Positions 1 through 64,000 of a DNA stretch of 64,000 nucleotides are shown here, piece by piece (position 1 is the stretch's first letter; each line of letters starts with the position of its first letter). Position numbers and translations under genes: made by a program. Source of the DNA: Natrinema sp. CBA1119. GTDB lineage: Archaea; Halobacteriota; Halobacteria; Halobacteriales; Natrialbaceae. The stretch covers positions 868,001 to 932,000 of the forward strand of contig NZ_PDBS01000001.1 in assembly GCF_002572525.1 (NCBI RefSeq), read 5' to 3'. The notes beneath the pieces are model-generated. The model ran no database searches. It worked only from the letters and a program-made list of their open reading frames with translations, and was not told the origin of the DNA.

Positions 1-2
1 CA

Positions 3-431
3 GGACCAGATATTTTCGCGATTAGCGAACGTCTCGATGAGATCGTGAACGGTCAGGTCACGGAAGAAGCTGAGACGAATATCGACGCGCTCATCGCACA
101 CATCGACGACGAGTTACAGTCTGTCGAGTTGGACGACGAAGCGGCAGAGCTAGACGGTTCGCGGGCAATGGCAGCCGAACCCTCCATCGCGCTGGCCGAC
201 GGTGCAGGCCGAACGGTTCGAAGTATCCTCGCGACGGAATTCGACGTGGCTCCCGAAGCCGTACCCGAATACCTCCGTTCCGAAAGTCCGATCGACCGAT
301 TGAACGCCGCGATCGATGCGATTGAATCCTCTCGAGAGGTTACACAATCCGAAGAGTATGGTCGAATCGTCTTCGTTCACCAAGCATATCGATATCGGCT
401 CACGGACCGAGCGGTAGAACTGCTCTCGTAG
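3..431 (+). CDS. Hypothetical protein, 5-prime truncated by the window edge
   Basis: The reading frame is open from the first complete codon (base 3) to TAG at 429-431, giving 143 residues. A GTG at 45 could be a start, but the codons before it read as the same kind of acidic helical protein and there is no ATG, so I treat this as the C-terminal part of a longer gene. The product is acidic and mostly helical, with no membrane segment or motif I recognise. It converges on the MFS transporter gene with a 25-base gap. Function unknown. Confidence 0.6.
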   Translation, partial: GPDIFAISERLDEIVNGQVTEEAETNIDALIAHIDDELQSVELDDEAAELDGSRAMAAEPSIALADGAGRTVRSILATEFDVAPEAVPEYLRSESPIDRLNAAIDAIESSREVTQSEEYGRIVFVHQAYRYRLTDRAVELLS

Positions 432-456
432 CGCCACTCCGTTCGTTTGCTGTTAA

Positions 457-1746
457 TCAATCGCTCCCGACGACCGGCACCGAGGCCGTCGACTCGAGCG
501 TCTCCTCAACCTGCGTATAGACCAGAATCGCCCCGAAGACGGCGAGGACCGTTCCGAAGACGAAGGGGACTCTGAAGCCGAAGCCCACCAGTGCACCCGA
601 GGACAGCGGCCCGATGGCGATTCCGTAGCCGAAGGCCATCGTGAGCACCGACAGCTTCGATCCGGACTCGCCCTCGCCGGCGAGATCACCCGCCAGCGCC
701 AGCGACGGGGCGAAGACCATCGCGGCCGCGATCCCCTGGAACAACCGGGCGACGAACATGAGGGCCGAAGACAGAATGAACCCCTGGACGAGCGTCGTCG
801 GGATCAACAGGACCATTCCGACGACGATGAACGGGCGACGGCCGTACCGGTCGCAGGCCCGTCCAATCGGCGTCTGCAGCGCGACCTGGGCGATGATGAA
901 CGCCGCGAACTGGAGGCCGAACCAGGTCGACCCCTGCTCGAGGCGGGCGTTGACCTGGGGCTGAATGGTCGCGAACAGCGCGATCGCGGTCGCCATAAAC
1001 AGCGACGCGACGCCGAGCGTGAAGATCGGATCGAGCAGGTTGGGTCCCGACCGATCGAAGACGGGAATCGAGAGATCCGCACCGGCGTTCGCGACCGTCG
1101 ACTCCGGATCGGAGACGAGCACCGTCACTAGCACGTAACTGACCGCGGCCGTGATCGTGGCGATGTAGAAGGCGGCGGCGAACCCGTCGACCGTCACCCC
1201 GCCGGGGAGCGCGTACGGGCCCTGACTGACGACCGCACCGGCCACCGCCGGCCCGGCACCGAAGCCGACCAGTCGAAAGGTGTTGTAGACGCCCATGTTC
1301 CCCCCGCGATCGCCAGTCGTCGCGAGTTCGTTCACAAGCGCGACCGACGACGGGATAATGAAGGCGACGCTGACGCCCTGTAGCCCGCGGATGACCAGCA
1401 ACGAGACGTACGTCTCCGCGACGACGTAGGTGATGTTCGTGACCGCCAGCCCGGCGAGGCCGACCAGAATGAACGGCTTGCGCCGCCCGAGGCGGTCCGA
1501 CAACCGGCCGGTAAACGGCTGAAAGCTGCTGTTGAGAAAGCCGAAAATCGAGAGGATGACCCCGGTAATCATCGACTCACCGAGGCCGAACGCCGTCCCG
1601 CTCACGATACCGCTGGTCACGTACAGCGGAATGACGATGATCAGAAACGAGTTGCCGATCCCGTCCGCCATGCGGGCACCCGCCAACGCGAGCACCCGTC
1701 GGTCCACGGCAAACGGTGCGATAACCCGCTCGACGACTCTCCGCAT
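457..1746 (-). CDS. MFS transporter
   Basis: A 429-residue integral membrane protein of usual major facilitator length, with about 12 hydrophobic segments. The motif between TM2 and TM3 (GRLSDRLGRRKPF, about residues 80-92) is the classic MFS motif A, repeated in weaker form at the start of the second half (GRACDRYGRRPF, near residue 300). This is the drug:H+ antiporter-like type of exporter; the substrate cannot be read from the sequence. It is transcribed alone, divergently from the DUF5789 gene. The ATG at 1746 precedes the first hydrophobic segment by a short basic stretch, as expected. Confidence 0.88.
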   Translation of the reverse strand: MRRVVERVIAPFAVDRRVLALAGARMADGIGNSFLIIVIPLYVTSGIVSGTAFGLGESMITGVILSIFGFLNSSFQPFTGRLSDRLGRRKPFILVGLAGLAVTNITYVVAETYVSLLVIRGLQGVSVAFIIPSSVALVNELATTGDRGGNMGVYNTFRLVGFGAGPAVAGAVVSQGPYALPGGVTVDGFAAAFYIATITAAVSYVLVTVLVSDPESTVANAGADLSIPVFDRSGPNLLDPIFTLGVASLFMATAIALFATIQPQVNARLEQGSTWFGLQFAAFIIAQVALQTPIGRACDRYGRRPFIVVGMVLLIPTTLVQGFILSSALMFVARLFQGIAAAMVFAPSLALAGDLAGEGESGSKLSVLTMAFGYGIAIGPLSSGALVGFGFRVPFVFGTVLAVFGAILVYTQVEETLESTASVPVVGSD

Positions 1747-1861
1747 CGACCGTATCTGCGTGATCGGGCCCGATTATAGTTTCGAATCGAAATGTTAGTA
1801 TCCGCGACAGTACGTGCGAGTACGGCAGAACTACAAGCCGCCGGCCCGCGTCCGTCCAGCC

Positions 1862-2116
1862 ATGGCCGACGTCAAACTCAGCCGCATCGAATCCGTCCTC
1901 GAGGACCTCGAGTACCCCATTACCAACGATCGAGCCGCCGCCGAACTCGAGGATGTCACCCTCCTCCTCGCGGACGGCGAGCGAAATCTGGGGACGCTCA
2001 TCGAACGCAGCGGTAGTGATCGCTTCGAATCGATGGACGACCTCGAGTCGGAGCTCAACAACGTCCTCCCGCGGGAAGCCGTCGGCGAGCCGTATCAGTC
2101 GGAGGGCGAGGGATAA
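1862..2116 (+). CDS. DUF5789 family protein
   Basis: An 84-residue acidic soluble protein starting MADVKLSRIESVLEDLEYP. This opening matches my memory of the small haloarchaeal DUF5789 family, whose function is unknown. The ATG at 1862 is preferred over the longer open frame from 1814, because the family begins here and the upstream residues are low complexity. Two helical halves surround a short strand (DVTLLLADGERN); no catalytic motif is seen. The TFS gene follows after 87 bases, so the two may share a transcript. Confidence 0.72.
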   Translation: MADVKLSRIESVLEDLEYPITNDRAAAELEDVTLLLADGERNLGTLIERSGSDRFESMDDLESELNNVLPREAVGEPYQSEGEG

Positions 2117-2203
2117 GCGCCTCGCGCCGGGATCGGAGCCGAAACCGGTCAACGGGCTGAAACAGGCCCCTTAAGTCGCTCCACCTCCGTAGCCCGGACA
2201 ACG

Positions 2204-2512
2204 ATGGAATTTTGCGACGACTGCGGTTCGATGATGAAAGCCGACGACGGGCTCTGGGCGTGCGACAGCTGTGGCTTTACGAAGCCGAAAGGCGACGCCT
2301 CCCAGTACACCGTCACCGACGATCAGGAAGCGAGCGAGGTCATCGAGTCCTCCGGTGAGACCTCCCTGCCCGAGACGAACGCTATCTGTCCGGAGTGTAA
2401 CAACGACCGCGCCCTCTGGTACATGCAACAGATCCGCGCGGCCGACGAGTCCGAGACGCGCTTCTTTATCTGTACTGAATGTGAGCACAAGTGGCGCGAG
2501 GATGATAACTAG
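2204..2512 (+). CDS. tfs: Transcription factor S (RPA12/RPB9/RPC11 family)
   Basis: The archaeal transcript-cleavage factor, which rescues backtracked RNA polymerase by stimulating cleavage of the RNA 3-prime end. At 102 residues it has the family length. An N-terminal zinc ribbon uses C4/C7 and C20/C23, and a C-terminal TFIIS-like ribbon uses C62/C65 and C90/C93. The acidic hairpin reads QIRAADE (residues 76-82); D81-E82 is the pair that reaches the polymerase active site in this family. The gene ends just before a strong hairpin (2521-2561) and converges on trmI. Confidence 0.95.
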   Translation: MEFCDDCGSMMKADDGLWACDSCGFTKPKGDASQYTVTDDQEASEVIESSGETSLPETNAICPECNNDRALWYMQQIRAADESETRFFICTECEHKWREDDN

Positions 2513-2520
2513 AACCGAAC

Positions 2521-2561
2521 TTTTGCGCTGCGGGCGCGGCTTCGCCGCGCCCTCGGCAAAA
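2521..2561. terminator. Bidirectional terminator-like hairpin after tfs
   Basis: An inner perfect 9-bp GC stem (GGGCGCGGC, TTC loop, GCCGCGCCC; 2532-2552) sits inside an outer TTTTGC/GCAAAA pair (2521-2526 with 2556-2561). Read from either strand it is a GC hairpin flanked by a T-run, eight bases after the tfs stop codon and in the gap before the convergent trmI. The same outer design recurs at 21110-21153. Confidence 0.5.
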
Positions 2562-2778
2562 CTTCGATGAAAAGCACTCCTCCCTCCCCGTTGGGTCGGT
2601 CGTCGGCCCGCTCGCTCACCCTTCGGGGTCGCTCGCGGTCGTAATCGGGTAACCGCCTGCCCTTCCCCGAGTCACGGACTCCTCGCGGTGCTCGGAGTCC
2701 GTTCCCGGCCACCGCTCACTCGAGGTCATACTGAATCGATTCCTGAATCCACTGCAACTCGAGGAAAGAGAAACCGCG

Positions 2779-3597
2779 CTATTCGTTGCGCGCGATCGTC
2801 AGATACCCCGTGTGGCCCACGGGGGCGGTCGACGGCCGCGAACCCCGCTCGTCGAACTGCATCTCGCGCTGAATTGTTTCTCGAGTAGTGACATCGGAGA
2901 GGCCGACCTCTCGAGCCGTCTCCGAAACCGCTCGCGTCGACTCGATAAACGGGCTGTAGACCGCGAGGAACCCGCCGTCGACGAGCAGGTCCGGCGCGTG
3001 CTCGACCATCGCGGGCGCGTCGCCCGTATCGAGCGTGCACACGTCGAACGACGACGACTCGAGGTCGTCGAGGTGCTCGAGCACGTCGCCGGTTCGGACG
3101 TCGACCGCGTCCTCGACGCCGCCCAGCGCCATGTTCTCGCGGGCGACATCGGCGAACTCGGCGTCGCGTTCGTAGGTCACGACCGACGCGCCGGCGCGGG
3201 CCATCATGGCCGCGAGCACGCCGGTACCGGTCCCGGCGTCGAGGACCCGATCACCGCGGGCGATCCCCGTCTCGCCCATCACGAGGCCGATATCGCGGGG
3301 CACCATCGGCGCGCCCGTCCGCTCGAACTGGTGAAAGAGATCCGGGCCCCGCAGTCGGCGGACGTGAAACTCGTCGCCCAGATGCGTCTCGATGGTGTCG
3401 CCCGACTGCACGTCCTCGGGGACCTCGAGCACGCCGAGGTCAGTCCCCTGTTCTCCGCCGGGTTTCACGAGGTATTCGCGGTCGTCACGGACGAGCAACA
3501 CCGGGACGCGGTCGTCGCCGCCCTCGGCCCCCGCGTCGGTTTCCGTCTCGGTATCGGTCCCGTCGTCCGCGTTCTCGTCGCCGCTCACTCGAGTCAC
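2779..3597 (-). CDS. trmI: tRNA (adenine-N1)-methyltransferase TrmI
   Basis: SAM-dependent methyltransferase forming m1A57/m1A58 in the T-arm of tRNA. The 272-residue protein begins with a low-complexity Asp/Thr-rich stretch, then the small N-terminal domain typical of TrmI (to about residue 100), then a Rossmann fold with motif [14 protein letters not shown] at 118-130. The catalytic-loop region with [13 protein letters not shown] follows. The GTG start overlaps the stop codon of the NAC gene as GTGA (3594-3597), so the two are translationally coupled; this pairing of NAC and TrmI is typical of haloarchaea as I recall. Confidence 0.88.
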
Positions 3598-3992
3598 TCG
3601 AGGGAGGCGACCGCTGCGGCGAGGTCACCGTCGTTGTCCTCGAGGGCCTCGCGAGCCTCGTCCTCGCCGACGCCGGCTTGCGTGGCGACGAGTTCGACGT
3701 CGTCGTCCGGAATCGACGGTTCGGCGTCGCTTCCGGAATCGGTGCTCCCGGTGCTTCCGCCGGCGGACCCAGCCTCGACCTCCTCGGGCGAGCCGATGAC
3801 CTGATAGGTCTCCTGGCCGCGAGCGTCCATCTTCGTGACTTCGGCGTCGTCGAAGACGAGGTCGTACTCGTCGGTGCGGATGATGACCTCTTCGGCGTCG
3901 ATGTCCTCGACGTCGATCCCCATCTGCTCCATCATCTGTTCCATCTTGCGCGGATTGAGTCCGCCGCCGCCTCCTCCAAACATATTCGACAC
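3594..3992 (-). CDS. nac: Nascent polypeptide-associated complex protein
   Basis: The archaeal NAC homodimer subunit, which binds ribosomes near the exit tunnel and shields nascent chains. At 132 residues, a Gly-rich start and basic Arg/Lys/Met helix (residues 12-24) lead into the NAC domain (about 28-75, with the [17 protein letters not shown] strand pair). An acidic linker follows, then a C-terminal UBA domain (about 93-132). It is the first gene of the NAC-trmI pair. Its ATG lies a few bases downstream of an AT-richer stretch (ctttttacttt-like on the coding strand) that could hold the promoter. Confidence 0.93.
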
Positions 3993-4065
3993 GTCGCCGC
4001 GGGTTCCCTTTTACTTTGTCGTTCGGTCGAGCGCCAGATGGCGAGGACGGAGTGATGAGGAATCC

Positions 4066-4923
4066 TTACGTCTCACTCGAGCGCGAGTAGCTCGGATCGA
4101 AGAGCTGTGCCGAGGTCGGTTCGGGATCTCCCTCGGTGAGATTGTACTCGGAGAAGTCATCGACGCCGGCCTCGCGGAGGAACTCCTCGTCGTAGACGTG
4201 ATTGCCGGTGAACTCGCCCGGATCGCGCTTGAGAATCTCCAGGACTGTGTCCGAGACGATATCGGGGGTGCGCCAGTCCTCCTCGGTCCCCATCTCGAAG
4301 TAGCGGGTCGCGCGCGTATCGATCGCAGTTACCGGCCAGAAGGTGTTACAGCCGACGTCGTCGTCCGCCAGTTCCTGCGCCAGCGACAGCGTGACGAAGG
4401 ACATCCCCATCTTCGACCAGGAGTAAGCCGCCGCTCCCGGCGCGCGATCGATCTCGACCGGCGGCGCGTTCGTCAGGATCCAGGCGTCGTCCTCGACGCC
4501 TCTGAGGTGATCGATGAATCCCCGCGAGACGAGATAGGTCCCGCGCACGTTGACCTCGTTCAGGAGGTCGTACCGGCTCGCCGGCAGATCCTCGACTGAG
4601 CCTATCTGGATCGCCGAGGCGTTGTTGATGACGATGTTGATCTCGCCCATCTCGTCGATCGCTTCCGCGATGGCCGCCTCGACCGCGTCCTCGTCGCGGA
4701 CGTTTAACTGAATCGCGTGCGTGTCGACGCCCTTTTCGGCGCACTCCTCGGCCGTCCTGTGAATCGTCCCCTCGAGGTCGGAGTCCGAATCGTCAACGGT
4801 CTTTCCCGTCGAGACGATGTCACAGCCCCGTTCGGCGAGCTCGAGTGCGAGTTGTTTCCCGATGCCTCGCGTCGTTCCCGTGATAAACGCAGCCTGGCCG
4901 CTCAGATCTGGTTGCTGTCGCAT
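4066..4923 (-). CDS. SDR family oxidoreductase (HSDL2-like)
   Basis: A classical short-chain dehydrogenase/reductase of 285 residues. The cofactor motif TGTTRGIGK is at 15-23, the NNAS motif at 100-103, and the catalytic pair Y167-xxx-K171 sits in YSWSK. The C-terminal part (residues 235-285) is an acidic extension. The overall pattern resembles the HSDL2-like SDR branch, whose substrate is not known. It is a single gene, with no co-transcribed neighbour that hints at a pathway. Confidence 0.85.
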   Translation of the reverse strand: MRQQPDLSGQAAFITGTTRGIGKQLALELAERGCDIVSTGKTVDDSDSDLEGTIHRTAEECAEKGVDTHAIQLNVRDEDAVEAAIAEAIDEMGEINIVINNASAIQIGSVEDLPASRYDLLNEVNVRGTYLVSRGFIDHLRGVEDDAWILTNAPPVEIDRAPGAAAYSWSKMGMSFVTLSLAQELADDDVGCNTFWPVTAIDTRATRYFEMGTEEDWRTPDIVSDTVLEILKRDPGEFTGNHVYDEEFLREAGVDDFSEYNLTEGDPEPTSAQLFDPSYSRSSET

Positions 4924-5088
4924 TCGTGTGCATTGCTCACACCCACATCATAATAGTCCATTCAAACTCACGGACCGCCGATCGAGGTTTTCGATCCGCG
5001 CCGACGCACGACCGGACATCGCGTCCGAGGAGTTCGACGGCCTGGTGAGGTCTTCGAACGGTCCTCCGGGTCCTCGAACGACCCTCCG

Positions 5089-5577
5089 TCACGTCTCCGC
5101 TGGCGCACCTTCACGCACGTTCACCGCCATCCCCGTCTCGAAGTCCCGAATCGCCGCGGCGTCGAGACGCGCCGTCCCCACGGCGATCAACTCGCCGCGC
5201 TCGTGGACGATCAGCACCTCGTCGCCCGGGCGGATCTCGTCGCCGACCTCGAGCACGAACTTCGTGAAGACGTTCTTCTCGTCGCGGACGAACGGTTCGC
5301 TCTCGTCGTCGATGACGACGCGATACGCGGGGTGTGCAAGCGCAGCGTCGAGTCGGCGACCGCCCTCGAGTCCGAGGGTGAATCGACCATCGGTGCCGAA
5401 GGAGACGATCCGGCCCGCCTCGGCGTGGACCTGCTGTGGCCGCCCCGAGGTGGTGCGTTTGATCGTCAGCGATTCCTCGGATGGGAACAGGGCTGCACCT
5501 GCGCCCCGGCCGAACTGGTAGTCGCCGACGGTCCGGAGTTCCGGGAGACCCGCGCGCCCGTCTGCTGGCTCGCTCAT
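5089..5577 (-). CDS. PUA domain protein
   Basis: A 162-residue protein. The ATG at 5577 (MSEPADGRAGLPELRT) is chosen over the upstream GTG-type extension, which is Arg-rich and poorly coding. The N-terminal half (GDYQFGRGAGAALFP) resembles the segment before the PUA domain of archaeosine transglycosylase-type proteins. The C-terminal half (about 85-155; EVGDEIRPGDEVLIVHERGE, then MAVNVREGAP) is a typical RNA-binding PUA fold. It probably binds RNA, perhaps in tRNA or rRNA modification; no catalytic domain is present. Confidence 0.75.
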   Translation of the reverse strand: MSEPADGRAGLPELRTVGDYQFGRGAGAALFPSEESLTIKRTTSGRPQQVHAEAGRIVSFGTDGRFTLGLEGGRRLDAALAHPAYRVVIDDESEPFVRDEKNVFTKFVLEVGDEIRPGDEVLIVHERGELIAVGTARLDAAAIRDFETGMAVNVREGAPAET

Positions 5578-5771
5578 TGACCGGCGTTCGACCCGGTGCG
5601 TCGAAAGCCCTTCGACCTGCCGGCGTTGCGATGGCACTCGAGGCAGAATCCGACACCGCGTCCGCCGGGTGAGCCGACAGCTGCTCGCGGCGAATGTCCC
5701 ATTTGGTTAGAAAACGAACTGGAACGAGATGGGGAATGTTATAATGATCGATTTATTACTATCGGTATCGC

Positions 5772-5948
5772 ATGGACGTCACGCAAATCGGTCTCGGGGT
5801 GACGCTGCTCGTCATCGGGGCCCTGACACTGATCGGACCGGCCACACTCGTTTCCGGGCCGCTTACGTACCTCGTTACCGGTGCGACGCTGCTCGTCACG
5901 GGGTACGCGCTGTTGATCGGACTCTGGCAGAGCCGGCAGCCGAACTAG
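5772..5948 (+). CDS. Small two-helix membrane protein, 58 residues
   Basis: A short ORF from ATG 5772 to TAG 5946-5948. The product is almost entirely hydrophobic: one helix around LGVTLLVIGALTLIG (residues 7-21), a Gly-Pro turn, then a second around VTGATLLVTGYALLIG (36-51), ending WQSRQPN. The helical-hairpin pattern and the AT-rich patch upstream (gttataatg at 5738-5746, about 29 bases before the ATG) support a real gene with its own promoter. Function unknown. It converges on the NYN gene. Confidence 0.65.
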   Translation: MDVTQIGLGVTLLVIGALTLIGPATLVSGPLTYLVTGATLLVTGYALLIGLWQSRQPN

Positions 5949-6082
5949 GGTCGCTTCCATCCGAAGGGCCGTCAGGAACCGAGAGCCGTCCACCGGTTCC
6001 GGGCAGCAGTCACTGAGAGACGGTGAGACCGGTCTCCCGCTTCGGGGAGTTCGAGCCGACCTTCGTTCGGTTCGTCGACGCC

Positions 6083-6580
6083 TCAGAGGAGAAACGTCTC
6101 GTGGCGGTCGCCGAGGTCAAGGAACGAATCGGCCGCGGCCATGAGTTCCTCGGCCGTCGAGGATTCAAAGGCCATCACCTCGACGCGGACGCCCTCGTGT
6201 CGCAGGTGCGAACAGAGCCGCGAGAAGTCGCCGTCACCCGTACAGAGGACGATGGTGTCGACGTGGTTGGCGAGCGTCACCGCGTCGAGGCTCATCCCGA
6301 CGTCCCAGTCCGCTTTTTTCGTCCCGTCGGAGAACGTCTTGATGTCCTTGATCTTCGGCTCGAAGCCGATATCGACCAGCGCGTCGAAGAAACTCTCCTC
6401 TTCGGGCGAGTCCGCGCGGATGACGTAGGAGATGGCACGCGTGAGCTGGCGGTCCTGAACGGCCTTCTCGAGCAGCGCGGAGTAGTCGATATTCCGGCTG
6501 TGGAGACTCTGTGCAGTATGGTAGAGGTTCTGGGCGTCGACGAGAACGGCGACGCGCTGCCCCGGATGAATTTCCGTCAT
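6083..6580 (-). CDS. NYN domain protein (LabA/DUF88-like)
   Basis: A 165-residue protein of the PIN-like NYN fold, a family of putative metal-dependent RNases. The conserved acidic residues are in place: D15 in AVLVDAQNLY, D91 and D93 in KKADWDVGM, and D116/D118 in CTGDGDFSRL. The fold covers nearly the whole chain, so there is no extra RNA-binding domain. It is a single gene; the divergent upstream neighbour does not indicate a target. Nuclease activity is inferred from the family. Confidence 0.87.
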   Translation of the reverse strand: MTEIHPGQRVAVLVDAQNLYHTAQSLHSRNIDYSALLEKAVQDRQLTRAISYVIRADSPEEESFFDALVDIGFEPKIKDIKTFSDGTKKADWDVGMSLDAVTLANHVDTIVLCTGDGDFSRLCSHLRHEGVRVEVMAFESSTAEELMAAADSFLDLGDRHETFLL

Positions 6581-6652
6581 ATTCTAGCATGTCGCGCGCG
6601 ACCATAAAAAATCGCAGCGTTCGCTCTGATCGCGTTGTGACCGTCGGTGGTC

Positions 6653-7477
6653 TCAGCTTCGGAGCTTCTGAATGCGCTTTTCCGTAGGCGGGTGGGTCGC
6701 GAACAGCGACTGCAGGAGGCCTTTCTCCGAGTTGAAGATACACAACGCGCTCATGCTATCGTCGATCTGAGACTCGCGGCCCTGTGCACCGCTCGATATC
6801 TTCTCGAGGGCGCGGGCGAGCGGGTCGCCGCTGCCGATATACTGACGGGCGTCCTCGTCGGCGACGAACTCGCGGTAGCGCGAGATGGCGAGGACGAAGA
6901 CCATGACGAGCATCTGTGCGATGTTCGAGATGACCATGCCGACGATGATCCCGCCGATGCCACGCTCGCTACTCATGATGTAGACCATATAGGCGACCCA
7001 GCCGACCATCATCGCGATGGAACTCCCCACCACCATCGCGAGGACGTCGCGGTTCTTGATGTGAGCGAGTTCGTGGGCGATCACGCCCTCGAGTTCGTCG
7101 CGCTGGAGGAGCCGGATGAGTTCCGTCGAAACGACGACGACGCCCTTGCCCTTCCGACCGGTCGCGAAGGCGTTGGGGACGCCCATGTCCATGACCATCA
7201 GTTTGGGTTTTTTGATGCCCATATCTCGGCAGAGGGAGTCGGTCATCTGATGGATCTCCTGATACTGGCCGTCTTCGGGCATCGGTTCGGCCTTTCTGGT
7301 CGCCGACCACGTCCCGATCTTGTACTGAATAACCGGTAGCACGAGCAGTCCGACAAGGACTAACGGCCACGCGCCGGTGCCGAGCCAGAGCAGCCCGAAG
7401 CCGCCGACGAGCATGTAGAACGCGAACAGGATCGAGCCGACGATCGCCATTCGCACTTTCAGTCCGAAATCTGTCAT
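6653..7477 (-). CDS. htpX: HtpX-like zinc metalloprotease (M48)
   Basis: A membrane-bound M48 protease thought to degrade misfolded membrane proteins. At 274 residues, two N-terminal TM helices (about 10-32 and 36-52) precede the catalytic domain. The zinc motif HELAH is at 135-139, with the third ligand probably E203 in YREFVADEDA; two more hydrophobic segments lie between them (about 146-170 and 175-198), as in E. coli HtpX. It is divergent from the lysine operon across a 351-base gap. Confidence 0.9.
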   Translation of the reverse strand: MTDFGLKVRMAIVGSILFAFYMLVGGFGLLWLGTGAWPLVLVGLLVLPVIQYKIGTWSATRKAEPMPEDGQYQEIHQMTDSLCRDMGIKKPKLMVMDMGVPNAFATGRKGKGVVVVSTELIRLLQRDELEGVIAHELAHIKNRDVLAMVVGSSIAMMVGWVAYMVYIMSSERGIGGIIVGMVISNIAQMLVMVFVLAISRYREFVADEDARQYIGSGDPLARALEKISSGAQGRESQIDDSMSALCIFNSEKGLLQSLFATHPPTEKRIQKLRS

Positions 7478-7828
7478 GGGGGATGGTAAGTAACGCTCAG
7501 GGATAAATTACGCGAAATTGCATGTCAGGTATTGAATAGCACGATGGTCGGTCAAAGACACAACGGATAAGTTGGTTCAGATCCACGAATCGGATATGCG
7601 CCGTGTCGCTCATCCGACCGTCGGTTCCGTCGTGAGCGGCGTCCCCCTTCGTTTTCTCAAACGTAAACGTGCGTGAGTGTGCTCGCGGCGGGCGTGGCAT
7701 CCCGTCCCGGGTACGATTCGACCGCACGGCCGACCGCACGCAACCGACCACAGATGGCCACCGATCGGAACCGACACACCCTACCGATCGGGGGCCGACA
7801 CACGATCCACCGACACCACAGTCAACAC
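7478..7828. promoter_or_regulatory. Divergent htpX/dapA intergenic region
   Basis: A 351-base gap between the htpX and dapA start codons. A weak open frame on the minus strand (7497-7751) is Arg/Thr-rich and not convincing. The dapA side has an A-rich candidate promoter near 7653-7670 (caaacgtaaacg) and, nearer the start, a 20-base direct repeat pair listed separately. No RNA gene was recognised. Confidence 0.45.
7761..7803 (+). promoter_or_regulatory. Two direct repeats before dapA
   Basis: Two near-identical units lie 26-68 bases upstream of the dapA ATG: CCGATCGG-aa-CCGACACAC at 7761-7779 and CCGATCGG-ggg-CCGACACAC at 7784-7803. Each contains the palindrome CCGATCGG, and the starts are 23 bases apart, about two helical turns. 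The geometry suits a dimeric repressor binding one face of the DNA, or a leader element for the lysine operon. No regulator is assigned. Confidence 0.35.
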
Positions 7829-8755
7829 ATGAGTTCAGCTATCGACCTTTCGGGCGTCTTTCCGGCGATGTGCACGCCCTTCGACGAAGACCGGCGAATT
7901 GACTTCGAAACACTGCAGGCCGACGCCCAGCGCCTCGAGGCCGCGGGCGTCGACGGGCTCGTCCCCGTCGGCTCCACGGGAGAGTCGGCGACCCTGACCC
8001 ACGACGAGCACGTCCGCGTCGTCGAGGCGGTCATCGAGGCCGTCGACGACGTGCCGGTCATCGCGGGCACCGGCTCGAACAACACGCGCGAGGCCCTCGA
8101 GCTCTCCGAACGCGCCGCCGACGCGGGCGCGGACGGCCTGTTGCTCATCTCGCCGTACTACAACAAGCCCGAACAGCGCGGGCTGGTCGAGCACTTCCGG
8201 ACGATCGCGGACGCCGTCGACCTGCCCCAGATCGTCTACAACGTCCCCTCGCGGACGGGGCGAAACATCGAACCCGACACGGCCGTCGAACTCGCGAGCC
8301 ACGAGAACATCGCGGGCTACAAGGCCGCAAGCGGCGACCTCGGACAGATCGGCGAGATCACCGAACGAACGACTGACGAGGAGTTCGCCGTGCTCTCGGG
8401 CGACGACGCGCTCACCCTGCCGACCATCTCGGTCGGCGGGACCGGGACGATCAGCGTCGCCGCGAACATCGAACCCGAGCGGACCTGCGCGATGGTCGGC
8501 GCGGCGCTGGACGGCGACTACGCCCGCGCACGGGACCTCCACCACGAACTCGGGCCGCTGTTCCGCGGGCTCTTCGTCGAGACCAATCCGATCCCGGTCA
8601 AGGAGGCCATGCAGATCCGCGGCTACGGTCCGGCCCGCATGCGCTCGCCGCTCTCCCGGCTGGCCGACGAGTACCGCGAGGACCTCGAGACCGTGCTGGC
8701 CGACCTCGAGCGGGAATCGACCGAAGTGGCGGACGCGGCGGAGGGTGATCGATGA
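7829..8755 (+). CDS. dapA: 4-hydroxy-tetrahydrodipicolinate synthase
   Basis: Condenses pyruvate with aspartate semialdehyde, the first committed step to DAP and lysine. The 308-residue TIM barrel has the GSTGES motif at 48-53, Tyr137 (QIVYNVPSRTG) and the Schiff-base Lys165 (NIAGYKAASGD), all in DapA positions. ATG 7829 (MSSAIDLSGVFPAMCTPF) is chosen because the family begins here; the longer open frame back to 7673 is low complexity. It is the first gene of the lysine operon, and its stop overlaps dapB by ATGA. Confidence 0.95.
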   Translation: MSSAIDLSGVFPAMCTPFDEDRRIDFETLQADAQRLEAAGVDGLVPVGSTGESATLTHDEHVRVVEAVIEAVDDVPVIAGTGSNNTREALELSERAADAGADGLLLISPYYNKPEQRGLVEHFRTIADAVDLPQIVYNVPSRTGRNIEPDTAVELASHENIAGYKAASGDLGQIGEITERTTDEEFAVLSGDDALTLPTISVGGTGTISVAANIEPERTCAMVGAALDGDYARARDLHHELGPLFRGLFVETNPIPVKEAMQIRGYGPARMRSPLSRLADEYREDLETVLADLERESTEVADAAEGDR

Positions 8756-9522
8756 CGGTCAGGCTCGGCATCACCGGCGCGACGGGCCGCATGGGCCGGG
8801 AAGTGATCGCCGCTGCGACCGGTCGAGCGGACTGCGAGATCGTCTTCGCCGTCAACCGGGAGCCCGGAGGCGACGCGACCGTCGGGGGGATCACCATCGA
8901 GTCCGCGGCCGAGTTCGACTCGCTCGTCGCCGAGCGCGAACCGACCGCCGTGATCGACTTCACCGGCCCCGAGTCGGCCGCTGGCTACGCCACGACATGC
9001 GCCGACGCGGGCGTCGCGTTCGTCACCGGCACGACCGGGTTCGACGACGAGGAGTACGAAGCGCTCGAGGCGGCGAGCGAGGATATCGCCGTCCTCCACG
9101 CGCCAAATTTCGCCCGCGGCGTGCAGGCACTGGTCAACGTCGTCGGTCAGGCGGTCCGGAACCTGCCCGGCTACGACGTGGAACTCGTCGAGACCCATCA
9201 CAACGACAAGCGCGACGCGCCGAGTGGCACCGCGAATCGGCTGCTCGAGGAGATCGAGGCCAACGGGGACTTCACCGAGCGCACGCACGGCCGCGAGGGC
9301 GAGGCACCCCGTGAAGACGCCGAGATCGGGGTCCACGCGCTCCGTGCCGGCGATATTACGGGCGAGCACGAAATCGTCATTGCGGGCAACCACGAGGAAG
9401 TTCGGCTCACGCACCGCGCCGAGGATCGCGGCGTGTTCGCCGCGGGCGCGGTCGACGCAGCGGTCTGGATCGCTGGACAAAAGGCGGGCTGGTACGACTT
9501 TTCGGACGTGATTACGGAATGA
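8752..9522 (+). CDS. dapB: 4-hydroxy-tetrahydrodipicolinate reductase
   Basis: NAD(P)H-dependent reductase, second step of the DAP branch. The 256-residue protein has the nucleotide motif GITGATGRMG at 6-15 and the substrate-binding block HHNDKRDAPSGTA about two thirds of the way along, which carries the conserved His and Lys. It overlaps dapA by four bases (8752-8755) and dapD by four bases (9519-9522), so the three are translationally coupled. Confidence 0.95.
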   Translation: MTVRLGITGATGRMGREVIAAATGRADCEIVFAVNREPGGDATVGGITIESAAEFDSLVAEREPTAVIDFTGPESAAGYATTCADAGVAFVTGTTGFDDEEYEALEAASEDIAVLHAPNFARGVQALVNVVGQAVRNLPGYDVELVETHHNDKRDAPSGTANRLLEEIEANGDFTERTHGREGEAPREDAEIGVHALRAGDITGEHEIVIAGNHEEVRLTHRAEDRGVFAAGAVDAAVWIAGQKAGWYDFSDVITE

Positions 9523-10355
9523 GCGCACTCGAGACCGAAATCGACGAGCTGTGGGAGCGAAAGCAGAACGACGAGATCGACGCCGAGACCGCCGGCGAAG
9601 ACGCGTACGCCACCCTCGAGGCCTTCCTCGACGCCCTCGAGTCCGGCGAGATCCGCGCCGCCGAGAAGCAAGGGGACTCCTGGGAGGCGAACGAGTGGGT
9701 CAAGCAGGGCATTCTGCTCAACTTCGGCCTCCGCTCGATCGGTCAGTACGACCACGGCGGAACCACGTACAACGACGTCCTGCCGCTCGCCGACTCGAGC
9801 GAATACGGCGACCGCGGGAGCCGCAACACGCCGGACGGCACCGTCGTCCGCCGCGGCGCGAACATCGGCTCGGACTGTATCCTGATGAGCCCCGCGTTCG
9901 TCAACATCGGTGCCCGCGTCGGCGACGGCACGCTCGTCGATTCCTGCGATACGGTGGGCTCCTGTGCGCAGATCGGCGACAACGTCAAGCTCGGCGCGAA
10001 CACGCTCATCGGCGGCGTCCTCGAGCCCGTCGAGGGCGCACCGGTCATCGTCGAGGACAACGTCTCGCTCGGCGCGGGCTGTCGCGTCACGAGCGGCTTC
10101 GTCGTCGGCGAGAACAGCGTCGTCGGCGAGAACACGCTCCTGACGCCGCGCATTCCGGTCTACGACCTCGTCGAGGAGGAGGTCCTCTACGGCGAACTGC
10201 CCGCCGACCGGCGCGCGTTCACCCGCTTCGTCGAGTCCTCGATCAGCGACCACGACCTCTTCGAGGGCGGCGCGTACAAGCCCGCCGTCGTCGCGACCGA
10301 TATCGAGACGGAGACGCTCGAGGCGACCGAACGCGAAGACGCGTTGCGAGAATAG
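9519..10355 (+). CDS. dapD: Tetrahydrodipicolinate N-succinyltransferase
   Basis: Succinylates tetrahydrodipicolinate using succinyl-CoA; it marks this as the succinylase variant of the DAP pathway. At 278 residues it has a helical N-terminal domain and a left-handed beta-helix of hexapeptide repeats (GANIGSDCILMSPAFVNIGA, GARVGDGTLVDSC, GENSVVGENTLL). Trimeric, cytosolic by family. The aminotransferase DapC that should act next is not in the window. Confidence 0.94.
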   Translation: MSALETEIDELWERKQNDEIDAETAGEDAYATLEAFLDALESGEIRAAEKQGDSWEANEWVKQGILLNFGLRSIGQYDHGGTTYNDVLPLADSSEYGDRGSRNTPDGTVVRRGANIGSDCILMSPAFVNIGARVGDGTLVDSCDTVGSCAQIGDNVKLGANTLIGGVLEPVEGAPVIVEDNVSLGAGCRVTSGFVVGENSVVGENTLLTPRIPVYDLVEEEVLYGELPADRRAFTRFVESSISDHDLFEGGAYKPAVVATDIETETLEATEREDALRE

Positions 10356-10462
10356 ACGTGACACTGGCGGACGGGCCTCGCGTGAACTGAGTTTCGATCG
10401 CCGCGGGGAGAATGACGAAGCGTGGGGAGGTTTTTGTCCGTTCTCCTCGTAGTCGGACCGAA

Positions 10463-10684
10463 ATGAGCAACCGGGCTGAGGCCGACGATCGAAGTCGAAT
10501 CGTCATCCCGCGGGACATCCGTGAGAAACACGGCGATCGATACCGCGTCGTCGAACTCGACGATCGGGTCGAACTGATTCCGTTGAGAGACGAGCCGATC
10601 GAGGGCCTTCGAGACGCCGTCGGTGATGCGTTCGACGGCAAGTCGATCGACGAGATCAAACGGGAAGCGCGCGACGCCGAGTAG
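10463..10684 (+). CDS. AbrB/SpoVT-type DNA-binding protein inside the lysine operon
   Basis: A 73-residue protein; ATG 10463 is preferred over 10412. A swapped-hairpin AbrB domain is readable (DRSRIVIPRDIREKHGDRYR, then VVELDDRVELIPL), followed by a C-terminal acidic helix (SIDEIKREARDAE) like that of VapB antitoxins. No PIN toxin ORF is adjacent: lysA starts 48 bases downstream. A TATA-like ggtttttgtcc about 30 bases upstream suggests its own promoter. It may be a solitary antitoxin-like regulator or a local transcription factor of the operon. Confidence 0.75.
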   Translation: MSNRAEADDRSRIVIPRDIREKHGDRYRVVELDDRVELIPLRDEPIEGLRDAVGDAFDGKSIDEIKREARDAE

Positions 10685-10732
10685 CCGAACGGAACCCAAA
10701 GCTTGAATTCTCGCGGTCACCTGAAACTGACA

Positions 10733-12055
10733 ATGACTGACGCTGTGGCTTCGCTTTCCGTCCGCCGCCTCTCCGAGTGGGACGCGGCCGAACTACGGGC
10801 CCTTACGGCGGAGTACGGCTCGCCGCTGTACGTCCTCGACCTCGAGCGAGTTCGCCAGAACTACCGCCGACTCGAGGCTGCCTTTTCCGACGCCGAGATC
10901 CTCTACGCGGTGAAGGCGAACGCGCTGGGGGACGTCCTCTCGACGCTTCGCGAGGAGGGAGCCGGCCTCGAGTGTGCCTCCGCCGGGGAAGTGAAGCGGG
11001 CGCTCGAGGCCGGCGCATCGGGCTCGGCGGTCCACTACACGGCGGTCAACCCGCCCGCTGGCGACCTCGACTGGATCGTCGACGCCTGGGCGGACCACCC
11101 CGGACTGACCGTCACCGCGGGCTCCGAGGACACGATCGATCGGCTGGCCGACCGCGGCTACGACGGCCGGCTCTGTCTGCGGGTCAACCCCGGTATCGGT
11201 GCCGGCCACCACGAGAAGGTGCGGACAGGTGCTGCGGCGAAGTTCGGCGTCCCCGCAGAGCGTGCGGTCGACGTGCTCGCGGACGCCGCCGAGCGCGGCT
11301 TCGACGTCGTCGGAATCCACGCCCACGTCGGCTCCGGCGTCTCGAGCGACCAGCTCGACGATCACCGGGAGTTCGTGGCACGGATGGGCGACCTCTCGAG
11401 GGAGGGAGCCGACACAGTCGGTGACCTCGAGTTCGTCGACGTCGGCGGCGGGTTCGGGGTTCCGTACCGCGAGGACGAGGATCCGCTGGACCTCGAGTCT
11501 GTCGCGGACGCCACTCGAGACGCGATCGGCGAGATCGGCGCCGAGCTGGCGATCGAGCCCGGTCGCTACTTCGTCGCGGATGCGGGCGTGCTCCTCACCG
11601 AAGTGAACACCGTCAAGGACGCCCGCGAGACGACTGTCGCCGGCGTCGACGCGGGGATGACAACCCTGATTCGGCCCGCGATGTACGACGCGTACCATCC
11701 GATTCGGAACCTGACGGCAGCTGGTGATGACGACCGCAAACGGATCCCGCAGACCGTTGCCGGCCCGATCTGCGAGAGCGGCGACGTTTTCTGTGCCGAG
11801 CGCGAACTACCGGTAAGCAAACGTGGGGATATCCTCGCAATCGGCAATGCGGGGGCCTACGGCTACGAGATGGCGAACCAGTACAACACCCGACCCCGGC
11901 CCGCGTCGATCGTCCTCGAGGACGGCCACGTTCGACTCTCCCGTCGCCGCGAGACGGTCGACGACGTGACGCGAGCGGAGCGCGAGGCACGGAGTGGCCC
12001 GAGCGCGGACCGAAAGAACGACCACGGCCGAGCGAGCGACATCGACAACGACTGA
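10733..12055 (+). CDS. lysA: Diaminopimelate decarboxylase
   Basis: PLP enzyme converting meso-DAP to lysine, the last step. The 440-residue protein has PLP Lys61 in EILYAVKANALG, the HAHVGSG and GGGFGVPY phosphate loops, EPGRYFVADAG, and the C-terminal CESGDVF motif whose Cys binds substrate across the dimer. ATG 10733 is chosen over a TTG at 10703; a TATA-like AAAGCTTGAA about 27 bases upstream suggests that lysA can also be transcribed on its own. The C-terminus carries a dispensable-looking acidic/basic tail. Confidence 0.95.
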   Translation: MTDAVASLSVRRLSEWDAAELRALTAEYGSPLYVLDLERVRQNYRRLEAAFSDAEILYAVKANALGDVLSTLREEGAGLECASAGEVKRALEAGASGSAVHYTAVNPPAGDLDWIVDAWADHPGLTVTAGSEDTIDRLADRGYDGRLCLRVNPGIGAGHHEKVRTGAAAKFGVPAERAVDVLADAAERGFDVVGIHAHVGSGVSSDQLDDHREFVARMGDLSREGADTVGDLEFVDVGGGFGVPYREDEDPLDLESVADATRDAIGEIGAELAIEPGRYFVADAGVLLTEVNTVKDARETTVAGVDAGMTTLIRPAMYDAYHPIRNLTAAGDDDRKRIPQTVAGPICESGDVFCAERELPVSKRGDILAIGNAGAYGYEMANQYNTRPRPASIVLEDGHVRLSRRRETVDDVTRAEREARSGPSADRKNDHGRASDIDND

Positions 12056-12065
12056 CGAAAGCACG

Positions 12066-12896
12066 ATGAGCATCCCATTCCAGAAGTACCACGGCACCGG
12101 CAACGACTTTCTAATTATCCATGCGGACGAACACGTCCCGGACCGGGGTGCCCTCGCCGAGCGCGAGTGCGACCGGACGAACGGCGTCGGTGCCGACGGG
12201 GTCCTCTTTCTCGCTCCCGAAGAGACGTTCAACCCGCCCCGCGTCGTGATGACGCTGTTCCAGCCCGATGGCGCGACGGCACCGATGTGCGGCAACGGCG
12301 CTCGCTGCGCCGCAGAGTGGACGATGGACCGGACCGGGACCGACAGCGTGATGATCGACACCCAGGCGGGCACCCTGCGTGCCGATCGCGACGGCGAGGA
12401 CATCGTCATCGAAATGACCGGCCTCACGTTCGACCCCAGCGAAATCCCGGTCGTGGCCGACGAACCGGTCTTCAACACGGAGATCGAGGGCCTCGAGGTG
12501 TCGGTCGTCAACACCGGCGTCCCCCACGCCGTGAGCTTCGTCGACGATGTGGACGATGTCGACCTCGAGGAAATCGCGCCGCCGGTGCGACACGCCGACG
12601 TCTTCCCCGACGGAACGAACGTCACCGTGGCCAGCCCCGACGATTCGGGTGGCTTCCGCCAGCGAACCTACGAGCGCGGCGTCGAGGGCGAAACCGACTC
12701 CTGTGGCACCGGTGCGGTCGCCGTCGCGGTCGTGGCCCGTCGTCTCGGACTCACCGACGCCGACCCGGTCGACGTTCACCCGCCGGGCGGCCATCTGCGA
12801 GTGAGTTTCAACGACCGCGGGCGTCCGACGCTCGCCGGGCCGGTCGAACACGAGTTCGACGGCGAGGTGGCCGTCGAGCCGCCGATCGAGCCGTGA
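12066..12896 (+). CDS. dapF: Diaminopimelate epimerase
   Basis: Cofactor-independent epimerase converting LL-DAP to meso-DAP. Its two catalytic cysteines are Cys75 in PMCGNGARC and Cys213 in DSCGTGAVAV; length 276 residues, normal. ATG 12066 gives MSIPFQKYHGTGNDF, the conserved DapF start. It lies 10 bases after lysA and overlaps dapE by GTGA (12893-12896). Confidence 0.95.
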   Translation: MSIPFQKYHGTGNDFLIIHADEHVPDRGALAERECDRTNGVGADGVLFLAPEETFNPPRVVMTLFQPDGATAPMCGNGARCAAEWTMDRTGTDSVMIDTQAGTLRADRDGEDIVIEMTGLTFDPSEIPVVADEPVFNTEIEGLEVSVVNTGVPHAVSFVDDVDDVDLEEIAPPVRHADVFPDGTNVTVASPDDSGGFRQRTYERGVEGETDSCGTGAVAVAVVARRLGLTDADPVDVHPPGGHLRVSFNDRGRPTLAGPVEHEFDGEVAVEPPIEP

Positions 12897-14056
12897 CGGA
12901 CGGTCGTTCCGCCGCCGGACCCGACGGCGACGACGCGTTCGACCCCGTCGCGTTTCTCGAGGGTGCCGTCCAGCATCCCTCCCACGAGGCCGTCGGCCCG
13001 ATGCGCGATTTTCTCTGCGAGACGCTCGAGGCCCGGGGTATCGAGCCCCGCGTCGACGACGCCGGGAACGTGCTGGCGAGCCGCGGACTCCCGGCGGGCG
13101 ACGCCGAGACACACGTCGTTTTGAACACGCATATTGATACGGTGTCGCCGCACGTCCCCTACAAGCGCGACGGTGGGGAGGGTGCCGACGGTCCAGACGT
13201 GATTCGGGGCCGAGGCTCCTGCGACGCGAAGGGGCCACTCGCGGCCATTCTCTCGGCCTTTGTCGCGGTCGAGCCGACCGAGAGTCGAGTCACGCTCGCG
13301 ATCACCCCCGACGAGGAGGTGCTCTCGACGGGAGCGTACGCGCTGGTGTCGGGCGACGAGTCGCCCACTCGAGACGCGGACGCGGTTATCGTCGGCGAAC
13401 CGACCGACCTCGACGTCTGTACCGCGGCGAAGGGACGATTCCAGGGGACGATTCACCTCTCGGGAGCCAACGCCCACGCCGCCGAACCCGAGACCGGGAG
13501 CAACGCGGTCGCGGCACTCGAGTCCGTCCTCGAGGCGGTTCGAACCTTCGACAAGCGCGCGGACGCGCCGCCGGCCCACCCCCGACTCGGCGCGGCGACG
13601 CTGACGCCGACCGTCGTCGAGGGTGGCGAGGCGACCAATCAGGTGCCGGCCGACTGCGCGCTGACGGTCGACCGCCGGAGCGTCCCGCCGGAGACGGCCG
13701 AGGAGTTTCACGAGGCGCTGACCGCCCACCTTCGGGCCGCCGTACCCGACGATATCGGCCTCGAGTTTCGCTTTACCGACCGGCCGACGCCGTTCCTCGA
13801 GGCCTGGGACACCGCTCCCGACGCAACAATCGTCGAGGCGCTCGCGAGCGCGTCCGACGGCGAGGTGCGTCCGTTTACCGCGGCGACGGAGGCCTCGTAC
13901 TTCGCGGCGGACGCGACGACGGTCGTCTTCGGCCCCGGCGTGCTCGCCGACGACGAGGGGGCCGTCGCACACGCCCCGCGAGAGTACGTGGGGGTCGCGG
14001 ACGTCCGTGAGGCGGCGCGAGCGCTCGAGGCGACGCTGGTCGAACTGGTCGGGTGA
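12893..14056 (+). CDS. dapE: N-succinyl-diaminopimelate desuccinylase (M20)
   Basis: Zinc-dependent deacylase of the DAP pathway, 387 residues from a GTG that overlaps the dapF stop. Metal and catalytic residues are readable: H80 and D82 in NTHIDTV, D111 in GRGSCDAKG, E141/E142 in TPDEEV, the GEPTD motif near 166, and a late His in VAHAPREYV. M20 enzymes are hard to tell apart by sequence; the operon supports DapE. The open frame upstream of 12893 is a shadow of dapF and not part of the protein. Confidence 0.9.
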   Translation: MTDGRSAAGPDGDDAFDPVAFLEGAVQHPSHEAVGPMRDFLCETLEARGIEPRVDDAGNVLASRGLPAGDAETHVVLNTHIDTVSPHVPYKRDGGEGADGPDVIRGRGSCDAKGPLAAILSAFVAVEPTESRVTLAITPDEEVLSTGAYALVSGDESPTRDADAVIVGEPTDLDVCTAAKGRFQGTIHLSGANAHAAEPETGSNAVAALESVLEAVRTFDKRADAPPAHPRLGAATLTPTVVEGGEATNQVPADCALTVDRRSVPPETAEEFHEALTAHLRAAVPDDIGLEFRFTDRPTPFLEAWDTAPDATIVEALASASDGEVRPFTAATEASYFAADATTVVFGPGVLADDEGAVAHAPREYVGVADVREAARALEATLVELVG

Positions 14057-14176
14057 GGGCGGCCTCGGGCCGTCGTCGCGCTCGCTCGCGTCGTCCCGTT
14101 GCGATCGTCGGGCCCGCCGACCTGTCTCCGACGGCAGCAGTCCTTTTACCCGCGGGGTCGATGTACAACGGACTCC

Positions 14177-15247
14177 ATGAATAGCGACCCGGACGCCGTC
14201 TCGCGGCCGGCCGATACGATGCGCGAACGCGTCGGCGAAACGCGCGTGAAGATCTGGTTCCTGATCAGCGCGAACCGATGGCTCGTCACCGGCGTCATTC
14301 TCGCGAGTACGTACGCGCTGCTCCTCCTCTGCCACGTCTTCGGCCCGACGACCCCACAGCGGTTCGTGACGACCGGGAGCGTCTCCTCGCTGTTCAGTTC
14401 GATGATCATCGCGACCGTCACGAGCGTCACCCTCGTCCTGTCGGTCTCGCAGTTCGTCCTCGCCGGTGAGATCGGCCCGCTCGGACAGCAGCGCGAGCGG
14501 ATGACGAACGAGACCGAGTTCCGCGAGCAGGTCGAGGACGCCGCGGGGATCGGCGTGAGCCCGGTCGAGCCCTCCCGCTTCCTCCGGACGCTCATCGAAA
14601 CGGCCGAAACGCGCGCGGTGACCCTCAATGACGCGGTCACCGCCGGCGCAGGGTCGGCACAACACGAGGAGATCACCGCGTTCACGGACGGCCTCGTCGA
14701 ACACAGCAAGATGGTCAGCAACGATCTTCGAGACGCGGATTTCGGCTCGTTCGAAACGCTGCTGCCTGTCCTGAACTACAACTACTCCTGGAAGATCTTC
14801 ACCGCGCGAACGCTCCGAGACAAGTACGACGAGTCGCTGTCGACCGAGGCCGCGGCGGCGTTCGACGACCTGATCGATGCGTTGCGGTTCTTCGGCCCGG
14901 CGCGCGAACACTTCAAGACGCTCTACGTCCAGTGGGAGATCATCAATATCTCTCGAGCAGTCCTCTACGGCGCGATGCCGGCGCTGGCGATCGCGGGCTA
15001 CATGATGCTCGAGTTCGACCCCGCGAAGGTCACCGGGACGGCGTTCGGCGTCAGTACCGCCTACCTCGTCGTCAGCGCTCTCTACGTCGCCACGCTCGCC
15101 CCGTTCGCCGTGTTGCTCGCCTATCTGCTCCGCGTCCTCACGGTCATGAAGCGAACGCTCGCCATCGGCCCGTTCATCCTCCGAGAGACGGAACAACTGG
15201 AAGCAGTGCGTCAGGAGGAGTCGACCGAAATTCAGTCGAACCGGTGA
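14177..15247 (+). CDS. Unknown haloarchaeal membrane protein
   Basis: A 356-residue protein with four clear TM segments in two pairs: about 35-55 and 72-97, then about 267-285 and 295-323. Between the pairs is a long soluble helical stretch rich in Glu/Thr/Ala. The C-terminus is charged. I do not recognise a named family; the two-plus-two topology with a central soluble domain could fit a channel or sensor, but this is only inference. ATG 14177 starts 120 bases after dapE. It ends 63 bases before the convergent EamA pair. Confidence 0.7.
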   Translation: MNSDPDAVSRPADTMRERVGETRVKIWFLISANRWLVTGVILASTYALLLLCHVFGPTTPQRFVTTGSVSSLFSSMIIATVTSVTLVLSVSQFVLAGEIGPLGQQRERMTNETEFREQVEDAAGIGVSPVEPSRFLRTLIETAETRAVTLNDAVTAGAGSAQHEEITAFTDGLVEHSKMVSNDLRDADFGSFETLLPVLNYNYSWKIFTARTLRDKYDESLSTEAAAAFDDLIDALRFFGPAREHFKTLYVQWEIINISRAVLYGAMPALAIAGYMMLEFDPAKVTGTAFGVSTAYLVVSALYVATLAPFAVLLAYLLRVLTVMKRTLAIGPFILRETEQLEAVRQEESTEIQSNR

Positions 15248-15310
15248 CCGCGTTCGGAAGCGGCGACCGGAAGTGACGACGCCGCCGGTTCGGCCACTCC
15301 GACACTCCCG

Positions 15311-15730
15311 TCACATGGACATCAGCGCGATCGCCACCACGCTCAATCCGATCGCGGCGAGTTTGCGGACGGTCACGGTTTCGTCGAAGACGACGAGCCC
15401 GACCAGCGAACTGATCACGATGAAGAGCCCGTAAATCGGGACGACGATACTTACCGGACCGAGCTCGAGCGCTCGATAGTAGGTCAGCAGGCCGATAGTC
15501 AACAGCACGCCCATCGCGACGAGGTGTGGCGTCCGAGGGTGTCGGAGGTACGGCCGTACCGACAGCCCGCGATAGACGAGTACGAGGCCGACGGTGACGA
15601 ACATCACCGAGTTCGAGAGGAACACGGCCATCGTGCTGGACATATCGGCCATCGCGATCGAGATCAGGGGTGCGACCAGGCTGTACGCGAGACAGGAAAA
15701 CAGCGAGAGGCCGACGTACCGTCGCATCAC
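15311..15730 (-). CDS. EamA half-transporter, second of a pair
   Basis: A 139-residue protein with four hydrophobic segments, equal to one EamA repeat (full DMT transporters of this group have two in one chain). The EamA features are clear: the LGPVSIVVPIYGLFIVISSLVG block and a final TM after DETVTVRKLAA. It starts inside the stop of the preceding half-gene (ATGA, 15727-15730), so the two subunits are made together, presumably as a heterodimer. Substrate unknown. Confidence 0.82.
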   Translation of the reverse strand: MMRRYVGLSLFSCLAYSLVAPLISIAMADMSSTMAVFLSNSVMFVTVGLVLVYRGLSVRPYLRHPRTPHLVAMGVLLTIGLLTYYRALELGPVSIVVPIYGLFIVISSLVGLVVFDETVTVRKLAAIGLSVVAIALMSM

Positions 15731-16149
15731 TCCTCACCTCCGGCGGCGAGGTAGATCGCGCCCGCTGCGGCGACGATGCCGGCGCCGCGAGTCGCGGTCA
15801 GTTCCTCGCCGAGAAACGCGATCCCGATAATCGAACTCCCGACGATGAAAAGGCCGTAGATCGGCACGACGACGCTGACCGGACCTCGCTCGAGCGCCTG
15901 ATAGTACGCGAGGATGCCCGACGAGAGGAAGATGCCGGCGGTGTAGACGATTCCCGCAGACGGCGTTACCGCGTCGGACGGGTGGCCGGTCTCCGTCGCG
16001 ACGAGCACGACGGTCGTTAGCCCGAGGAAGATCGTCGTCGAGAGGAAGAGCGCAACCGCGGGCGGCACGTCCGACGTCACGACGCTCGTCAGGGGCGCCA
16101 TCAGTCCGTAGGCCAGGAGGGCGACGAGCACCCAGAGGAGATATTCCAT
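15727..16149 (-). CDS. EamA half-transporter, first of a pair
   Basis: A 140-residue, four-TM EamA-domain protein, clearly a paralogue of the next gene: both carry a near-identical block (here GPVSVVVPIYGLFIVGSSIIG). Small DMT proteins of this size work as dimers, as known for SMR-type and ArnE/ArnF proteins. First gene of a two-gene unit. Confidence 0.82.
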   Translation of the reverse strand: MEYLLWVLVALLAYGLMAPLTSVVTSDVPPAVALFLSTTIFLGLTTVVLVATETGHPSDAVTPSAGIVYTAGIFLSSGILAYYQALERGPVSVVVPIYGLFIVGSSIIGIAFLGEELTATRGAGIVAAAGAIYLAAGGEE

Positions 16150-16247
16150 ACGGGGTCTCGGACAACGGCGACCTATAGAGTCACGATCCCGGAACCGTGT
16201 GCCGAGATCGTGACTGGCGATCGGAATCGAGGACAGTGAGAAGCAAC

Positions 16248-17633
16248 CTATTCGAGGTCGTCGACCAACTCGCTCGCGACGCCCGTGTACCCGGCCGGCG
16301 TCAGCGCGTGCAGTTCCTCGCGGACGTCCTCGTCGACCTCGAGGTCATCGAACATCTCGCGGAAGTCTGCGAGTGTCACATCCTTCCCGCGAGTGACGGC
16401 CTTGACCCGCTCGTAGGCGTCGGCCTGTCCCTCGCGCCGGAGGATCGTCTGGACGGCCTCGCCGATGATCTCGGGCGTGTTCTCGAGGTCGTCGCGCATG
16501 ACCCGCTCGTTGGGGACGACTTTCGAGAGCCCCGACGCGGTCTTGCCGTAGGCGATCAGGCAGTGGGCGAAGGCGCCGCCGATGTTGCGCTTGACCGTCG
16601 AATCGGAGAGGTCGCGCTGGAGCCGAGAGGTGGTGACGTAGTCCGCGAGGAAGGAGAGATCCGAATTGGCCTTCGAGAGGTTGCCCTCGCTGTTCTCGAA
16701 GTCGATCGGATTGACCTTGTGTGGCATCGTCGATGACCCCGTTTCGCCCGCGACGGTCTCCTGCCCGAGGTAGCGGTCGGAGACGTAGAGCCACATATCC
16801 AGATCGAGGTCGAGCAGGACGTCGTTGGCGCCGCGGAAGGCGTCGAACAGCGCCGCGAGGTCGTCACAGGGGTTGACCTGCGTCGTGAGGGGTTCGAACT
16901 CGAGGCCCAGCCCCTCCACGAACTCCCGCGCGAAGGCCTGCCAGTCGACGTCGGGGTAGGCCGCGACGTGGGCCGCGTAGGTGCCCGACGCGCCGCCGAG
17001 TTTCCCCCGCAGATTGTCGGTCGCCCGCCGGATGCGACCGGTCGCCCGGCCCAGCCGCGAGGCGTAGACGGCCATCTCCTTGCCGAACGTCGTCGGCGTG
17101 GCGGGTTGGCCGTGGGTCCGGGCCAGCATCGGGAGGTCTCGGTGCTCGCGAGCTATCCCGGCGAGTGTGTCCCGAACGTCGTACAGTTCCGGGAGGAGCA
17201 CCTCGTCGACGGCGTCCCGGACGAGCAGCCGGTGGGCGAGGTTGTTTACGTCCTCGCTGGTCAGCCCGAAATGGATCCAGGCCGAGGCGTCGCTGCCCTC
17301 GGGCAGTCGGTGCCGAACGAAGTACTCGACGGCTTTGACGTCGTGGTTCGTCGCCTCGAAGTCGGCGTGGCCCTCCGTCTCGAGTTCTTTGATCAACCGA
17401 GCGTCCTCCTCGGCGAAATGGCTGTACAGCCCGCGGAGGTGTTCGCGCTCCTCGAGGTCCAGTTCGAGGGGCGTCGCGGGGAGTTCGGCGAGCGCGATCA
17501 GGTACTCGACTTCGACGCGAACGCGGGCGCGCATGAGCGCAGCCTCGCTCGCGTACGGCGACAGCGGGGCGGTCCGGCCGTCGTACCGGCCGTCCAGCGG
17601 CGAGACGGCGTACAGGGCGTCGGTCTCGGTCAT
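16248..17633 (-). CDS. purB: Adenylosuccinate lyase
   Basis: Cleaves SAICAR and adenylosuccinate, acting twice in purine synthesis. The 461-residue fumarase/aspartase-fold protein carries the signature GSSTMPHKVNPIDFEN (about 299-314), with the catalytic Ser in the mobile loop. H174 (ARTHGQPATP) is the other catalytic site. ATG 17633 (MTETDALYAVSPLDGRYD) is the conserved start. It is divergent from the purN-purH fusion, so the shared 176-base gap probably holds both purine promoters. Confidence 0.95.
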   Translation of the reverse strand: MTETDALYAVSPLDGRYDGRTAPLSPYASEAALMRARVRVEVEYLIALAELPATPLELDLEEREHLRGLYSHFAEEDARLIKELETEGHADFEATNHDVKAVEYFVRHRLPEGSDASAWIHFGLTSEDVNNLAHRLLVRDAVDEVLLPELYDVRDTLAGIAREHRDLPMLARTHGQPATPTTFGKEMAVYASRLGRATGRIRRATDNLRGKLGGASGTYAAHVAAYPDVDWQAFAREFVEGLGLEFEPLTTQVNPCDDLAALFDAFRGANDVLLDLDLDMWLYVSDRYLGQETVAGETGSSTMPHKVNPIDFENSEGNLSKANSDLSFLADYVTTSRLQRDLSDSTVKRNIGGAFAHCLIAYGKTASGLSKVVPNERVMRDDLENTPEIIGEAVQTILRREGQADAYERVKAVTRGKDVTLADFREMFDDLEVDEDVREELHALTPAGYTGVASELVDDLE

Positions 17634-17809
17634 TGTGCGAGTCTGTCCAGCGCGGTGCAAAAGCGTATCGAAACCCGGAGCGTTCGATGCCACGAGCGTG
17701 CATACCTCTCCGGATCAGGTCGCGAATACCGTCGGATCGATACACGGACGTGGATATATCGGCCGTCGAGACCGCAACCACTTTGCCGCTCGCGGGCGGG
17801 AGTCCCACC

Positions 17810-19447
17810 ATGACGCGAATCGCCGGGATGGCCGGCAACCGAGGGCGCAACCTGTTGAACATCGCCGACCGACGACCGGGCGGGGTCGAGTTCGCCGTCG
17901 TCCTGACGAACAGCGAGGACGCGCCGGTGCTCGAGGCCGCGGCCGAGCGAGGGATCCCGACCGAGGTCGTCCCGCTCGAGGATGACATGAGCCGCAGCGA
18001 GCACGAGGAGGCGGTGCTCGAGGCGCTGTCGGAGTACGAATTCGACCTCGTCTGTCTGGACGGCTACATGCGGATCCTCTCCGATACCTTCCTCGACGCC
18101 GCGCCGACCACGCTGAACGTCCACCCCGCACTGCTGCCGTCGTTCCCGGGGATGGACGCGTGGAGCGACGCGCTCGAGGCCGGCGTCTCGGTGACGGGCT
18201 GTACGGTCCACGTCGTCACCGACGCGACCGACGCCGAGGGCGAAGTCCTCGAGAGCGAGGTCGACGCCGGCCCGATCGTCACGCAGGAGCCGATCCCGGT
18301 CTACGAGGGCGACGACGAGGAGGGGCTGAAAGAGCGCGTCCTCTACGAGGGCGAGTTCCGCGCGTACCCGCGGGCCGTGAAGTGGTTCGCCGAGGATGCA
18401 GTCGACGTGGATCTCGAGGCGGACGAGGTCACCGTCGACGCCGACGTGGCGAGTACCGATGCGGACGACCATGACGGTCTCCCGGCTCGGCGGTTGGTCT
18501 CCGACGACCGCGCGGACACGCTCCGCTACGGAGAGAACCCACATCAGGACGCTGCGGTCTACACCGATTACACCTGCGACGAGGCCAGCGTCGTCCACGC
18601 CGATCAGCTGAACGAGGGCGCGAAGGCGCTGTCGTACAACAACTACAACGACGCCGACGGCGCGCTCAACCTGATCAAGGAGTTCGACGAGCCCGCGGCG
18701 GCGGTCATCAAACACACCAACCCGGCGGGCTGTGCGACCGCCGACTCGCTGGCCGAGGCCTACGAGAAGGCCCTCTCGACGGATCCCATGAGCGCCTTCG
18801 GCGGCATCGTCGCGCTGAATCGCGAGTGCGACGCCGCAACCGCCGAGCAGGTCATCGACTCGTTCAAGGAGGTCGTCGTCGCGCCCGGCTACACCGAGGA
18901 CGCGCTCGAGGTGCTCCTCGAGAAGGACAATCTCCGCGTGCTCGATGTCGGTGAACTGGGCAAGCGCACCGAGCGCTTCACCGAAAAGCCCCTCGTCGGC
19001 GGCCGCCTCGTGCAGGAACGAGATCTGCAGTCGATTTCGGTCGACGACCTCGAGGTCGTCACCGAGCGCGAGCCGAGCGAGGAGGAACTCGAGTCGATGG
19101 TGTTCGCGTGGCAGACGCTCAAACACGTCAAATCGAACGGGATTCTCTTCACGAAGGGAACCGAGACGGTCGGCGTCGGGATGGGACAGGTCTCCCGCGT
19201 CGACGCGGTTCGGCTGGCGGCGATGAAGGCCGACGAACACGCGGAGGGCAAGGACGCCGAAGGAGCGGTGATGGCCTCGGACGCGTTCTTCCCGTTCCCG
19301 GACGGCATCGAGGAGGCCGCGAAGGTGGGCATCGAAGCGGTCGTCCAGCCCGGCGGCTCGGTCAACGACGAGGACGTGATCGAGGCGGCGAACGAACACG
19401 GCATGGCGATGGCGTTTACGGGCAAGCGGTCCTTCAGACACGATTAG
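17810..19447 (+). CDS. purNH: Fused GAR formyltransferase / AICAR formyltransferase
   Basis: A 545-residue two-domain protein. Residues 1-195 are a PurN-type formyltransferase with the catalytic triad N103, H105 (LNVHPALLPSFPG) and D152 (EVDAGPIV). An acidic linker (about 196-225) leads to an AICAR transformylase domain (PurH C-terminal part) with RYGENPHQ at 239-246 and K301-H302 in KHTNPAGCA. The IMP cyclohydrolase (MGS-like) domain of bacterial PurH is missing, so ring closure must come from another protein such as PurO. Both 10-formyl-THF steps are thus on one chain. Databases often call this PurH alone. Confidence 0.92.
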   Translation: MTRIAGMAGNRGRNLLNIADRRPGGVEFAVVLTNSEDAPVLEAAAERGIPTEVVPLEDDMSRSEHEEAVLEALSEYEFDLVCLDGYMRILSDTFLDAAPTTLNVHPALLPSFPGMDAWSDALEAGVSVTGCTVHVVTDATDAEGEVLESEVDAGPIVTQEPIPVYEGDDEEGLKERVLYEGEFRAYPRAVKWFAEDAVDVDLEADEVTVDADVASTDADDHDGLPARRLVSDDRADTLRYGENPHQDAAVYTDYTCDEASVVHADQLNEGAKALSYNNYNDADGALNLIKEFDEPAAAVIKHTNPAGCATADSLAEAYEKALSTDPMSAFGGIVALNRECDAATAEQVIDSFKEVVVAPGYTEDALEVLLEKDNLRVLDVGELGKRTERFTEKPLVGGRLVQERDLQSISVDDLEVVTEREPSEEELESMVFAWQTLKHVKSNGILFTKGTETVGVGMGQVSRVDAVRLAAMKADEHAEGKDAEGAVMASDAFFPFPDGIEEAAKVGIEAVVQPGGSVNDEDVIEAANEHGMAMAFTGKRSFRHD

Positions 19448-19814
19448 GACCGCGAGCGAAGCGCGGTTCGGAGCGAACGTCGTGAGCGAGAACCGCGGAA
19501 ATGCGAACGGGCATAACGCGCCCGTGAGCGGGAGCGAGCGGCTTTTTGGTCGAGATTTTTCGAGGAGCGGTGAGTAAGCAGAGCGAACGAACCCGACGAG
19601 AAAAAGGTCGATGCCGCGATGGCGTTTACGGGCCAGCGGAGTTTCCGGCACGACTGATCGGGAGCGAAGGAGTGCCGAAAGCTCGAAAGACGAGCGGCTC
19701 TGGTCGCGAGTCAGTGAGCAAGCGGCTTTATGGTCGAAACCGATCGATTCCGCGGCCTGCTACTGCAGCGGTGTCGGATTTGACTATACGAACCCTACGT
19801 TGTCAAACGTACCT
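19448..19814. other. Gap after purNH with duplicated gene tail
   Basis: A 367-base region without a convincing gene. It contains a degenerate second copy of the purH 3-prime end and of what follows it. The original runs from about 19406 to 19554 and the copy from about 19616 to 19738; both end in AGCGGCTTT-t/a-TGGTCGA. A 6-bp hairpin ACCGCG/CGCGGT follows the real stop codon (19449-19468). Confidence 0.6.
19610..19657 (+). pseudogene. Decayed copy of the purH C-terminus
   Basis: The codons at 19610-19657 read DAAMAFTGQRSFRHD and stop, against GMAMAFTGKRSFRHD and stop in the real gene (ending at 19447). There is no upstream coding sequence, so only the last codons survive. It is not a tandem gene: 210 bases separate the two stops. 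Most likely a recombination or replacement scar. Confidence 0.75.
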
Positions 19815-20009
19815 ATGGCGAACCTGAACTCGCGGTCGGCGAACAAACTGAGCATCGTATCGACGCTGATCGACAGCCTGCTGGCGTTTCGGCGCGGGCG
19901 GCCGAAGAGCGGTCTCCTGCTTCTCGGTGCGGCCGCGCTCTCGTCCCGCGTTCCCGGTCTCGGGACGGCAGTGTCGCTGTTCCTCCGGATCGCCCGGAGG
20001 CTCCGGTAG
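19815..20009 (+). CDS. Small hypothetical protein, 64 residues
   Basis: Starts MANLNSRSANKLSIVSTLID and ends basic (LRIARRLR). A hydrophobic stretch LLLLGAAALSSRVPGLGTAV (about 36-55) could be a membrane helix or an amphipathic anchor. ATG 19815 gives a protein of compact size; the open frame continues upstream through scar sequence that does not look coding. No family recognised. The next gene starts 12 bases later, so the two may be co-transcribed. Confidence 0.5.
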   Translation: MANLNSRSANKLSIVSTLIDSLLAFRRGRPKSGLLLLGAAALSSRVPGLGTAVSLFLRIARRLR

Positions 20010-20021
20010 GCGACCGCACTA

Positions 20022-20576
20022 ATGGTCGATATCACCGGCCATCTCGCGATGGCGCTGCTGTTCGCCGCCCCGGCGTGGCTCGTCTGGGGTCGACGCGGCG
20101 CTCTGGGATTCACGGGCTTTGCGTTACTCACCGCGATGCTCCCGGACACCGATCTCGTCTTACAGCAGGTGCTCCCGATCACCCACCACGGCATGACCCA
20201 CACCGTGGTGTTCGTGCTCCTGATGAGCGTTCTCGTCGGCGCGGCCGTCGCGAAGTGGCTCACCCCCCGGTTCGCTGCCACCCGCTGGATCCGAAGCACC
20301 GAGATCACGACGGAGACCGTCTTCGTCTTCGCGACCGGAGGGCTGGCTCTCGGCGGAATCAGCCACCTGTTCGCGGACGTTCTCTCAGCGCCCGACATCG
20401 CGGCCCCGCTCGAGCCCTTCTGGCCCCTGTACTCGGAGCCGGTGATCGTCGACGTCATCTACTACGATTCGCCGATCTGGAATTTCGGGCTGTTCGCCGT
20501 GGCCATCGGCCTTCACCTGGTACTCGCCCGGTACGAAAGCGCGCCGCTCGAGACGCGCTACCGAATCAGTAGCTGA
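20022..20576 (+). CDS. YdjM/DUF457-type membrane-bound metal-dependent hydrolase
   Basis: A 184-residue integral membrane protein. Conserved polar residues of the family are present: His7 in DITGHLAMA, D42 and D44 in LPDTDL, HHGMTH (54-60) in the second helix, and SHLFAD near 124. This pattern of His and Asp in membrane helices is that of the LexA-regulated YdjM (DUF457) family, whose substrate is unknown. Four to five TM helices. Confidence 0.8.
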   Translation: MVDITGHLAMALLFAAPAWLVWGRRGALGFTGFALLTAMLPDTDLVLQQVLPITHHGMTHTVVFVLLMSVLVGAAVAKWLTPRFAATRWIRSTEITTETVFVFATGGLALGGISHLFADVLSAPDIAAPLEPFWPLYSEPVIVDVIYYDSPIWNFGLFAVAIGLHLVLARYESAPLETRYRISS

Positions 20577-20650
20577 ACCGGACGGAGTGTTGGAGAGTCC
20601 TCTCTTCGAGATCTTTCGTCTACTCGATAGTAAGCGGTGACCGATATCTA

Positions 20651-20658
20651 TTTTAGTT
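20651..20658 (+). promoter_or_regulatory. TATA-like box before the 68-residue membrane gene
   Basis: TTTTAGTT in an AT-rich stretch, centred 25 bases before the ATG at 20679, the spacing expected for a leaderless haloarchaeal transcript. Confidence 0.45.
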
Positions 20659-20678
20659 AAACAGAGCTAGATTTATCC

Positions 20679-20885
20679 ATGGAGTTCCGTGACTTGATCT
20701 CCACACATCTCCCTATGGCAGTGGTGGCATCAGTCATAATTGCACTTTTCAACATCTATACTGGCGACATAACTACTCTGACACCACTTATCACCGAGTT
20801 CATATTACACGTCATCACAATCTTTGTCGCCTTCGTTATTTTTGATGCTATTTGGTATGCAGTGTTTGATGAAAGCGTGTTGTGA
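20679..20885 (+). CDS. Small AT-rich membrane protein, 68 residues
   Basis: Two hydrophobic helices (about 13-27 and 43-63) in a chain starting MEFRDLISTHLPMAVVASVI. Base composition is clearly lower in GC than the flanks, and the codons include ATA, TTA and TCA, so it is probably acquired. A TATA-like box at normal leaderless distance and an uninterrupted frame support expression. Function unknown. It sits in the segment bracketed by duplicated gene tails. Confidence 0.55.
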   Translation: MEFRDLISTHLPMAVVASVIIALFNIYTGDITTLTPLITEFILHVITIFVAFVIFDAIWYAVFDESVL

Positions 20886-20986
20886 GTGGGCTACACTGTT
20901 CGTTCGACGAACAATCACGAACGGTGGCCGAACTATCCAATAGTCTCCTTGATGGGGCCGATTCGACTCCGCTCGAGACGCACACG

Positions 20987-21100
20987 TCACTCGAGCCGTG
21001 CGTCAGTAATCCGCAACCGCCTGCGTGTCCCATCCCATTCGGTCTCGTACTCGAGAGCAATCCGCCGATCCATGTGCAGCCCGTCCACGGCGAACGTCTC
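20987..21100 (-). pseudogene. Decayed copy of the dph6-like gene 3-prime end
   Basis: The bases 20986-21100 match 21259-21373, the true gene end, at all but seven of 115 positions by my hand alignment. On the minus strand the copy ends with the same EWDGTR-RLRITDARLE and stop codon. Changes include V to A, P to L, N to D, D to A and G to R. Nothing upstream of codon 38 from the end is recognisable. Confidence 0.85.
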
Positions 21101-21109
21101 AGAACCACC

Positions 21110-21153
21110 TTTTTGCGCCTCGGGTTCGCTTCCCTCACCTCTCGGCGCAAAAA
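21110..21153. terminator. Bidirectional terminator-like inverted repeat
   Basis: A perfect 10-bp inverted repeat, TTTTTGCGCC at 21110-21119 and GGCGCAAAAA at 21144-21153, with a 24-base loop. It ends with a T-run on each strand, like the tfs hairpin at 2521-2561. Confidence 0.5.
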
Positions 21154-21169
21154 TATGGACCAAAAGACA

Positions 21170-21192
21170 CCGGAAGAACCCCGTTCTTCCGG
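21170..21192. terminator. Strong 10-bp hairpin
   Basis: CCGGAAGAAC, loop CCC, GTTCTTCCGG: a perfect 10-bp stem 17 bases after the previous inverted repeat. Together they form a double structure between convergent transcripts. Confidence 0.5.
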
Positions 21193-21259
21193 GCCCTCGT
21201 TCCCTTCGGTCACGAGGAAGACCGCTCGCTCACTCCGTTCGCTCGCGGTACAATTACTG

Positions 21260-21985
21260 TCACTCGAGCCGTGCGTCAGTAATCCGCAACCGTCCGCGTG
21301 TCCCATCCCATTCGGTCTCGTACTCGAGATCGATCCGCCGATTCATGTGCGGCCCGTCCACGACGAACGTCTCGAACTCGCCGCCCTCTCCCAGAATGTG
21401 GACGCCGTACTCTTCGTGGAGATCCTCGAGATCCGAAATCGCCTCGCGGTCGAGCGTCCGACCCAGCCACGACTCGTCGAGTCCGTGGGCGGCGACCTGA
21501 ATGATCGTAATTTCGAAGCCCGCCTCGAGCATCGCGTCGGCCAGTTCGCGGGGATCTTCCTGCCACAGCGGTGCGAAGAGGTCGCAGTCGAGGCGGTCGC
21601 ACATCCCCCGAATGCGGCTCGTCTGGTACTCGCTCTCGACGGCTCCCGCCGTGACGCCGGCGATGCCGTCCGCGAGTTCGCGGTCAAGTTGCTCGAGGGC
21701 GGCCTCGAGGGGTTCGAGTTCGTCGTCGCCCTGCGCGCTCGAGTCGGTCGCCGCGTCGGCCGCGAAGTCGTCGGGTTCGACATCGACCAGTTCGATCCCG
21801 ATGCTTTCCGCCGCCTGCGCGGCCAGTTCCGTCGCGGGGACGTGATACATGTACGAGTCGCCCGCGGGATGGACGGTGACGAGCCGTTCGACGGGAAGCC
21901 CTCGCTCGAGGGCCCGATACAGCGCCCACGAGGAGTCCTTGCCGCCGGAGAAGAGGCTTACCCACGCGCCGTCTGCGTCGCTCAT
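21260..21985 (-). CDS. dph6: Diphthine--ammonia ligase-like ATP pyrophosphatase
   Basis: A PP-loop ATPase of 241 residues with SGGKDS at 13-18, of the family that amidates diphthine on aEF2 (Dph6, MJ0570-type). The block EYQTSRIRGMCDRL and the following FAPLWQEDP are also characteristic of the family. An acidic insertion (about 75-95) is halophile-typical. The last 38 codons exist as a degenerate second copy downstream. It is transcribed in the same direction as DUF373, 47 bases after it. Confidence 0.87.
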   Translation of the reverse strand: MSDADGAWVSLFSGGKDSSWALYRALERGLPVERLVTVHPAGDSYMYHVPATELAAQAAESIGIELVDVEPDDFAADAATDSSAQGDDELEPLEAALEQLDRELADGIAGVTAGAVESEYQTSRIRGMCDRLDCDLFAPLWQEDPRELADAMLEAGFEITIIQVAAHGLDESWLGRTLDREAISDLEDLHEEYGVHILGEGGEFETFVVDGPHMNRRIDLEYETEWDGTRGRLRITDARLE

Positions 21986-22032
21986 GGTCGGTGGTGGGCA
22001 GGAGCGGGTAAAGGAATACCGAGTCCGGACGA

Positions 22033-23391
22033 TCAGGGGTCCCGACCGCCGGCGTCGGATCCCGTACTCGGGTCGGTACCGGCATCGGGACTCGCGTTCG
22101 AGTCGGCCCCGCCGTCGGTGCGCTCGGGATCGAACCGCTCCGGCGTCGGATCGGCCTCGCGATCGGCGACCGCCTCGGTAGCGGCCGGCGCGTCGTACTC
22201 GGGACCGTCCGGCGACGGCGGGTCACCGTCCGCGGGGTCCGTCTCCGGACCGCCGTCGCCGCGCTCGGCGTCCTCGTGCGAGCCGCTGACGGACGAGGCG
22301 ATCCGCGCTCCGACGAGGCTGATCACGATCGCGGTGACGACGAACAGCGCGAGCCGTTCGCCGGCGACCATCACGAACTGCTCGTTCGAGAAGATCCCGA
22401 ACTCGTTAGCCGGGACGACGAACGGATCGATCACGCCCTGTTCCTCGAGGAAGTACGCGGAGAAGCCCCGAACCACCAGCCCAACGGCGACGACGATAAA
22501 CGGCAGGTTGAGAAAGGACCGGCGGATCGGGTCCTCGCCGATCGCCTCGTCGAGCAGTCGGCCGGCGCTTGCGGTCAGTGCGGCCATCGCTAGCCAGGGG
22601 ACGCTGTCGAACGCGAAGCGCGTCGCCGGGATGACTACCCCCGGCGTGTCTCCGAGATTCGAGACGCCGAGCGCTCCGACGAACAGACCGATGAACGTCA
22701 GTCCGGCCGCGACCACGTAGGTGACGACCGACACCTGGCCGGAGTACAGTGACTCCCGCGTCTGGTGGGCGAATCTCGCCAGAATCTCGTCGACGTTGAA
22801 CCCCTTGTAGAGCAAGAAGAGTCCGATGACGGTGGTAATCGCGGCCGCTCCCTCCGCGGGGCCGACGGTGGTCGCGAGCAGCGGAAAGACGAGCAGGGTC
22901 AACCCGATCGGAACGAGGACGGTCTGGCGCAGTTCCTCGTCCGCGAGGAACTGCTTGAGCAGGTAGTACGTCGACTCGATGTCGCGGGCCTGCCGGACGA
23001 CGACGCGGTCGACAGAGTCGACCCGAACGCGGCTCTCGACGATCGGAATCAGCCGTTCGTCGTCCGCACTGTCGGTCACCACGACCGCCGAGTCAGGGTC
23101 ATAGTCGGCGATGAGGTCGTCGAGCTGTGCGGCGACCGCCCGATCGGCCGACACCATCGACTCGCGGTCGCCCGAGACGACCGCGACGACGACCTCCTCG
23201 TTCTCGTCGCGCAGGTCCTGGGCGACCCGCAGCGACTCGAGCAAGGTATTCACTCCCGAGTCCTCCGGATCCGCGAGGCCAACATCGGTCACGAGCGCGC
23301 GGACTGCCTCCCAGCCGACGACGGGCGAGCGGAGGCCAGTCTTCCGGCCGACATCGTCGGTCCGGTCGAGGCAGACGACCAGCGTTGTCAC
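22033..23391 (-). CDS. DUF373 family membrane protein
   Basis: A 452-residue protein starting with GTG at 23391 (VTTLVVCLDRTDDVGR, the family start); the longer frame to 23541 adds unlikely sequence. The N-terminal soluble domain (to about 155) has VVCLDRTDD and VVAVVSGD strands; six to seven TM helices occupy about 165-385; the C-terminal 70 residues are an Asp/Ser/Pro-rich disordered tail. DUF373 is an archaeal family of unknown function. Confidence 0.85.
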   Translation of the reverse strand: MTTLVVCLDRTDDVGRKTGLRSPVVGWEAVRALVTDVGLADPEDSGVNTLLESLRVAQDLRDENEEVVVAVVSGDRESMVSADRAVAAQLDDLIADYDPDSAVVVTDSADDERLIPIVESRVRVDSVDRVVVRQARDIESTYYLLKQFLADEELRQTVLVPIGLTLLVFPLLATTVGPAEGAAAITTVIGLFLLYKGFNVDEILARFAHQTRESLYSGQVSVVTYVVAAGLTFIGLFVGALGVSNLGDTPGVVIPATRFAFDSVPWLAMAALTASAGRLLDEAIGEDPIRRSFLNLPFIVVAVGLVVRGFSAYFLEEQGVIDPFVVPANEFGIFSNEQFVMVAGERLALFVVTAIVISLVGARIASSVSGSHEDAERGDGGPETDPADGDPPSPDGPEYDAPAATEAVADREADPTPERFDPERTDGGADSNASPDAGTDPSTGSDAGGRDP

Positions 23392-23576
23392 GGTAGGCGA
23401 TGCATTCCGTGCAACGATAAAACCACTTACTCGTTCGAGCGCGGCCACGCCGCCGTCGCGCGAGGCGACCCCGGCTGTGGGCGGTTGCAGTACCGGTTCT
23501 GGGCTGGACTGCCGCCCAAACACCGCAGCGGTGACCGGCAATCACCGTCGCTCCGCAACGGAGATCGACTACCGCC

Positions 23577-24581
23577 TCAGCTTCGCAGCCGGAACCCGCG
23601 CCCATCACCGAGGCCAGCGATCCCGGCACCGAAGGCGTACGCGACCTGCTGCGCTCCCGCGCCGACGCGGGCCATCAGCGGCCGATCGGGTTCGAACTCT
23701 TCGACGGTCACTTCGTCCGTGTCGAGGCGGTCTGCCAGTTCGGTCTCGAGTTCTCGCCGCGTGCCGAGGTGATCGACCAGGTCGAGGTCGTGCGCCTGCT
23801 CGCCGAGGTAGATCCGCGCTTCCGTGTCGCGGACGAACTCGGGCTCGAGGTCCCGCCCGTCGCTGACCCGCTCGACGAAGGTGTCGTAGTAGTCGTCGAT
23901 TATCCCCTGCAGGTACTCGCGTTCCTCGTCCTCGAGGTCCTTCAGCGGGGTGCCGGCGTCCTTGTAGTCGCCGGCGGCGAATCGCTCGTAGGAGAGGCCG
24001 ACCTTCTCGGCGAGGTCGCTGGCGTTGACCCGCGAACCGATGACGCCGATCGAACCAACGATGGAGCCCTCTCGCGCCCAGAGCTCGTCGCAGCCGCTGG
24101 CGATCCAGTAGCCGCCGCTGGCACAGACGTCCGTCGCGTAGGCGACCGTGGGTCCGTCGAATCGCTCGGCCGCGAGGCGGATGTCATCACTCGGCACCAC
24201 TTCGCCGCCGGGCGTGTTCAGCTTCAGGAGCAGCGCCCGAACGTTGTCGTCGTCGTTCGCGCGATCGATCTGTTCGACGACGTCGTCTGCCGGTGTCGCG
24301 CCCGGACTCGTGGGGAGCGGGCCGCCACCGCCGTCCCGGCTGATCGGGCCCTCGACGGCGACCTCGGCGACATCGTAGGCCGGAAACAGCGAGCCGGCGA
24401 TATTGCTCGCGAACCGTAACCCGACGAGAACGGCCGCGAGAGCGACCAACACCCCGAACAGATCCGTCAGTGTCTCCGGATAGACGACGAACAGGGCGAC
24501 CGCGACGGCGGCGGACGCGAGTCCGCCGAGAGCGACCGTCACGAGTCGATCGATCCCGCCACTACTGACCACGGACAGCAC
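23577..24581 (-). CDS. sppA: Signal peptide peptidase SppA (S49)
   Basis: A membrane-bound Ser/Lys protease degrading remnant signal peptides. 334 residues; two N-terminal hydrophobic segments (about 13-35 and 39-56) anchor it, with the catalytic domain outside. The nucleophile Ser155 is in CASGGYW and the general base Lys207 in GDYKDAG, the arrangement of single-domain archaeal/Bacillus SppA. The start codon is GTG. Divergent from a frameshifted small membrane gene. Confidence 0.9.
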   Translation of the reverse strand: MLSVVSSGGIDRLVTVALGGLASAAVAVALFVVYPETLTDLFGVLVALAAVLVGLRFASNIAGSLFPAYDVAEVAVEGPISRDGGGGPLPTSPGATPADDVVEQIDRANDDDNVRALLLKLNTPGGEVVPSDDIRLAAERFDGPTVAYATDVCASGGYWIASGCDELWAREGSIVGSIGVIGSRVNASDLAEKVGLSYERFAAGDYKDAGTPLKDLEDEEREYLQGIIDDYYDTFVERVSDGRDLEPEFVRDTEARIYLGEQAHDLDLVDHLGTRRELETELADRLDTDEVTVEEFEPDRPLMARVGAGAQQVAYAFGAGIAGLGDGRGFRLRS

Positions 24582-24685
24582 CTCGAGTCATACCGATACC
24601 TGGGGGCGATTCCCGTTAAGCGTTGACGTTCCAAGGAGAAATGCGTCAGATGGTTTTAACTAACGGTGAACAGTATCGCTAATCG

Positions 24686-25038
24686 ATGGATCAACGGAGG
24701 AGAGAACTACTCGTCGCGGGCGGCGGGATGCTCGTCCTCGGAACGTATGCCGCCATCACCGGTCGAGTCGGGGAAATCGAGACGAATGCGGGCGGTCTCC
24801 TCGTCGCGGCCGTTCTCGGAACGACCGGTGCCGTCACCGAATACGTGTGGGATAGTACGATACTGGAGGCGGCATGGCCGCCGTTGCCGGCGGGATCATC
24901 GGTATGCTCGTTTCCGCCGGAGCGTGGTTCGAAGTCCTCGGAGCGTTTTTCTTGGGCGTCCTTCTCGCCACGGGCGGCTGGTATACGCTCGAGCGGTGGC
25001 TCTCGGACTCGGCCTCGGAGTCGATTCCTTCGGGATAA
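24686..25038 (+). pseudogene. Small four-helix membrane protein, frameshifted
   Basis: Frame one (ATG 24686) encodes two TM helices (LLVAGGGMLVLGTYAAITG and GGLLVAAVLGTTGAV), then runs into Arg/Ser-rich nonsense. From ATG 24874 a second frame encodes two more helices (AVAGGIIGMLVSAGAWF and VLGAFFLGVLLATGGWY) and stops at 25036-25038. Joined by a one-base shift around 24856-24880 they make a sensible protein of about 116 residues. Alternatively the second part is its own 54-residue gene with a GGAGG box at 24865-24869. A TATA-like ggttttaac about 30 bases before 24686 looks intact. Confidence 0.6.
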
Positions 25039-25094
25039 CGCACAAACGAAAGTCGCTAGCGGTCGCATTCGGATACCCGCGGGTCCGTCCCGCG

Positions 25095-26495
25095 TCAGGG
25101 CCGCCTCGAGTCGGATCGCGACCCGCCGTCGGTCTGGGCCGAGCGCGTCGAGTCGCCGTCGGCGGTCGGACTCGCGTCGGCCGACTCCGTCCCGTCTTCG
25201 TCCGCGAGTTCGGCCTCGGTCTTGATGCTCGCCTCGGTCTCGGCCGGCGGCTCCGCGTCGGAACGGCTGTCGAGCCACGCCCGGACGAGGTTCACGCCGT
25301 CCTGGAAGAACGGCACCGGATCGTCGGGGACCGCGTAATCGAATCGAGGGTGGCGAACGAGCGACGCGGCGACCTCGCGCGCGGCCGTCCGGAGCGACGG
25401 GCGGTCGACGAGCGGGTATTCTTCGGTCGCCACGCTGTGGAGGTAGCTGAGTTCGCCCCGCAGGAGGTGCCCGCCCATCCCGACCTCGTAGGTCGGCTCC
25501 GACGCGATCGGCTCGCCGCGGGCCAGTTGCCAGTAGTAGTAGGGAAAGTCCGCGCCCGCCCGGACCGAAAAGGGCAGCGACGACCAGAACCGCGGGTTGA
25601 TCTCCATCAGCTTGAACTCGCCGTCCGCGGGGTCGCGCAGGAACTCGACCATCGCGAGCCCGTGCCACTCGAGTTCGTCGAGCAGGGCGCGGCCGGCAGT
25701 CTCGAGTTCGGGAATGTGGACCGACTCCCGGTACGCGCTGGGGCCGCCGCAGTACTTCCAGGCCCGCCGCTGACAGTGCTGGAAGGTCGCGACCGGCTCG
25801 CCGTGATCGTAGAGCGCGAAGAAGCCGAACTCGCGGACGTTAGGGATCCGCTCCTGGACGATCGGGATGTGGCCGCGTCGCTCGAGTTCGGCCTGCGGGT
25901 CCGGTCGTGTGCCCTGTTGCTGGAACTCCGTCGAGCCGATATCCGCGTCGTCGAACCGCGCGCCGAGATAGTCGGACGAAGCGACGGTGTAGCGCGGTTT
26001 CACGATCGTCTCCCGGTCCCAGTCGTCCCACTGATCGAGGAGCGCGGTGTCGGGAGCTGCAACGCCGGCCTCGTCGGCGGCCGCGAACAGTTCGACGCGA
26101 TCCTGTACCTGTCGGAGGGTTTCGAAGTCCGGCCACGGGGTCGCAACCTCGTCGGCGAACGCGTCCTTGCGCTCGGCGAGCACGTACACATCCTCCTCGC
26201 GGACCGGAACGATCGTCTCGACATCCGAACGCTCGGCAAGTGAGAGGAGGGCGTCTCCGTACGCAGCGAGATCCGAGTCCGGGTCCGGCAGGCCGACGAA
26301 CTCGTCGCGGTACGCCGAGGCGGCCGCCGGGGTCGACCGCGACTCGGAACCGACGATCGTGCGGACGCCGCGCGGTCGGAGCGAGCGGAGACAGGCGACG
26401 GTACTCGGGGCGTCGATCCCCGGCACGACCACGCCTGCGTCGTCCACGGTGTCCCTATATCGTTGCATGAGCAGTGACTGTGGGTCCCGTTCCAT
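25095..26495 (-). CDS. ATP-grasp carboxylate--amine ligase
   Basis: A 466-residue protein with a Rossmann-like N-terminal domain (VVVPGIDAPSTVACLRSL), then an ATP-grasp domain (about 125-330) with IVKPRYTV, VQERIPN and the metal-binding EINPRFWSS. It forms an amide or peptide-like bond on an unknown carboxylate. The C-terminal 70 residues are an acidic, Ser/Thr-rich tail, probably disordered. An internal ATG at residue 10 is an alternative start. No biosynthetic neighbours to narrow the substrate. Confidence 0.8.
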   Translation of the reverse strand: MERDPQSLLMQRYRDTVDDAGVVVPGIDAPSTVACLRSLRPRGVRTIVGSESRSTPAAASAYRDEFVGLPDPDSDLAAYGDALLSLAERSDVETIVPVREEDVYVLAERKDAFADEVATPWPDFETLRQVQDRVELFAAADEAGVAAPDTALLDQWDDWDRETIVKPRYTVASSDYLGARFDDADIGSTEFQQQGTRPDPQAELERRGHIPIVQERIPNVREFGFFALYDHGEPVATFQHCQRRAWKYCGGPSAYRESVHIPELETAGRALLDELEWHGLAMVEFLRDPADGEFKLMEINPRFWSSLPFSVRAGADFPYYYWQLARGEPIASEPTYEVGMGGHLLRGELSYLHSVATEEYPLVDRPSLRTAAREVAASLVRHPRFDYAVPDDPVPFFQDGVNLVRAWLDSRSDAEPPAETEASIKTEAELADEDGTESADASPTADGDSTRSAQTDGGSRSDSRRP

Positions 26496-26558
26496 TGTTA
26501 TGGATTGTATACTTCATCCCGCAGTGGGACACGCCGCGTTAGCCCCCGCCGGCCAGTG

Positions 26559-26993
26559 TTAGGCATCGAATACCCGTTGCTCGAGGGCGGTATCCCTGTA
26601 GGCGGTACACGTCCGTATCCGTCCGTCGTCCAGGTCGAATACGTGGGCGAACGCGACGTCGAAATTCCGCCCGTCGATCGTGCCCACGTAGGCACCCGTT
26701 ACGACCGTCGTTTCGTCCGCCTCGATGACCCGTTCCGGCAGCGCCTGGAGGTGATCGGCCCGCCGGCCCGGCCCCTCGATTACGTTCTCGAGGACGGCCT
26801 CGATTCCCGTATAGGTTCGATCGGCGTGGCTGCCGGTCGTGGCGTCGGTCCAGCAAACGTCGTCCGCCAGCGTTGTGGCTAACTCGTCCGTTTCCCCGCT
26901 GTTCGCTACGGCGTGATTGAACCCGGCGTAGAACTCGGTCACCCGTTCTCGAGCGGTCGGACTCGCGACCGACCGGTGCTCGTTCGATGTCAT
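26559..26993 (-). CDS. SnoaL-like (NTF2 fold) protein
   Basis: A 144-residue protein with the cone-shaped NTF2/SnoaL fold pattern: helices EFYAGFNHAVA and TYTGIEAVLENVI, followed by strands TTVVTGAYVGTIDGRNFDV and FAHVFDLDDGRI. This family includes cyclases and small ligand-binding proteins; no specific function is inferred. ATG 26993 (MTSNEHRS) is chosen. A 15-base palindrome lies 58 bases upstream. Confidence 0.78.
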   Translation of the reverse strand: MTSNEHRSVASPTARERVTEFYAGFNHAVANSGETDELATTLADDVCWTDATTGSHADRTYTGIEAVLENVIEGPGRRADHLQALPERVIEADETTVVTGAYVGTIDGRNFDVAFAHVFDLDDGRIRTCTAYRDTALEQRVFDA

Positions 26994-27306
26994 GACTCTG
27001 CTAGCTTCTGGTGAAAACGTGCGCGGACAAAAGAACAGTACCTGCGTCACACGTTCTGAGAACGTCACATCAGCTGGTACGTTGCTCGTGAGGACTACCG
27101 TGCGATGTCGACCGATTCCGAGAGTCGCTACTGGTGCGTTCCGGTTCTGAACTGGTCGCTACTGGAAGCGTATCGCCCAGCGGTGGTTGTCACGAAAGTG
27201 GAGCAGTCGGACAGTCACGGACGTCGTCCTGTCGGAACGAAAAACGAGTCAAAACCGCTCGAAAGATCCGAAAATCGGGAGAGAGATCGCGGTAGACGGA
27301 ATCGAC
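26994..27306. promoter_or_regulatory. Region upstream of the SnoaL-like gene
   Basis: A 313-base gap between the SnoaL start and the stop of the coiled-coil gene, both on the minus strand. It holds the palindrome at 27051-27065. Otherwise nothing recognisable; short open frames in it look random. Confidence 0.4.
27051..27065. promoter_or_regulatory. Perfect palindrome, candidate operator
   Basis: ACGTTCT-G-AGAACGT, a 7-bp inverted repeat with a single central base, 58 bases upstream of the SnoaL-like ATG. Its size and symmetry suit a dimeric winged-helix regulator. Confidence 0.35.
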
Positions 27307-28188
27307 TTAGAGCAGTCCCGTCTTCTGGAGTTTCATCAGGTCCTCGGTGTCGAGGGTCTCGCCTTCCTTGAACTTCTGATAGATTTCCTCGGCCTCCTCC
27401 TTGGCCTCCTCTTTCTTCTTGTCGCGCTCGGACTTGCGCTCCTCTTCTTCTTCCTTGTCCAGTTCGCGCAGGCGCTTCTGGACGCGGACGAAGTCCTCGT
27501 GGTGCTGGTCGGCAGCCTCCTGAGCCTCGACGAACTTCTCGTGCATCTCGTCGGCCTCGTCACGGATGTCGTCGGCCTCGCGATAGGCCTCGATCATCTG
27601 GTTGTGGTGTTCCTGGGCCTTGTCCGCCAGCTCCGTCACTTTCTGGTGGTGCTGGGAGGCATCCGATCGCACTTCCTCGGCCTCATCGACGAGTTCCTCG
27701 AGGTCCTCGTTCTGATCGAGCTTCTGCTTGCGCTCCTCGTACTCCTCGCGCTTTCCCTCGATCTTCTCGATGAGCTCCTTTTCCTCCTCGCTCGAGAGGA
27801 CCTCGGTCTGCTGTTTGAACTCGAGTTGCTCGATCTCTTCTTCGAGCTCGTCGAGATCTTTCCCCTCGTTGAGCTCCATATCCGATTTGAGCTGCTCGAC
27901 CTTGTCGAACAGCTCGTTGGCTTCGGCGTTGAGCTCGTTGCGGCTTTCCTTGTGTTCTTGGACCTGTTCGTTGAGCTCGTCGCGCTGCTCGCGGTGCTCT
28001 TGGGCTTCGTCGACCTTCTCGCGAGTCTTCGCGTTGAGATCGTCGCGTTTGGAAGCGCGCTCGGAAGCCATCTGGTTCAGCTCGTTTCGCCGGTCTCGCA
28101 GTTGACCGGCCATCTTGATGAGCTGCCCTTTCGATTTGTTTGCTAGGTCGTCCTCTGTCAGTTCGATGTTTTTCGATTCGTCTACCAT
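27307..28188 (-). CDS. Long coiled-coil protein
   Basis: A 293-residue highly charged protein that is nearly all heptad coiled coil (about 20-275), rich in Glu, Lys, Gln and His. It has no membrane segment and no catalytic motif. Similar haloarchaeal proteins are often labelled phosphoserine phosphatase, which this sequence does not support. ATG 28188 (MVDESKNIELTEDDLA) is chosen over an upstream open extension. Role unknown; a scaffold or ribosome- or chromosome-associated factor are guesses. Confidence 0.8.
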   Translation of the reverse strand: MVDESKNIELTEDDLANKSKGQLIKMAGQLRDRRNELNQMASERASKRDDLNAKTREKVDEAQEHREQRDELNEQVQEHKESRNELNAEANELFDKVEQLKSDMELNEGKDLDELEEEIEQLEFKQQTEVLSSEEEKELIEKIEGKREEYEERKQKLDQNEDLEELVDEAEEVRSDASQHHQKVTELADKAQEHHNQMIEAYREADDIRDEADEMHEKFVEAQEAADQHHEDFVRVQKRLRELDKEEEEERKSERDKKKEEAKEEAEEIYQKFKEGETLDTEDLMKLQKTGLL

Positions 28189-28501
28189 GTTACTCAAACC
28201 TCTGTGCCATACCCGCACCGGAGAACCGGTCTGACGGCCGCCTGAGCCGTTCGCCGACGATTCGGCGAGTGACTCAACAGTGGCCGTCTCCCTGTTCGAA
28301 GCGACTGCTCACGATCTGCGAAACCTCGGTGAATAAGATTTCCTGTCATCGATCGTCGAGCGATACGCGCCCCGGTGGCGTTCTGGTATCTGTGAATACT
28401 GGCCCTTGTAATTTAAATGTACCGGTCACAACACCCCTGGAAACCGTTAGCAGGGCCCTCGTTCCGCCGTGTTAGACGGTACCATTGAGTGGGCCTCGTA
28501 C
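28189..28501. promoter_or_regulatory. Gap upstream of the coiled-coil gene
   Basis: A 313-base gap between two minus-strand genes. It contains an isolated AT-rich palindrome ATTTAAAT at 28411-28418 in a CTTGTAATTTAAATG context, too far (about 225 bases) from the coiled-coil start to be an obvious core promoter. Nothing else is recognised. Confidence 0.35.
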
Positions 28502-30424
28502 TTATATCCGGTACCCGTTTCGAACCGTCTGATTACCGACGGCGATCTCGAGGTCGACCCGGTCTGCCTCCGGCGGAATCCGCGCCGATCCGGCGGACGT
28601 CGTCTCGAGCGGCCCGACGCTGACTCGCTCGGTATCCGTGCGGTCGCCGGCCCGCCAGCCGACGATCGTCTCGAGTGCCTCGTGCGTGTCGTTACAGAGG
28701 GTGATGCCGATCGTCCCGGGAGCCGGTGGCCTATCGAGGACGGCCTGAACGGGCTCGTAGGACTGCGCGATCGCCTCGGCGGCCCGCTTCGGGTCGCCGT
28801 CGACGGTATGGATCCCCATCCCACCGCCCGGCGCGCTGTCCCGGAGCGTCGACGCGGCGACGACGCCACAGCCTCGCCGCCGGAGCGCCTCCGCGACCGT
28901 CTTCAGCGTTCGTGCCTGCTCGCGCTGTGATCCCTCGACGTCGGTCGCGCCGCGCTCGAGCAATGCCGGCTCGAGGCCCGGAACCGCAGTCGGATCGGCG
29001 TCGCCGTCCGCCAGTGAGCCCGCGCCGAACCCGCCGACGATCTCGCCGAGTTCGGGATAGGTCTCGCAGAGCCAGTCGATATCCGCGGCCTCGAGGTACT
29101 GCCAGCCGGGAAAGAGGTGGGCTGCGTCGGGGTCGGTTCCCGGTGGCCCCGTCACGGGAACGACCGGCAGCTCGTCGGGGAGGGCCGCGGCGATATCGGT
29201 CGCGGAACCGTGATCAACCGCCGTCCGCCACGCCCGATACCGAACGGCGAGTTTCGCGAGGAAGCCGCTCCCCAGCGGCGATTCGTACGGGTCCGTCGGC
29301 TGGTCCTGCACGCCAACCATCGCGAGGCTCGGATGATGCCCGTGCGTCTCGACGAGCGCGGACGCCAGCTCCGTCCCCCGGTCGACGGGAAGCTCGGCTC
29401 CGCTGGCGGGCAGATCCTGCCAGACGAGCACCCCGGCCTCGTCGCAGGCCTCGTAGAACAATTGTCGTGGGACGTGCGCGCGAGCACGAAGCAGCGTCGC
29501 GTTCGCGTCGACGGCCCGGCGGACGTCCTCGCGCGGGTCACCGCCGGGGAGTCGCGTGAACCCGCGGGCGCGGACGTGCCTCCCATTGACCAGCAGGCCG
29601 TCGTCGTCGCGTTCGACGTGGCGGAGCCCGACGGTCCGTTCGACGGCGTCGCCGCCCAGTTTCGCCCGCACCGTGTACCGGTGTTGCGGGCCGTATCCGC
29701 GGGGCCACCACAGCGACGGCTCCCGGATCGACAGCGTCCTGGAGACCGTCGTTCGCTCGCCCGCCTCGCTCTCGATCGGTATTCGCTCCATCGAGGCACC
29801 CCCGCGAAACCCCTCCGGTCGCAGCGACAGCGTCACCGCGTCGTCGATCGTCACGTCGGTATCGACCGCGAACGAGATGTCGATCGCCGCGCCACCGCCG
29901 TCAGCGGTCGCGTTCGTGACCCCGGTCGCGGCAGCCTCCGCGCTCGCGGACGCGTCCCGAGCCGCGCCCAGTCGCGGCCGCGCCTCGAACTGCCGGAGGA
30001 GCGTCCGGGGCCGCGATTCGACCTCGAGGCCCCACCAGATACCGGGCGTCCCGAGCCGATCGGGTACCGCGTCGGTCCCGTAGATGCCCGCGAACGACTC
30101 GGGGCGCTCGCAGACGACGATCAGTTCGTTCGCGGGTCGGGGATCGAACTCGAGGCTGGCTGGCACGAAGTGGGGTTCGTGAGTGGCCAAACGCGTACCG
30201 TTCAGCCAGATTTCCGCGCGGTCGTAGGCTCCGCGGAGTTCGAGCATCGCGCGTTCGGTCTCGTCGTCTCGAGGGTCCGGAAACCGCGTTCGATAGGCGA
30301 TCGGTCCCGCTCCGGCGAACGATGGGGGTCGTCCGGGGACCAAAACCGGTTCCCACTCCGCGACGGTCGGCGGGCCGTCATCGCCGCGGTCCGTGACGAT
30401 TCCGCCGGTCCACTCCTCGGTCAT
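28502..30424 (-). CDS. GH2-like protein with apparently missing catalytic residues
   Basis: A 640-residue protein with the glycoside hydrolase family 2 layout: N-terminal jelly-roll (YRTRFP, ELRGAYDRAEIWLNGTRLATHEP), Ig-like domain (SLWWPRGYGPQHRYTV), and a TIM-barrel-like region (VNGRHVRARGFTRLPG, then DEAGVLVWQDLP). The acid/base motif, normally N-E after a Ser-Leu-x-x-W/L-x-x strand, reads MVGVQDQP. The nucleophile motif (SEFG in mannosidase-like members) reads GGFGAG. Both glutamates seem lost. It may be a binding protein or a diverged enzyme. ATG 30424 is preferred over a GTG six bases upstream. Confidence 0.72.
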   Translation of the reverse strand: MTEEWTGGIVTDRGDDGPPTVAEWEPVLVPGRPPSFAGAGPIAYRTRFPDPRDDETERAMLELRGAYDRAEIWLNGTRLATHEPHFVPASLEFDPRPANELIVVCERPESFAGIYGTDAVPDRLGTPGIWWGLEVESRPRTLLRQFEARPRLGAARDASASAEAAATGVTNATADGGGAAIDISFAVDTDVTIDDAVTLSLRPEGFRGGASMERIPIESEAGERTTVSRTLSIREPSLWWPRGYGPQHRYTVRAKLGGDAVERTVGLRHVERDDDGLLVNGRHVRARGFTRLPGGDPREDVRRAVDANATLLRARAHVPRQLFYEACDEAGVLVWQDLPASGAELPVDRGTELASALVETHGHHPSLAMVGVQDQPTDPYESPLGSGFLAKLAVRYRAWRTAVDHGSATDIAAALPDELPVVPVTGPPGTDPDAAHLFPGWQYLEAADIDWLCETYPELGEIVGGFGAGSLADGDADPTAVPGLEPALLERGATDVEGSQREQARTLKTVAEALRRRGCGVVAASTLRDSAPGGGMGIHTVDGDPKRAAEAIAQSYEPVQAVLDRPPAPGTIGITLCNDTHEALETIVGWRAGDRTDTERVSVGPLETTSAGSARIPPEADRVDLEIAVGNQTVRNGYRI

Positions 30425-30477
30425 TGTCACTGTCAGCGAACCCGAAGTAAAAAGCCCTTCCGACGGTTCAGAACCGT

Positions 30478-31560
30478 CTAGAAGAGGTTCTCGAGCCGGT
30501 CGTCGGCGAACTGGTCGGCGTGGTCGGTCGATTCCGTCTCCTGTGCTTCTTTTGCCTCCCGGGCCCGTTCCATGAACGCCTCGATCCGATCGGATCGCTC
30601 CGCGCCGCCGAGTAAGACCAGCGCGCCGAGGCGGTCGCTGTCAAGCGGGAAGTCCCCGCCGCGGACCTGCATGCTGCCGGTCTCGTCCTCGAGCCAGCGC
30701 CGGGACTTCTCGACGCCCTTGCGGGGGATCGCGTCGGGGCGGCCGGCGATGACGAGCAGCGCCGAGTCGGCCGTCGTCGCGTCCGGCAGGCTCGTCCCCG
30801 TCAACAGCGCCTGTCTCGAGACGCTCATCGCGGTGGTGATGTTCTCGCCGCTGTCCTCGCTCGCGATCTCGGTCGCGTAGCCGAGCACCGCGACGCCGCC
30901 CGCGCGGAGGGTGTTGATGACCTCGCTCGAGTCGACGACGCTTTCGCCGACTCCTTCGACGGCCTCTCCGGAGGCGAAGAGCAGGCCGACCCGCTGGGCG
31001 ATCTTCTCGTTGATCGTCTCGAAGGCACCCTCGACGCTCTCGCCCTGTTCGTGCCACGAGTCGTTGTCGATCAGCAGCGTCGAATCGGCCTCACGGAGGA
31101 GCGTCTTCAGCGAGCGGCCGGCGTTGGCCTGGTAGAGCGCCCCTTCGTTGCGTCCGGGCAGGACGCCGAGCGCGTAGATCGGGACGTCGTAGACCTGCTG
31201 GAGGTGGTGGACGAGCACGGGTGCGCCGCCGCTTCCGGTGCCCCCGCCGAGGCCGGCGACCACGAAGATGGCTTCCGCCGTCGAGGTGACGCGGCCGTCG
31301 AGCGAGCCCAGCACCTGCTGAATGTCCGACTGCATGACTTCCGTGCCGAGTTCGTTGTCACCGCCGACGCCGTGGCCGTTGACGCGGTCGGCACCGATCA
31401 GCTGCGTGTCGACGATGTCGAGCGACTGGAGGTCTGCGTCCGCGGAGTTGATGGCCAGCGCACCCTGAACGGCTCCGAAACCCATGTCCGCATCGAACCG
31501 GGCGAGCCGTTCAGTGATCTTCCCACCGGCCTGACCGACTCCGATCAGGGCAACTTTCAT
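30478..31560 (-). CDS. cetZ: CetZ tubulin-superfamily protein
   Basis: A GTP-binding cytoskeletal protein of the archaeal CetZ group, involved in cell shape in haloarchaea. The 360-residue protein starts MKVALIGVGQAGGKITERL and has the tubulin signature GGGTGSG at 105-111. The C-terminal tail is acidic and Gln/Glu-rich, ending ADDRLENLF. It lies 53 bases after (downstream end towards) the GH2-like gene, in the same direction; a 7-bp tandem repeat sits in its divergent upstream region. Confidence 0.94.
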   Translation of the reverse strand: MKVALIGVGQAGGKITERLARFDADMGFGAVQGALAINSADADLQSLDIVDTQLIGADRVNGHGVGGDNELGTEVMQSDIQQVLGSLDGRVTSTAEAIFVVAGLGGGTGSGGAPVLVHHLQQVYDVPIYALGVLPGRNEGALYQANAGRSLKTLLREADSTLLIDNDSWHEQGESVEGAFETINEKIAQRVGLLFASGEAVEGVGESVVDSSEVINTLRAGGVAVLGYATEIASEDSGENITTAMSVSRQALLTGTSLPDATTADSALLVIAGRPDAIPRKGVEKSRRWLEDETGSMQVRGGDFPLDSDRLGALVLLGGAERSDRIEAFMERAREAKEAQETESTDHADQFADDRLENLF

Positions 31561-31640
31561 ATCACTTCCATTTGAGTGAGTCCTGTTGAACGTTCCGGTG
31601 AGCCGATATGGAGGTTGTATCACCGCGCTCGAGCGGGCGG

Positions 31641-31738
31641 CCGACCGTCGACCACTGACCGCCGACTGCCGACTGCCGACTGCCGACTGCCGACCGCCGA
31701 CCGCCAACCGGCGATCGCCGACCGCCGATTTCCGAGCG
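31641..31738. repeat. Tandem 7-bp repeat, 14 units
   Basis: Fourteen in-register heptamers based on CCGACTG/CCGACCG; units 4-7 are identical CCGACTG. The array lies in the 251-base divergent region between cetZ and the DUF5791 gene, about 80 bases from each start. It keeps one frame open on the minus strand, which extends the cetZ ORF artificially. Confidence 0.9.
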
Positions 31739-31811
31739 AAGACGATCGGAGCCTCCGCACCGATCAGCGGAGGTCACAACACCTTTTTGCCGTATCCCCG
31801 TCGTGTTCGGT

Positions 31812-32237
31812 ATGTTCTACGAACAGCGGATGACCGTCCCCGACTCGCCCGACGAGCTCCGGGCCGAGTACGAGGACGACCTCGCAGTGATCGTCGACGA
31901 TCGCGGCCCCGCGGCCGTCGCGAGCGAAACCGGCCTCGAGGCGGAGACGCTCGAGGCGCTTTCGGCCGGCAAATCGCCCGAACTGACCCTCGAGGAGGCG
32001 GCCGAGATTCAGTCCCTCGCCGAGGGGACGCCGGATCCCGAGACGATCGTCACGATGGCGCTCGAGCATCTCCTGCTGGGGATGTCGACGGCGGTGCTCG
32101 ACGTGGACGCGGTCGAGAGCCACCTCGAGATCGAGCTGGACGCGAAGGAGGTTCACCAGAAGATCGAGGGGCGAGCGCCGATGTCGTTCGACGAGTACGT
32201 CCACATCCAGTACGTGATCGCGGACGGTGCGTCGTAG
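31812..32237 (+). CDS. DUF5791 family protein
   Basis: A 141-residue acidic helical protein, MFYEQRMTVPDSPDELRAEY, which I recognise as the haloarchaeal DUF5791 type. The central region (AAVASETGLEAETLEALSAG) reads like a helix-turn-helix, and later parts are helical; the function is unknown. ATG 31812 is preferred over a GTG nine bases upstream. A TATA-like CCTTTTTGCC about 29 bases before the ATG fits a leaderless transcript. Confidence 0.72.
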   Translation: MFYEQRMTVPDSPDELRAEYEDDLAVIVDDRGPAAVASETGLEAETLEALSAGKSPELTLEEAAEIQSLAEGTPDPETIVTMALEHLLLGMSTAVLDVDAVESHLEIELDAKEVHQKIEGRAPMSFDEYVHIQYVIADGAS

Positions 32238-32339
32238 GCGAGTTCGGCACGACCCGTCTCGATATCGGGAGCGCCACCGACACCTGTGCGAATCGGTACC
32301 ACCACACAGATTTATCGCAGTCGATGATGTGGAACGGCC

Positions 32340-33587
32340 ATGTCGAATTCGGAGCGGAGCGAGAACCGTCGACGGGAGGTCGACGCAATCTTGGATCGGA
32401 AACCCGGCACCGAGGCCGTCACCGATCTCGAGGACCGGTATCGGGTCGTCGGCGCGGCCGATCGATCGACGTACGCGAACTGGGTCACGCCGATCGAGGA
32501 CCACTACGTCTGCCACCGCAACGAGACGCTGGATCCGGCGGCTGACGAGTGGACGGTCGCGCTCGACGGGGGCCTCGAGCGCGAGGCCGAACTGGGGATG
32601 GCCGAGCTTCGGGAGGACTACCCCACGGTCGCGGTCGCGCACACGATGGAGTGTGCGGGCAACGGCCGGGGCTACTTCGACCCCGAGACGGGGAGCGTCC
32701 AGTGGGAGTACGGAGCCGTCAGCACCGCGATCTGGACGGGCGCGCCACTGAGCGCGATTCTGGCAGACCACGGTGCAACGACCGACGACGGACTGTGGCT
32801 CACCGCGGTCGGCGGCGACCACCCCGAAGTCGACGGCGAGAACGACCGGTTCGCTCGCTCGATCCCGATGGAAAAGGCGCTCGAGGACTGCATCCTCGCC
32901 TACGAGGTAAACGGCGAGGCGCTGCCGCCCGAACACGGCCATCCCATCAGATTGCTCGTTCCCGGCTGGTACGGCGTCAACAGCGTCAAGTGGGTCACCG
33001 AGCTCCACGTCACGGAGACGATGGTCCACGGCGAGGAGTGGGCCGACCGCGACGGCGACGATTTTACCCAGTGGCAGCAGTCGTCCTACCGGATCCATCC
33101 CGAGGGCGTCGAGCCCGACTCCAACGCGACGATCTCGACGTTCGACACCTGGGACCAACTCGAGTCCGACGAGATCGACCACCCCTACACCTTCGACGAG
33201 AACGTCAAGTCCACGATCGGTCGTCCCGCGGACGGCGCGACCGTCACCCCACACGAGGACGGGGTCGTCGAGATCGTCGGCGTCGCCTGGGCCGGCGACG
33301 ACGAGGTGACGGCGATCGAGGTCTCGACCGACGGCGGCGACAGCTGGCGGGAGGGAGAGTTCTTCGGCCCGAACTACGACTGCGCGTGGCGGCTGTTTCG
33401 CGACGCGTGGGAGCCGTCGCCCGGCACGTATGAACTCGTCTCTCGAGCCACGGACGAACGCGGCCGCCGCCAGCCCGCGCGGATCGCCGGGCCGGACGAG
33501 GACGCCGACGGCGAATATCCGTGGAACGAGGGCGGCTACGCGGAGAACGCGTCGCTTCCCCACGCGGTCGAAGTCACCGTCGAGTGA
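32340..33587 (+). CDS. Sulfite oxidase-like molybdopterin oxidoreductase
   Basis: A 415-residue molybdenum enzyme. The Mo-coordinating Cys105 is in HTMECAGNGR; other pterin-binding blocks are GAVSTAIWTGAPLSAIL and HPIRLLVPGWYGVNSVKW. Residues about 285-410 form the Ig-like dimerisation domain (VEIVGVAWAGDDEVTAIEVS, DGGDSW). There is no Tat or Sec signal peptide and no heme domain, so it is probably cytosolic. Substrate (sulfite or another oxo-acceptor) is inferred. A TATA-like AGATTTATCG lies about 28 bases upstream. Confidence 0.88.
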   Translation: MSNSERSENRRREVDAILDRKPGTEAVTDLEDRYRVVGAADRSTYANWVTPIEDHYVCHRNETLDPAADEWTVALDGGLEREAELGMAELREDYPTVAVAHTMECAGNGRGYFDPETGSVQWEYGAVSTAIWTGAPLSAILADHGATTDDGLWLTAVGGDHPEVDGENDRFARSIPMEKALEDCILAYEVNGEALPPEHGHPIRLLVPGWYGVNSVKWVTELHVTETMVHGEEWADRDGDDFTQWQQSSYRIHPEGVEPDSNATISTFDTWDQLESDEIDHPYTFDENVKSTIGRPADGATVTPHEDGVVEIVGVAWAGDDEVTAIEVSTDGGDSWREGEFFGPNYDCAWRLFRDAWEPSPGTYELVSRATDERGRRQPARIAGPDEDADGEYPWNEGGYAENASLPHAVEVTVE

Positions 33588-33706
33588 GTGACAACCCGCC
33601 GCTGACCTCGAGTGGCCGATTGAAAAGGTGCGGAAATAGCGCTGCAATCGACCGGAACCCCGCGCTCGAGCGGTGAAATTATGTGCAGTCGGCCACGAGT
33701 CCGGCT

Positions 33707-34609
33707 ATGAAGGTCGCAATTCTGGGTTGCGGACACGTCGGCATCGAGCTGGGTCGACAGCTCGCGGCTCGAGACCACGAGCCGATCGGGGTTCGCCGAT
33801 CGGCGGATGGAATCGAACGGATCGAATCGGCCGGGTTCGAGGGGGTGCAGGCAGATATTACCGACCGCGAGTCACTCGCGGCGGTTCCGGATGTCGACGC
33901 GATCGTCTTCGCCGCCAGCAGCGGAGGTCGCGGTGCCGAGGCTGCCCGCGAGGTGTACGTCGACGGATTGCGGACGGCGATCGAGGAGTTCGGCGAGCGT
34001 GAGCACGCCCCCGAGCGACTGGTCTACACCTCGTCGACGGGGGTCCACGGCGACCACGACGGCGACTGGGTCGACGAGGAGACGCCGCTCGAGCCCACCA
34101 CCGACAAGACCGAGGTGCTCGCCGAGGCCGAGCGGATCGCGCTCGAGCACCCGCCGGAGTACGGCTACGAGGGCACCGTCGCGCGCTACGCCGGCCTCTA
34201 CGGGCCCGATCGGTACCGGCTCGAGCGCTACCTCGAGGGCCCCGTCACCGAGGGCTACCTGAACATGGTCCATCGGGACGACGCCGCCGGAGCGGTCCGC
34301 TACCTGCTCGAGGAGGACCTCGCACGCGGCGAGGTCGTACAAGTAGTCGACGACGAGCCGGCGTCCAAGTGGGCGTTCGCCGACTGGCTGGCCGGCGAAT
34401 GCGGCGTCGAAAATCCGCCGAAGCAGACGAAGGCCGAGCGGCTCGCGGACGACGACGTCTCCGCGGCCGGCCGCCGCCGAATTCTGACGAGCAAGCGCTG
34501 CTCGAACGAGAAGTTGCGCGATCTCGGCTACGAGTTCGCCTATCCGACCTTTCGGGAGGGATATCGCGACGCGATCGAACGCTATCGAGCCGACGACGCC
34601 GACCGATAG
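33707..34609 (+). CDS. NAD-dependent epimerase/dehydratase-like SDR
   Basis: An extended-SDR protein of 300 residues. The cofactor loop is GCGHVGIELG (7-16), a GxGxxG motif with Cys in the second position, as in YeeZ-like atypical SDRs. The usual YxxxK is not obvious (the segment after the TSSTGVHGD block lacks it), so catalysis may be lost or altered. ATG 33707 (MKVAILGCGHVG) is chosen. It is not linked to a recognisable pathway. Confidence 0.75.
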   Translation: MKVAILGCGHVGIELGRQLAARDHEPIGVRRSADGIERIESAGFEGVQADITDRESLAAVPDVDAIVFAASSGGRGAEAAREVYVDGLRTAIEEFGEREHAPERLVYTSSTGVHGDHDGDWVDEETPLEPTTDKTEVLAEAERIALEHPPEYGYEGTVARYAGLYGPDRYRLERYLEGPVTEGYLNMVHRDDAAGAVRYLLEEDLARGEVVQVVDDEPASKWAFADWLAGECGVENPPKQTKAERLADDDVSAAGRRRILTSKRCSNEKLRDLGYEFAYPTFREGYRDAIERYRADDADR

Positions 34610-34754
34610 TCACTATAACTCGAGGTCGACTGTACCGAGGCCGAGGCCACCGACCTCGCTCGAGACCGACGGAGACGGGTCCACCGGTAATAATCCACTC
34701 CGAATCGGGAGAAATCGGGGGAAATTTCATGGTGGTTCGATCTGAGTTTCTGAT

Positions 34755-35945
34755 ATGAGCTTACGGAGCGCCCCGACAGCCGCGACGTTCGTCGGGGCGA
34801 ACCCGCTGGTGTCCGAGTCGGTCGGCGACTCGATCCGGTCCCTCGATCCGCTCGTTCTCTCGTTGCTGGTTCTGGCCGTCGTTGCGCTCGTCCTGGGTGG
34901 CTGGTGGGTGATTCGGTGGTTTCGGCGACCGCCGGGCGTTCGGCTCCAGCGCGTGCTAGCGACGCACGACGACGTGACGGTCCTGATGCATCCGAACCCC
35001 GATCCCGACGCCATGTCCTGTGCGATGGGCGTCGCGAAGATCGCCGAGTCGGTCGACACCGACGCGGCCCTGCAGTTCTCCGGCGAGATCCGCCACCAGG
35101 AAAACCGCGCGTTCCGGACCGTCCTCGATCTGGACATCGAGTCCGTCGACGCGAGCTCGCAACTCGAGTCGGACGCGGTGGTGCTGGTCGATCACAACAC
35201 GCCGCGGGGGTTCACCGGGGCCCAGACCGTCGAACCGATCGCGGTCGTCGACCACCATCCCGGCAACGGGGCCGGCACGAAGTTCACCGACGTGCGGACG
35301 GACTACGGTGCGGCGTCGACGATCATCGTCGAGTACCTGCACGACATCGGCGCGACGATGGCCGACGAGGAGGACTCGAGCGGGCTCGAGATTTCGCCGG
35401 AGCTGGCGACCGGACTACTCTACGGTATCCAGTCCGATACGAACCACCTGACGAACGGCTGTTCGCGGGCGGAGTTCGACGCCTGCGCTGCCCTGTTTTC
35501 CGGGATCGACGAGGACCTGCTCGACCGGATCGCTAACCCGCAGGTCAGCGACGACGTGTTGCAGGTCAAGGCGACGGCGATCACCCAGAAGCGCGTCGAG
35601 GGCCCCTTCGCCGTCTGCGACGTCGGCGAGATCGGCAACGTCGACGCGATTCCCCAGGCCGCGGACGAACTCATGCATCTCGAGGGAGTCACGGCGGTCG
35701 TCGTCTACGGCGAACACGACGGGACGCTCCACCTCTCCGGCCGATCGCGCGACGACCGGGTCCACATGGGCGAGACGCTACGCCACGCCATCAGCGACAT
35801 TCCGATGGCCAGCGCGGGCGGCCACGCGCGGATGGGCGGCGGACAGCTCTCGGTCGACCACATGAACGGAATCGGCCCCTCCGACGGGATCAGTCGCGAC
35901 GAGTTCGAGGAACGGCTCTTTTCCGCGATGTCGGGCGAGCGATAG
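34755..35945 (+). CDS. Membrane-anchored DHH-family phosphoesterase
   Basis: A 396-residue protein with an N-terminal TM helix (about 33-54) and a DHH/DHHA1 module related to NrnA and RecJ-type nucleases. Metal-binding motifs are HPNPDPDAMS (79-88), VDHN, VDHH and SDTNH; the C-terminal DHHA1 part has GGHARMGGG. It would hydrolyse small oligonucleotides, pAp or cyclic dinucleotides; which one cannot be told. The TM anchor places it at the membrane. It ends two bases before the convergent PfkB gene. Confidence 0.85.
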   Translation: MSLRSAPTAATFVGANPLVSESVGDSIRSLDPLVLSLLVLAVVALVLGGWWVIRWFRRPPGVRLQRVLATHDDVTVLMHPNPDPDAMSCAMGVAKIAESVDTDAALQFSGEIRHQENRAFRTVLDLDIESVDASSQLESDAVVLVDHNTPRGFTGAQTVEPIAVVDHHPGNGAGTKFTDVRTDYGAASTIIVEYLHDIGATMADEEDSSGLEISPELATGLLYGIQSDTNHLTNGCSRAEFDACAALFSGIDEDLLDRIANPQVSDDVLQVKATAITQKRVEGPFAVCDVGEIGNVDAIPQAADELMHLEGVTAVVVYGEHDGTLHLSGRSRDDRVHMGETLRHAISDIPMASAGGHARMGGGQLSVDHMNGIGPSDGISRDEFEERLFSAMSGER

Positions 35946-35947
35946 CG

Positions 35948-37006
35948 TTAGTCGGCGCGTTCGCACACCGACCGCAGCGCTCCCGGATCGGCGGTCTCAC
36001 CGGTCGCGACGAAGTGTGCCGCACACGCGTTTCCCAGTGCCAAGGCCGTCTCGAGGGGCCACTCGCGGGCCAGTGCGCAGGCCAGGCCGGCCGAAAACCG
36101 GTCGCCAGCGCCGGTCGTTCGCCGCGGGTCGCCGAGGTCGACCATCTCGACGGCGGCAGCATCGTCGCGTGTCGTCCCGACGGCCGCGTCCGACCCATGA
36201 GAGACGACCGCGGTGATGTCGATCGCCGAGCGCAGCGCCGCGGTCCGACTTCGGATCCGCGCGTCGCTCGTCACGTCAGCGCCGCGAGTGCGAGCCGACG
36301 CGTCGGCGGTCCTCACGGCGGCCGCGAGTTCCGTCGGGTTAACGCTCAGAACTACCTCGAGTGACGCGGCGGCCGAGTCAGCTCGCGAGAGGGCGTCGAA
36401 CAGCCTATCGAGCGCCGACGGATCGACGGTGTCGATCGGACCGGGGTCGACCACAATCGGGAGCCGCGTATCATGGGAGGCCGTCGCCAGCCGATCGAAG
36501 ACCGATGTCAGTCCCCGCACGGAGATCCAGTTCGTGCAACAGAGCGCGTCCGCGCCGACGATTCGCTCCCAGTCGATGACCGCGAGGAGATCCTCGAGTC
36601 CCCAGTCCTCGGTCGGACCCGGCTCCGAAAACTGGATTTCGTCGGGGCCGACGTCGACCACGCGAACCGTGGCCGGCGTCCCCATCGAATGCGTTTCGAA
36701 GGGGAAATCGGAGCATACCGGGTCGTCGAGGTGACCGACGAGTGTCGCCCGCTCGCCGAGCGCGTGGACCTGCGTCGCCGCGTTGACCGCCTGCCCGCCG
36801 GGCCGGACGTCGATCGGCTCGAGCGCGAACGAGCGAGTGCCCGCGGCGAGCTGGTCGGTAAACGCGTCGATCTCCTCGAGGCGATCGACGCGCGCCCCTG
36901 CGATTGCATACCAGCGGTCGACGCTACCGTCGGGGAGCGCGACGATGCGGCAGGTGTCGCCGGTTTCGAGGGGGTCGAGCCGATCACGAAGCTCGTCGTA
37001 GCTCAC
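35948..37006 (-). CDS. PfkB-family sugar/nucleoside kinase
   Basis: A 352-residue ribokinase-fold kinase. VRPGGQAVNAATQ near residue 75-85 is the first PfkB signature and TTGAGDRFSAGLA near 310 the second, with the catalytic Asp in GAGD. The GTG at 37006 (VSYDELRDRL) is chosen; upstream codons run into a 17-bp repeat and are not plausible coding. The substrate is unknown. A TATA-like GTATCGTTTT about 27 bases upstream overlaps the first repeat unit. Confidence 0.8.
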   Translation of the reverse strand: MSYDELRDRLDPLETGDTCRIVALPDGSVDRWYAIAGARVDRLEEIDAFTDQLAAGTRSFALEPIDVRPGGQAVNAATQVHALGERATLVGHLDDPVCSDFPFETHSMGTPATVRVVDVGPDEIQFSEPGPTEDWGLEDLLAVIDWERIVGADALCCTNWISVRGLTSVFDRLATASHDTRLPIVVDPGPIDTVDPSALDRLFDALSRADSAAASLEVVLSVNPTELAAAVRTADASARTRGADVTSDARIRSRTAALRSAIDITAVVSHGSDAAVGTTRDDAAAVEMVDLGDPRRTTGAGDRFSAGLACALAREWPLETALALGNACAAHFVATGETADPGALRSVCERAD

Positions 37007-37035
37007 GGTCGAGACTGTGTCGCTCGGGGGCAAAA

Positions 37036-37137
37036 CGATACGGCCGGCACATCGGTACGGCCGGCACATCGGTACGGCCAGCACATCGGTACGGCCAGCA
37101 CATCGCTCCGGCCGGCACGTCGGTACGCCTGGCGTGT
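37036..37137. repeat. Tandem 17-bp repeat, 6 units
   Basis: Six contiguous 17-mers of consensus CGGTACGGCCGGCACAT (37036, 37053, 37070, 37087, 37104, 37121); units 2-4 are nearly identical and the last two are degenerate. They start 30 bases upstream of the PfkB start codon and overlap its probable TATA element, so repeat number could alter transcription. There are no unique spacers, so this is not a CRISPR. Confidence 0.9.
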
Positions 37138-37260
37138 CGACCGGCCGGTCGGTCGACCGCCCTCAAACTGGTCTCGAGTCGACGATGCCACTGCAACCGT
37201 CGGTGGCCACTCGCTGGGGTGGAGCGCCGCGATCCGAGCGGACGGGTCGGCTGCCGGTCC

Positions 37261-37431
37261 CTATCGAATCTCCTTCCACTCCGCCTCGCAGTCAGGGCAG
37301 ATCCGAACCGTCTTGATCTCGTCCGGGTCGTTTTCGGTCTTCAGCGGCTTCTCGCACTCGGCGCAGACGAGCCGATCGTAGGTGTCCTTCTCGAGTTCGT
37401 CTTCGCGGAGAGCCTTCCGGACTGATTTCAT
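37261..37431 (-). CDS. HVO_0758-type zinc finger protein
   Basis: A 56-residue protein, MKSVRKALREDELEKDTYDR, with two CxxC pairs (VCAECEKP and RICPDCEAEW) that bind one zinc. It closely resembles the haloarchaeal zinc-finger micro-protein HVO_0758 as I remember it. The C-terminal CPDCEAEWKEIR is the most conserved part. A much longer open frame (to 38397) covers it but is an antisense shadow of gpgS. Role unknown. Confidence 0.85.
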   Translation of the reverse strand: MKSVRKALREDELEKDTYDRLVCAECEKPLKTENDPDEIKTVRICPDCEAEWKEIR

Positions 37432-37712
37432 AGTCGGACTGTAAGCAGGAGGGGAAGAAAAAGACCGGTGCTCTTTCGGACCCCGAGTCGGCCCTCGTTC
37501 CCGAGGCAGACGGCCGTCAGCGAGAGCGTTTCGGCCGCCCTCGAGACCGCTCTCGCCCCCGTCCGTAATCGCGTCTCTCCCATGATCGCTCCCGGGTACC
37601 GATTCGGCGGTGCCTCTTCGTATACTCATCGGGCTGACACGCCTGCTGACAGTCGACAGTATATCTGGCCGGAGTCGTGGCCGTTTTACCGGCTCGCTCG
37701 AACAACTCACCG

Positions 37713-38858
37713 ATGGAGTACGTCCAGGAGCGGATCGCGACGCTCCACGAGTTCGGCGAGGGCGACGGGATGAGCGATGCCCTCGCCCGCGACGCCGCCG
37801 CCGCGGTCGGCGAGACGGCCATCGTCGTCCCGATGACCGTCCGCGAGTACGAGAGCCCCGCCGCCGAACGCGTCCTCGGCGAACTCGAGCGCCTCGAGCC
37901 GGCGCCAGCGGCGGTCTTCGTTCCCGTCCGCGCCGACGACGACGAGATCGGGACGTTCCGCGAGTGGCTCGGTTCCTTCGCGCTGCCGACGCGCGTCCTC
38001 TGGTGTAACGCGCCCGGCGTCGATGCGCTGCTCGCCGAGGCGGGACTGGCGGGCGACTTCGGAAAGGGCCGTGACGTCTGGCTCGCGCTCGGACCCGCCG
38101 CCGATGAAGGCGACTCCGTCGTCGTCCACGACGCCGACGCTCGAAGTTACGAGGCCGAGCACGTCCACCGGCTGCTCGCGCCGCTGACGATGGACTATGA
38201 GTTTTCGAAGGGGTACTACGCTCGCGTCGAACGCAACCGGCTCTACGGTCGGCTCTTCCGCCTGTTTTACGAGCCGCTCGTTCGAACGCTCGCGGACACC
38301 CACGACGCGCCGATCGTCGACTATCTCGGCGCGTTCCGGTACGCGCTGGCCGGCGAGTTCGCCGCGACCGACGAGCTCGCCCGACGGCTCCGCCCACCGC
38401 GCGCGTGGGGCCTCGAGGTCGGCACGCTCGGCGACGCCTACGAGATCGCCGGCTTCGGCGGGACCGCCCAGGTCGACCTCGGCCGCCACGAGCACGACCA
38501 CCGCGCGGTCGCCGGCGACGCCGGTCTCGAGCGAATGAGCCGCGAGGTCGCCGCCGCGCTCTTGCGCGTGCTCGAGGAACACGGGGTTGACCCAGACTAC
38601 GAGACGCTGCCGGAGCGGTATCGCGCCGTCGGCGGCGAGCTGATCGAGGGCTATCGCGCCGACGCGGCGTTCAACGGCCTCGAGTACGATCCCGCGGACG
38701 AACGGGACCAGCTGGCGCGCTACGCTGGATCGATCGCACCGCCGGGATCGGACGCGCGCCTGCCGCGGTGGACCGAGGCCCCGTTCGCGCCGTCCGACGT
38801 GCTCGCGGCGGCCCGGCCGTGGCGGGACCGGCGCATCGGCTCGCGCTCGCAAGACTAA
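37713..38858 (+). CDS. Glucosyl-3-phosphoglycerate synthase-like glycosyltransferase
   Basis: A 381-residue GT-A fold enzyme. The metal-binding DxD-type motif is HDADARSY (D140/D142), followed by FSKGYYARVERNRLYGRL and a late substrate loop (GWGLEVG-like: RAWGLEVGTLGDAYEIAG). These blocks match the GpgS/MpgS group (GT81-like), which transfers glucose to 3-phosphoglycerate for the compatible solute glucosylglycerate. ATG 37713 (MEYVQERIATLHEF) is chosen. It is followed after 26 bases by a two-gene coupled unit. Confidence 0.82.
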   Translation: MEYVQERIATLHEFGEGDGMSDALARDAAAAVGETAIVVPMTVREYESPAAERVLGELERLEPAPAAVFVPVRADDDEIGTFREWLGSFALPTRVLWCNAPGVDALLAEAGLAGDFGKGRDVWLALGPAADEGDSVVVHDADARSYEAEHVHRLLAPLTMDYEFSKGYYARVERNRLYGRLFRLFYEPLVRTLADTHDAPIVDYLGAFRYALAGEFAATDELARRLRPPRAWGLEVGTLGDAYEIAGFGGTAQVDLGRHEHDHRAVAGDAGLERMSREVAAALLRVLEEHGVDPDYETLPERYRAVGGELIEGYRADAAFNGLEYDPADERDQLARYAGSIAPPGSDARLPRWTEAPFAPSDVLAAARPWRDRRIGSRSQD

Positions 38859-38884
38859 TCCACTCACCGGCCGTTGGATCGCGT

Positions 38885-39385
38885 ATGGATGCGACCGCCG
38901 ACGAACTGGCCGGCGTGGTCGATCTCTTTGGCGGGCTGACCCGCGAGGAGCTGGAGCGGGCGCTCGCCGAAGCGGCCTACCGCGCCGACGGGCAGGCCGT
39001 CGACGACGGGGCCCTCGAGACGGCGATCGACGAGGCGCTCGAGTCGTTCGCGCTCGTTCGGTACGATCTCGCCGGTCGGGACGAGACGTCGACGACCGCG
39101 GACGACGAAGCGCTATTGGTTCCCGGTCCGACGGCGTTTCCGACGGTGCCGGAGCACGCGGAAGACCTCCCACACATTCTCGACGTCGAGCGGCGTCGGC
39201 CCGCTCGCGAGCCGCTGGGCGAGGCGGCCCGGGAGCGCTTCGTCGCGGCCGCCGACGAGGCCGTCACCAAGGGGGACGCAGCGCGACTCCGAACCCTGCT
39301 CGACGTCAGCTACGACATCGAGGCGTGGGCCCCCGTCGATCTCGCGGACGAACGGACGCGACTGGAGGACACCCTCGAGGAATGA
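38885..39385 (+). CDS. Conserved haloarchaeal hypothetical protein
   Basis: A 166-residue acidic protein, MDATADELAGVVDLFGGLTR. It is mostly helical with a DELAGVVDLFGGLTREELERAL start that I know from haloarchaeal proteins of unknown function (DUF7109 type, by memory). The Nudix gene overlaps its stop as ATGA (39382-39385), so the two are translationally coupled and may act together. Confidence 0.7.
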   Translation: MDATADELAGVVDLFGGLTREELERALAEAAYRADGQAVDDGALETAIDEALESFALVRYDLAGRDETSTTADDEALLVPGPTAFPTVPEHAEDLPHILDVERRRPAREPLGEAARERFVAAADEAVTKGDAARLRTLLDVSYDIEAWAPVDLADERTRLEDTLEE

Positions 39386-39972
39386 CGACGAGACTGACCC
39401 TCGATCCGATCGCGGCGTACGAGCCCACCGAGATCACCGATCAGGAGTACGACGCGGCCGTCCTCGCGCCGATCGTCGACCGCGACGGCGAGGACCACCT
39501 GCTCTTCACCCGCCGGGCCGACCACCTCGGCGAACACCCCGGACAGATGAGTTTTCCCGGCGGCGGGGCCGAGTCGATCGACGAGACGATTCTCGAGACG
39601 GCGCTCAGAGAGGCCAACGAGGAGATCGGCCTCGAGCGCAGCGAAGCCGAAGTCGTGGGCCAACTCGATGACATCCGGACGGTCACCGAGTACGCCGTGA
39701 CGCCCTTCGTCGCGCACGTGCCCGATCGGGAGTACGTTCGCGAGGAGAGTGAGGTCGCCGAAATCGTCGTCCTCCCCCTCTCGGGGCTGCTCGATCCGGA
39801 CAACTACGAGTACGAGCGCCGGAGCCACCCCTACTACGGCGAGATCGTGATTCACTACTTCCGCGTGAACGGCTACACCGTCTGGGGTGCGACGGGACGG
39901 ATTCTGGTGCAGTTGCTCGAGTTGGCGACGGCGTTCGAAGCGCCCGAGAAAGTCGATCGGTCGGAGTTCTAA
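39382..39972 (+). CDS. Nudix hydrolase, CoA pyrophosphatase-like
   Basis: A 196-residue Nudix enzyme. The Nudix box runs over residues 61-84 with the REANEEIGL core at 76-84, and the upstream HPGQMSFPGGG (52-62) matches the CoA-specific UPF0035 motif. It would split CoA or its derivatives into phosphopantetheine and 3',5'-ADP. It overlaps the previous gene by four bases. The gap after it contains the structured repeat A. Confidence 0.88.
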   Translation: MTTRLTLDPIAAYEPTEITDQEYDAAVLAPIVDRDGEDHLLFTRRADHLGEHPGQMSFPGGGAESIDETILETALREANEEIGLERSEAEVVGQLDDIRTVTEYAVTPFVAHVPDREYVREESEVAEIVVLPLSGLLDPDNYEYERRSHPYYGEIVIHYFRVNGYTVWGATGRILVQLLELATAFEAPEKVDRSEF

Positions 39973-40463
39973 CGGGCCCGATTCGTCCGGTTTCGTTCGA
40001 CAAACGATTTCTTGAGGGTTCGTTCAGAGCGCACAGGGATACTTCTGCACAGTGTCGCCGATCTACGTCTCGCTCCGGACCGATCAACCGACGTGCCGTG
40101 GCGCGCGCCTGGCCGCGGTGAGTCGCCGACGAACCGCGGGCTAAACTCGTGCGAGGGATGAGCGAACGCCGAAGGCGTGAGTGTTAGCGCGGAACCTCCG
40201 GTTCCGCGAACCATACGAACGGCGGCTCCGCCGCCGTGAGTAGAAATCGGTTGGGGAGGACGTGGCGATTCACTGTTGCCACGATAGCAGAGCGCTTCAT
40301 TATGCGTCTTCTCGTCAAACAACCCGTTCGATAAACAGACATCGTCAACAGATCGGGACGGCCGAACTGCCGACGATCAGATTCACTCGAGGTCGCGTTC
40401 GAACGCCGCAGTTGCGTCTCGCGTCCTTGTCGATATCGTCGACGACCCTGCAATGTCGGCCGT
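39973..40463. other. Convergent gap with structured repeat A
   Basis: A 491-base gap without genes, the longest in the window. It contains the structured element at 40082-40298. The stretch ACAAACGATTTC before the element (about 40000) is also echoed before copy B. Short open frames here are out of step with the structure and look random. Confidence 0.7.
40082..40298 (+). repeat. Dispersed structured element, copy A
   Basis: A hairpin-rich sequence shared with 55045-55203. Shared stems: H1 CCGCGGT/ACCGCGG (40113-40119 with 40133-40139), H2 ACGCC/GGCGT (40166-40170 with 40174-40178) and H3 CGTGGC/GCCACG (40261-40266 with 40278-40283, 11-base loop). Between H2 and H3, copy A has an extra arm of about 60 bases with a 9-bp hairpin (CGCGGAACC/GGTTCCGCG, 40188-40208) and a 7-bp hairpin (ACGGCGG/CCGCCGT, 40219-40237). 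Conserved single-stranded blocks are GAGGGATGAG and TGGGGAGG. Strand assigned by analogy only. Confidence 0.7.
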
Positions 40464-40934
40464 TTACAGCCCCTCGAGCGACCGAAGCTTCTGTTCGATG
40501 TCCGGCGGGGCGGCGCTGGGGCCGTCGCGCACGCGATGATCCGGAATGAGAAGCGGGGCGGGGTTCTCGTCGAGGGCAGTTCGGACGAGGATGATGTCGT
40601 CGTCGTTCTCGTGATCGAGGCCCGACGTCATCCGCGCAAGCGTCTCGACGGTGACCTGATCGCCGTAGGGAATCTCCTGAACCCCCTCGAGGACCGCTCG
40701 CTGGTCGGTCGGCATGGTCATTGCGACCTGCACGTCGTCGAAGGTGATCGGCTCGAGGCCGTCGAGGTACTCGAAGATCCGATCGAGAACGGCGTGGTCG
40801 TCCTCGGCACCGTCGTCGGGAATCTCCGGGAACGAGACGCTCAGGACTCGTCCGCTGGCGGCACCAATCTGGACGTACCGATCGAGGTACGGCGATTCCC
40901 GCGCGTAGATTCCAGCGTCCGTAACGTCCTCCAT
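40464..40934 (-). CDS. MGMT-like protein without the alkyl-accepting cysteine
   Basis: A 156-residue protein with the DNA-binding domain of O6-methylguanine methyltransferases (EIPYGDQVTVETLARMTSG, then VRTALDENPAPLLIPDHRV). The active-site PCHR motif reads PDHR (131-134), so Cys is replaced by Asp. It cannot accept alkyl groups as MGMT does. Cys-less relatives (ATL proteins, usually Trp at this place) mark damaged bases for excision repair; that role is inferred. Haloarchaeal members may be a separate branch. Confidence 0.82.
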   Translation of the reverse strand: MEDVTDAGIYARESPYLDRYVQIGAASGRVLSVSFPEIPDDGAEDDHAVLDRIFEYLDGLEPITFDDVQVAMTMPTDQRAVLEGVQEIPYGDQVTVETLARMTSGLDHENDDDIILVRTALDENPAPLLIPDHRVRDGPSAAPPDIEQKLRSLEGL

Positions 40935-41033
40935 ACCCGCCGGTAAGCGATCCGGACATGAATAGCCGCCGGTCCTCGCGTTTCGGCCGCGGCCGGTATC
41001 GGAACCGTCTCGACCAGCGGCCGACGGGGTCGC

Positions 41034-42104
41034 TCACGCAAGGCTCACTCGACGGCCCGTCTCGGCGGACTCGTAGGCGGCCTCGATGGCGCGAAGATCG
41101 GCAAGTCCGTCTTCGCCGTCGGGTTCGGGATCAGTGCCGGTCAGCACGCAGTAGCCGAAGTAGTCGAACTCCTCGCGGACCTCGTCGACCGATGGGCCGG
41201 TGTACTCCATGCGAATGTCGCCGCTCTCGATGACCATCTCCTGGAGGACGCGGCCGCCGAACGGCGACTCGATGTCGATCATCCCCCCGGTGCCGACCAG
41301 TTCGAGGGCGCTCCGGGCGTGAGCATCGAAACTCGCCGTACACGAGGCCGTCGCACCGGATTCGTACTCGAGCTGGAACGCGACGTGTTCGTCGACGTCG
41401 GCGAACGGGCCGCCCTCCGAGCGGGTCGTTGCGTAGACGCTGGTGAGTTCGGATTCGAGGATGAATCGGATCGTATTGAGCGAGTAGATCCCGAGGTCGA
41501 CCAGCGCGCCGCCGCCGGCGACCTCGGGATCGAGCCGCCACGTATCGGGGTCCACGGTGGCCAACAGCGGATGCGAGAAGCCGCCGTGAACCTGCACGAC
41601 GTCGCCGATGATGCCTTCGCGGACGAGTTCCCGGGTGCGACGAACGGTCGGCTCGGTCTGGAGTCGGTAGGCCGTCATCAGCGTGACGCCGGCGTCGTTG
41701 CAGGCGTCGACGACCGCTTGGGCGCGGTCGACGGTGATCTCGAGGGGTTTCTCACAGAGGACGTGTTTTCCGAACTCAGCGGCTGTAGTTGCATACTCTC
41801 CGTGGACGTTGTTCGGTGCTGCGACGTAGATCGCGTCGTAGGCGTCGACGCACTCGCCCGCGAGAAAGTCATCGTAGTCGACGAGGTGGTCGACGCCGTA
41901 CGTCTCGGCGATGTCGGTCACGCGTTCGGGCGGCTTCGCGACCAGCACCGTCGTTTCGCAGCGATTGCTGTCGGCGATCCCCGGAAGCGCCCGCTGTCGT
42001 GCGAAGCCGCCGATCCCGATGACGGCGAGGCGAACCGTTCCCGCCGTTGATTCGCATTCCCAGTCCCGTTGCGTGAAGTTCGCGAACGCGTCCTCGAGTG
42101 CCAT
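41034..42104 (-). CDS. Gfo/Idh/MocA dehydrogenase, Gfo6-like
   Basis: A 356-residue NAD(P)-dependent sugar dehydrogenase. The Rossmann part has VIGIGGFARQRALPG (29-43), LCEKPLE near 135 is the typical catalytic Lys motif, and the C-terminal part GGGALVDLGIYSLNT fits the GFO_IDH fold. The overall pattern, from the start MALEDAFANFTQRDWE, strongly resembles the Haloarcula D-xylose 1-dehydrogenase Gfo6 in my memory. Substrate specificity is not proven. Divergent from nadA. Confidence 0.83.
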   Translation of the reverse strand: MALEDAFANFTQRDWECESTAGTVRLAVIGIGGFARQRALPGIADSNRCETTVLVAKPPERVTDIAETYGVDHLVDYDDFLAGECVDAYDAIYVAAPNNVHGEYATTAAEFGKHVLCEKPLEITVDRAQAVVDACNDAGVTLMTAYRLQTEPTVRRTRELVREGIIGDVVQVHGGFSHPLLATVDPDTWRLDPEVAGGGALVDLGIYSLNTIRFILESELTSVYATTRSEGGPFADVDEHVAFQLEYESGATASCTASFDAHARSALELVGTGGMIDIESPFGGRVLQEMVIESGDIRMEYTGPSVDEVREEFDYFGYCVLTGTDPEPDGEDGLADLRAIEAAYESAETGRRVSLA

Positions 42105-42309
42105 ACATGACGTACGCGCGCCGCCGAAAAGGACCTCAGTGACCGAACTGCCGACAGTCACCGCTCCCGATCGGTCAATGGCGACGAACAACCGACTAGT
42201 GGATTTCTATCGTCGTACCCATCGGTGGTATTCCGTCAGTAGGTTGTATCGAAGGAAAAAGTTATTCAATAGCACCCACTGAGTTGTAATCACTCACAGG
42301 TGACGGAAG

Positions 42310-43443
42310 ATGACTAAAATGGAAACGGCGGAGCTGGAGACCGACCTGAGTCTGTTCAAATACGACAACCTCGAGCAGTTGCCATCCCAGTACCGGGATC
42401 TCGAGGAGTCGGAACGAACGGACCGCATCGAGGCGGCGCTCGAAGAACTCGGCGACGACGTGGTGATCCTGGGGCACAACTACCAGCGACGCGAGATCGT
42501 CGAGCACGCGGACTTCATCGGGGACTCCTACCAGCTCTCGAAGGAGGCGGCGAACGCTGACGCCGAGTACGTGATCTTCGGCGGCGTGACGTTCATGGCC
42601 GAGAGTGCGGACATCATCACGGACGACGACCAGTCGGTGATCCTTCCGAGCATGGAGGCGTCGTGTCCGATGGCGGGGATGGCCGAGGCCCTGCAGGTCG
42701 ACAGCGCGTGGGCCGAGATCACGGCCGCCGCGCCCGACGCGAACATCATCCCGATCACCTACATGAACTCCTACGCGGATCTGAAGGCGTTCTGTGCGAG
42801 TCAGGGCGGACTCGTCTGTACCTCCTCGAACGCGCACGAGGCGTTCGAGTACGCCTTCGAGCGGGGAGACAAGGTCCTCTTCCTGCCCGACAAGCACCTC
42901 GGGGAGAACACCGCCCACCGGCTCGGCATGGAAGACGAAATCGCCGAGTGGGACCCCTGGGACCCCGAGGGGAAAGACGCCGAGGAGGTCGCCGAGAGCG
43001 ACATCGTCCTCTGGGACGGCTACTGCCAGGTCCACGAACGGTTCCGCGAGGACCACATCGAACAGGTCCGCGAGGAAAATCCCGGCGCGAAGGTCATCGT
43101 CCACCCCGAGTGTCGCCGCGAGGTCGTCGAAGCCGCGGACGTGGCCGGCTCGACGGCGACGATCTGCGAGACCGTCGCGAACGCCGACCCCGGCGACACG
43201 TGGGCGATCGGCACCGAGATCCACCTCACGAATCACCTCCAGCGCTGGCACCCCGAGGTGAACGTCCTCCCGCTCTGTGGCGACGCCTGCATGGACTGCA
43301 ACGCCATGCGCCAGATCGACCCCAACTACCTCGCGTGGGTGCTCGAGGAACTCGTCGAGGGTCGCGAACACAACGTGATCGAGGTCGCGCCCGAGGAGAA
43401 GGAACTCGCGGGCGTCGCGCTCGATCGCATGCTCGAGATCTGA
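42310..43443 (+). CDS. nadA: Quinolinate synthase A
   Basis: Condenses iminoaspartate with dihydroxyacetone phosphate to quinolinate, using a [4Fe-4S] cluster. 377 residues. Cluster cysteine candidates are C119 (MEASCPMAG), the Cys of HPECRREV, and the C-terminal CGDACMDC group. VILGHNYQRREIVEHAD is the family N-terminal signature. ATG 42310 has a GGTGA ribosome site seven bases upstream; 42319 is an alternative. TATA-like TATTCAAT at 42263-42270. First gene of nadABC. Confidence 0.94.
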   Translation: MTKMETAELETDLSLFKYDNLEQLPSQYRDLEESERTDRIEAALEELGDDVVILGHNYQRREIVEHADFIGDSYQLSKEAANADAEYVIFGGVTFMAESADIITDDDQSVILPSMEASCPMAGMAEALQVDSAWAEITAAAPDANIIPITYMNSYADLKAFCASQGGLVCTSSNAHEAFEYAFERGDKVLFLPDKHLGENTAHRLGMEDEIAEWDPWDPEGKDAEEVAESDIVLWDGYCQVHERFREDHIEQVREENPGAKVIVHPECRREVVEAADVAGSTATICETVANADPGDTWAIGTEIHLTNHLQRWHPEVNVLPLCGDACMDCNAMRQIDPNYLAWVLEELVEGREHNVIEVAPEEKELAGVALDRMLEI

Positions 43444-43445
43444 TC

Positions 43446-44984
43446 ATGACCGAGACGAACACCGGAACGGAGACGACAACTGACGGCGAGACCGCGGACG
43501 TACTCGTCGTCGGCAGCGGCATCGCTGGTTGTTCGGCCGCACTCGCGGCCGCACGCGAGGGCGCTGACGTCCTCCTCCTGACGAAAGCGACGAAACCCGA
43601 CGACGCCAGCACCGACTGGGCACAGGGCGGGATCTCGACGACTCGAGGAGATCCCCAGAGCCTCAAGCGGGACATCGTCGACGCCAGCGACGGCACCGCC
43701 GATCCCGACGCCGTCGACGCGCTCGTCGAAACCGCCGACGACGCCGTCGAGGACGTGCTCGTCGACACCCTCGAGGTGGGGTTCGACGAGAGTGACGACG
43801 GGTCGTTCGACTACACGCGCGAGGCCGCCCACTCCGACTATCGCATCCTCCACGTCGACGCCGCGACGGGGACGCACATCCTGCGGCCGTTCCTGAACCA
43901 TCTCGACGACCACGAGCGAATCGAGGTGCGCCAGGACACCGCCGCGCTCGAGTTGATCACCGCCGAGGGACGCGTCCACGGCGTGGTGAGCGACGAGCGG
44001 TCGAGCGGGAAGCCGATCTACGCCGGTGCGACGATTCTCGCGACCGGCGGAATTGGCGCGCTCTACGGCCGATCGACCAACCCCGCCGACGCGACCGGCG
44101 ACGGCATCGCGATGGCCGCGCTCGCCGGCGCTGACGTCGAGGACATGGAGTACGTGCAGTTCCATCCGACCGCCTACGCCGGTGAGGACCCCTTCCTCCT
44201 TTCGGAAGCGCTGCGGGGCGAGGGCGCGGTGTTGCGAAACGGCGACGGCGAACGGTTCATGGACGAGTACCACCCGCAGGGCGACCTCGCGCCGCGGGAC
44301 GTCGTCGCTCGCGCCGTCGAGACCGAACGCGCGGAGACGGGCGAGGTCGTCCTCGACGTCGGACCGCTCGAGTTCGAAGTCGACTACCCCGGTATCGCTG
44401 CAAAGTGTCGCGACCGCGGCATCGAGGGCGAGAAAATTCCCGTCGCTCCGTGCGAACACTTCCTGTGTGGCGGCGTCGATGTCGACAAGGAGGGCCGAAC
44501 CTCGCTCGATCGGCTCTACGCCGTCGGCGAGTGCGCTCGCACCGGCGTCCACGGCGCGAACCGGCTGGCGAGTACCAGCCTGCTCGAGGGGCTGGTCTGG
44601 GGCCTGCGGGCCGGCGAAGACGCGACCGGATTCGATCCGGAGCCGGTCGAAGCGCCCGAACTCCGGAACCGGGATCCCGACCTCCCCGAGCGCTTCGCTG
44701 CCGAGAAGTTCACGCGGCTTACGCAGACGATGGACGAGTATCTTGGCCTCGAGCGCAATCCCGAGGAGATCGCCCGCGCGAGCGCCGTCCTCCGGCGGCT
44801 CAAAGGAGAGGTCGACGCCTACATTCGGACCCGAACGGCGCGGGACCTCTACGAGCTTCGCAACGCCAGCGTCACCGCGCTGTTGATCGCCCGTGCGGCC
44901 GGCGAGAACACGGAATCAGTGGGCTGTCACTACGTCGCGACCGACCCCGACGAGTCAACAGCCGAACCGCCGGCGGACGACTGA
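43446..44984 (+). CDS. nadB: L-aspartate oxidase
   Basis: FAD enzyme oxidising aspartate to iminoaspartate for NadA. 512 residues; FAD motif VVGSGIAGCSAALAA (21-35), substrate/flavin blocks TDWAQGGIS, VQFHPTAYAG, and GEGAVLRN, and the flavoprotein C-terminal helical domain (REANS-like: ELRNASVTALLIARAA). ATG 43446 starts two bases after the nadA stop. The long open frame upstream is a shadow of nadA. Confidence 0.94.
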   Translation: MTETNTGTETTTDGETADVLVVGSGIAGCSAALAAAREGADVLLLTKATKPDDASTDWAQGGISTTRGDPQSLKRDIVDASDGTADPDAVDALVETADDAVEDVLVDTLEVGFDESDDGSFDYTREAAHSDYRILHVDAATGTHILRPFLNHLDDHERIEVRQDTAALELITAEGRVHGVVSDERSSGKPIYAGATILATGGIGALYGRSTNPADATGDGIAMAALAGADVEDMEYVQFHPTAYAGEDPFLLSEALRGEGAVLRNGDGERFMDEYHPQGDLAPRDVVARAVETERAETGEVVLDVGPLEFEVDYPGIAAKCRDRGIEGEKIPVAPCEHFLCGGVDVDKEGRTSLDRLYAVGECARTGVHGANRLASTSLLEGLVWGLRAGEDATGFDPEPVEAPELRNRDPDLPERFAAEKFTRLTQTMDEYLGLERNPEEIARASAVLRRLKGEVDAYIRTRTARDLYELRNASVTALLIARAAGENTESVGCHYVATDPDESTAEPPADD

Positions 44985-44991
44985 GATACTC

Positions 44992-45807
44992 ATGATCACC
45001 GACGCACAAATCGAACGCTGGCTGCGCGAGGACGTCGGCCACCACGACGTGACGAATCAGGTGCCCGGCGAGACGACCGGCAAACTCGTCGCGAAGGAAT
45101 CCGGTATCGTTGCCGGGATCGAGGCCGCAGCGGCCGTCTTCGACTACCTGAACGTGACAGTGACCGAGCGCCTCGAGGATGGGAGCGGCGTCGACCCGGG
45201 CGACGAACTGCTCCGGGTCGAGGGGCCGACACGGGCGGTGCTCCGCGGCGAGCGGGTCGCGGTCAACCTCGCGGGGCACGCGTCGGGGATCGCGACGCTG
45301 ACGCGCGAGGCGGTCGAGCGCGCTCGGACCGAATCCGCGGACGCAACGATCGCCGCGACCCGCAAGACGACGCCCGGCCTGCGCGGCCTCGAGAAACGCG
45401 CCGTCGTCGCGGGCGGCGGCGACACCCACCGCCTCGACCTCTCCCACATGGTGATGGTCAAGGACAACCACGTCGCTGAAATGGGGCTCGAGGAGGCGGT
45501 GGCGCACTTTCAGGCACGGACCTCGTTCGCGACGAAGATCGACGTCGAGGTCGAGACCGTCGACGACGCGCCGCGCGCGGCCGACGCGGGCGCGGACATC
45601 GTCCTGCTCGACAATATGACGCCGGCGGAGACGCGGGCGGCCGTCGAGACGCTCGCCGACCACGAGGGCGTGCTCGCCGAGGCCAGCGGCGGGATCACCC
45701 TCGCGGACGTGCCCGATTACGCCGCGACAGGCGCCGACGTGATCTCGATGGGATCGCTCACCCACTCGGCGTCGTCGCTGGACCTGTCGTTCCGAACGGG
45801 GGGCTAG
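44992..45807 (+). CDS. nadC: Nicotinate-nucleotide diphosphorylase (carboxylating)
   Basis: Converts quinolinate and PRPP to nicotinate mononucleotide. 271 residues with ATRKTTPGLR (conserved Arg/Lys of the active site), DTHRLDLSHMVMVKDNH and the phosphate-binding ASGGIT and SMGSLTHS loops. ATG 44992 follows nadB by seven bases. Completes the nadABC unit from aspartate to NaMN. Confidence 0.94.
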   Translation: MITDAQIERWLREDVGHHDVTNQVPGETTGKLVAKESGIVAGIEAAAAVFDYLNVTVTERLEDGSGVDPGDELLRVEGPTRAVLRGERVAVNLAGHASGIATLTREAVERARTESADATIAATRKTTPGLRGLEKRAVVAGGGDTHRLDLSHMVMVKDNHVAEMGLEEAVAHFQARTSFATKIDVEVETVDDAPRAADAGADIVLLDNMTPAETRAAVETLADHEGVLAEASGGITLADVPDYAATGADVISMGSLTHSASSLDLSFRTGG

Positions 45808-45820
45808 CTCTCGCCGCTGA

Positions 45821-46360
45821 TCACTCCGCGCTCCACTGCCGAACGTCCGCCTGCTCGAGGAACAGGGACGGATCGTCGTGGGAGAAACTCACCCACCCGA
45901 CCTCGGGGTCCGCCGTCACGTGAATCAGTAACTGCTCCTCGACGAGCGCCGTCTCGAAGACCGATCTGCAGTCTTCGATGTCGTAGGAGAGGGGGACGAA
46001 GACGGCCGTCTCGCTCTCCTCGTCGCGCTCGACGACGAGTGCGACTCGCCGGTCGCTTTCCGCCGCCAGCGGTCGGTAGTAGACGTCGGCCGCGGAAATC
46101 GTGACGTCCCTGTTCTCGATGAGTTCCGCGATGAGTTCGTACTCCTCGGCGGTAACGGCGACGTCGAGCCCGGTTCGCTCGCTCTCCTCGACCGGCGACG
46201 TCCCGATCGGCTCGAGGACGACGGCGTCCCAGCCGTCCTCCCGGTACTCCTCGGCGATGGCTCGCGCGTCCTCGAGCAGGTCCTCCCACAGGGGATCGTC
46301 CGAATTCGATCGGTCGGTGGCCGTCGAACGGGTCGGTGGTTCCGAGTCGTCCGCCGTCAT
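45821..46360 (-). CDS. Conserved haloarchaeal hypothetical protein
   Basis: A 179-residue acidic, soluble protein with no motif I recognise; alpha/beta content is suggested by DAVVLEPIG and RVALVVERD strands. Its size and style match haloarchaeal families of unknown function (possibly DUF7529). It converges on nadC with a 13-base gap and is divergent from the Lrp gene across 148 bases. Confidence 0.65.
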   Translation of the reverse strand: MTADDSEPPTRSTATDRSNSDDPLWEDLLEDARAIAEEYREDGWDAVVLEPIGTSPVEESERTGLDVAVTAEEYELIAELIENRDVTISAADVYYRPLAAESDRRVALVVERDEESETAVFVPLSYDIEDCRSVFETALVEEQLLIHVTADPEVGWVSFSHDDPSLFLEQADVRQWSAE

Positions 46361-46480
46361 CCGTCTCCCTCCGGTCGCGGTCGGTTCGTCATACTCGAGT
46401 CCGACGAGCGCGAGGGGAAAAACGTTACCTCACGCGATCTCCCGCTGCGAGGACGAACCGACGAATTCGCAGGAAAAATT

Positions 46481-46490
46481 ACTTTTAACC
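46481..46490 (+). promoter_or_regulatory. TATA box of the Lrp gene
   Basis: ACTTTTAACC preceded by the purine-rich GGAAAAATT (BRE-like). It is centred about 24-25 bases before the ATG at 46509, so the transcript is probably leaderless. Confidence 0.6.
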
Positions 46491-46508
46491 GCGCGATTAC
46501 TCGTGGGT

Positions 46509-46982
46509 ATGAGCGAGGAGCCACTCGACGATCTCGACAGGACCATCATCTACTGTCTGCAGGAGGACGCACGCAAGACGTCGGCGAGCGAGATCGCGGA
46601 CAAAGCGGGCGTCTCGGCCAGCACGGTCCGCAACCGGATACGGAACCTCGAGGAGAGTGGCATCCTCACCGGCTACCGACCGGAGGTGAACTACGAGGCG
46701 GCCAGCTATCAGCTGCAGACGCTCATCGTCTGTACGGCGCCGATCCCCGACCGAGAGGCACTCGCGCAGAAGGCCCTGGAAGTGCCCGGCGTCGTCGCCG
46801 TCAGGGAGGTTATGACCGGTACCGAGAACGTCCACGTCGAAGCGATCGGATCGGACAGCGACGACCTCAGTCGGATCGGCCGAGACCTCGACGAACTCGG
46901 CCTCGAGGTCGTCGACGAGGACCTCATTCGGAACGAGTACGAGCGCGCATTCCACGGGTTCGACGTGGATGAGTTGTCGTAG
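46509..46982 (+). CDS. Lrp/AsnC family transcription regulator
   Basis: A 157-residue one-component regulator. The N-terminal helix-turn-helix is ARKTSASEIADKAGVSASTVRNRI (about 20-45), and the C-terminal part is an RAM/AsnC ligand domain (about 68-145, EVPGVVAVREVMTGTENVHVEA). Its promoter is a clean leaderless one. The amino-acid permease gene follows after 316 bases and is a plausible target. Confidence 0.88.
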   Translation: MSEEPLDDLDRTIIYCLQEDARKTSASEIADKAGVSASTVRNRIRNLEESGILTGYRPEVNYEAASYQLQTLIVCTAPIPDREALAQKALEVPGVVAVREVMTGTENVHVEAIGSDSDDLSRIGRDLDELGLEVVDEDLIRNEYERAFHGFDVDELS

Positions 46983-47298
46983 CGGTCCCGCTTGTCAGGC
47001 GTCAGTTTGCGCGCGGTCGTCCAGACGACGAGCAACGGGTTCGCGTCGTCCTGCCCTTCCACTCTCTTGCTCACTCGTACACCCTCTCTCCGGACGAGTC
47101 CGCAACACAACGTGGCACTGATTGTCGAATCCCGAATTTATCGGCGCTTTTATGCGGATCCGGAGGTCACACACCGATACAGAACCAAATATGCGTCAGA
47201 GCACACCCCCATCCCCCCATCTCCTGTTGGTCGGCAGCACACGGGCCTCGAGCCCCGTACCGACGCGGTCGCCGAACGACTGACGAACTTCCTACCCA
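46983..47298. promoter_or_regulatory. Gap between the Lrp and APC genes
   Basis: A 316-base region on the way to the transporter start. AT-rich patches at about 47143-47155 (GGCGCTTTTATGC) and 47180-47190 (CCAAATATGCG) could be TATA elements of the transporter with a leader of 110-150 bases. No gene or hairpin stands out. Confidence 0.4.
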
Positions 47299-49506
47299 AT
47301 GCCAAAAGAACTCGAACGAGACCTCGGCTTATTTGCGGTCGTCGCGATCAGTATCGGCGCGATGGTCGGCAGTGGAATCTTCATCCTTCCCGGCCTCGCC
47401 CTGAAGACGGCGGGCCCGGCGGTTATTCTGGCCTACTTACTCGCGGGCGTACTCGTCTTACCGGCCGCCCTGAGCAAGGCCGAAATGGCGACGGCGATGC
47501 CGGAGGCCGGTGGCACGTACATCTACATCGAGCGCGGCATGGGACCGCTACTCGGAACGATCGCCGGCGTCGGCACCTGGTTTTCGCTGTCGTTCAAGGG
47601 CGCGCTGGCGCTGGTCGGTGGCGTCCCGTACGTACTGTATCTGTTCGACCTGCCGGTGAAGCCGGTCGCGCTCGCGCTGGCGGTCGTGCTCGTACTCGTC
47701 AATCTCGTCGGCGCGAAACAGACCGGACGCCTGCAGGTCGCCATCGTCGCGGTGATGCTCGCGGCGATGGTGTGGTTCGTCGTCGGCGGACTCCCGTCGA
47801 CGGACAGCACCTACTACGACGGGTTCTTCGACGAGGGATCCGGCGGTCTCCTCGCCGCGACCGGCCTCGTGTTCGTCTCGTACGCCGGCGTGACCAAGAT
47901 CGCGAGCGTGGCCGAAGAGGTGGAGAACCCGGATCGGAACATCCCGCTCGGGATCCTCGGATCGCTCTGTTTCACGACGCTCCTCTACGTCCTCATCGTC
48001 GTCGTGATGGTCGGCGTGACGCCGCCCGATCTGTTGAGTGACTCCGCGGTGCCGATGATTCACGCGGCCGAGGCGACGCTCGGCCGGCTGGGCGTGATCG
48101 CCATCATTATCGCGGCCGTCCTCGCGCTGATCAGCACGGCCAACGCCGGGATCCTGTCGTCGTCCCGATATCCCTTTGCGATGGCTCGAGACCAACTCGC
48201 GCCGCCGTCCCTGACGGAGATCCACGACAAGTGGGGAACGCCCGTGCAGGCGATCACGCTCACCGGTGCCGTCATGTTGGTACTCATCGCGTTCGTCCCG
48301 ATCCTCCAGATCGCGAAACTGGCGAGCGCGTTCCAGATCATCGTCTTCGCACTGGTCAACGGCGCGGTCATCGCCTTTCGCGAGGGGGACGTCGGGCAGT
48401 ACGATCCGAGCTTCGAGTCGCCGCTCTATCCGTGGACCCAGCTCGTCGGGATCGCTGGCGGATTCGCGCTCATCGGGTATATGGGAACGATCCCGCTCGT
48501 CGGTGCCGTCATCATCACGGCGGCGTCGGTGCTGTGGTATCTCTACTACGCGCGCGGCCGCGTCCAGCGCGAGGGCGCTGCCACGGACGTCGTCAGGCGG
48601 AGCGTCGGTCGCAAGGCCGTCGAACAGACGAAAGCGACCGTCGAGACGGCCGACGGCTACGAGGTACTCGTCGCGATCACCGAGAAGACGAGCGAGCAAC
48701 GTGAGCGAACGTTGGTTCGAATCGCCGCCGATGTCGCCCGCGAGAACGACGGCAGCGTCACCGTCGTTCAGTTCGACGAGGTGGCCGATCAGGTGCCGCT
48801 CCAGCAGGCGTCGGAAACGCAGTCACCGGCGGACGTCGAGTTCGAGGAGCGGACGGAGCCACTGACCGAGGCGTTCGACGTGCCGGTCACCTACGGCGAG
48901 ATCGTCAGCCACGACACGAAGCGGGCGATCGCTAACTTCGCCGCCCACGAGGACGCGGACTTCCTCCTGCTCGAGCGAAGCGACGATCCGCTGTACGCGC
49001 CGATATTCGGGACGACCGTCGAGTGGATCACCCACAAGGCACCGTGTGACGTCTTGCTCGTCGAGGACCGCGACCTGGACCGAATCGACTCCGTCACGGT
49101 CGTCACCGACCGCGGCCCCTTCGATCCGCAGAAGATCACTGTCGCGAACGCGCTGGCGACCGAGGCCGGGGGGAGTATCACCTTGCTGTACCCGCTCGAT
49201 GACGCGGCGACCGAAACGCAACGCGAGACGATAGACGAGTACCTCGCGGAACTCGAGTCGCTGTGTTCGGTTCCCGTGAATCGTTCGATCGTCGAGACCG
49301 ACGACCCCGAACGGGATTTCGTTTCGGTGACGAACGCGGGCGACATCCTCGTCATCGGGACGGACGGCGGACGGATACGTGGGTCCCTGTTCGGCCGGCC
49401 GGCCGACAGAATCATCGACAGCGTCGACTGCACGGCGGTTCAGGTAAAATCGAAGCGAGGCAAGTCCGGCCCGGTTCGTCGACTCGTCGAGCGCATGGTG
49501 TTCTAA
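47299..49506 (+). CDS. APC amino-acid permease fused to UspA domains
   Basis: A 735-residue protein. Residues 1-425 form an amino acid-polyamine-organocation permease of about 12 TM helices; the first helix region IGAMVGSGIFILPG carries the conserved backbone-binding glycines. Residues about 445-735 hold two UspA-like alpha/beta domains (EVLVAITEKTS; then SVTVVTDRGPFDPQ and ILVIGTDGGRIRGSLFG). The fusion is known in haloarchaea and other archaea; the UspA part probably regulates transport via nucleotides. Substrate unknown. Confidence 0.88.
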   Translation: MPKELERDLGLFAVVAISIGAMVGSGIFILPGLALKTAGPAVILAYLLAGVLVLPAALSKAEMATAMPEAGGTYIYIERGMGPLLGTIAGVGTWFSLSFKGALALVGGVPYVLYLFDLPVKPVALALAVVLVLVNLVGAKQTGRLQVAIVAVMLAAMVWFVVGGLPSTDSTYYDGFFDEGSGGLLAATGLVFVSYAGVTKIASVAEEVENPDRNIPLGILGSLCFTTLLYVLIVVVMVGVTPPDLLSDSAVPMIHAAEATLGRLGVIAIIIAAVLALISTANAGILSSSRYPFAMARDQLAPPSLTEIHDKWGTPVQAITLTGAVMLVLIAFVPILQIAKLASAFQIIVFALVNGAVIAFREGDVGQYDPSFESPLYPWTQLVGIAGGFALIGYMGTIPLVGAVIITAASVLWYLYYARGRVQREGAATDVVRRSVGRKAVEQTKATVETADGYEVLVAITEKTSEQRERTLVRIAADVARENDGSVTVVQFDEVADQVPLQQASETQSPADVEFEERTEPLTEAFDVPVTYGEIVSHDTKRAIANFAAHEDADFLLLERSDDPLYAPIFGTTVEWITHKAPCDVLLVEDRDLDRIDSVTVVTDRGPFDPQKITVANALATEAGGSITLLYPLDDAATETQRETIDEYLAELESLCSVPVNRSIVETDDPERDFVSVTNAGDILVIGTDGGRIRGSLFGRPADRIIDSVDCTAVQVKSKRGKSGPVRRLVERMVF

Positions 49507-49664
49507 CGGTTCGGCTCCACTGCTCCGCTTTTCCCCGCGACGGGTCTCGTTCGGAGCGGCAGCGTCGGATCCCGAGTGACTCGCCGTGTTCCAGCGCGCG
49601 CCAGCGCTCACGCTGCGAAGTTCTTTCCGACACCACAACGTGAGGTGCGACTGTTCGACCGACG

Positions 49665-50627
49665 ATGCCACCCGACTCAGACGCCGATCCGTTCGTCGAG
49701 ATCCGCCGCGCGACCCACGACGATTACGAGGCCGTCGCCGACTTCACGAGCGACATCTGGCCCGAACGCGGCGGCGACTACATCCCGCGGATCTACCACG
49801 ATTGGCTCGAGGACGACGACGAGACCGACAGGAAGACTCTCCTCGCGGAAATCGACGGCGAGGCCGCGGGGATCGTCCAGGCCGTTATGCTCTCGCCCGA
49901 CGAGGCCTGGTTTCAGGGGATGCGCGTCGCGGCCGACCATCGCCGGCGGGGCGTGAGCCAGCGGCTGAACGAGGCGACCTTCGAGTGGGCCCGCGAGCGG
50001 GGCGCGACCGTCGGCCGAGTCATGATCTTCTCGTGGAACGCGGTCTCGCTCGGCGCTGCGCGGGCCGGCGGCTACGAGCCGATCACGGAGTTCCGCTTCG
50101 CCCATCCGGAGCCCGATCCGACCGCCGAGGGACCGTGTCGCGTCTCGCGGGATCCGACGGCGGCCTGGCGCTACTGGACCCACAGCGACGCGCGCGAACA
50201 GCTGGATGGACTGGGGCTCGCACCCGAGGAGTCGTGGGCCGTTCGAGAACTCGCTCGCAACGATTTTGTACAACTCGCCGACGAGACCGCCGTTTTTGCG
50301 GTCGAGGGCGAGGACGGACTCGCGGGAGCGGCCTACCGATCGCGAACGTACGATCGCGAGGTCGAGAGCGACGACTCGGCCGACTCGAGCGATGCAGACT
50401 CCGCCACCGAGACGTGGGCCGAATACGGCCTCGGCGCGTGGGAGGACGTCGATGCCGCGCGATCGCTGTTCGCCGCGATTGCCTGCGACGCCGCCGACTG
50501 CGGTGCCGACGAGACGCGCGTTCTCGTCCCCGAAACCGCCCGGTTCGTCACGGACGCCGCCGCGACGGGGGTCGATATCTCCGAGGAACCGGACTTCGTG
50601 TTGGGGATCGACCTGACGACCGACTGA
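49665..50627 (+). CDS. GNAT N-acetyltransferase
   Basis: A 320-residue protein with an N-terminal GNAT domain (about 8-140). The acetyl-CoA site is GMRVAADHRRRGVSQRLNEA (Q/RxxGxG/A-type), with the following VSLGAARAGGYEPI. The second half (about 165-320) is a diverged partner domain with strands AVFAVEGEDGLAGAAYRS and a helical part, as in two-domain GNATs. The substrate is unknown. Confidence 0.82.
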   Translation: MPPDSDADPFVEIRRATHDDYEAVADFTSDIWPERGGDYIPRIYHDWLEDDDETDRKTLLAEIDGEAAGIVQAVMLSPDEAWFQGMRVAADHRRRGVSQRLNEATFEWARERGATVGRVMIFSWNAVSLGAARAGGYEPITEFRFAHPEPDPTAEGPCRVSRDPTAAWRYWTHSDAREQLDGLGLAPEESWAVRELARNDFVQLADETAVFAVEGEDGLAGAAYRSRTYDREVESDDSADSSDADSATETWAEYGLGAWEDVDAARSLFAAIACDAADCGADETRVLVPETARFVTDAAATGVDISEEPDFVLGIDLTTD

Positions 50628-50673
50628 GCGGCGCGGTTGCCGTAGTAGCCGCCGCTGTGGCGTCGCCAGCGAC

Positions 50674-50955
50674 CTACCCGCCGCTGACCGGCGGGAACAG
50701 CGCCAGTTCGTCGCCCGCTTCGAGGACCGTCTCCATCCCCTCCTCTTCGACCAGCACGTTCGTCCCGTTGCGAAGCACGTTGATCTGCGATCGGAGCTCG
50801 CCGTCCTCGAGCACGCGGCCCTCGAGTTCGGGGGCGTCCGCGAGGAGTTCCTCGAGTGCGTCCCCGACGGTGTTGCCGGCGTCGGCGTCGACGGTCACGT
50901 GTTTGGAACCGGCCCGTTCGGCGAGGTCGGCGAACAGTTTCCACTCGGTAGGCAT
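50674..50955 (-). CDS. SAMP/MoaD-like ubiquitin-like modifier
   Basis: A 93-residue beta-grasp protein ending in the Gly-Gly motif (FPPVSGG) needed for activation and conjugation. MPTEWKLFADLAERAGSKHV resembles SAMP1 of Haloferax. It may serve as a protein modifier (sampylation), a sulfur carrier for molybdopterin, or both. It lies 31 bases after the K+ channel-like genes on the same strand, possibly in the same transcript. Confidence 0.85.
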   Translation of the reverse strand: MPTEWKLFADLAERAGSKHVTVDADAGNTVGDALEELLADAPELEGRVLEDGELRSQINVLRNGTNVLVEEEGMETVLEAGDELALFPPVSGG

Positions 50956-50986
50956 ACCTGGCGCTATCGGTGCCGTCGGCAAGTAG

Positions 50987-52267
50987 CTACCGCTCCTGTG
51001 GCTGTTCCCGATCCCGTAGCGGTTCCGGTTCGCGATGGCCGTCCGACTCGCCACTGGTATCGGAATCCGCACCGAGGTCGGGCGCGTCATCCCCGTCTCG
51101 CGTTTCGGCCAGCGTTCGGTCGGTGACTCGCCGCAGCGCGTCCGGACGGCCGAGCACGTAGGCGATATCGCCGACCGCGAGTCGAACGTCGCCCGCTGGC
51201 AGTGGCAGGTGCTCGTCGCCATCCTCGCTCTCGCGCTCGAGGGCCACCACGAGCACCGGCAGCGCGTCGACCGGCAGGCCGGCGAGCGGGTCGTCCGATT
51301 CGACGGCGACCGTCGTCACCGTCTCGTCGGCCGCCCGGAGCAGGGAGACGAGGTCCCGTTCGGCGTCGGGACTGCCCGGCAGCGTCGCGAGCCGGTACTC
51401 ACGATCGGGCTCGAGGTCTCGCGCGTCCTCGGCGTCGAGGGCGACGGTCACGACGTCGGCGGCGGTCGCTCGGAGTTCCCCGCCGGCGACGCGCCGCGCG
51501 GTGGTGCTCTCCTCGTCGCGGGCCCAGATCCGGACCGCATCGCCCGGACTGGCGTCGGCAGCGGGATCGCCCGCGAACGCGACGGCGACGGTCCCCGGCG
51601 CGAGCGTCGGGCCGATCCCCGCCGGCCGACTTCCGATGGCGAGGTAGCCGACTGACCCGTCGGGCTCGAGGTCGACGTCGACGTGGCCGATCCCGAAGTC
51701 GTGCTCGAGGCGGGCGATCAGCCGCTCGCGCCGTTCCTCGACGGTCAGCCGTCGGGGAAAGAGGAACGTCTGGCCCGCCACCTCCGCTTTCACCGAGTCG
51801 TCGACGGGGTCGTAGCCATCGATATCGCCGATCTCCTCGGGCAGTTCGACCGTGACGACGCGACCGGCCGACCGGACGAGCTGCGTGACCTCCGTGATCG
51901 TCCGCGGGGTGGCGACCATGAACACGTCCCGCGCGAGGTAGTCGCCCAGCCGTCGCCCGGCGTCGGCGGCGATCGCGCTGGCGACGAACGCGGCGACGGT
52001 GTAGATCGCGGTTCCGGGCTCGAGCAGGCCCGTGTTACCGATGATCGCCTGAGAGAGCGCGGTCTGGGTGTTCAGCCAGATCGCGACGAGCGCGACGCCG
52101 ACGAGGACCGCGACGCCCTCGGGAATCTCGTCGGCACTGTACCAGCGGTAGGTGAACGCCACGCCGGCTCCCGCTCCGGCCGAGAGCAGGGCGAAGCCGA
52201 GGATTCGAACGAGCGCTTCCACGAGCGTCTCGGTGGGGACCAGCTGGGCGACGACGAGATCTATCAC
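50987..52267 (-). CDS. Membrane protein with TrkA-C domains (K+ cluster, second)
   Basis: A 426-residue protein with three to four TM segments in the first 110 residues (LVEALVRILGFALLSAG, GVAVLVGVALVAIW, GTAIYTVAAFVASAIAA). The rest is soluble, with a TrkA-C-like domain pattern and a conserved-looking ITEVTQLVRSAGRVVTVELPEEIGDIDGY block shared in style with the next protein upstream. The GTG start overlaps the stop of a 32-codon linker ORF. The C-terminus is acidic and Pro/Arg-rich. It probably is a potassium transport subunit or regulator. Confidence 0.78.
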   Translation of the reverse strand: MIDLVVAQLVPTETLVEALVRILGFALLSAGAGAGVAFTYRWYSADEIPEGVAVLVGVALVAIWLNTQTALSQAIIGNTGLLEPGTAIYTVAAFVASAIAADAGRRLGDYLARDVFMVATPRTITEVTQLVRSAGRVVTVELPEEIGDIDGYDPVDDSVKAEVAGQTFLFPRRLTVEERRERLIARLEHDFGIGHVDVDLEPDGSVGYLAIGSRPAGIGPTLAPGTVAVAFAGDPAADASPGDAVRIWARDEESTTARRVAGGELRATAADVVTVALDAEDARDLEPDREYRLATLPGSPDAERDLVSLLRAADETVTTVAVESDDPLAGLPVDALPVLVVALERESEDGDEHLPLPAGDVRLAVGDIAYVLGRPDALRRVTDRTLAETRDGDDAPDLGADSDTSGESDGHREPEPLRDREQPQER

Positions 52268-52362
52268 GACCGGTCACCGCCGTCGCGGCCGTCGCCGTCG
52301 GTCGGGGGACGACGCTCGATCGGGGGAGGACGCTCGGACGGGGCGACGAGACGCCGGATCAT
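52264..52362 (-). CDS. 32-codon linker ORF between the TrkA-C genes
   Basis: ATG at 52362 overlaps the stop of the preceding gene (ATGA, 52359-52362). The stop at 52264-52266 overlaps the GTG start of the next (GTGA). The product, MIRRLVAPSERPPPIERRP then Thr-Asp-Gly-rich, is basic, Pro-rich and unlikely to fold. It could simply keep ribosomes moving to the next cistron. In GC-rich DNA an open 32-codon frame is not rare, so coding is uncertain. Confidence 0.35.
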   Translation of the reverse strand: MIRRLVAPSERPPPIERRPPTDGDGRDGGDRS

Positions 52363-53636
52363 CGAGCGATCGCCTCCACGAACGCCTCGGTCGCGTCGTC
52401 CGGTCCCGCGACGAACGCCTCGTCGCCGGTCTCGAGTCGCCGTTCGATGCCGGGACCGAACACCCAGCCGTGGCGACGACCGCCGGTCTCGCTGCCCTGT
52501 CGTCGCACCGCCAGAATCGTCACGTCCGCCGTCGACGGGGTCGCGTCGAAATCGGTCGCTTCGTCGTCGGAACCAGTCGCGCCGACGGTGAACCGTCGGA
52601 TGGCGTACCCCTCGCGTTTGACCAGCGCGAGCGCCTCGAACTCGCGGCTCGTTCCCCGCGACCGCACGACGAGTCGCGGCGACTCGATCTCGAGGATCGG
52701 TTTCACGTCCCGTCGAGCGACGGCGATGGTCACCCGTCCCGGGCCGCCGGCGGTCGCCGCGTTCGGTTTCGGATCGGCTATCGCGGACTCGGCGTCCTCC
52801 CCGCCGTCGGTCGCCACCTCGTCGACGGAGGTATCGAGCGCGGCGTCCGCGGCGCGTTCATCGTCGATCTCGGACCGAGCGCTCAGTACCGTGCCGGTGA
52901 TCGAGCGCTCGCCGGCGCGAACGGTCACCTCGTCGCCTCGAGCGATCCCCGTCGGGACGAGCGTCGCGATCGAGACGGCGCGTTGGCCTGCCGGCACCCG
53001 TCGCGAGAGGCTTCCGGACGGCGGTGCCGCGACGATCGTCGCCCGGCCCCGTTCGTCCATGGCGACGTCGACGTCCGCGAGGTCGTGGTCCGTTCGCAGC
53101 CGTTCCTCGATCCGGGCCTCGAGCTCCGAGAGGGGGAGATCGGCCGGGAGCCGCCACGAGCCGGCTTTGAGGGCCTCTCGGAGGGACGGCGACAGCGGCG
53201 GGTAGCCTTCCATGTCGTGGATCTCGCCGGTGGGGCGGACCGTCACCTGGCCGACCGAGCCGACGAGTTCGACGACGTCGGCGGAGAGCGTCCGCTGCCG
53301 GAGGCGGGTAAAGGAGAGCCGGCGCGGGAGCTCCGCGCCGAGTTTATCGCCCTGGTTGTGCGCGTAGAGCGCGAGCATGAGGACGACCAGCACGGCTATC
53401 AGCAGCCGCGGTGACTGGGCGATGGTCGGTTCGACGAGTCCCAGCAGACCGCCCTGCACGCTGGCGATCGAGAGCGCGAGGACGACGACACCGAACCCGG
53501 GCAGGGTCACACCGGTGAAATAACGCACGAGAAAGCCGAGCGAGCCGGCGACGAACGCGGGGACGATACCGGTCAGGAGACCGAGATAGAGGCCGAGCAG
53601 CACTTCGACCAGCAGATTGCCCGGAATCGATTGCAT
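52359..53636 (-). CDS. Membrane protein with TrkA-C domains (K+ cluster, first)
   Basis: A 425-residue protein. Three hydrophobic segments lie in the first 90 residues (EVLLGLYLGLLTGIVPAFVAG, FGVVVLALSIASVQGG, LLIAVLVVLMLALYAHNQ); the rest is soluble with TrkA-C-like features (GQRAVSIATLVPTGIARGDEV, DVTILAVRRQGSETGG). It is homologous in layout to the second gene, so the pair looks like duplicated and diverged subunits. It is divergent from the K+ channel across 133 bases; the shared region probably carries both promoters. Confidence 0.78.
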   Translation of the reverse strand: MQSIPGNLLVEVLLGLYLGLLTGIVPAFVAGSLGFLVRYFTGVTLPGFGVVVLALSIASVQGGLLGLVEPTIAQSPRLLIAVLVVLMLALYAHNQGDKLGAELPRRLSFTRLRQRTLSADVVELVGSVGQVTVRPTGEIHDMEGYPPLSPSLREALKAGSWRLPADLPLSELEARIEERLRTDHDLADVDVAMDERGRATIVAAPPSGSLSRRVPAGQRAVSIATLVPTGIARGDEVTVRAGERSITGTVLSARSEIDDERAADAALDTSVDEVATDGGEDAESAIADPKPNAATAGGPGRVTIAVARRDVKPILEIESPRLVVRSRGTSREFEALALVKREGYAIRRFTVGATGSDDEATDFDATPSTADVTILAVRRQGSETGGRRHGWVFGPGIERRLETGDEAFVAGPDDATEAFVEAIAR

Positions 53637-53739
53637 TGTGGGGGAGTGGGACGGGATCGTTAAATTTGCACCGACAGGCGCATCCGTATCCGTTTCGGGT
53701 TCGGTACACGGCCCCCTGGCCGGAAGCGAGACGGGGACG

Positions 53740-53747
53740 TTTAACTA
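53740..53747 (+). promoter_or_regulatory. TATA box of the K+ channel gene
   Basis: TTTAACTA, centred 26 bases before the ATG at 53770, compatible with a leaderless transcript. Confidence 0.55.
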
Positions 53748-53769
53748 ACACCACCGCCGACCGGTGTGT

Positions 53770-54957
53770 ATGGTCGACGACCGGTCGCCTCGAGCGTGGC
53801 TCCCGCACAACTGGCGGCGAGTCTTCACGACGCGCGCAGCCATCGTGCTCGTCCTGCTCGTCGCGCTGCTCTCGGTCGCAACCGCAGTCTTCAACATCGG
53901 GACCAACGCCGTGGGCGGCCCGCTCGAGGAGTACGTTCCCGTCGCGGTCCAGAGCGCCGCCGCGTTCACCGGCGCGCTCACGGGGTTCATGATGGTCGGG
54001 AGCGCGCTCGCGCTCCGACGTGGTCTCCGAACCGGCTGGTGGGCGTCGCTGTTACTACTCCCGCTGACCGCCGCCCAGGGGTTGCTCCAGTCGAGTCCGT
54101 ACTCGTTCCCGCTGGTCGTCCTCTCGATCGTTTCGATGCCGATTCTGCTGGTGACCCGCAAGCGGTTCGACAAACCGCTCGCCCTGTCGACGACGCAGAT
54201 CGCGGCCGGCGCATCGCTCGTCGGCGTCCAGCTGTACGGCACCATCGGCGGCTACGCGCTCCGGGAGGAGTTCGACGGCATCAACAGCATCGTCGACGCC
54301 TTCTACTTCACGCTGATCACCTCGAGTACGGTCGGGTACGGAGACGTAACGCCGAACCAGGGCTCGACCGAGGCGATGCTGTTTACCATGTCGGTGCTCC
54401 TCCTGGGAGTCGCCAGCTTCGGTATCGCCATCGGGGCGCTCGTCGGTCCCGTCATCCAGGATCGCATCACCAAGACACTCGGAAAAATGACCGAATCACA
54501 GCTCCAACTGCTCGACGAGCACATCCTCGTGCTCGGCTACGGCGAACTGACGGAACCGATCGTCGACGAACTCGCGGACAGCGGCCGGGAGTTCGTCGTC
54601 GTCACCAGCGACCGGGAGGTCGCGACGCCGCTCACTGACCGAGACATTCCGGTGGTCAACGGCGACCCCAGCGACGAGGAACCGCTCCAGCGTGCGAAGA
54701 TCGACCGCGCAGCCGCGATCCTCGTCGCCACGAACCACGACGCCGAGGACGCGCTGACCGTCCTCACCGCCCGCGAACTCGCCCCGAACACCCGCATCGT
54801 CGCCGCCGCGACCGACCGCGAGAACGTCAAGAAACTCGAGCGCGCCGGCGCGGACGCGGTGATCAGTCCCTCGCAACTCGGCGGCCACCTGCTCGTTCGA
54901 TCGGCGCTGGGAAGCGACGAGAGCGGGTTGATCGATCGGATCCTCGAGCGGGAGTGA
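53770..54957 (+). CDS. Potassium channel with TrkA-N (RCK) domain
   Basis: A 395-residue ion channel subunit. About six hydrophobic segments cover residues 22-235, the last two flanking the selectivity filter TVGYGD at 187-192 (SSTVGYGDVTP). An RCK/TrkA-N domain follows from about 248 (HILVLGYGELTEPIVDEL), with an NAD-binding GxGxxx loop, then VVNGDPSDEEPL and AGADAVISPSQLGGHLLV. The six-TM layout suggests a voltage-gated-like channel, though no Arg-rich S4 is obvious. It gates K+ flux, vital in a salt-in organism. Confidence 0.9.
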   Translation: MVDDRSPRAWLPHNWRRVFTTRAAIVLVLLVALLSVATAVFNIGTNAVGGPLEEYVPVAVQSAAAFTGALTGFMMVGSALALRRGLRTGWWASLLLLPLTAAQGLLQSSPYSFPLVVLSIVSMPILLVTRKRFDKPLALSTTQIAAGASLVGVQLYGTIGGYALREEFDGINSIVDAFYFTLITSSTVGYGDVTPNQGSTEAMLFTMSVLLLGVASFGIAIGALVGPVIQDRITKTLGKMTESQLQLLDEHILVLGYGELTEPIVDELADSGREFVVVTSDREVATPLTDRDIPVVNGDPSDEEPLQRAKIDRAAAILVATNHDAEDALTVLTARELAPNTRIVAAATDRENVKKLERAGADAVISPSQLGGHLLVRSALGSDESGLIDRILERE

Positions 54958-55270
54958 AATCCTTGCAGAGTAAACAAACGGATTCGTTTTGATCCAATCG
55001 CGTAGAACACGTTCAGCACGTCGAAGAGACGTATCACTCCGAACTAATCAACCGACGTGCGGTGGCGCGCGCTGGGCCGCGGCGAACAGATTGTGAGCCG
55101 CGGTCTGAAGCCGTGTGAGGGATGAGTGAGCGCCGTCAGGCGCGATCGAATCGGCTGGGGAGGGCGTGGCGCTTCCCTGTTGCCACGATAGCAGGACGCT
55201 TCGTCTCACCCAATCCCATCAAAATGCACGCAGTTCCAGCAGAAGACGGTATCACAGACGCAAACGTCCG
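54958..55270. other. Convergent gap with structured repeat B
   Basis: A 313-base gap between convergent genes. It holds the structured element 55045-55203. The preceding AACAAACGGATTCG (about 54973-54986) resembles ACAAACGATTTC before copy A. No gene seen. Confidence 0.7.
55045..55203 (+). repeat. Dispersed structured element, copy B
   Basis: The compact form of the element at 40082-40298. H1 is CCGCGGC/GCCGCGG (55077-55083 with 55097-55103); copy A has T-A where this has C-G at the closing pair. H2 is GCGCC/GGCGC (55130-55134 with 55139-55143); copy A has A-T where this has G-C. H3 is CGTGGC/GCCACG (55165-55170 with 55182-55187) with an 11-base loop as in A. Copy B lacks the two extra hairpins of A. 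Identical or near-identical blocks include ATCAACCGACGTGC and TTGCCACGATAGCAG. Confidence 0.7.
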
Positions 55271-56710
55271 CTAGCGGTGGCGTCCGCGGTGGACGATCGC
55301 CACGTCCGCCTCGAGATCACTGAGCTTCCGAAACGTCGGCGGCGAGACGAACCGCGAGGCGGCCGACCGGTCGGTACTCGAGCCGACGAAACAGACGTCG
55401 TACCGGGGCGCGACCCGAGACAGGTAGGACTCGACCGACGCGTTGGCGACGTGGGTCTCGAAGCGGCCCGAGAACGCGTCGACGAGGTCCGCGAGCGTCC
55501 CCTCGGCCGCGCGGCGGCGCGACTCGCGGTCGATACAGGTGCAGACGCTGATCGGTCGGCCGGACCCGGTCACCCGGATCGCGAAGTCCAGCATCGCTCG
55601 AGCGGTGTCACCGGCACCGCGGACCGCGACCAAACTGGTCTCCCACCGCCGTCGCGGGCTCCCGTTCGAGCGGAACGCGATCACGTCGATCTCGCTGTCG
55701 AACAGGCCCGTGAGAAACGATGAGAGGCCCCCACTCTCGCGTTCGGCGTACGGTGCGACGATGAGATCGCAATTCTGCTGGCGGGCGGTCTGCAGGGTAA
55801 GCCCGGCGGACTGCCCGCCGCCGGCCGCGACGACGACCTCGCAGGGGACGTCGTACGCGTCCGCGAGTTCGTCCGCGAACGACTCGAGGCGCTGCCCGGC
55901 GTCGCTGGCCGCGCGTTCGGCCGGGGCCAGTTCCTCGCTCCCGTCGTCCGCGGCGGCCTCGGTACCGGCGGGATCGTCGTGCTGCTCGGCGTCGTCCTCG
56001 TCGACCACGTCGAAGAGGACCACCTTCCCGGCGTCGTGTGCGCCGGCGATCGACGCGGCGAAGCGGGCGACCGTCTCGCCGCCGTCAGCCATCGGAACGA
56101 GGACGTGATCGTCGCCGCCAGTCGTCCCGTAGAGGTACTGCGCGCGCTGCTCGTAGAAGTGACTCCGCCAGAGGACGAACGCGCTCGCGACGAACGAGCT
56201 CGTGACGACGATGCCCAACACGTAGGCGAACTGCGCATTTCCGGTCACGAGCACGAGCAAGGCGGTCGAAAACGCCGTCGGTTCCTCGAGGTCAAGCCCC
56301 CACGTACAGAGCCCGGTAAAGAAGATAGCGAGGGCGGCCCCGACCGCGCTGACACCGCCGCCGGTCAGTCCGGCCGCGGCCGTGAGTTCGAGCGCGAGCC
56401 AGCCACAGAGCGCGCCGACGGTCATGCCACCGACGAACTTCCACGGCGTGGCGTACTTCCCCTCCGGATCGGCGAAGAGCGTGTACGTGCCCGACGCCAG
56501 CGGCGGAAACAGCAGGAACGAGATCTCCGCCGTCATGTTTGTCAGCCACGTCACCGCCGCGATCAACAGCGGGACGAACACCAGGACCGAGAGATGGAGG
56601 AGGTTCCCGGTGTGCTCGAGCCACCGGACGAAGGAATCGAGTTCGCGTCGCTCCAGCCGTCGCAGTCGACTCGCGAGCGCGTGCAGTCGCGCTCGCACCC
56701 CCTCGAGCAT
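55271..56710 (-). CDS. HPP-family membrane protein fused to UspA domains
   Basis: A 479-residue protein. The first 190 residues form an HPP-type membrane domain with five to six helices and the loop ADPEGKYATPWKFVGG (the family motif region). Residues about 200-475 hold two UspA-like domains (VLVPMADGGETVARFAAS and SLVAVRGAGDTARAMLD). HPP proteins are linked to nitrite or other anion transport in plants and bacteria; the halophile substrate is unknown. UspA fusion recalls the APC permease in this window. Confidence 0.85.
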   Translation of the reverse strand: MLEGVRARLHALASRLRRLERRELDSFVRWLEHTGNLLHLSVLVFVPLLIAAVTWLTNMTAEISFLLFPPLASGTYTLFADPEGKYATPWKFVGGMTVGALCGWLALELTAAAGLTGGGVSAVGAALAIFFTGLCTWGLDLEEPTAFSTALLVLVTGNAQFAYVLGIVVTSSFVASAFVLWRSHFYEQRAQYLYGTTGGDDHVLVPMADGGETVARFAASIAGAHDAGKVVLFDVVDEDDAEQHDDPAGTEAAADDGSEELAPAERAASDAGQRLESFADELADAYDVPCEVVVAAGGGQSAGLTLQTARQQNCDLIVAPYAERESGGLSSFLTGLFDSEIDVIAFRSNGSPRRRWETSLVAVRGAGDTARAMLDFAIRVTGSGRPISVCTCIDRESRRRAAEGTLADLVDAFSGRFETHVANASVESYLSRVAPRYDVCFVGSSTDRSAASRFVSPPTFRKLSDLEADVAIVHRGRHR

Positions 56711-56855
56711 AGGAATCCGTTGCTCGCGGATCGACCAAAACTGTTCGGCTTCGCTCGGGAGTTATAGAAGTATAAATTCTTACATCTGTATACGGTAGAT
56801 ACTGACTAGTAATATTGAAACTCTTTTGTACGTAGTATAAATAGACATAATATGT

Positions 56856-57482
56856 GTGAAGAAGTTTCAAGTCGCTGGTTCTGATTTTAGTTCTTCGATT
56901 GCAATTGATTCTAGTAATAGAGGAGATACTACCGTTACTGTTGCAGTTGAGATGCCAGATCGACTAACCGAGATTAAGATGCTTGAAATAGTTTGTGAGT
57001 CCGCACGTCAAAATCAGGTGTCTGATTTTCGTCTGTTCAATCGGAAGGCACGAGATATCGGGATCGACGGAAATGAGGATTTTTTCAGAGATGTAATTAG
57101 TGCAACTCGTGGATACATTGTTGGCTACCAGCATCTCAGCCACGGGAATGAGTCTGCACATGAGATAGAGTCTGTACACTCTGCATTATTACTTGATACT
57201 ATTCTTGAGCCATACGAGGATAATATGGTTATTATTGACGGCGGTAGTCAAAAAGCGAATCCGGTCGTTCATGCTCTATCTGGTCTGCGAGATGCTATTC
57301 CATCAGTAACATATTGTCTCCAGTCTGAACATTACTACCCTCAATGCCTGCTAGCAGATTTAGTTGCGTTCTACCTATCATATAGAGTCGAGACTGGTTC
57401 ATACGATTATACCAACCCATTTTTACAGACACCGTATGCAGAGCATACAGAAGATAGGTGGGGGCCGCATTCTCGTCGATGA
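56856..57482 (+). CDS. AT-rich gene, DUF3800/RNase H-like candidate
   Basis: A 208-residue protein from GTG 56856. The base composition is strikingly AT-rich against the flanks and codons such as AGA, ATA and TTA are common, so it is probably acquired. IAIDSSNRGDTTVTVAVEM (about 15-33), MVIIDGGSQKANPVVHAL (about 124-141) and YYPQCLLADLVAFYLSY (160-176) resemble the three acidic motifs of RNase H-fold DUF3800 proteins, which occur on mobile DNA. The assignment is moderate. TATAAATA at 56836-56843 is close (about 16 bases) to the GTG, so the real start could be different. Confidence 0.5.
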   Translation: MKKFQVAGSDFSSSIAIDSSNRGDTTVTVAVEMPDRLTEIKMLEIVCESARQNQVSDFRLFNRKARDIGIDGNEDFFRDVISATRGYIVGYQHLSHGNESAHEIESVHSALLLDTILEPYEDNMVIIDGGSQKANPVVHALSGLRDAIPSVTYCLQSEHYYPQCLLADLVAFYLSYRVETGSYDYTNPFLQTPYAEHTEDRWGPHSRR

Positions 57483-57688
57483 AACAATCTGCTGGTGAGT
57501 ATCGAACTCTGGAACTAACGGAACTGCGGGGTGAGACACCAAAACAACGCGCCCAATGCTGGTTCCATGGAGGAATGGCCCGCCGAGGAGCTGGGGCTCC
57601 GGCAACAGACTCTATCACACCAATCATAAAGATTGCAGCTAACAACAACTTTGAAAACCTCCAAGCAGAGCTTGAGAGGATTCTATGA
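57479..57688 (+). CDS. AT-rich small partner protein, 69 residues
   Basis: Starts with ATG 57479, overlapping the preceding stop as ATGA, so the two are translationally coupled. The product MKQSAGEYRTLELTELRGET is soluble with one Cys/His-containing segment (AQCWFHGGMARRGAG) and a C-terminal helix (NNNFENLQAELERIL). No family recognised. The coupling suggests it works with the DUF3800-like protein. The longer open frame from 57458 is not needed. Confidence 0.5.
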   Translation: MKQSAGEYRTLELTELRGETPKQRAQCWFHGGMARRGAGAPATDSITPIIKIAANNNFENLQAELERIL

Positions 57689-57777
57689 GGTTGGATTAGA
57701 TAGAAGATGCGGTTCCCGTCCCCACGCCCTTCCGGGTATGGTCGAACAGGCTCATCACGCCGCATCTCGACGCTCAA

Positions 57778-57791
57778 TTGCATATATGCAA
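57778..57791. promoter_or_regulatory. 14-base perfect palindrome
   Basis: TTGCATATATGCAA in the 177-base convergent gap between the AT-rich island and deoC. It contains an AT core that could serve as TATA on either strand. No downstream gene start is near, so its role is uncertain. Confidence 0.3.
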
Positions 57792-57865
57792 CAAGGGGGG
57801 AAAAGCGTTTGGTATACTCTGAGCGTAGCGGTAATATACGACGTTTTCGCCCCCCTCGGTCCCGA

Positions 57866-58543
57866 CTACTCCGGCGCGCCCTCGAGGATCTCGACCCCGC
57901 TCGAGGCCCCGATGCGTTCGGCACCGGCCTCGAGCATCGCCAGCGCATCCTCGTAGCTGCCGACGCCGCCGCTGGCCTTGACGGGGAGACACTCGCTCAT
58001 GAGTTCGACGTCGGGAATCGTGGCACCGGCGCTCACGGCTTCGCCGTTCGCACGTTGCTTCTCCGACGCAACGCTCGCGAAGCCGGTTGAGGTTTTCACC
58101 ATCGCCGCGTCGGCCGCTCGAGCGGCCTCGCAGGCCCGGCGTTTCTCCGCGTCGGAGAGGAGCGCGGTCTCGATGATCACCTTGACCGGGATCGGCACGG
58201 CGGCGACCAGTTCCGCGAGTTCGGCCTCGACGGCCTCGTCGTCGCCGGCCAGCAGGCGACCGACGTTGATGACGACGTCGAGTTCGTCGGCGCCGTCCTT
58301 CCAAGCCGTCACGCCCTCGCGTCGTTTCACGTCGGGCGCTTGTTGGCCGTGCGGGAAGCCGACCACCGTCGCGAGGGTGACGTTCGGCGCGTACTCGGCG
58401 GCCAACTCGACCCCGTAGGGCGGGATACAGGCGTTCATGCCGTGCTCCTGAGCGTCGTCAAGGACGGCTCGAACATCGGCGGGCGTCGTCTCGGGACCGA
58501 GGACGGTGTGGTCGATCAGGGGGGCGAGCTCGCTGCGATCCAT
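57866..58543 (-). CDS. deoC: Deoxyribose-phosphate aldolase
   Basis: Splits 2-deoxyribose-5-phosphate into glyceraldehyde-3-phosphate and acetaldehyde. 225 residues, family length. Schiff-base Lys150 in MVKTSTGF, with D89 in [10 protein letters not shown] and K189 in VKASGGVGS, the classic DERA set. ATG 58543 ([13 protein letters not shown]) is chosen. It is divergent from the ribose-1,5-bisphosphate isomerase gene, and both belong to nucleoside catabolism. Confidence 0.94.
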
Positions 58544-58669
58544 AGGTGGGTCGACTCGTCGGACCGACAAAAAGGCGTCCGGTTACGCGGTCGACCGCCG
58601 TCCGGAGCATCGCCTCACTGTCCCGCGGCCGACAGTATCCTTTTCAGCTGCCACATGCAACTGACTCGC

Positions 58670-59653
58670 ATGGCCGACACAGACCCCGTCACCGCTCCGG
58701 CCGTCGAATCCACCGCCGACGACATCGCCGCGATGGAGATCCGCGGCGCGGCGACCATCGCCGACGCGGCCGCCGCGGCGCTGGCGACGCAGGCCGAACG
58801 CTCCGGGGCCGAGAACCCTGCGGAATTCCGGAGACAGCTCCGGACCGCCGCGCGGACGCTCTACGAGACGCGGCCGACGGCGGTCAGCCTCCCGAACGCC
58901 CTCCGGTACGTGCTTCGGGGAATGGACGGCGACACCGTCGCCGACCTCCGAGAATCGACGATTACCTGCGCCGAGGCCTTCCAGCGCGACCTCGCGCAGG
59001 CACAGGATCGACTCGGTGAGATCGGTGCGAACCGGCTGCGTGACGGCGACGTCGTCATGACCCACTGCCACTCGACGGACGCCCTCTCGTGTCTCGAGGC
59101 CGCGCTCGAGGACGGGACGGAGCTCGAGGCGATCGTCAAGGAAACGCGACCGAGAAAACAGGGCCACATCACCGCGCGACAGCTGCGCGAGTGGGGCGTG
59201 CCGGTGACGCTGATCGCGGACAACGCGGCTCGCCGGTACCTCGATCGGGCGGATCACGTGCTCGTCGGGGCCGACAGCATCGCGGCGGACGGCAGCGTGA
59301 TCAACAAGATCGGAACGAGCGGCCTGGCGGTCAACGCCCGCGATCGGGGCGTGCCGGTGGTGGTCGCGGCCCAGACGATCAAGCTCCATCCGGACACGAT
59401 GACGGGTCACACCGTCGAGATCGAAATGCGAGACGAAACGGAGGTCCTGTCGGACGAGGAACGGGCGGCGATCACCGGCACGGACGCGAGCGACGAGGCC
59501 GGGCTGACCGTCGAGAACCCCGCGTTCGACGTCACACCACCGCGGTACGTCGACGCTATCGTCACCGAACGCGGCCAGTTCCCGCCGGAGAGCATCGTGA
59601 CGCTCATGCGGGAACTGTTCGGCGAACCGACCGACGACCCGTGGGACGCCTGA
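58670..59653 (+). CDS. Ribose 1,5-bisphosphate isomerase
   Basis: An eIF2B-like isomerase of the archaeal pentose bisphosphate pathway, converting ribose-1,5-bisphosphate to ribulose-1,5-bisphosphate for type III RuBisCO. 327 residues from ATG 58670 (an in-frame ATG at 58655 is an alternative). C133 in THCHSTD and D202 in GADSIAADGSV occupy the positions I recall as catalytic in the Thermococcus enzyme, and INKIGTSGLAV is the shared motif. It links nucleotide degradation to central metabolism together with deoC and udp. Confidence 0.87.
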   Translation: MADTDPVTAPAVESTADDIAAMEIRGAATIADAAAAALATQAERSGAENPAEFRRQLRTAARTLYETRPTAVSLPNALRYVLRGMDGDTVADLRESTITCAEAFQRDLAQAQDRLGEIGANRLRDGDVVMTHCHSTDALSCLEAALEDGTELEAIVKETRPRKQGHITARQLREWGVPVTLIADNAARRYLDRADHVLVGADSIAADGSVINKIGTSGLAVNARDRGVPVVVAAQTIKLHPDTMTGHTVEIEMRDETEVLSDEERAAITGTDASDEAGLTVENPAFDVTPPRYVDAIVTERGQFPPESIVTLMRELFGEPTDDPWDA

Positions 59654-59873
59654 GAGGGACACCTGTCAGTCAGTTCCGGTGAACCCACGACTCACATTCG
59701 AACGTGCCGGGAGACAGGGACAACAGATCGTATACCGCGTTCGGCGACGCGCCAAACCCGTGCTATCAGCCAAATTACCGGCGGTGATGGCCGTTCATGA
59801 TCGTGCGAAAGCCACAGTATATCTCCGTCACTACTATTCGACAATCGGAAAGTGTTAGTCACTGGTGTGAGCT

Positions 59874-60719
59874 ATGCCCACTATGGTATTACCCGAGGGG
59901 TTCGTCGTCCCGCCGTGGTACCTCCTGGTCCCGGTCATCGTTTTCCTCGGTAGTGTCCTCGCGCTGTTGTGGGCGCTCGAGCCGCCGGTGACCGATCGGA
60001 CGGTTCTGGCGTTCGCGCCGTGGATGATGTTCGGCGCGAGTCTACACGTCCTCTACAAGATAAACGCGTTCCAGATCAACGCGTTCCCGGCGAGTATCGA
60101 GTCCCTGTTCAGCGCCCCGATAGTCTACGCGGTAACGGCGATCATCGCGGGGATCGTCTGGATCATCGCGATCTTTCTCCACGTCGGCGGTCTCCAGCCG
60201 ACGATCTCGCGGTTTGTCGGGATCGCCGGAACAGCGTTTTTCACCGTCTTCGCGATGTTCGCGGTCCTTCGGAGCATCGAGGCGGGGGTCTTCGAACCGT
60301 TCTGGCCCGTCATCGCCGTCGTCGTCGCCGGTATCGTCACCGCCATCGCCTGGATCGCGCTGAGCCTCTGGTTTACCGACGTCGCGACGACCACGAGCAC
60401 GACGGGCGCGCTCGTCGTCTTCGGACACACGCTCGACGGCGTCACGACCGCGATCGGCTACGACGTCCTCGGGGCTGCCGAGAGCGTACCGCTCTCGCTG
60501 GTGCTCCTCGAGGCCGGGGAGGCGCTACCGACTGCCGAGTACATCGGTTCAGGCTGGCTGTTCGTCCTCGTGAAAGTCTCGCTCGCGATGGTCATCCTCG
60601 GGTTGTTCCGGGAGTACGTCGAGGAGGCACCGCGACAGGCCCGCACACTGCTCGCGCTGGTCGCCGCAGTCGGGCTCGGCCCGGCGACCCACAACACGCT
60701 GCTGTTCATGGTCTCCTGA
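59874..60719 (+). CDS. DUF63 family membrane protein
   Basis: A 281-residue protein with seven to eight TM helices and little soluble sequence. The archaeal DUF63 family is recognised from PEGFVVPPWYLLVPV at the start, the FGHTLDGVTTAIGYD motif near 183-197 and the C-terminal GLGPATHNTLLF. Function unknown. ATG 59874 or 59883 are equally possible starts. Small AT-rich stretches upstream (ACTATTCGACAATC, about 59832) could hold the promoter. Confidence 0.85.
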   Translation: MPTMVLPEGFVVPPWYLLVPVIVFLGSVLALLWALEPPVTDRTVLAFAPWMMFGASLHVLYKINAFQINAFPASIESLFSAPIVYAVTAIIAGIVWIIAIFLHVGGLQPTISRFVGIAGTAFFTVFAMFAVLRSIEAGVFEPFWPVIAVVVAGIVTAIAWIALSLWFTDVATTTSTTGALVVFGHTLDGVTTAIGYDVLGAAESVPLSLVLLEAGEALPTAEYIGSGWLFVLVKVSLAMVILGLFREYVEEAPRQARTLLALVAAVGLGPATHNTLLFMVS

Positions 60720-60831
60720 TCGCTCGAGGAGCTGATCATCGACTCCTCAGATCGATAGTTCGCGGCGGTGCACCCCGCCGCCGCGCTCACCTAGGTTTTT
60801 GCCGGCGGACACCGTCTTCTCGCTCCATCGA

Positions 60832-61719
60832 ATGGATCCGATACCGGTGCTCACGGCCGGCCACGTCAACTGGGACGTGACCCTTCGCGTCGACAGGCTT
60901 CCCCAACCCGACGGCGAGGCCTCGATCCGCTCGCAACGCCAGTCCGGCGGCGGCAGCGCCGCCAACGTCGCCGCCGCGCTCACAGGACTCGACGTCGACA
61001 CCGGGTTGATCGGGAGCGTCGGCGACGACGACAACGGCCTGCTCGCCCGCCGCGAACTCGAGGCCGCGGGCATCTCGCTCGCGGGCGTCCGGGTGGTCGA
61101 GGGGGCCGAAACGGCCGTCAAGTATCTCCTCGTCGACGATGCGGGCGAGGTCGCGATCCTCGGCAACGACGGCGTCAACGAAGCGGTCACACCGGACGAT
61201 CTCGAGCCGGATCGAATTCGGGCGGCCGAACACGTCCACCTCACGGGACAACGGCCCGACACCGCCGCCGCGATCGCTCGGATCGCCAGCGAGGCCGGCA
61301 GTTCGGTCAGTTTCGATCCCGGCCGCCGACTCGCCGACCGGGAGTACGGCGAGGCCCTGGCGCTGGCCGACGTCGTCTTCGTGACCGATCGGGAGGCCAC
61401 AGCGCTGCTCGAGACCGATTCGGTAGACGTCGCCGGCGACGGTCGAATCGTCGTCGTCACCTGCGGGGCCGACGGGGCGGAAGCGTACACGCCGAGCGGT
61501 TCCGTCGTTCACCCCGGGTTCGACGTCGACCCCGTCGACACCGCCGGTTCCGGCGACGCCTTCGCCGCGGGGTTTCTCGCAACGTGGCTCGAGGGTGTTG
61601 ACATTGACCGCGCGCTCGCGTACGGGAACGCCTGCGGGGCGCTGACCGCGAGTCGCGACGGTGCGCGGAGCGCGCCGACGGCCGAGGCGGTCGAAGACGT
61701 TCTGGCGCGACACTCCTGA
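60832..61719 (+). CDS. PfkB-family carbohydrate kinase
   Basis: A 295-residue ribokinase-fold kinase: GHVNWDVTLRVDRLP at the start, GGGSAANVAAAL (about 38-49) as signature 1 and DTAGSGDAFAAGF (about 239-251) as signature 2 with the catalytic Asp. The neighbours (deoC, isomerase, uridine phosphorylase) suggest a nucleoside or ribose-type substrate, such as the ribose-1-phosphate kinase role in archaeal nucleoside catabolism, but this is inference. ATG 60832 chosen. Confidence 0.85.
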   Translation: MDPIPVLTAGHVNWDVTLRVDRLPQPDGEASIRSQRQSGGGSAANVAAALTGLDVDTGLIGSVGDDDNGLLARRELEAAGISLAGVRVVEGAETAVKYLLVDDAGEVAILGNDGVNEAVTPDDLEPDRIRAAEHVHLTGQRPDTAAAIARIASEAGSSVSFDPGRRLADREYGEALALADVVFVTDREATALLETDSVDVAGDGRIVVVTCGADGAEAYTPSGSVVHPGFDVDPVDTAGSGDAFAAGFLATWLEGVDIDRALAYGNACGALTASRDGARSAPTAEAVEDVLARHS

Positions 61720-61858
61720 ACCCGTTCTCCGCCCGTCAGCCCGATCGCCGAAAATCACTGTAGTCGATGGGTTCTCACCGGGTGTTGTCTGACGGTAGTT
61801 ATATGGGCGGAGACGTTGCCTCCTCGAGTAGACAGTCACGATACCGTGACTGAGAGAC

Positions 61859-62161
61859 ATGACGGAAGGAAGGGTTAACGAGTCTAACGGATGCAGCCTC
61901 GACCGGCGCATCCAGTACGAGCGAGACGCCAACGAATCGCCGAGTATTGCCGCTGCGACAGCACTGGCCCAGTATTACGGTGACGACGTCACCGCGACCA
62001 GTACGCAGCTGTACGACTATATCGATCCGGACGCACTGGACAGTCTCTTCGCCGAGACGAACCGCGGTGGCGCGCGTGCGAGGGGAACCGTCGAGTTCGA
62101 GATCGACGACGCGGTGGTCACTGTCAGGCCCGAGCGCGTCGACGTTCGCCCGGCCGACTGA
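61859..62161 (+). CDS. HalOD1 output domain protein
   Basis: A 100-residue single-domain protein of the haloarchaeal HalOD1 type, usually the output module of response regulators; here it stands alone. Features: IQYERDANESPSIAAATALA and strands TVEFEIDDAVVTVRPERV. It may take part in a signalling network through protein contact or nucleic acid binding. Function is otherwise unknown. Confidence 0.82.
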   Translation: MTEGRVNESNGCSLDRRIQYERDANESPSIAAATALAQYYGDDVTATSTQLYDYIDPDALDSLFAETNRGGARARGTVEFEIDDAVVTVRPERVDVRPAD

Positions 62162-62291
62162 GCGACGAGCGATCGAGAGCTGGCGGACGGACGCGGGGAA
62201 ACTGGGTGGCGTCGAGGATCGCCGTGACGAGTCGACCGCTCCTCGGCCCTTCCTCGAACCTTTTTTCTCACCGCCGCCGGTATCCGACGGT

Positions 62292-63020
62292 ATGACGACG
62301 CAGCCACACTTGCTGGTCGACGAGGGAGACCTGACGGACATCGCACTTATCCCGGGCGATCCCGGGCGGGTCGATCGCATCGCCGACCACTGCGACGAGT
62401 CGGAGACGATCGCCCAGAACCGCGAGTACAAGGTCGTCAACGCCACCTACGGGGGGCGCGAGCTCACGATCTGCTCGACGGGGATCGGCTGTCCCTCCGC
62501 CGCGATCGCCATCGAAGAGCTGGCGAACGTCGGCGTCGAGACGTTCATCCGCGTCGGGACGACCGGCGCGCTCCAGTCGGGGATCGAGATCGGCGACATG
62601 ATCGTCGCGACCGGCGCGGCGAAAAACGAGGGGACGAGCAAGCGCTACGAGGCCGTCGAGTACCCCGCAGTGCCAGACTACGACGCGCTCTCGGCGCTGG
62701 TCAACTCGGCTGAAGCAAATGACGAAGACGTCCACGTCGGTCCCATCGCCTCCGACGACGCCTACTACGCCGAGACCGACGACGCCGTCGACGACTGGGA
62801 GGCCGCCGGCCTGCTCTCCGTCGAGATGGAAGCCGCTGCCGTCTTCTCGCTGGCCCGCCGCAAGGGACTCGCCGCCGGTGCGATCTGTACCGTCGACGGG
62901 AACCTCGTCGAGGGCACGCAGAAAGGAACCGACACCGAGGACGACGAACTGCCGGACAAGGCCAAGAACAACGTCGGGCGCGCGATCGATATCGCGCTCG
63001 AGGCCGCGACGAACCTTTGA
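62292..63020 (+). CDS. udp: Uridine phosphorylase-like nucleoside phosphorylase
   Basis: Releases ribose-1-phosphate from nucleosides by phosphorolysis. 242 residues: PGDPGRVDRIA (20-30) binds phosphate, RVGTTGALQSGIEIGDM is the conserved loop, and VEMEAAAVFSLA carries the ribose-contacting Glu/Met. The match to UP of the PNP/UDP superfamily is good; specificity (uridine or guanosine) is inferred. Ribose-1-phosphate would feed the kinase and isomerase nearby. Confidence 0.88.
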   Translation: MTTQPHLLVDEGDLTDIALIPGDPGRVDRIADHCDESETIAQNREYKVVNATYGGRELTICSTGIGCPSAAIAIEELANVGVETFIRVGTTGALQSGIEIGDMIVATGAAKNEGTSKRYEAVEYPAVPDYDALSALVNSAEANDEDVHVGPIASDDAYYAETDDAVDDWEAAGLLSVEMEAAAVFSLARRKGLAAGAICTVDGNLVEGTQKGTDTEDDELPDKAKNNVGRAIDIALEAATNL

Positions 63021-63040
63021 GTTCCGCTCCCTCTCCAGCC

Positions 63041-63868
63041 TTACTGCGCAGTGAGTTGCTCCGCGAGTGCCATCGTCCGATCGGTGAGCGTCTCGGTCGT
63101 CTCGGATGCCCCCTGCAGCGTCTCGTTGATCGTGGCGAAGAGCCGGTCGAACGCGAGCGTCCCGTCCTCGTCCCGCCAGTCGTCCGTCTCGCGGACGGTG
63201 AGTCCGCAGGTCGCACACGTCACGTCCGCGCTCGCTCGAACCCCATCCGCTCGAACCCCGTCGAAACAGCCCTGACACCGCTCGAGGCCCGCCGCGACCG
63301 TCTCCCCCAGTGCGACGACCTCGCGGAGCTTCGACTGCAGGTCCCTCGCCGTCTCGGCGAAGGCCTCGAGGGATGACCGAACCTCGGGGCCGACGGTCGG
63401 TTCGAGGGCGGCGAGGCGATCGAGGCGGGCATCGACGATCGCGAGCGCGAGCAGCACGTCGCGTCGCGTGCGGCAGTACTCCGAGACGGCGTCGTCGATG
63501 CCGGTGTCGGTCTCCTCATCCAGCGCGGACTCGAGGGTCGCGGGTAGCGACGTCGCCAGCGACGCGAAGGCGGCGACGTCCGAGATGGTCGCGCCCTGGA
63601 GGCCGGTTGTCTCACGGACGAGTTCGAACAGTTCGGCGCTCTCGACGCCGTCCGTCGAGGGGGCGGACTCGAGCGTCCCGAAGCAGTCCTCACAGACGGT
63701 AACGAGCGCGCTCTCGTGGACCTCGCCCTCGAGCGGCACGTCGCCGATGGGGTAAGGCCGGAGCGTCGTCGATTCGTCGTCGCCGCCGACCGCGTCGCAG
63801 TGGCGACACGTGTACGCGTCGCGCTCGAACACGGCATCCCGGTCGGCGTGCCAGTCGCGTGCAGTCAC
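63041..63868 (-). CDS. Zinc-binding HNH-like protein
   Basis: A 275-residue protein from GTG 63868. Four CxxC pairs: YTCRHCDA and TVCEDCFG in the N-terminal part, and ERCQGCFDG and VTCATCGLT in the second half, enough for two zinc sites. RDAVFERDAYTCRHC matches the start of HNH endonucleases, but the catalytic HH/HNH core is not seen (TTLRPYPIGD instead). The middle is helical. It may be an inactive HNH relative, with nucleic-acid binding only. Confidence 0.7.
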   Translation of the reverse strand: MTARDWHADRDAVFERDAYTCRHCDAVGGDDESTTLRPYPIGDVPLEGEVHESALVTVCEDCFGTLESAPSTDGVESAELFELVRETTGLQGATISDVAAFASLATSLPATLESALDEETDTGIDDAVSEYCRTRRDVLLALAIVDARLDRLAALEPTVGPEVRSSLEAFAETARDLQSKLREVVALGETVAAGLERCQGCFDGVRADGVRASADVTCATCGLTVRETDDWRDEDGTLAFDRLFATINETLQGASETTETLTDRTMALAEQLTAQ

Positions 63869-63982
63869 GGGCGAGCGAAGACAGCGCGGTGACAAAAGCG
63901 CTCCGACGGGAGACGCGACCGGCGGCCGGCTCGATGCGGTGGTAGCGCGAAACACTAACTCGCAGGCCCTCGTAACATCGGT

Positions 63983-64000
63983 ATGGCCGACGAACCGGAC
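63983..64000 (+). CDS. Start of a gene cut by the window end
   Basis: An ATG at 63983 opens a frame MADEPD that runs to the last base. The preceding AACACTAACTCGC, about 30 bases upstream, could be its TATA region. Only six codons are visible, so no function is possible. Confidence 0.4.

Follow-up and report, generated by a model that had tools for sequence, protein, structure and literature searches.

A folded, modular intergenic repeat with exchangeable hairpin arms in haloarchaeal genomes

The locus and its two copies

The window, by which is meant here the whole stretch of 64,000 nucleotides analysed from Natrinema sp. CBA1119 (NZ_PDBS01000001.1, positions 868,001 to 932,000), contains two copies (A and B) of a structured non-coding repeat. 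Both lie on the + strand and each stands between convergent genes, as the original prediction had stated: copy A between a NUDIX gene (39382-39972) and the gene at 40464-40934, and copy B between a TrkA_N/Ion_trans_2 gene (53764-54957) and a HPP/Usp gene (55270-56710). The motif shared by the copies occurs twice in the window against 0.00 occurrences expected from shuffles. The features are as follows.

40094..40300, +, copy A, folded core with an inserted extra arm (cmsearch R1, 108.6 bits, E 6e-32)
40113..40139, +, copy A, variable arm H1 atop helix P2, with tandem G-A pairs (inverted repeat I3; alignment)
40153..40162, +, copy A, conserved block GAGGGATGAG (sequence; near-invariant alignment columns)
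40166..40178, +, copy A, arm H2 (sequence)
~40183..40243, +, copy A, extra modular arm of two hairpins, inserted at H2 (inverted repeats I6 and I4)
40261..40283, +, copy A, hairpin H3 (sequence)
54958..55270, +, copy B, intergenic insert of 313 bp (orthologous site in 29 congeners)
55008..55246, +, copy B, full repeat extent, conserved in Natrinema copies (nhmmer extent; conservation profile)
55058..55204, +, copy B, folded core without the extra arm (cmsearch R1, 155.2 bits, E 8e-47)
55077..55103, +, copy B, arm H1 (inverted repeat I1)
55130..55143, +, copy B, arm H2 (sequence)
55165..55187, +, copy B, hairpin H3 (sequence)

The paired base changes first noticed between the two copies are present in the sequence. 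Copy A closes H1 with T-A and copy B with C-G, and the first pair of H2 is A-T in copy A (ACGCC-GAA-GGCGT) and G-C in copy B (GCGCC-GTCA-GGCGC), while H3 is identical in both (CGTGGC-11 nt-GCCACG). The extra arm with two hairpins that had been described in copy A was likewise recovered by inverted-repeat search. In Natrinema copies the repeat extends beyond the core by ~50 nt before and 45–75 nt after it. Single-sequence folding gave z = -3.16 for copy A, better than shuffled sequences, and z = -1.06 for copy B, which is no better than shuffled, so that the case for the fold rests on comparison and not on folding energy.

The gene beside copy A (40464-40934, - strand) encodes a methylguanine-methyltransferase DNA-binding domain of the O6-methylguanine methyltransferase type (Pfam PF01035). 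The expected PCHRV motif reads IPDHRV, the catalytic cysteine being replaced, and the predicted product looks like an alkyltransferase-like protein.

Family size and range

A covariance model was built from 40 aligned copies with a folded core of ~147 nt. It found 108 matches in this Natrinema genome, which makes the initial description of a two-copy element an underestimate; all of them fall on the main chromosome (4.09 Mb), the other contigs being free of matches, and 86 loci were used after split matches had been joined. Relatives also carry many further copies, the lack of which would have spoken against the original prediction. The 29 congeners have 0 to 105 matches per genome, with none in four genomes and with copy numbers similar to this genome's in the closest species. 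Within the Halobacteria, 144 of 292 genomes have at least one match (E 1e-6 or better), and the 30 positive genomes of a phylum-wide sample all belong to the same haloarchaeal order, no match having been found outside it in that sample. Named carriers include Natrinema, Natronococcus, Natronorubrum, Halosimplex, Halococcus, Halogranum, Haladaptatus, Halorussus and Salinibaculum. The viral contigs and phages searched had no match and plasmids only two records, for which reason viral spread was rejected.

Vertical inheritance of one 'master' RNA gene in single copy was also rejected, since one-copy genomes carry their copy at different places, presumably (the names come from reading the proteins) between cobalamin-type genes in some genomes and thiolase-/aminotransferase-like genes in others. 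At L411, L412 and their relatives (genus g27) the single copy is antisense to both flanking genes, which we take to resemble cbiG and the precorrin-4 methyltransferase gene of cobalamin synthesis. The window had no match in Rfam release 15 at the gathering threshold, in agreement with the first impression that no named family fits, and a permissive E-value gave nothing credible in 19 further related loci. No description of the repeat was found in the open-access literature by topic or by sequence motif, a search that leaves novelty unproven; the family is apparently previously undescribed.

Fold and strand-specific selection

The predicted fold comprises a base helix (CGCGCG/YGYGCG) that bears the variable arm H1, followed by H2, which is built on tandem sheared G-A pairs, the G-rich linker GGYTGGGGAGGGYGTGG and a 3' hairpin. 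In 123 distinct copies, standard pairs make up 93.8% of pair cells compared with 78.9% in shuffled and 13–55% in slid alignments, and 455 cells are changed on both sides compared with 165 (shuffled) and 40–86 (slid partners), counts that overstate the number of events because the sequences are related and the arms travel as modules. The first alignment, made without the model, agrees with these results. Additionally, 27 sequences from other families, aligned separately, bring out P2, H1 and H2 again, supported by covariation within that set. Covariation is thus far above chance. The original prediction had ascribed such paired changes to selection on structure, which holds in that the covariation is real, but part of it stems from whole arms exchanged between copies and not from independent paired mutations.

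Among pairs that vary on both sides, G-T was observed 169 times (249 expected from column composition) and A-C only 19 times (127 expected). Since an A-C on the + strand is a G-T on the other, neither a duplex cruciform nor palindrome correction would yield this asymmetry. H2 contains two successive tandem GA/GA steps (GAT-GA-GY-GA-GC / GC-GA-RC-GA-ATC) and H1 contains one, their G and A columns being near invariant in the alignment. The tolerance of G-T, the rejection of A-C and the retention of tandem G-A together argue for selection on one strand; on this comparative evidence the predicted fold is under selection on the + strand, as RNA or as single-stranded DNA, RNA being the likelier of the two. 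Covariation with G-U tolerated and A-C rejected, the pattern of a structured RNA, is what the repeat displays.

The linker GGYTGGGGAGGGYGTGG (40249-40265 and 55153-55169 in the window) is the most conserved single-stranded block. Its four G runs might fold into a two-layer G-quadruplex, which the high K+ of the haloarchaeal cytoplasm would favour.

Placement, neighbours and possible transcription

With gene calls from a custom caller trained on the window, none of the 84 copies placed in this genome lies inside a called gene; the neighbouring genes are convergent in 36 cases, co-directional in 37 and divergent in 11, against a background of 135 convergent among 624 intergenic regions (tiles of the congener G008). 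All 14 pairs of copies less than 700 bp apart are arranged tail-to-tail; four or more of these pairs are the same sites in two species, which leaves ~10 independent ones. Such pairs also occur between divergent and co-directional genes, and the direction of genes therefore does not explain the arrangement. Copy density along the chromosome is uneven (contig C1, bins of 1/16 chromosome; chi2 24, 15 df), with 7–9 copies per bin at ~0.5–2.5 Mb and 0–6 elsewhere, and it possibly follows the conserved part of the chromosome.

Copies take no preferred orientation relative to co-directional genes (20 sense against 17 antisense in this genome, 12 against 16 in G008), nor do they show a replichore-like strand bias. 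A function tied to replication strand or transcription direction was rejected on this lack of bias. A TATA-like box within 70 nt upstream is absent from all 212 Natrinema copies, and an own promoter in this genus was rejected on that ground. The g13 genomes (probably Halorubrum) differ in that a TATA-like box precedes most copies by ~10 nt. It lies close to the 5' end, too near to it for a normal start there, and for this reason was not counted as proof of transcription.

These observations bear on a first alternative, in which the repeat would be a host-functional structured RNA whose copies are transcribed, independently or in 3' untranslated regions, and act in trans or protect or terminate transcripts. 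The strand-specific fold, the single-stranded blocks conserved across the class, the enrichment between convergent genes and the g13 box all speak for it, but the Natrinema copies without a box, the even orientation relative to co-directional genes, the position of the g13 box and the four congeners that lack any copy speak against it, and we consider such a role unlikely. The proposal of a candidate unknown RNA family is upheld as far as structure and the lack of an Rfam match are concerned; what has emerged is an interspersed repeat family and, at most, a candidate RNA gene.

At 148 loci no gene recurs beside the copies, neither a transposase nor an RNA-guided nuclease nor any other. The model has no match near the four Y1 transposase (Y1_Tnp) genes of this genome, copy number shows no positive relation to Y1 transposase number (rho -0.29, 29 congeners), and the copy-rich congeners G020, G004, G006, G027, G008 and G021 (26–105 copies, 105 in G008 and 89 in G021) have no Y1_Tnp match. 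Stand-alone guide-RNA scaffolds are known elsewhere, and the repeat might be such a scaffold or a PATE, i.e., a remnant of an IS200/IS605-type transposon. PATEs are abundant in another haloarchaeon and have neither terminal inverted repeats nor target duplications (PMC3119063), and the ends of the site A and site B inserts are also free of terminal inverted repeats. Against the three sets of results on neighbours and Y1 genes, we consider such an origin very improbable. The repeat also differs in its insert ends from a MITE, the kind of element that had initially been named as the contrary outcome.

Site occupancy across species

At site B the repeat is absent from about half of the 29 congeners, in which the convergent stop codons are 0–31 bp apart, whereas this genome, G021 and G015 hold a 313-bp stretch with the repeat. 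Site A follows a similar pattern, empty in many congeners and filled in others, and the filled sites A and B in congeners measure about 300 bp. Empty and filled versions of orthologous sites imply that sites gain or lose the repeat and that it was mobile. At the empty sites the surrounding intergenic DNA differs as well, which blurs the ends of the repeat and any target duplication.

All 39 sites mapped between this genome and G008 carry the repeat in both and in the same orientation, in a sample biased by the choice of stretches around G008 copies (~1/5 of the chromosome). From this coverage without an empty site, the share of sites that differ is estimated at about one in six at the most. 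The retention of the same sites in the two genomes would also fit a host function. G021 shares 10 of its 15 best copies with this genome, which has other content at four of the others, one of these being occupied by an unlike palindromic repeat. The repeat therefore was mobile in the past and, as far as the sequences tell, its sites are now mostly fixed among close relatives.

At L460 (C1 ~1902450-1902810) a different palindromic repeat (CATCCGCGAGCGAAGCGAGCGG...GAGAGAGCATCGCTCTCTC) is found where G021 has the element.

Expandable arms and their exchange

Some copies carry nested hairpin modules at fixed insertion points, namely the H1 loop, GAGG^GATGAG and H2. The modules of the extra arm of copy A recur in other copies, and the G008 ortholog of this arm is a longer version. 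Module loops occur in both orientations among copies (GGAACC-TCC-GGTTCC and GGAACC-GGA-GGTTCC), which is what the inversion of a palindrome gives.

The loop orientations, together with the lack of replichore bias and a tail-to-tail pairing that resembles REP pairs, would suit an element acting at the level of DNA (REP/BIME-like), with hairpins or cruciforms serving chromosome organisation and covariation produced by palindrome correction during replication. Correction and cruciforms treat both strands alike, yet A-C is far rarer than G-T, and the G-A mismatches that palindrome correction would erase are kept; this second alternative is accordingly given little credence.

Arms were compared in 32 ortholog pairs of this genome and G008 by best-of-69 matching. 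For the outer flank (-100 to -60) the ortholog is the closest match in 28 of the 32 pairs, whereas a copy elsewhere is the closest match in 25 pairs for the H1 arm and in 27 for the H2 arm. Best-of-69 matching is biased to paralogs for short segments; the same matching applied to a control, the 50-nt stretch just upstream, favoured the ortholog 18 to 9. A single case illustrates the process: a 103-nt arm in G008 is 7% different from the arm of an unrelated copy in this genome, whereas the ortholog of that G008 copy has an unrelated arm of 42 nt. Sequence comparison of this kind shows that hairpin arms have been exchanged between fixed loci. Gene conversion has been documented as efficient in Haloferax volcanii, which is a polyploid haloarchaeon (PMC8223754, PMC11276520).

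Proposed origin and maintenance

The reading we favour, and hold to be somewhat probable, is that of a non-autonomous interspersed non-coding repeat whose folded strand is recognised and which gene conversion reshuffles. The repeat would have spread as a non-autonomous mobile element, recognised by a trans-acting machinery as a folded single strand of RNA or DNA. It would now move rarely and survive where it is least harmful, in intergenic places and above all in those between convergent genes. Arms may be swapped from copy to copy by gene conversion in the polyploid cells, with the invariant blocks that flank each arm as the short homologies. The lack of a recurrent neighbour gene, of a relation to Y1 transposases and of terminal inverted repeats speaks against this reading, whose mobilisation mechanism we infer. 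A bolder and rather doubtful version would treat the family as class-wide folded RNA elements that form a fixed socket for exchangeable arms, in which the ~100 sites of a chromosome would draw on one common stock of circulating arm cassettes, passed on by copying between loci, perhaps via an RNA or single-stranded DNA intermediate.

Relation to known repeats and RNAs

The BOX elements of Streptococcus pneumoniae are short dispersed intergenic repeats that are predicted to fold if transcribed, have a modular middle of variable number, are over-represented between convergent genes and move slowly at present (PMC3049150). The haloarchaeal repeat is likewise dispersed, intergenic, non-coding, modular and foldable, and so it has the characters of a BOX-like element, a likeness of kind. 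Unlike BOX, its fold shows strand-specific covariation, its arms are exchanged between fixed loci, its pairs are always tail-to-tail and it ranges over a whole archaeal class; a sequence relation to BOX is not expected. PATEs and SMRs of Haloquadratum walsbyi are transposase-free repeats with palindromes, and PATEs lack terminal inverted repeats and have near-terminal palindromes common to IS605-type transposons (PMC3119063). The present repeat resembles PATEs in being haloarchaeal, transposase-free, palindromic and devoid of terminal inverted repeats, but it has no detected tie to a transposon (Y1_Tnp genes) and its palindromes lie mid-element in a conserved multi-helix fold. With REP/BIME it shares an intergenic location, many copies and inverted pairs, although it is much larger, has several helices and is not linked to a RAYT-type transposase. 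Conserved single-stranded blocks and covarying helices relate it to the structured non-coding RNAs of Rfam; unlike those families it has no Rfam match and is a candidate RNA only.

About one in two of the haloarchaeal genomes sampled carries this large class of folded repeats, which is apparently undescribed and occupies intergenic stretches left blank by current annotation. Arm exchange between fixed loci offers a natural record, readable in sequence, of gene-conversion events between sites dispersed over the genomes of polyploid archaea, and the strand-specific fold makes a clear prediction that is cheap to check by RNA-seq and structure probing. It also points to a pitfall: covariation in a repeat family can arise from swapped modules, and tests of strand asymmetry (G-T versus A-C) are therefore needed before a new RNA is called.

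The g13 subfamily

In the g13 genomes the element is longer and has a 3' domain (CAAAGGGGC...GGGGCTTTG) around a long variable stem. Several g13 copies are followed by 57-bp tandem repeats. The copies of G182, G106 and G198 (L436-L455), as well as L430 and L434, have these repeats (CTGGGGCTTTGG...TTTATAAGCGAGCGG) directly downstream. Each repeats the 3' end of the element together with the TATA-like box, and the tandem repeats look like core-deleted copies of the unit.
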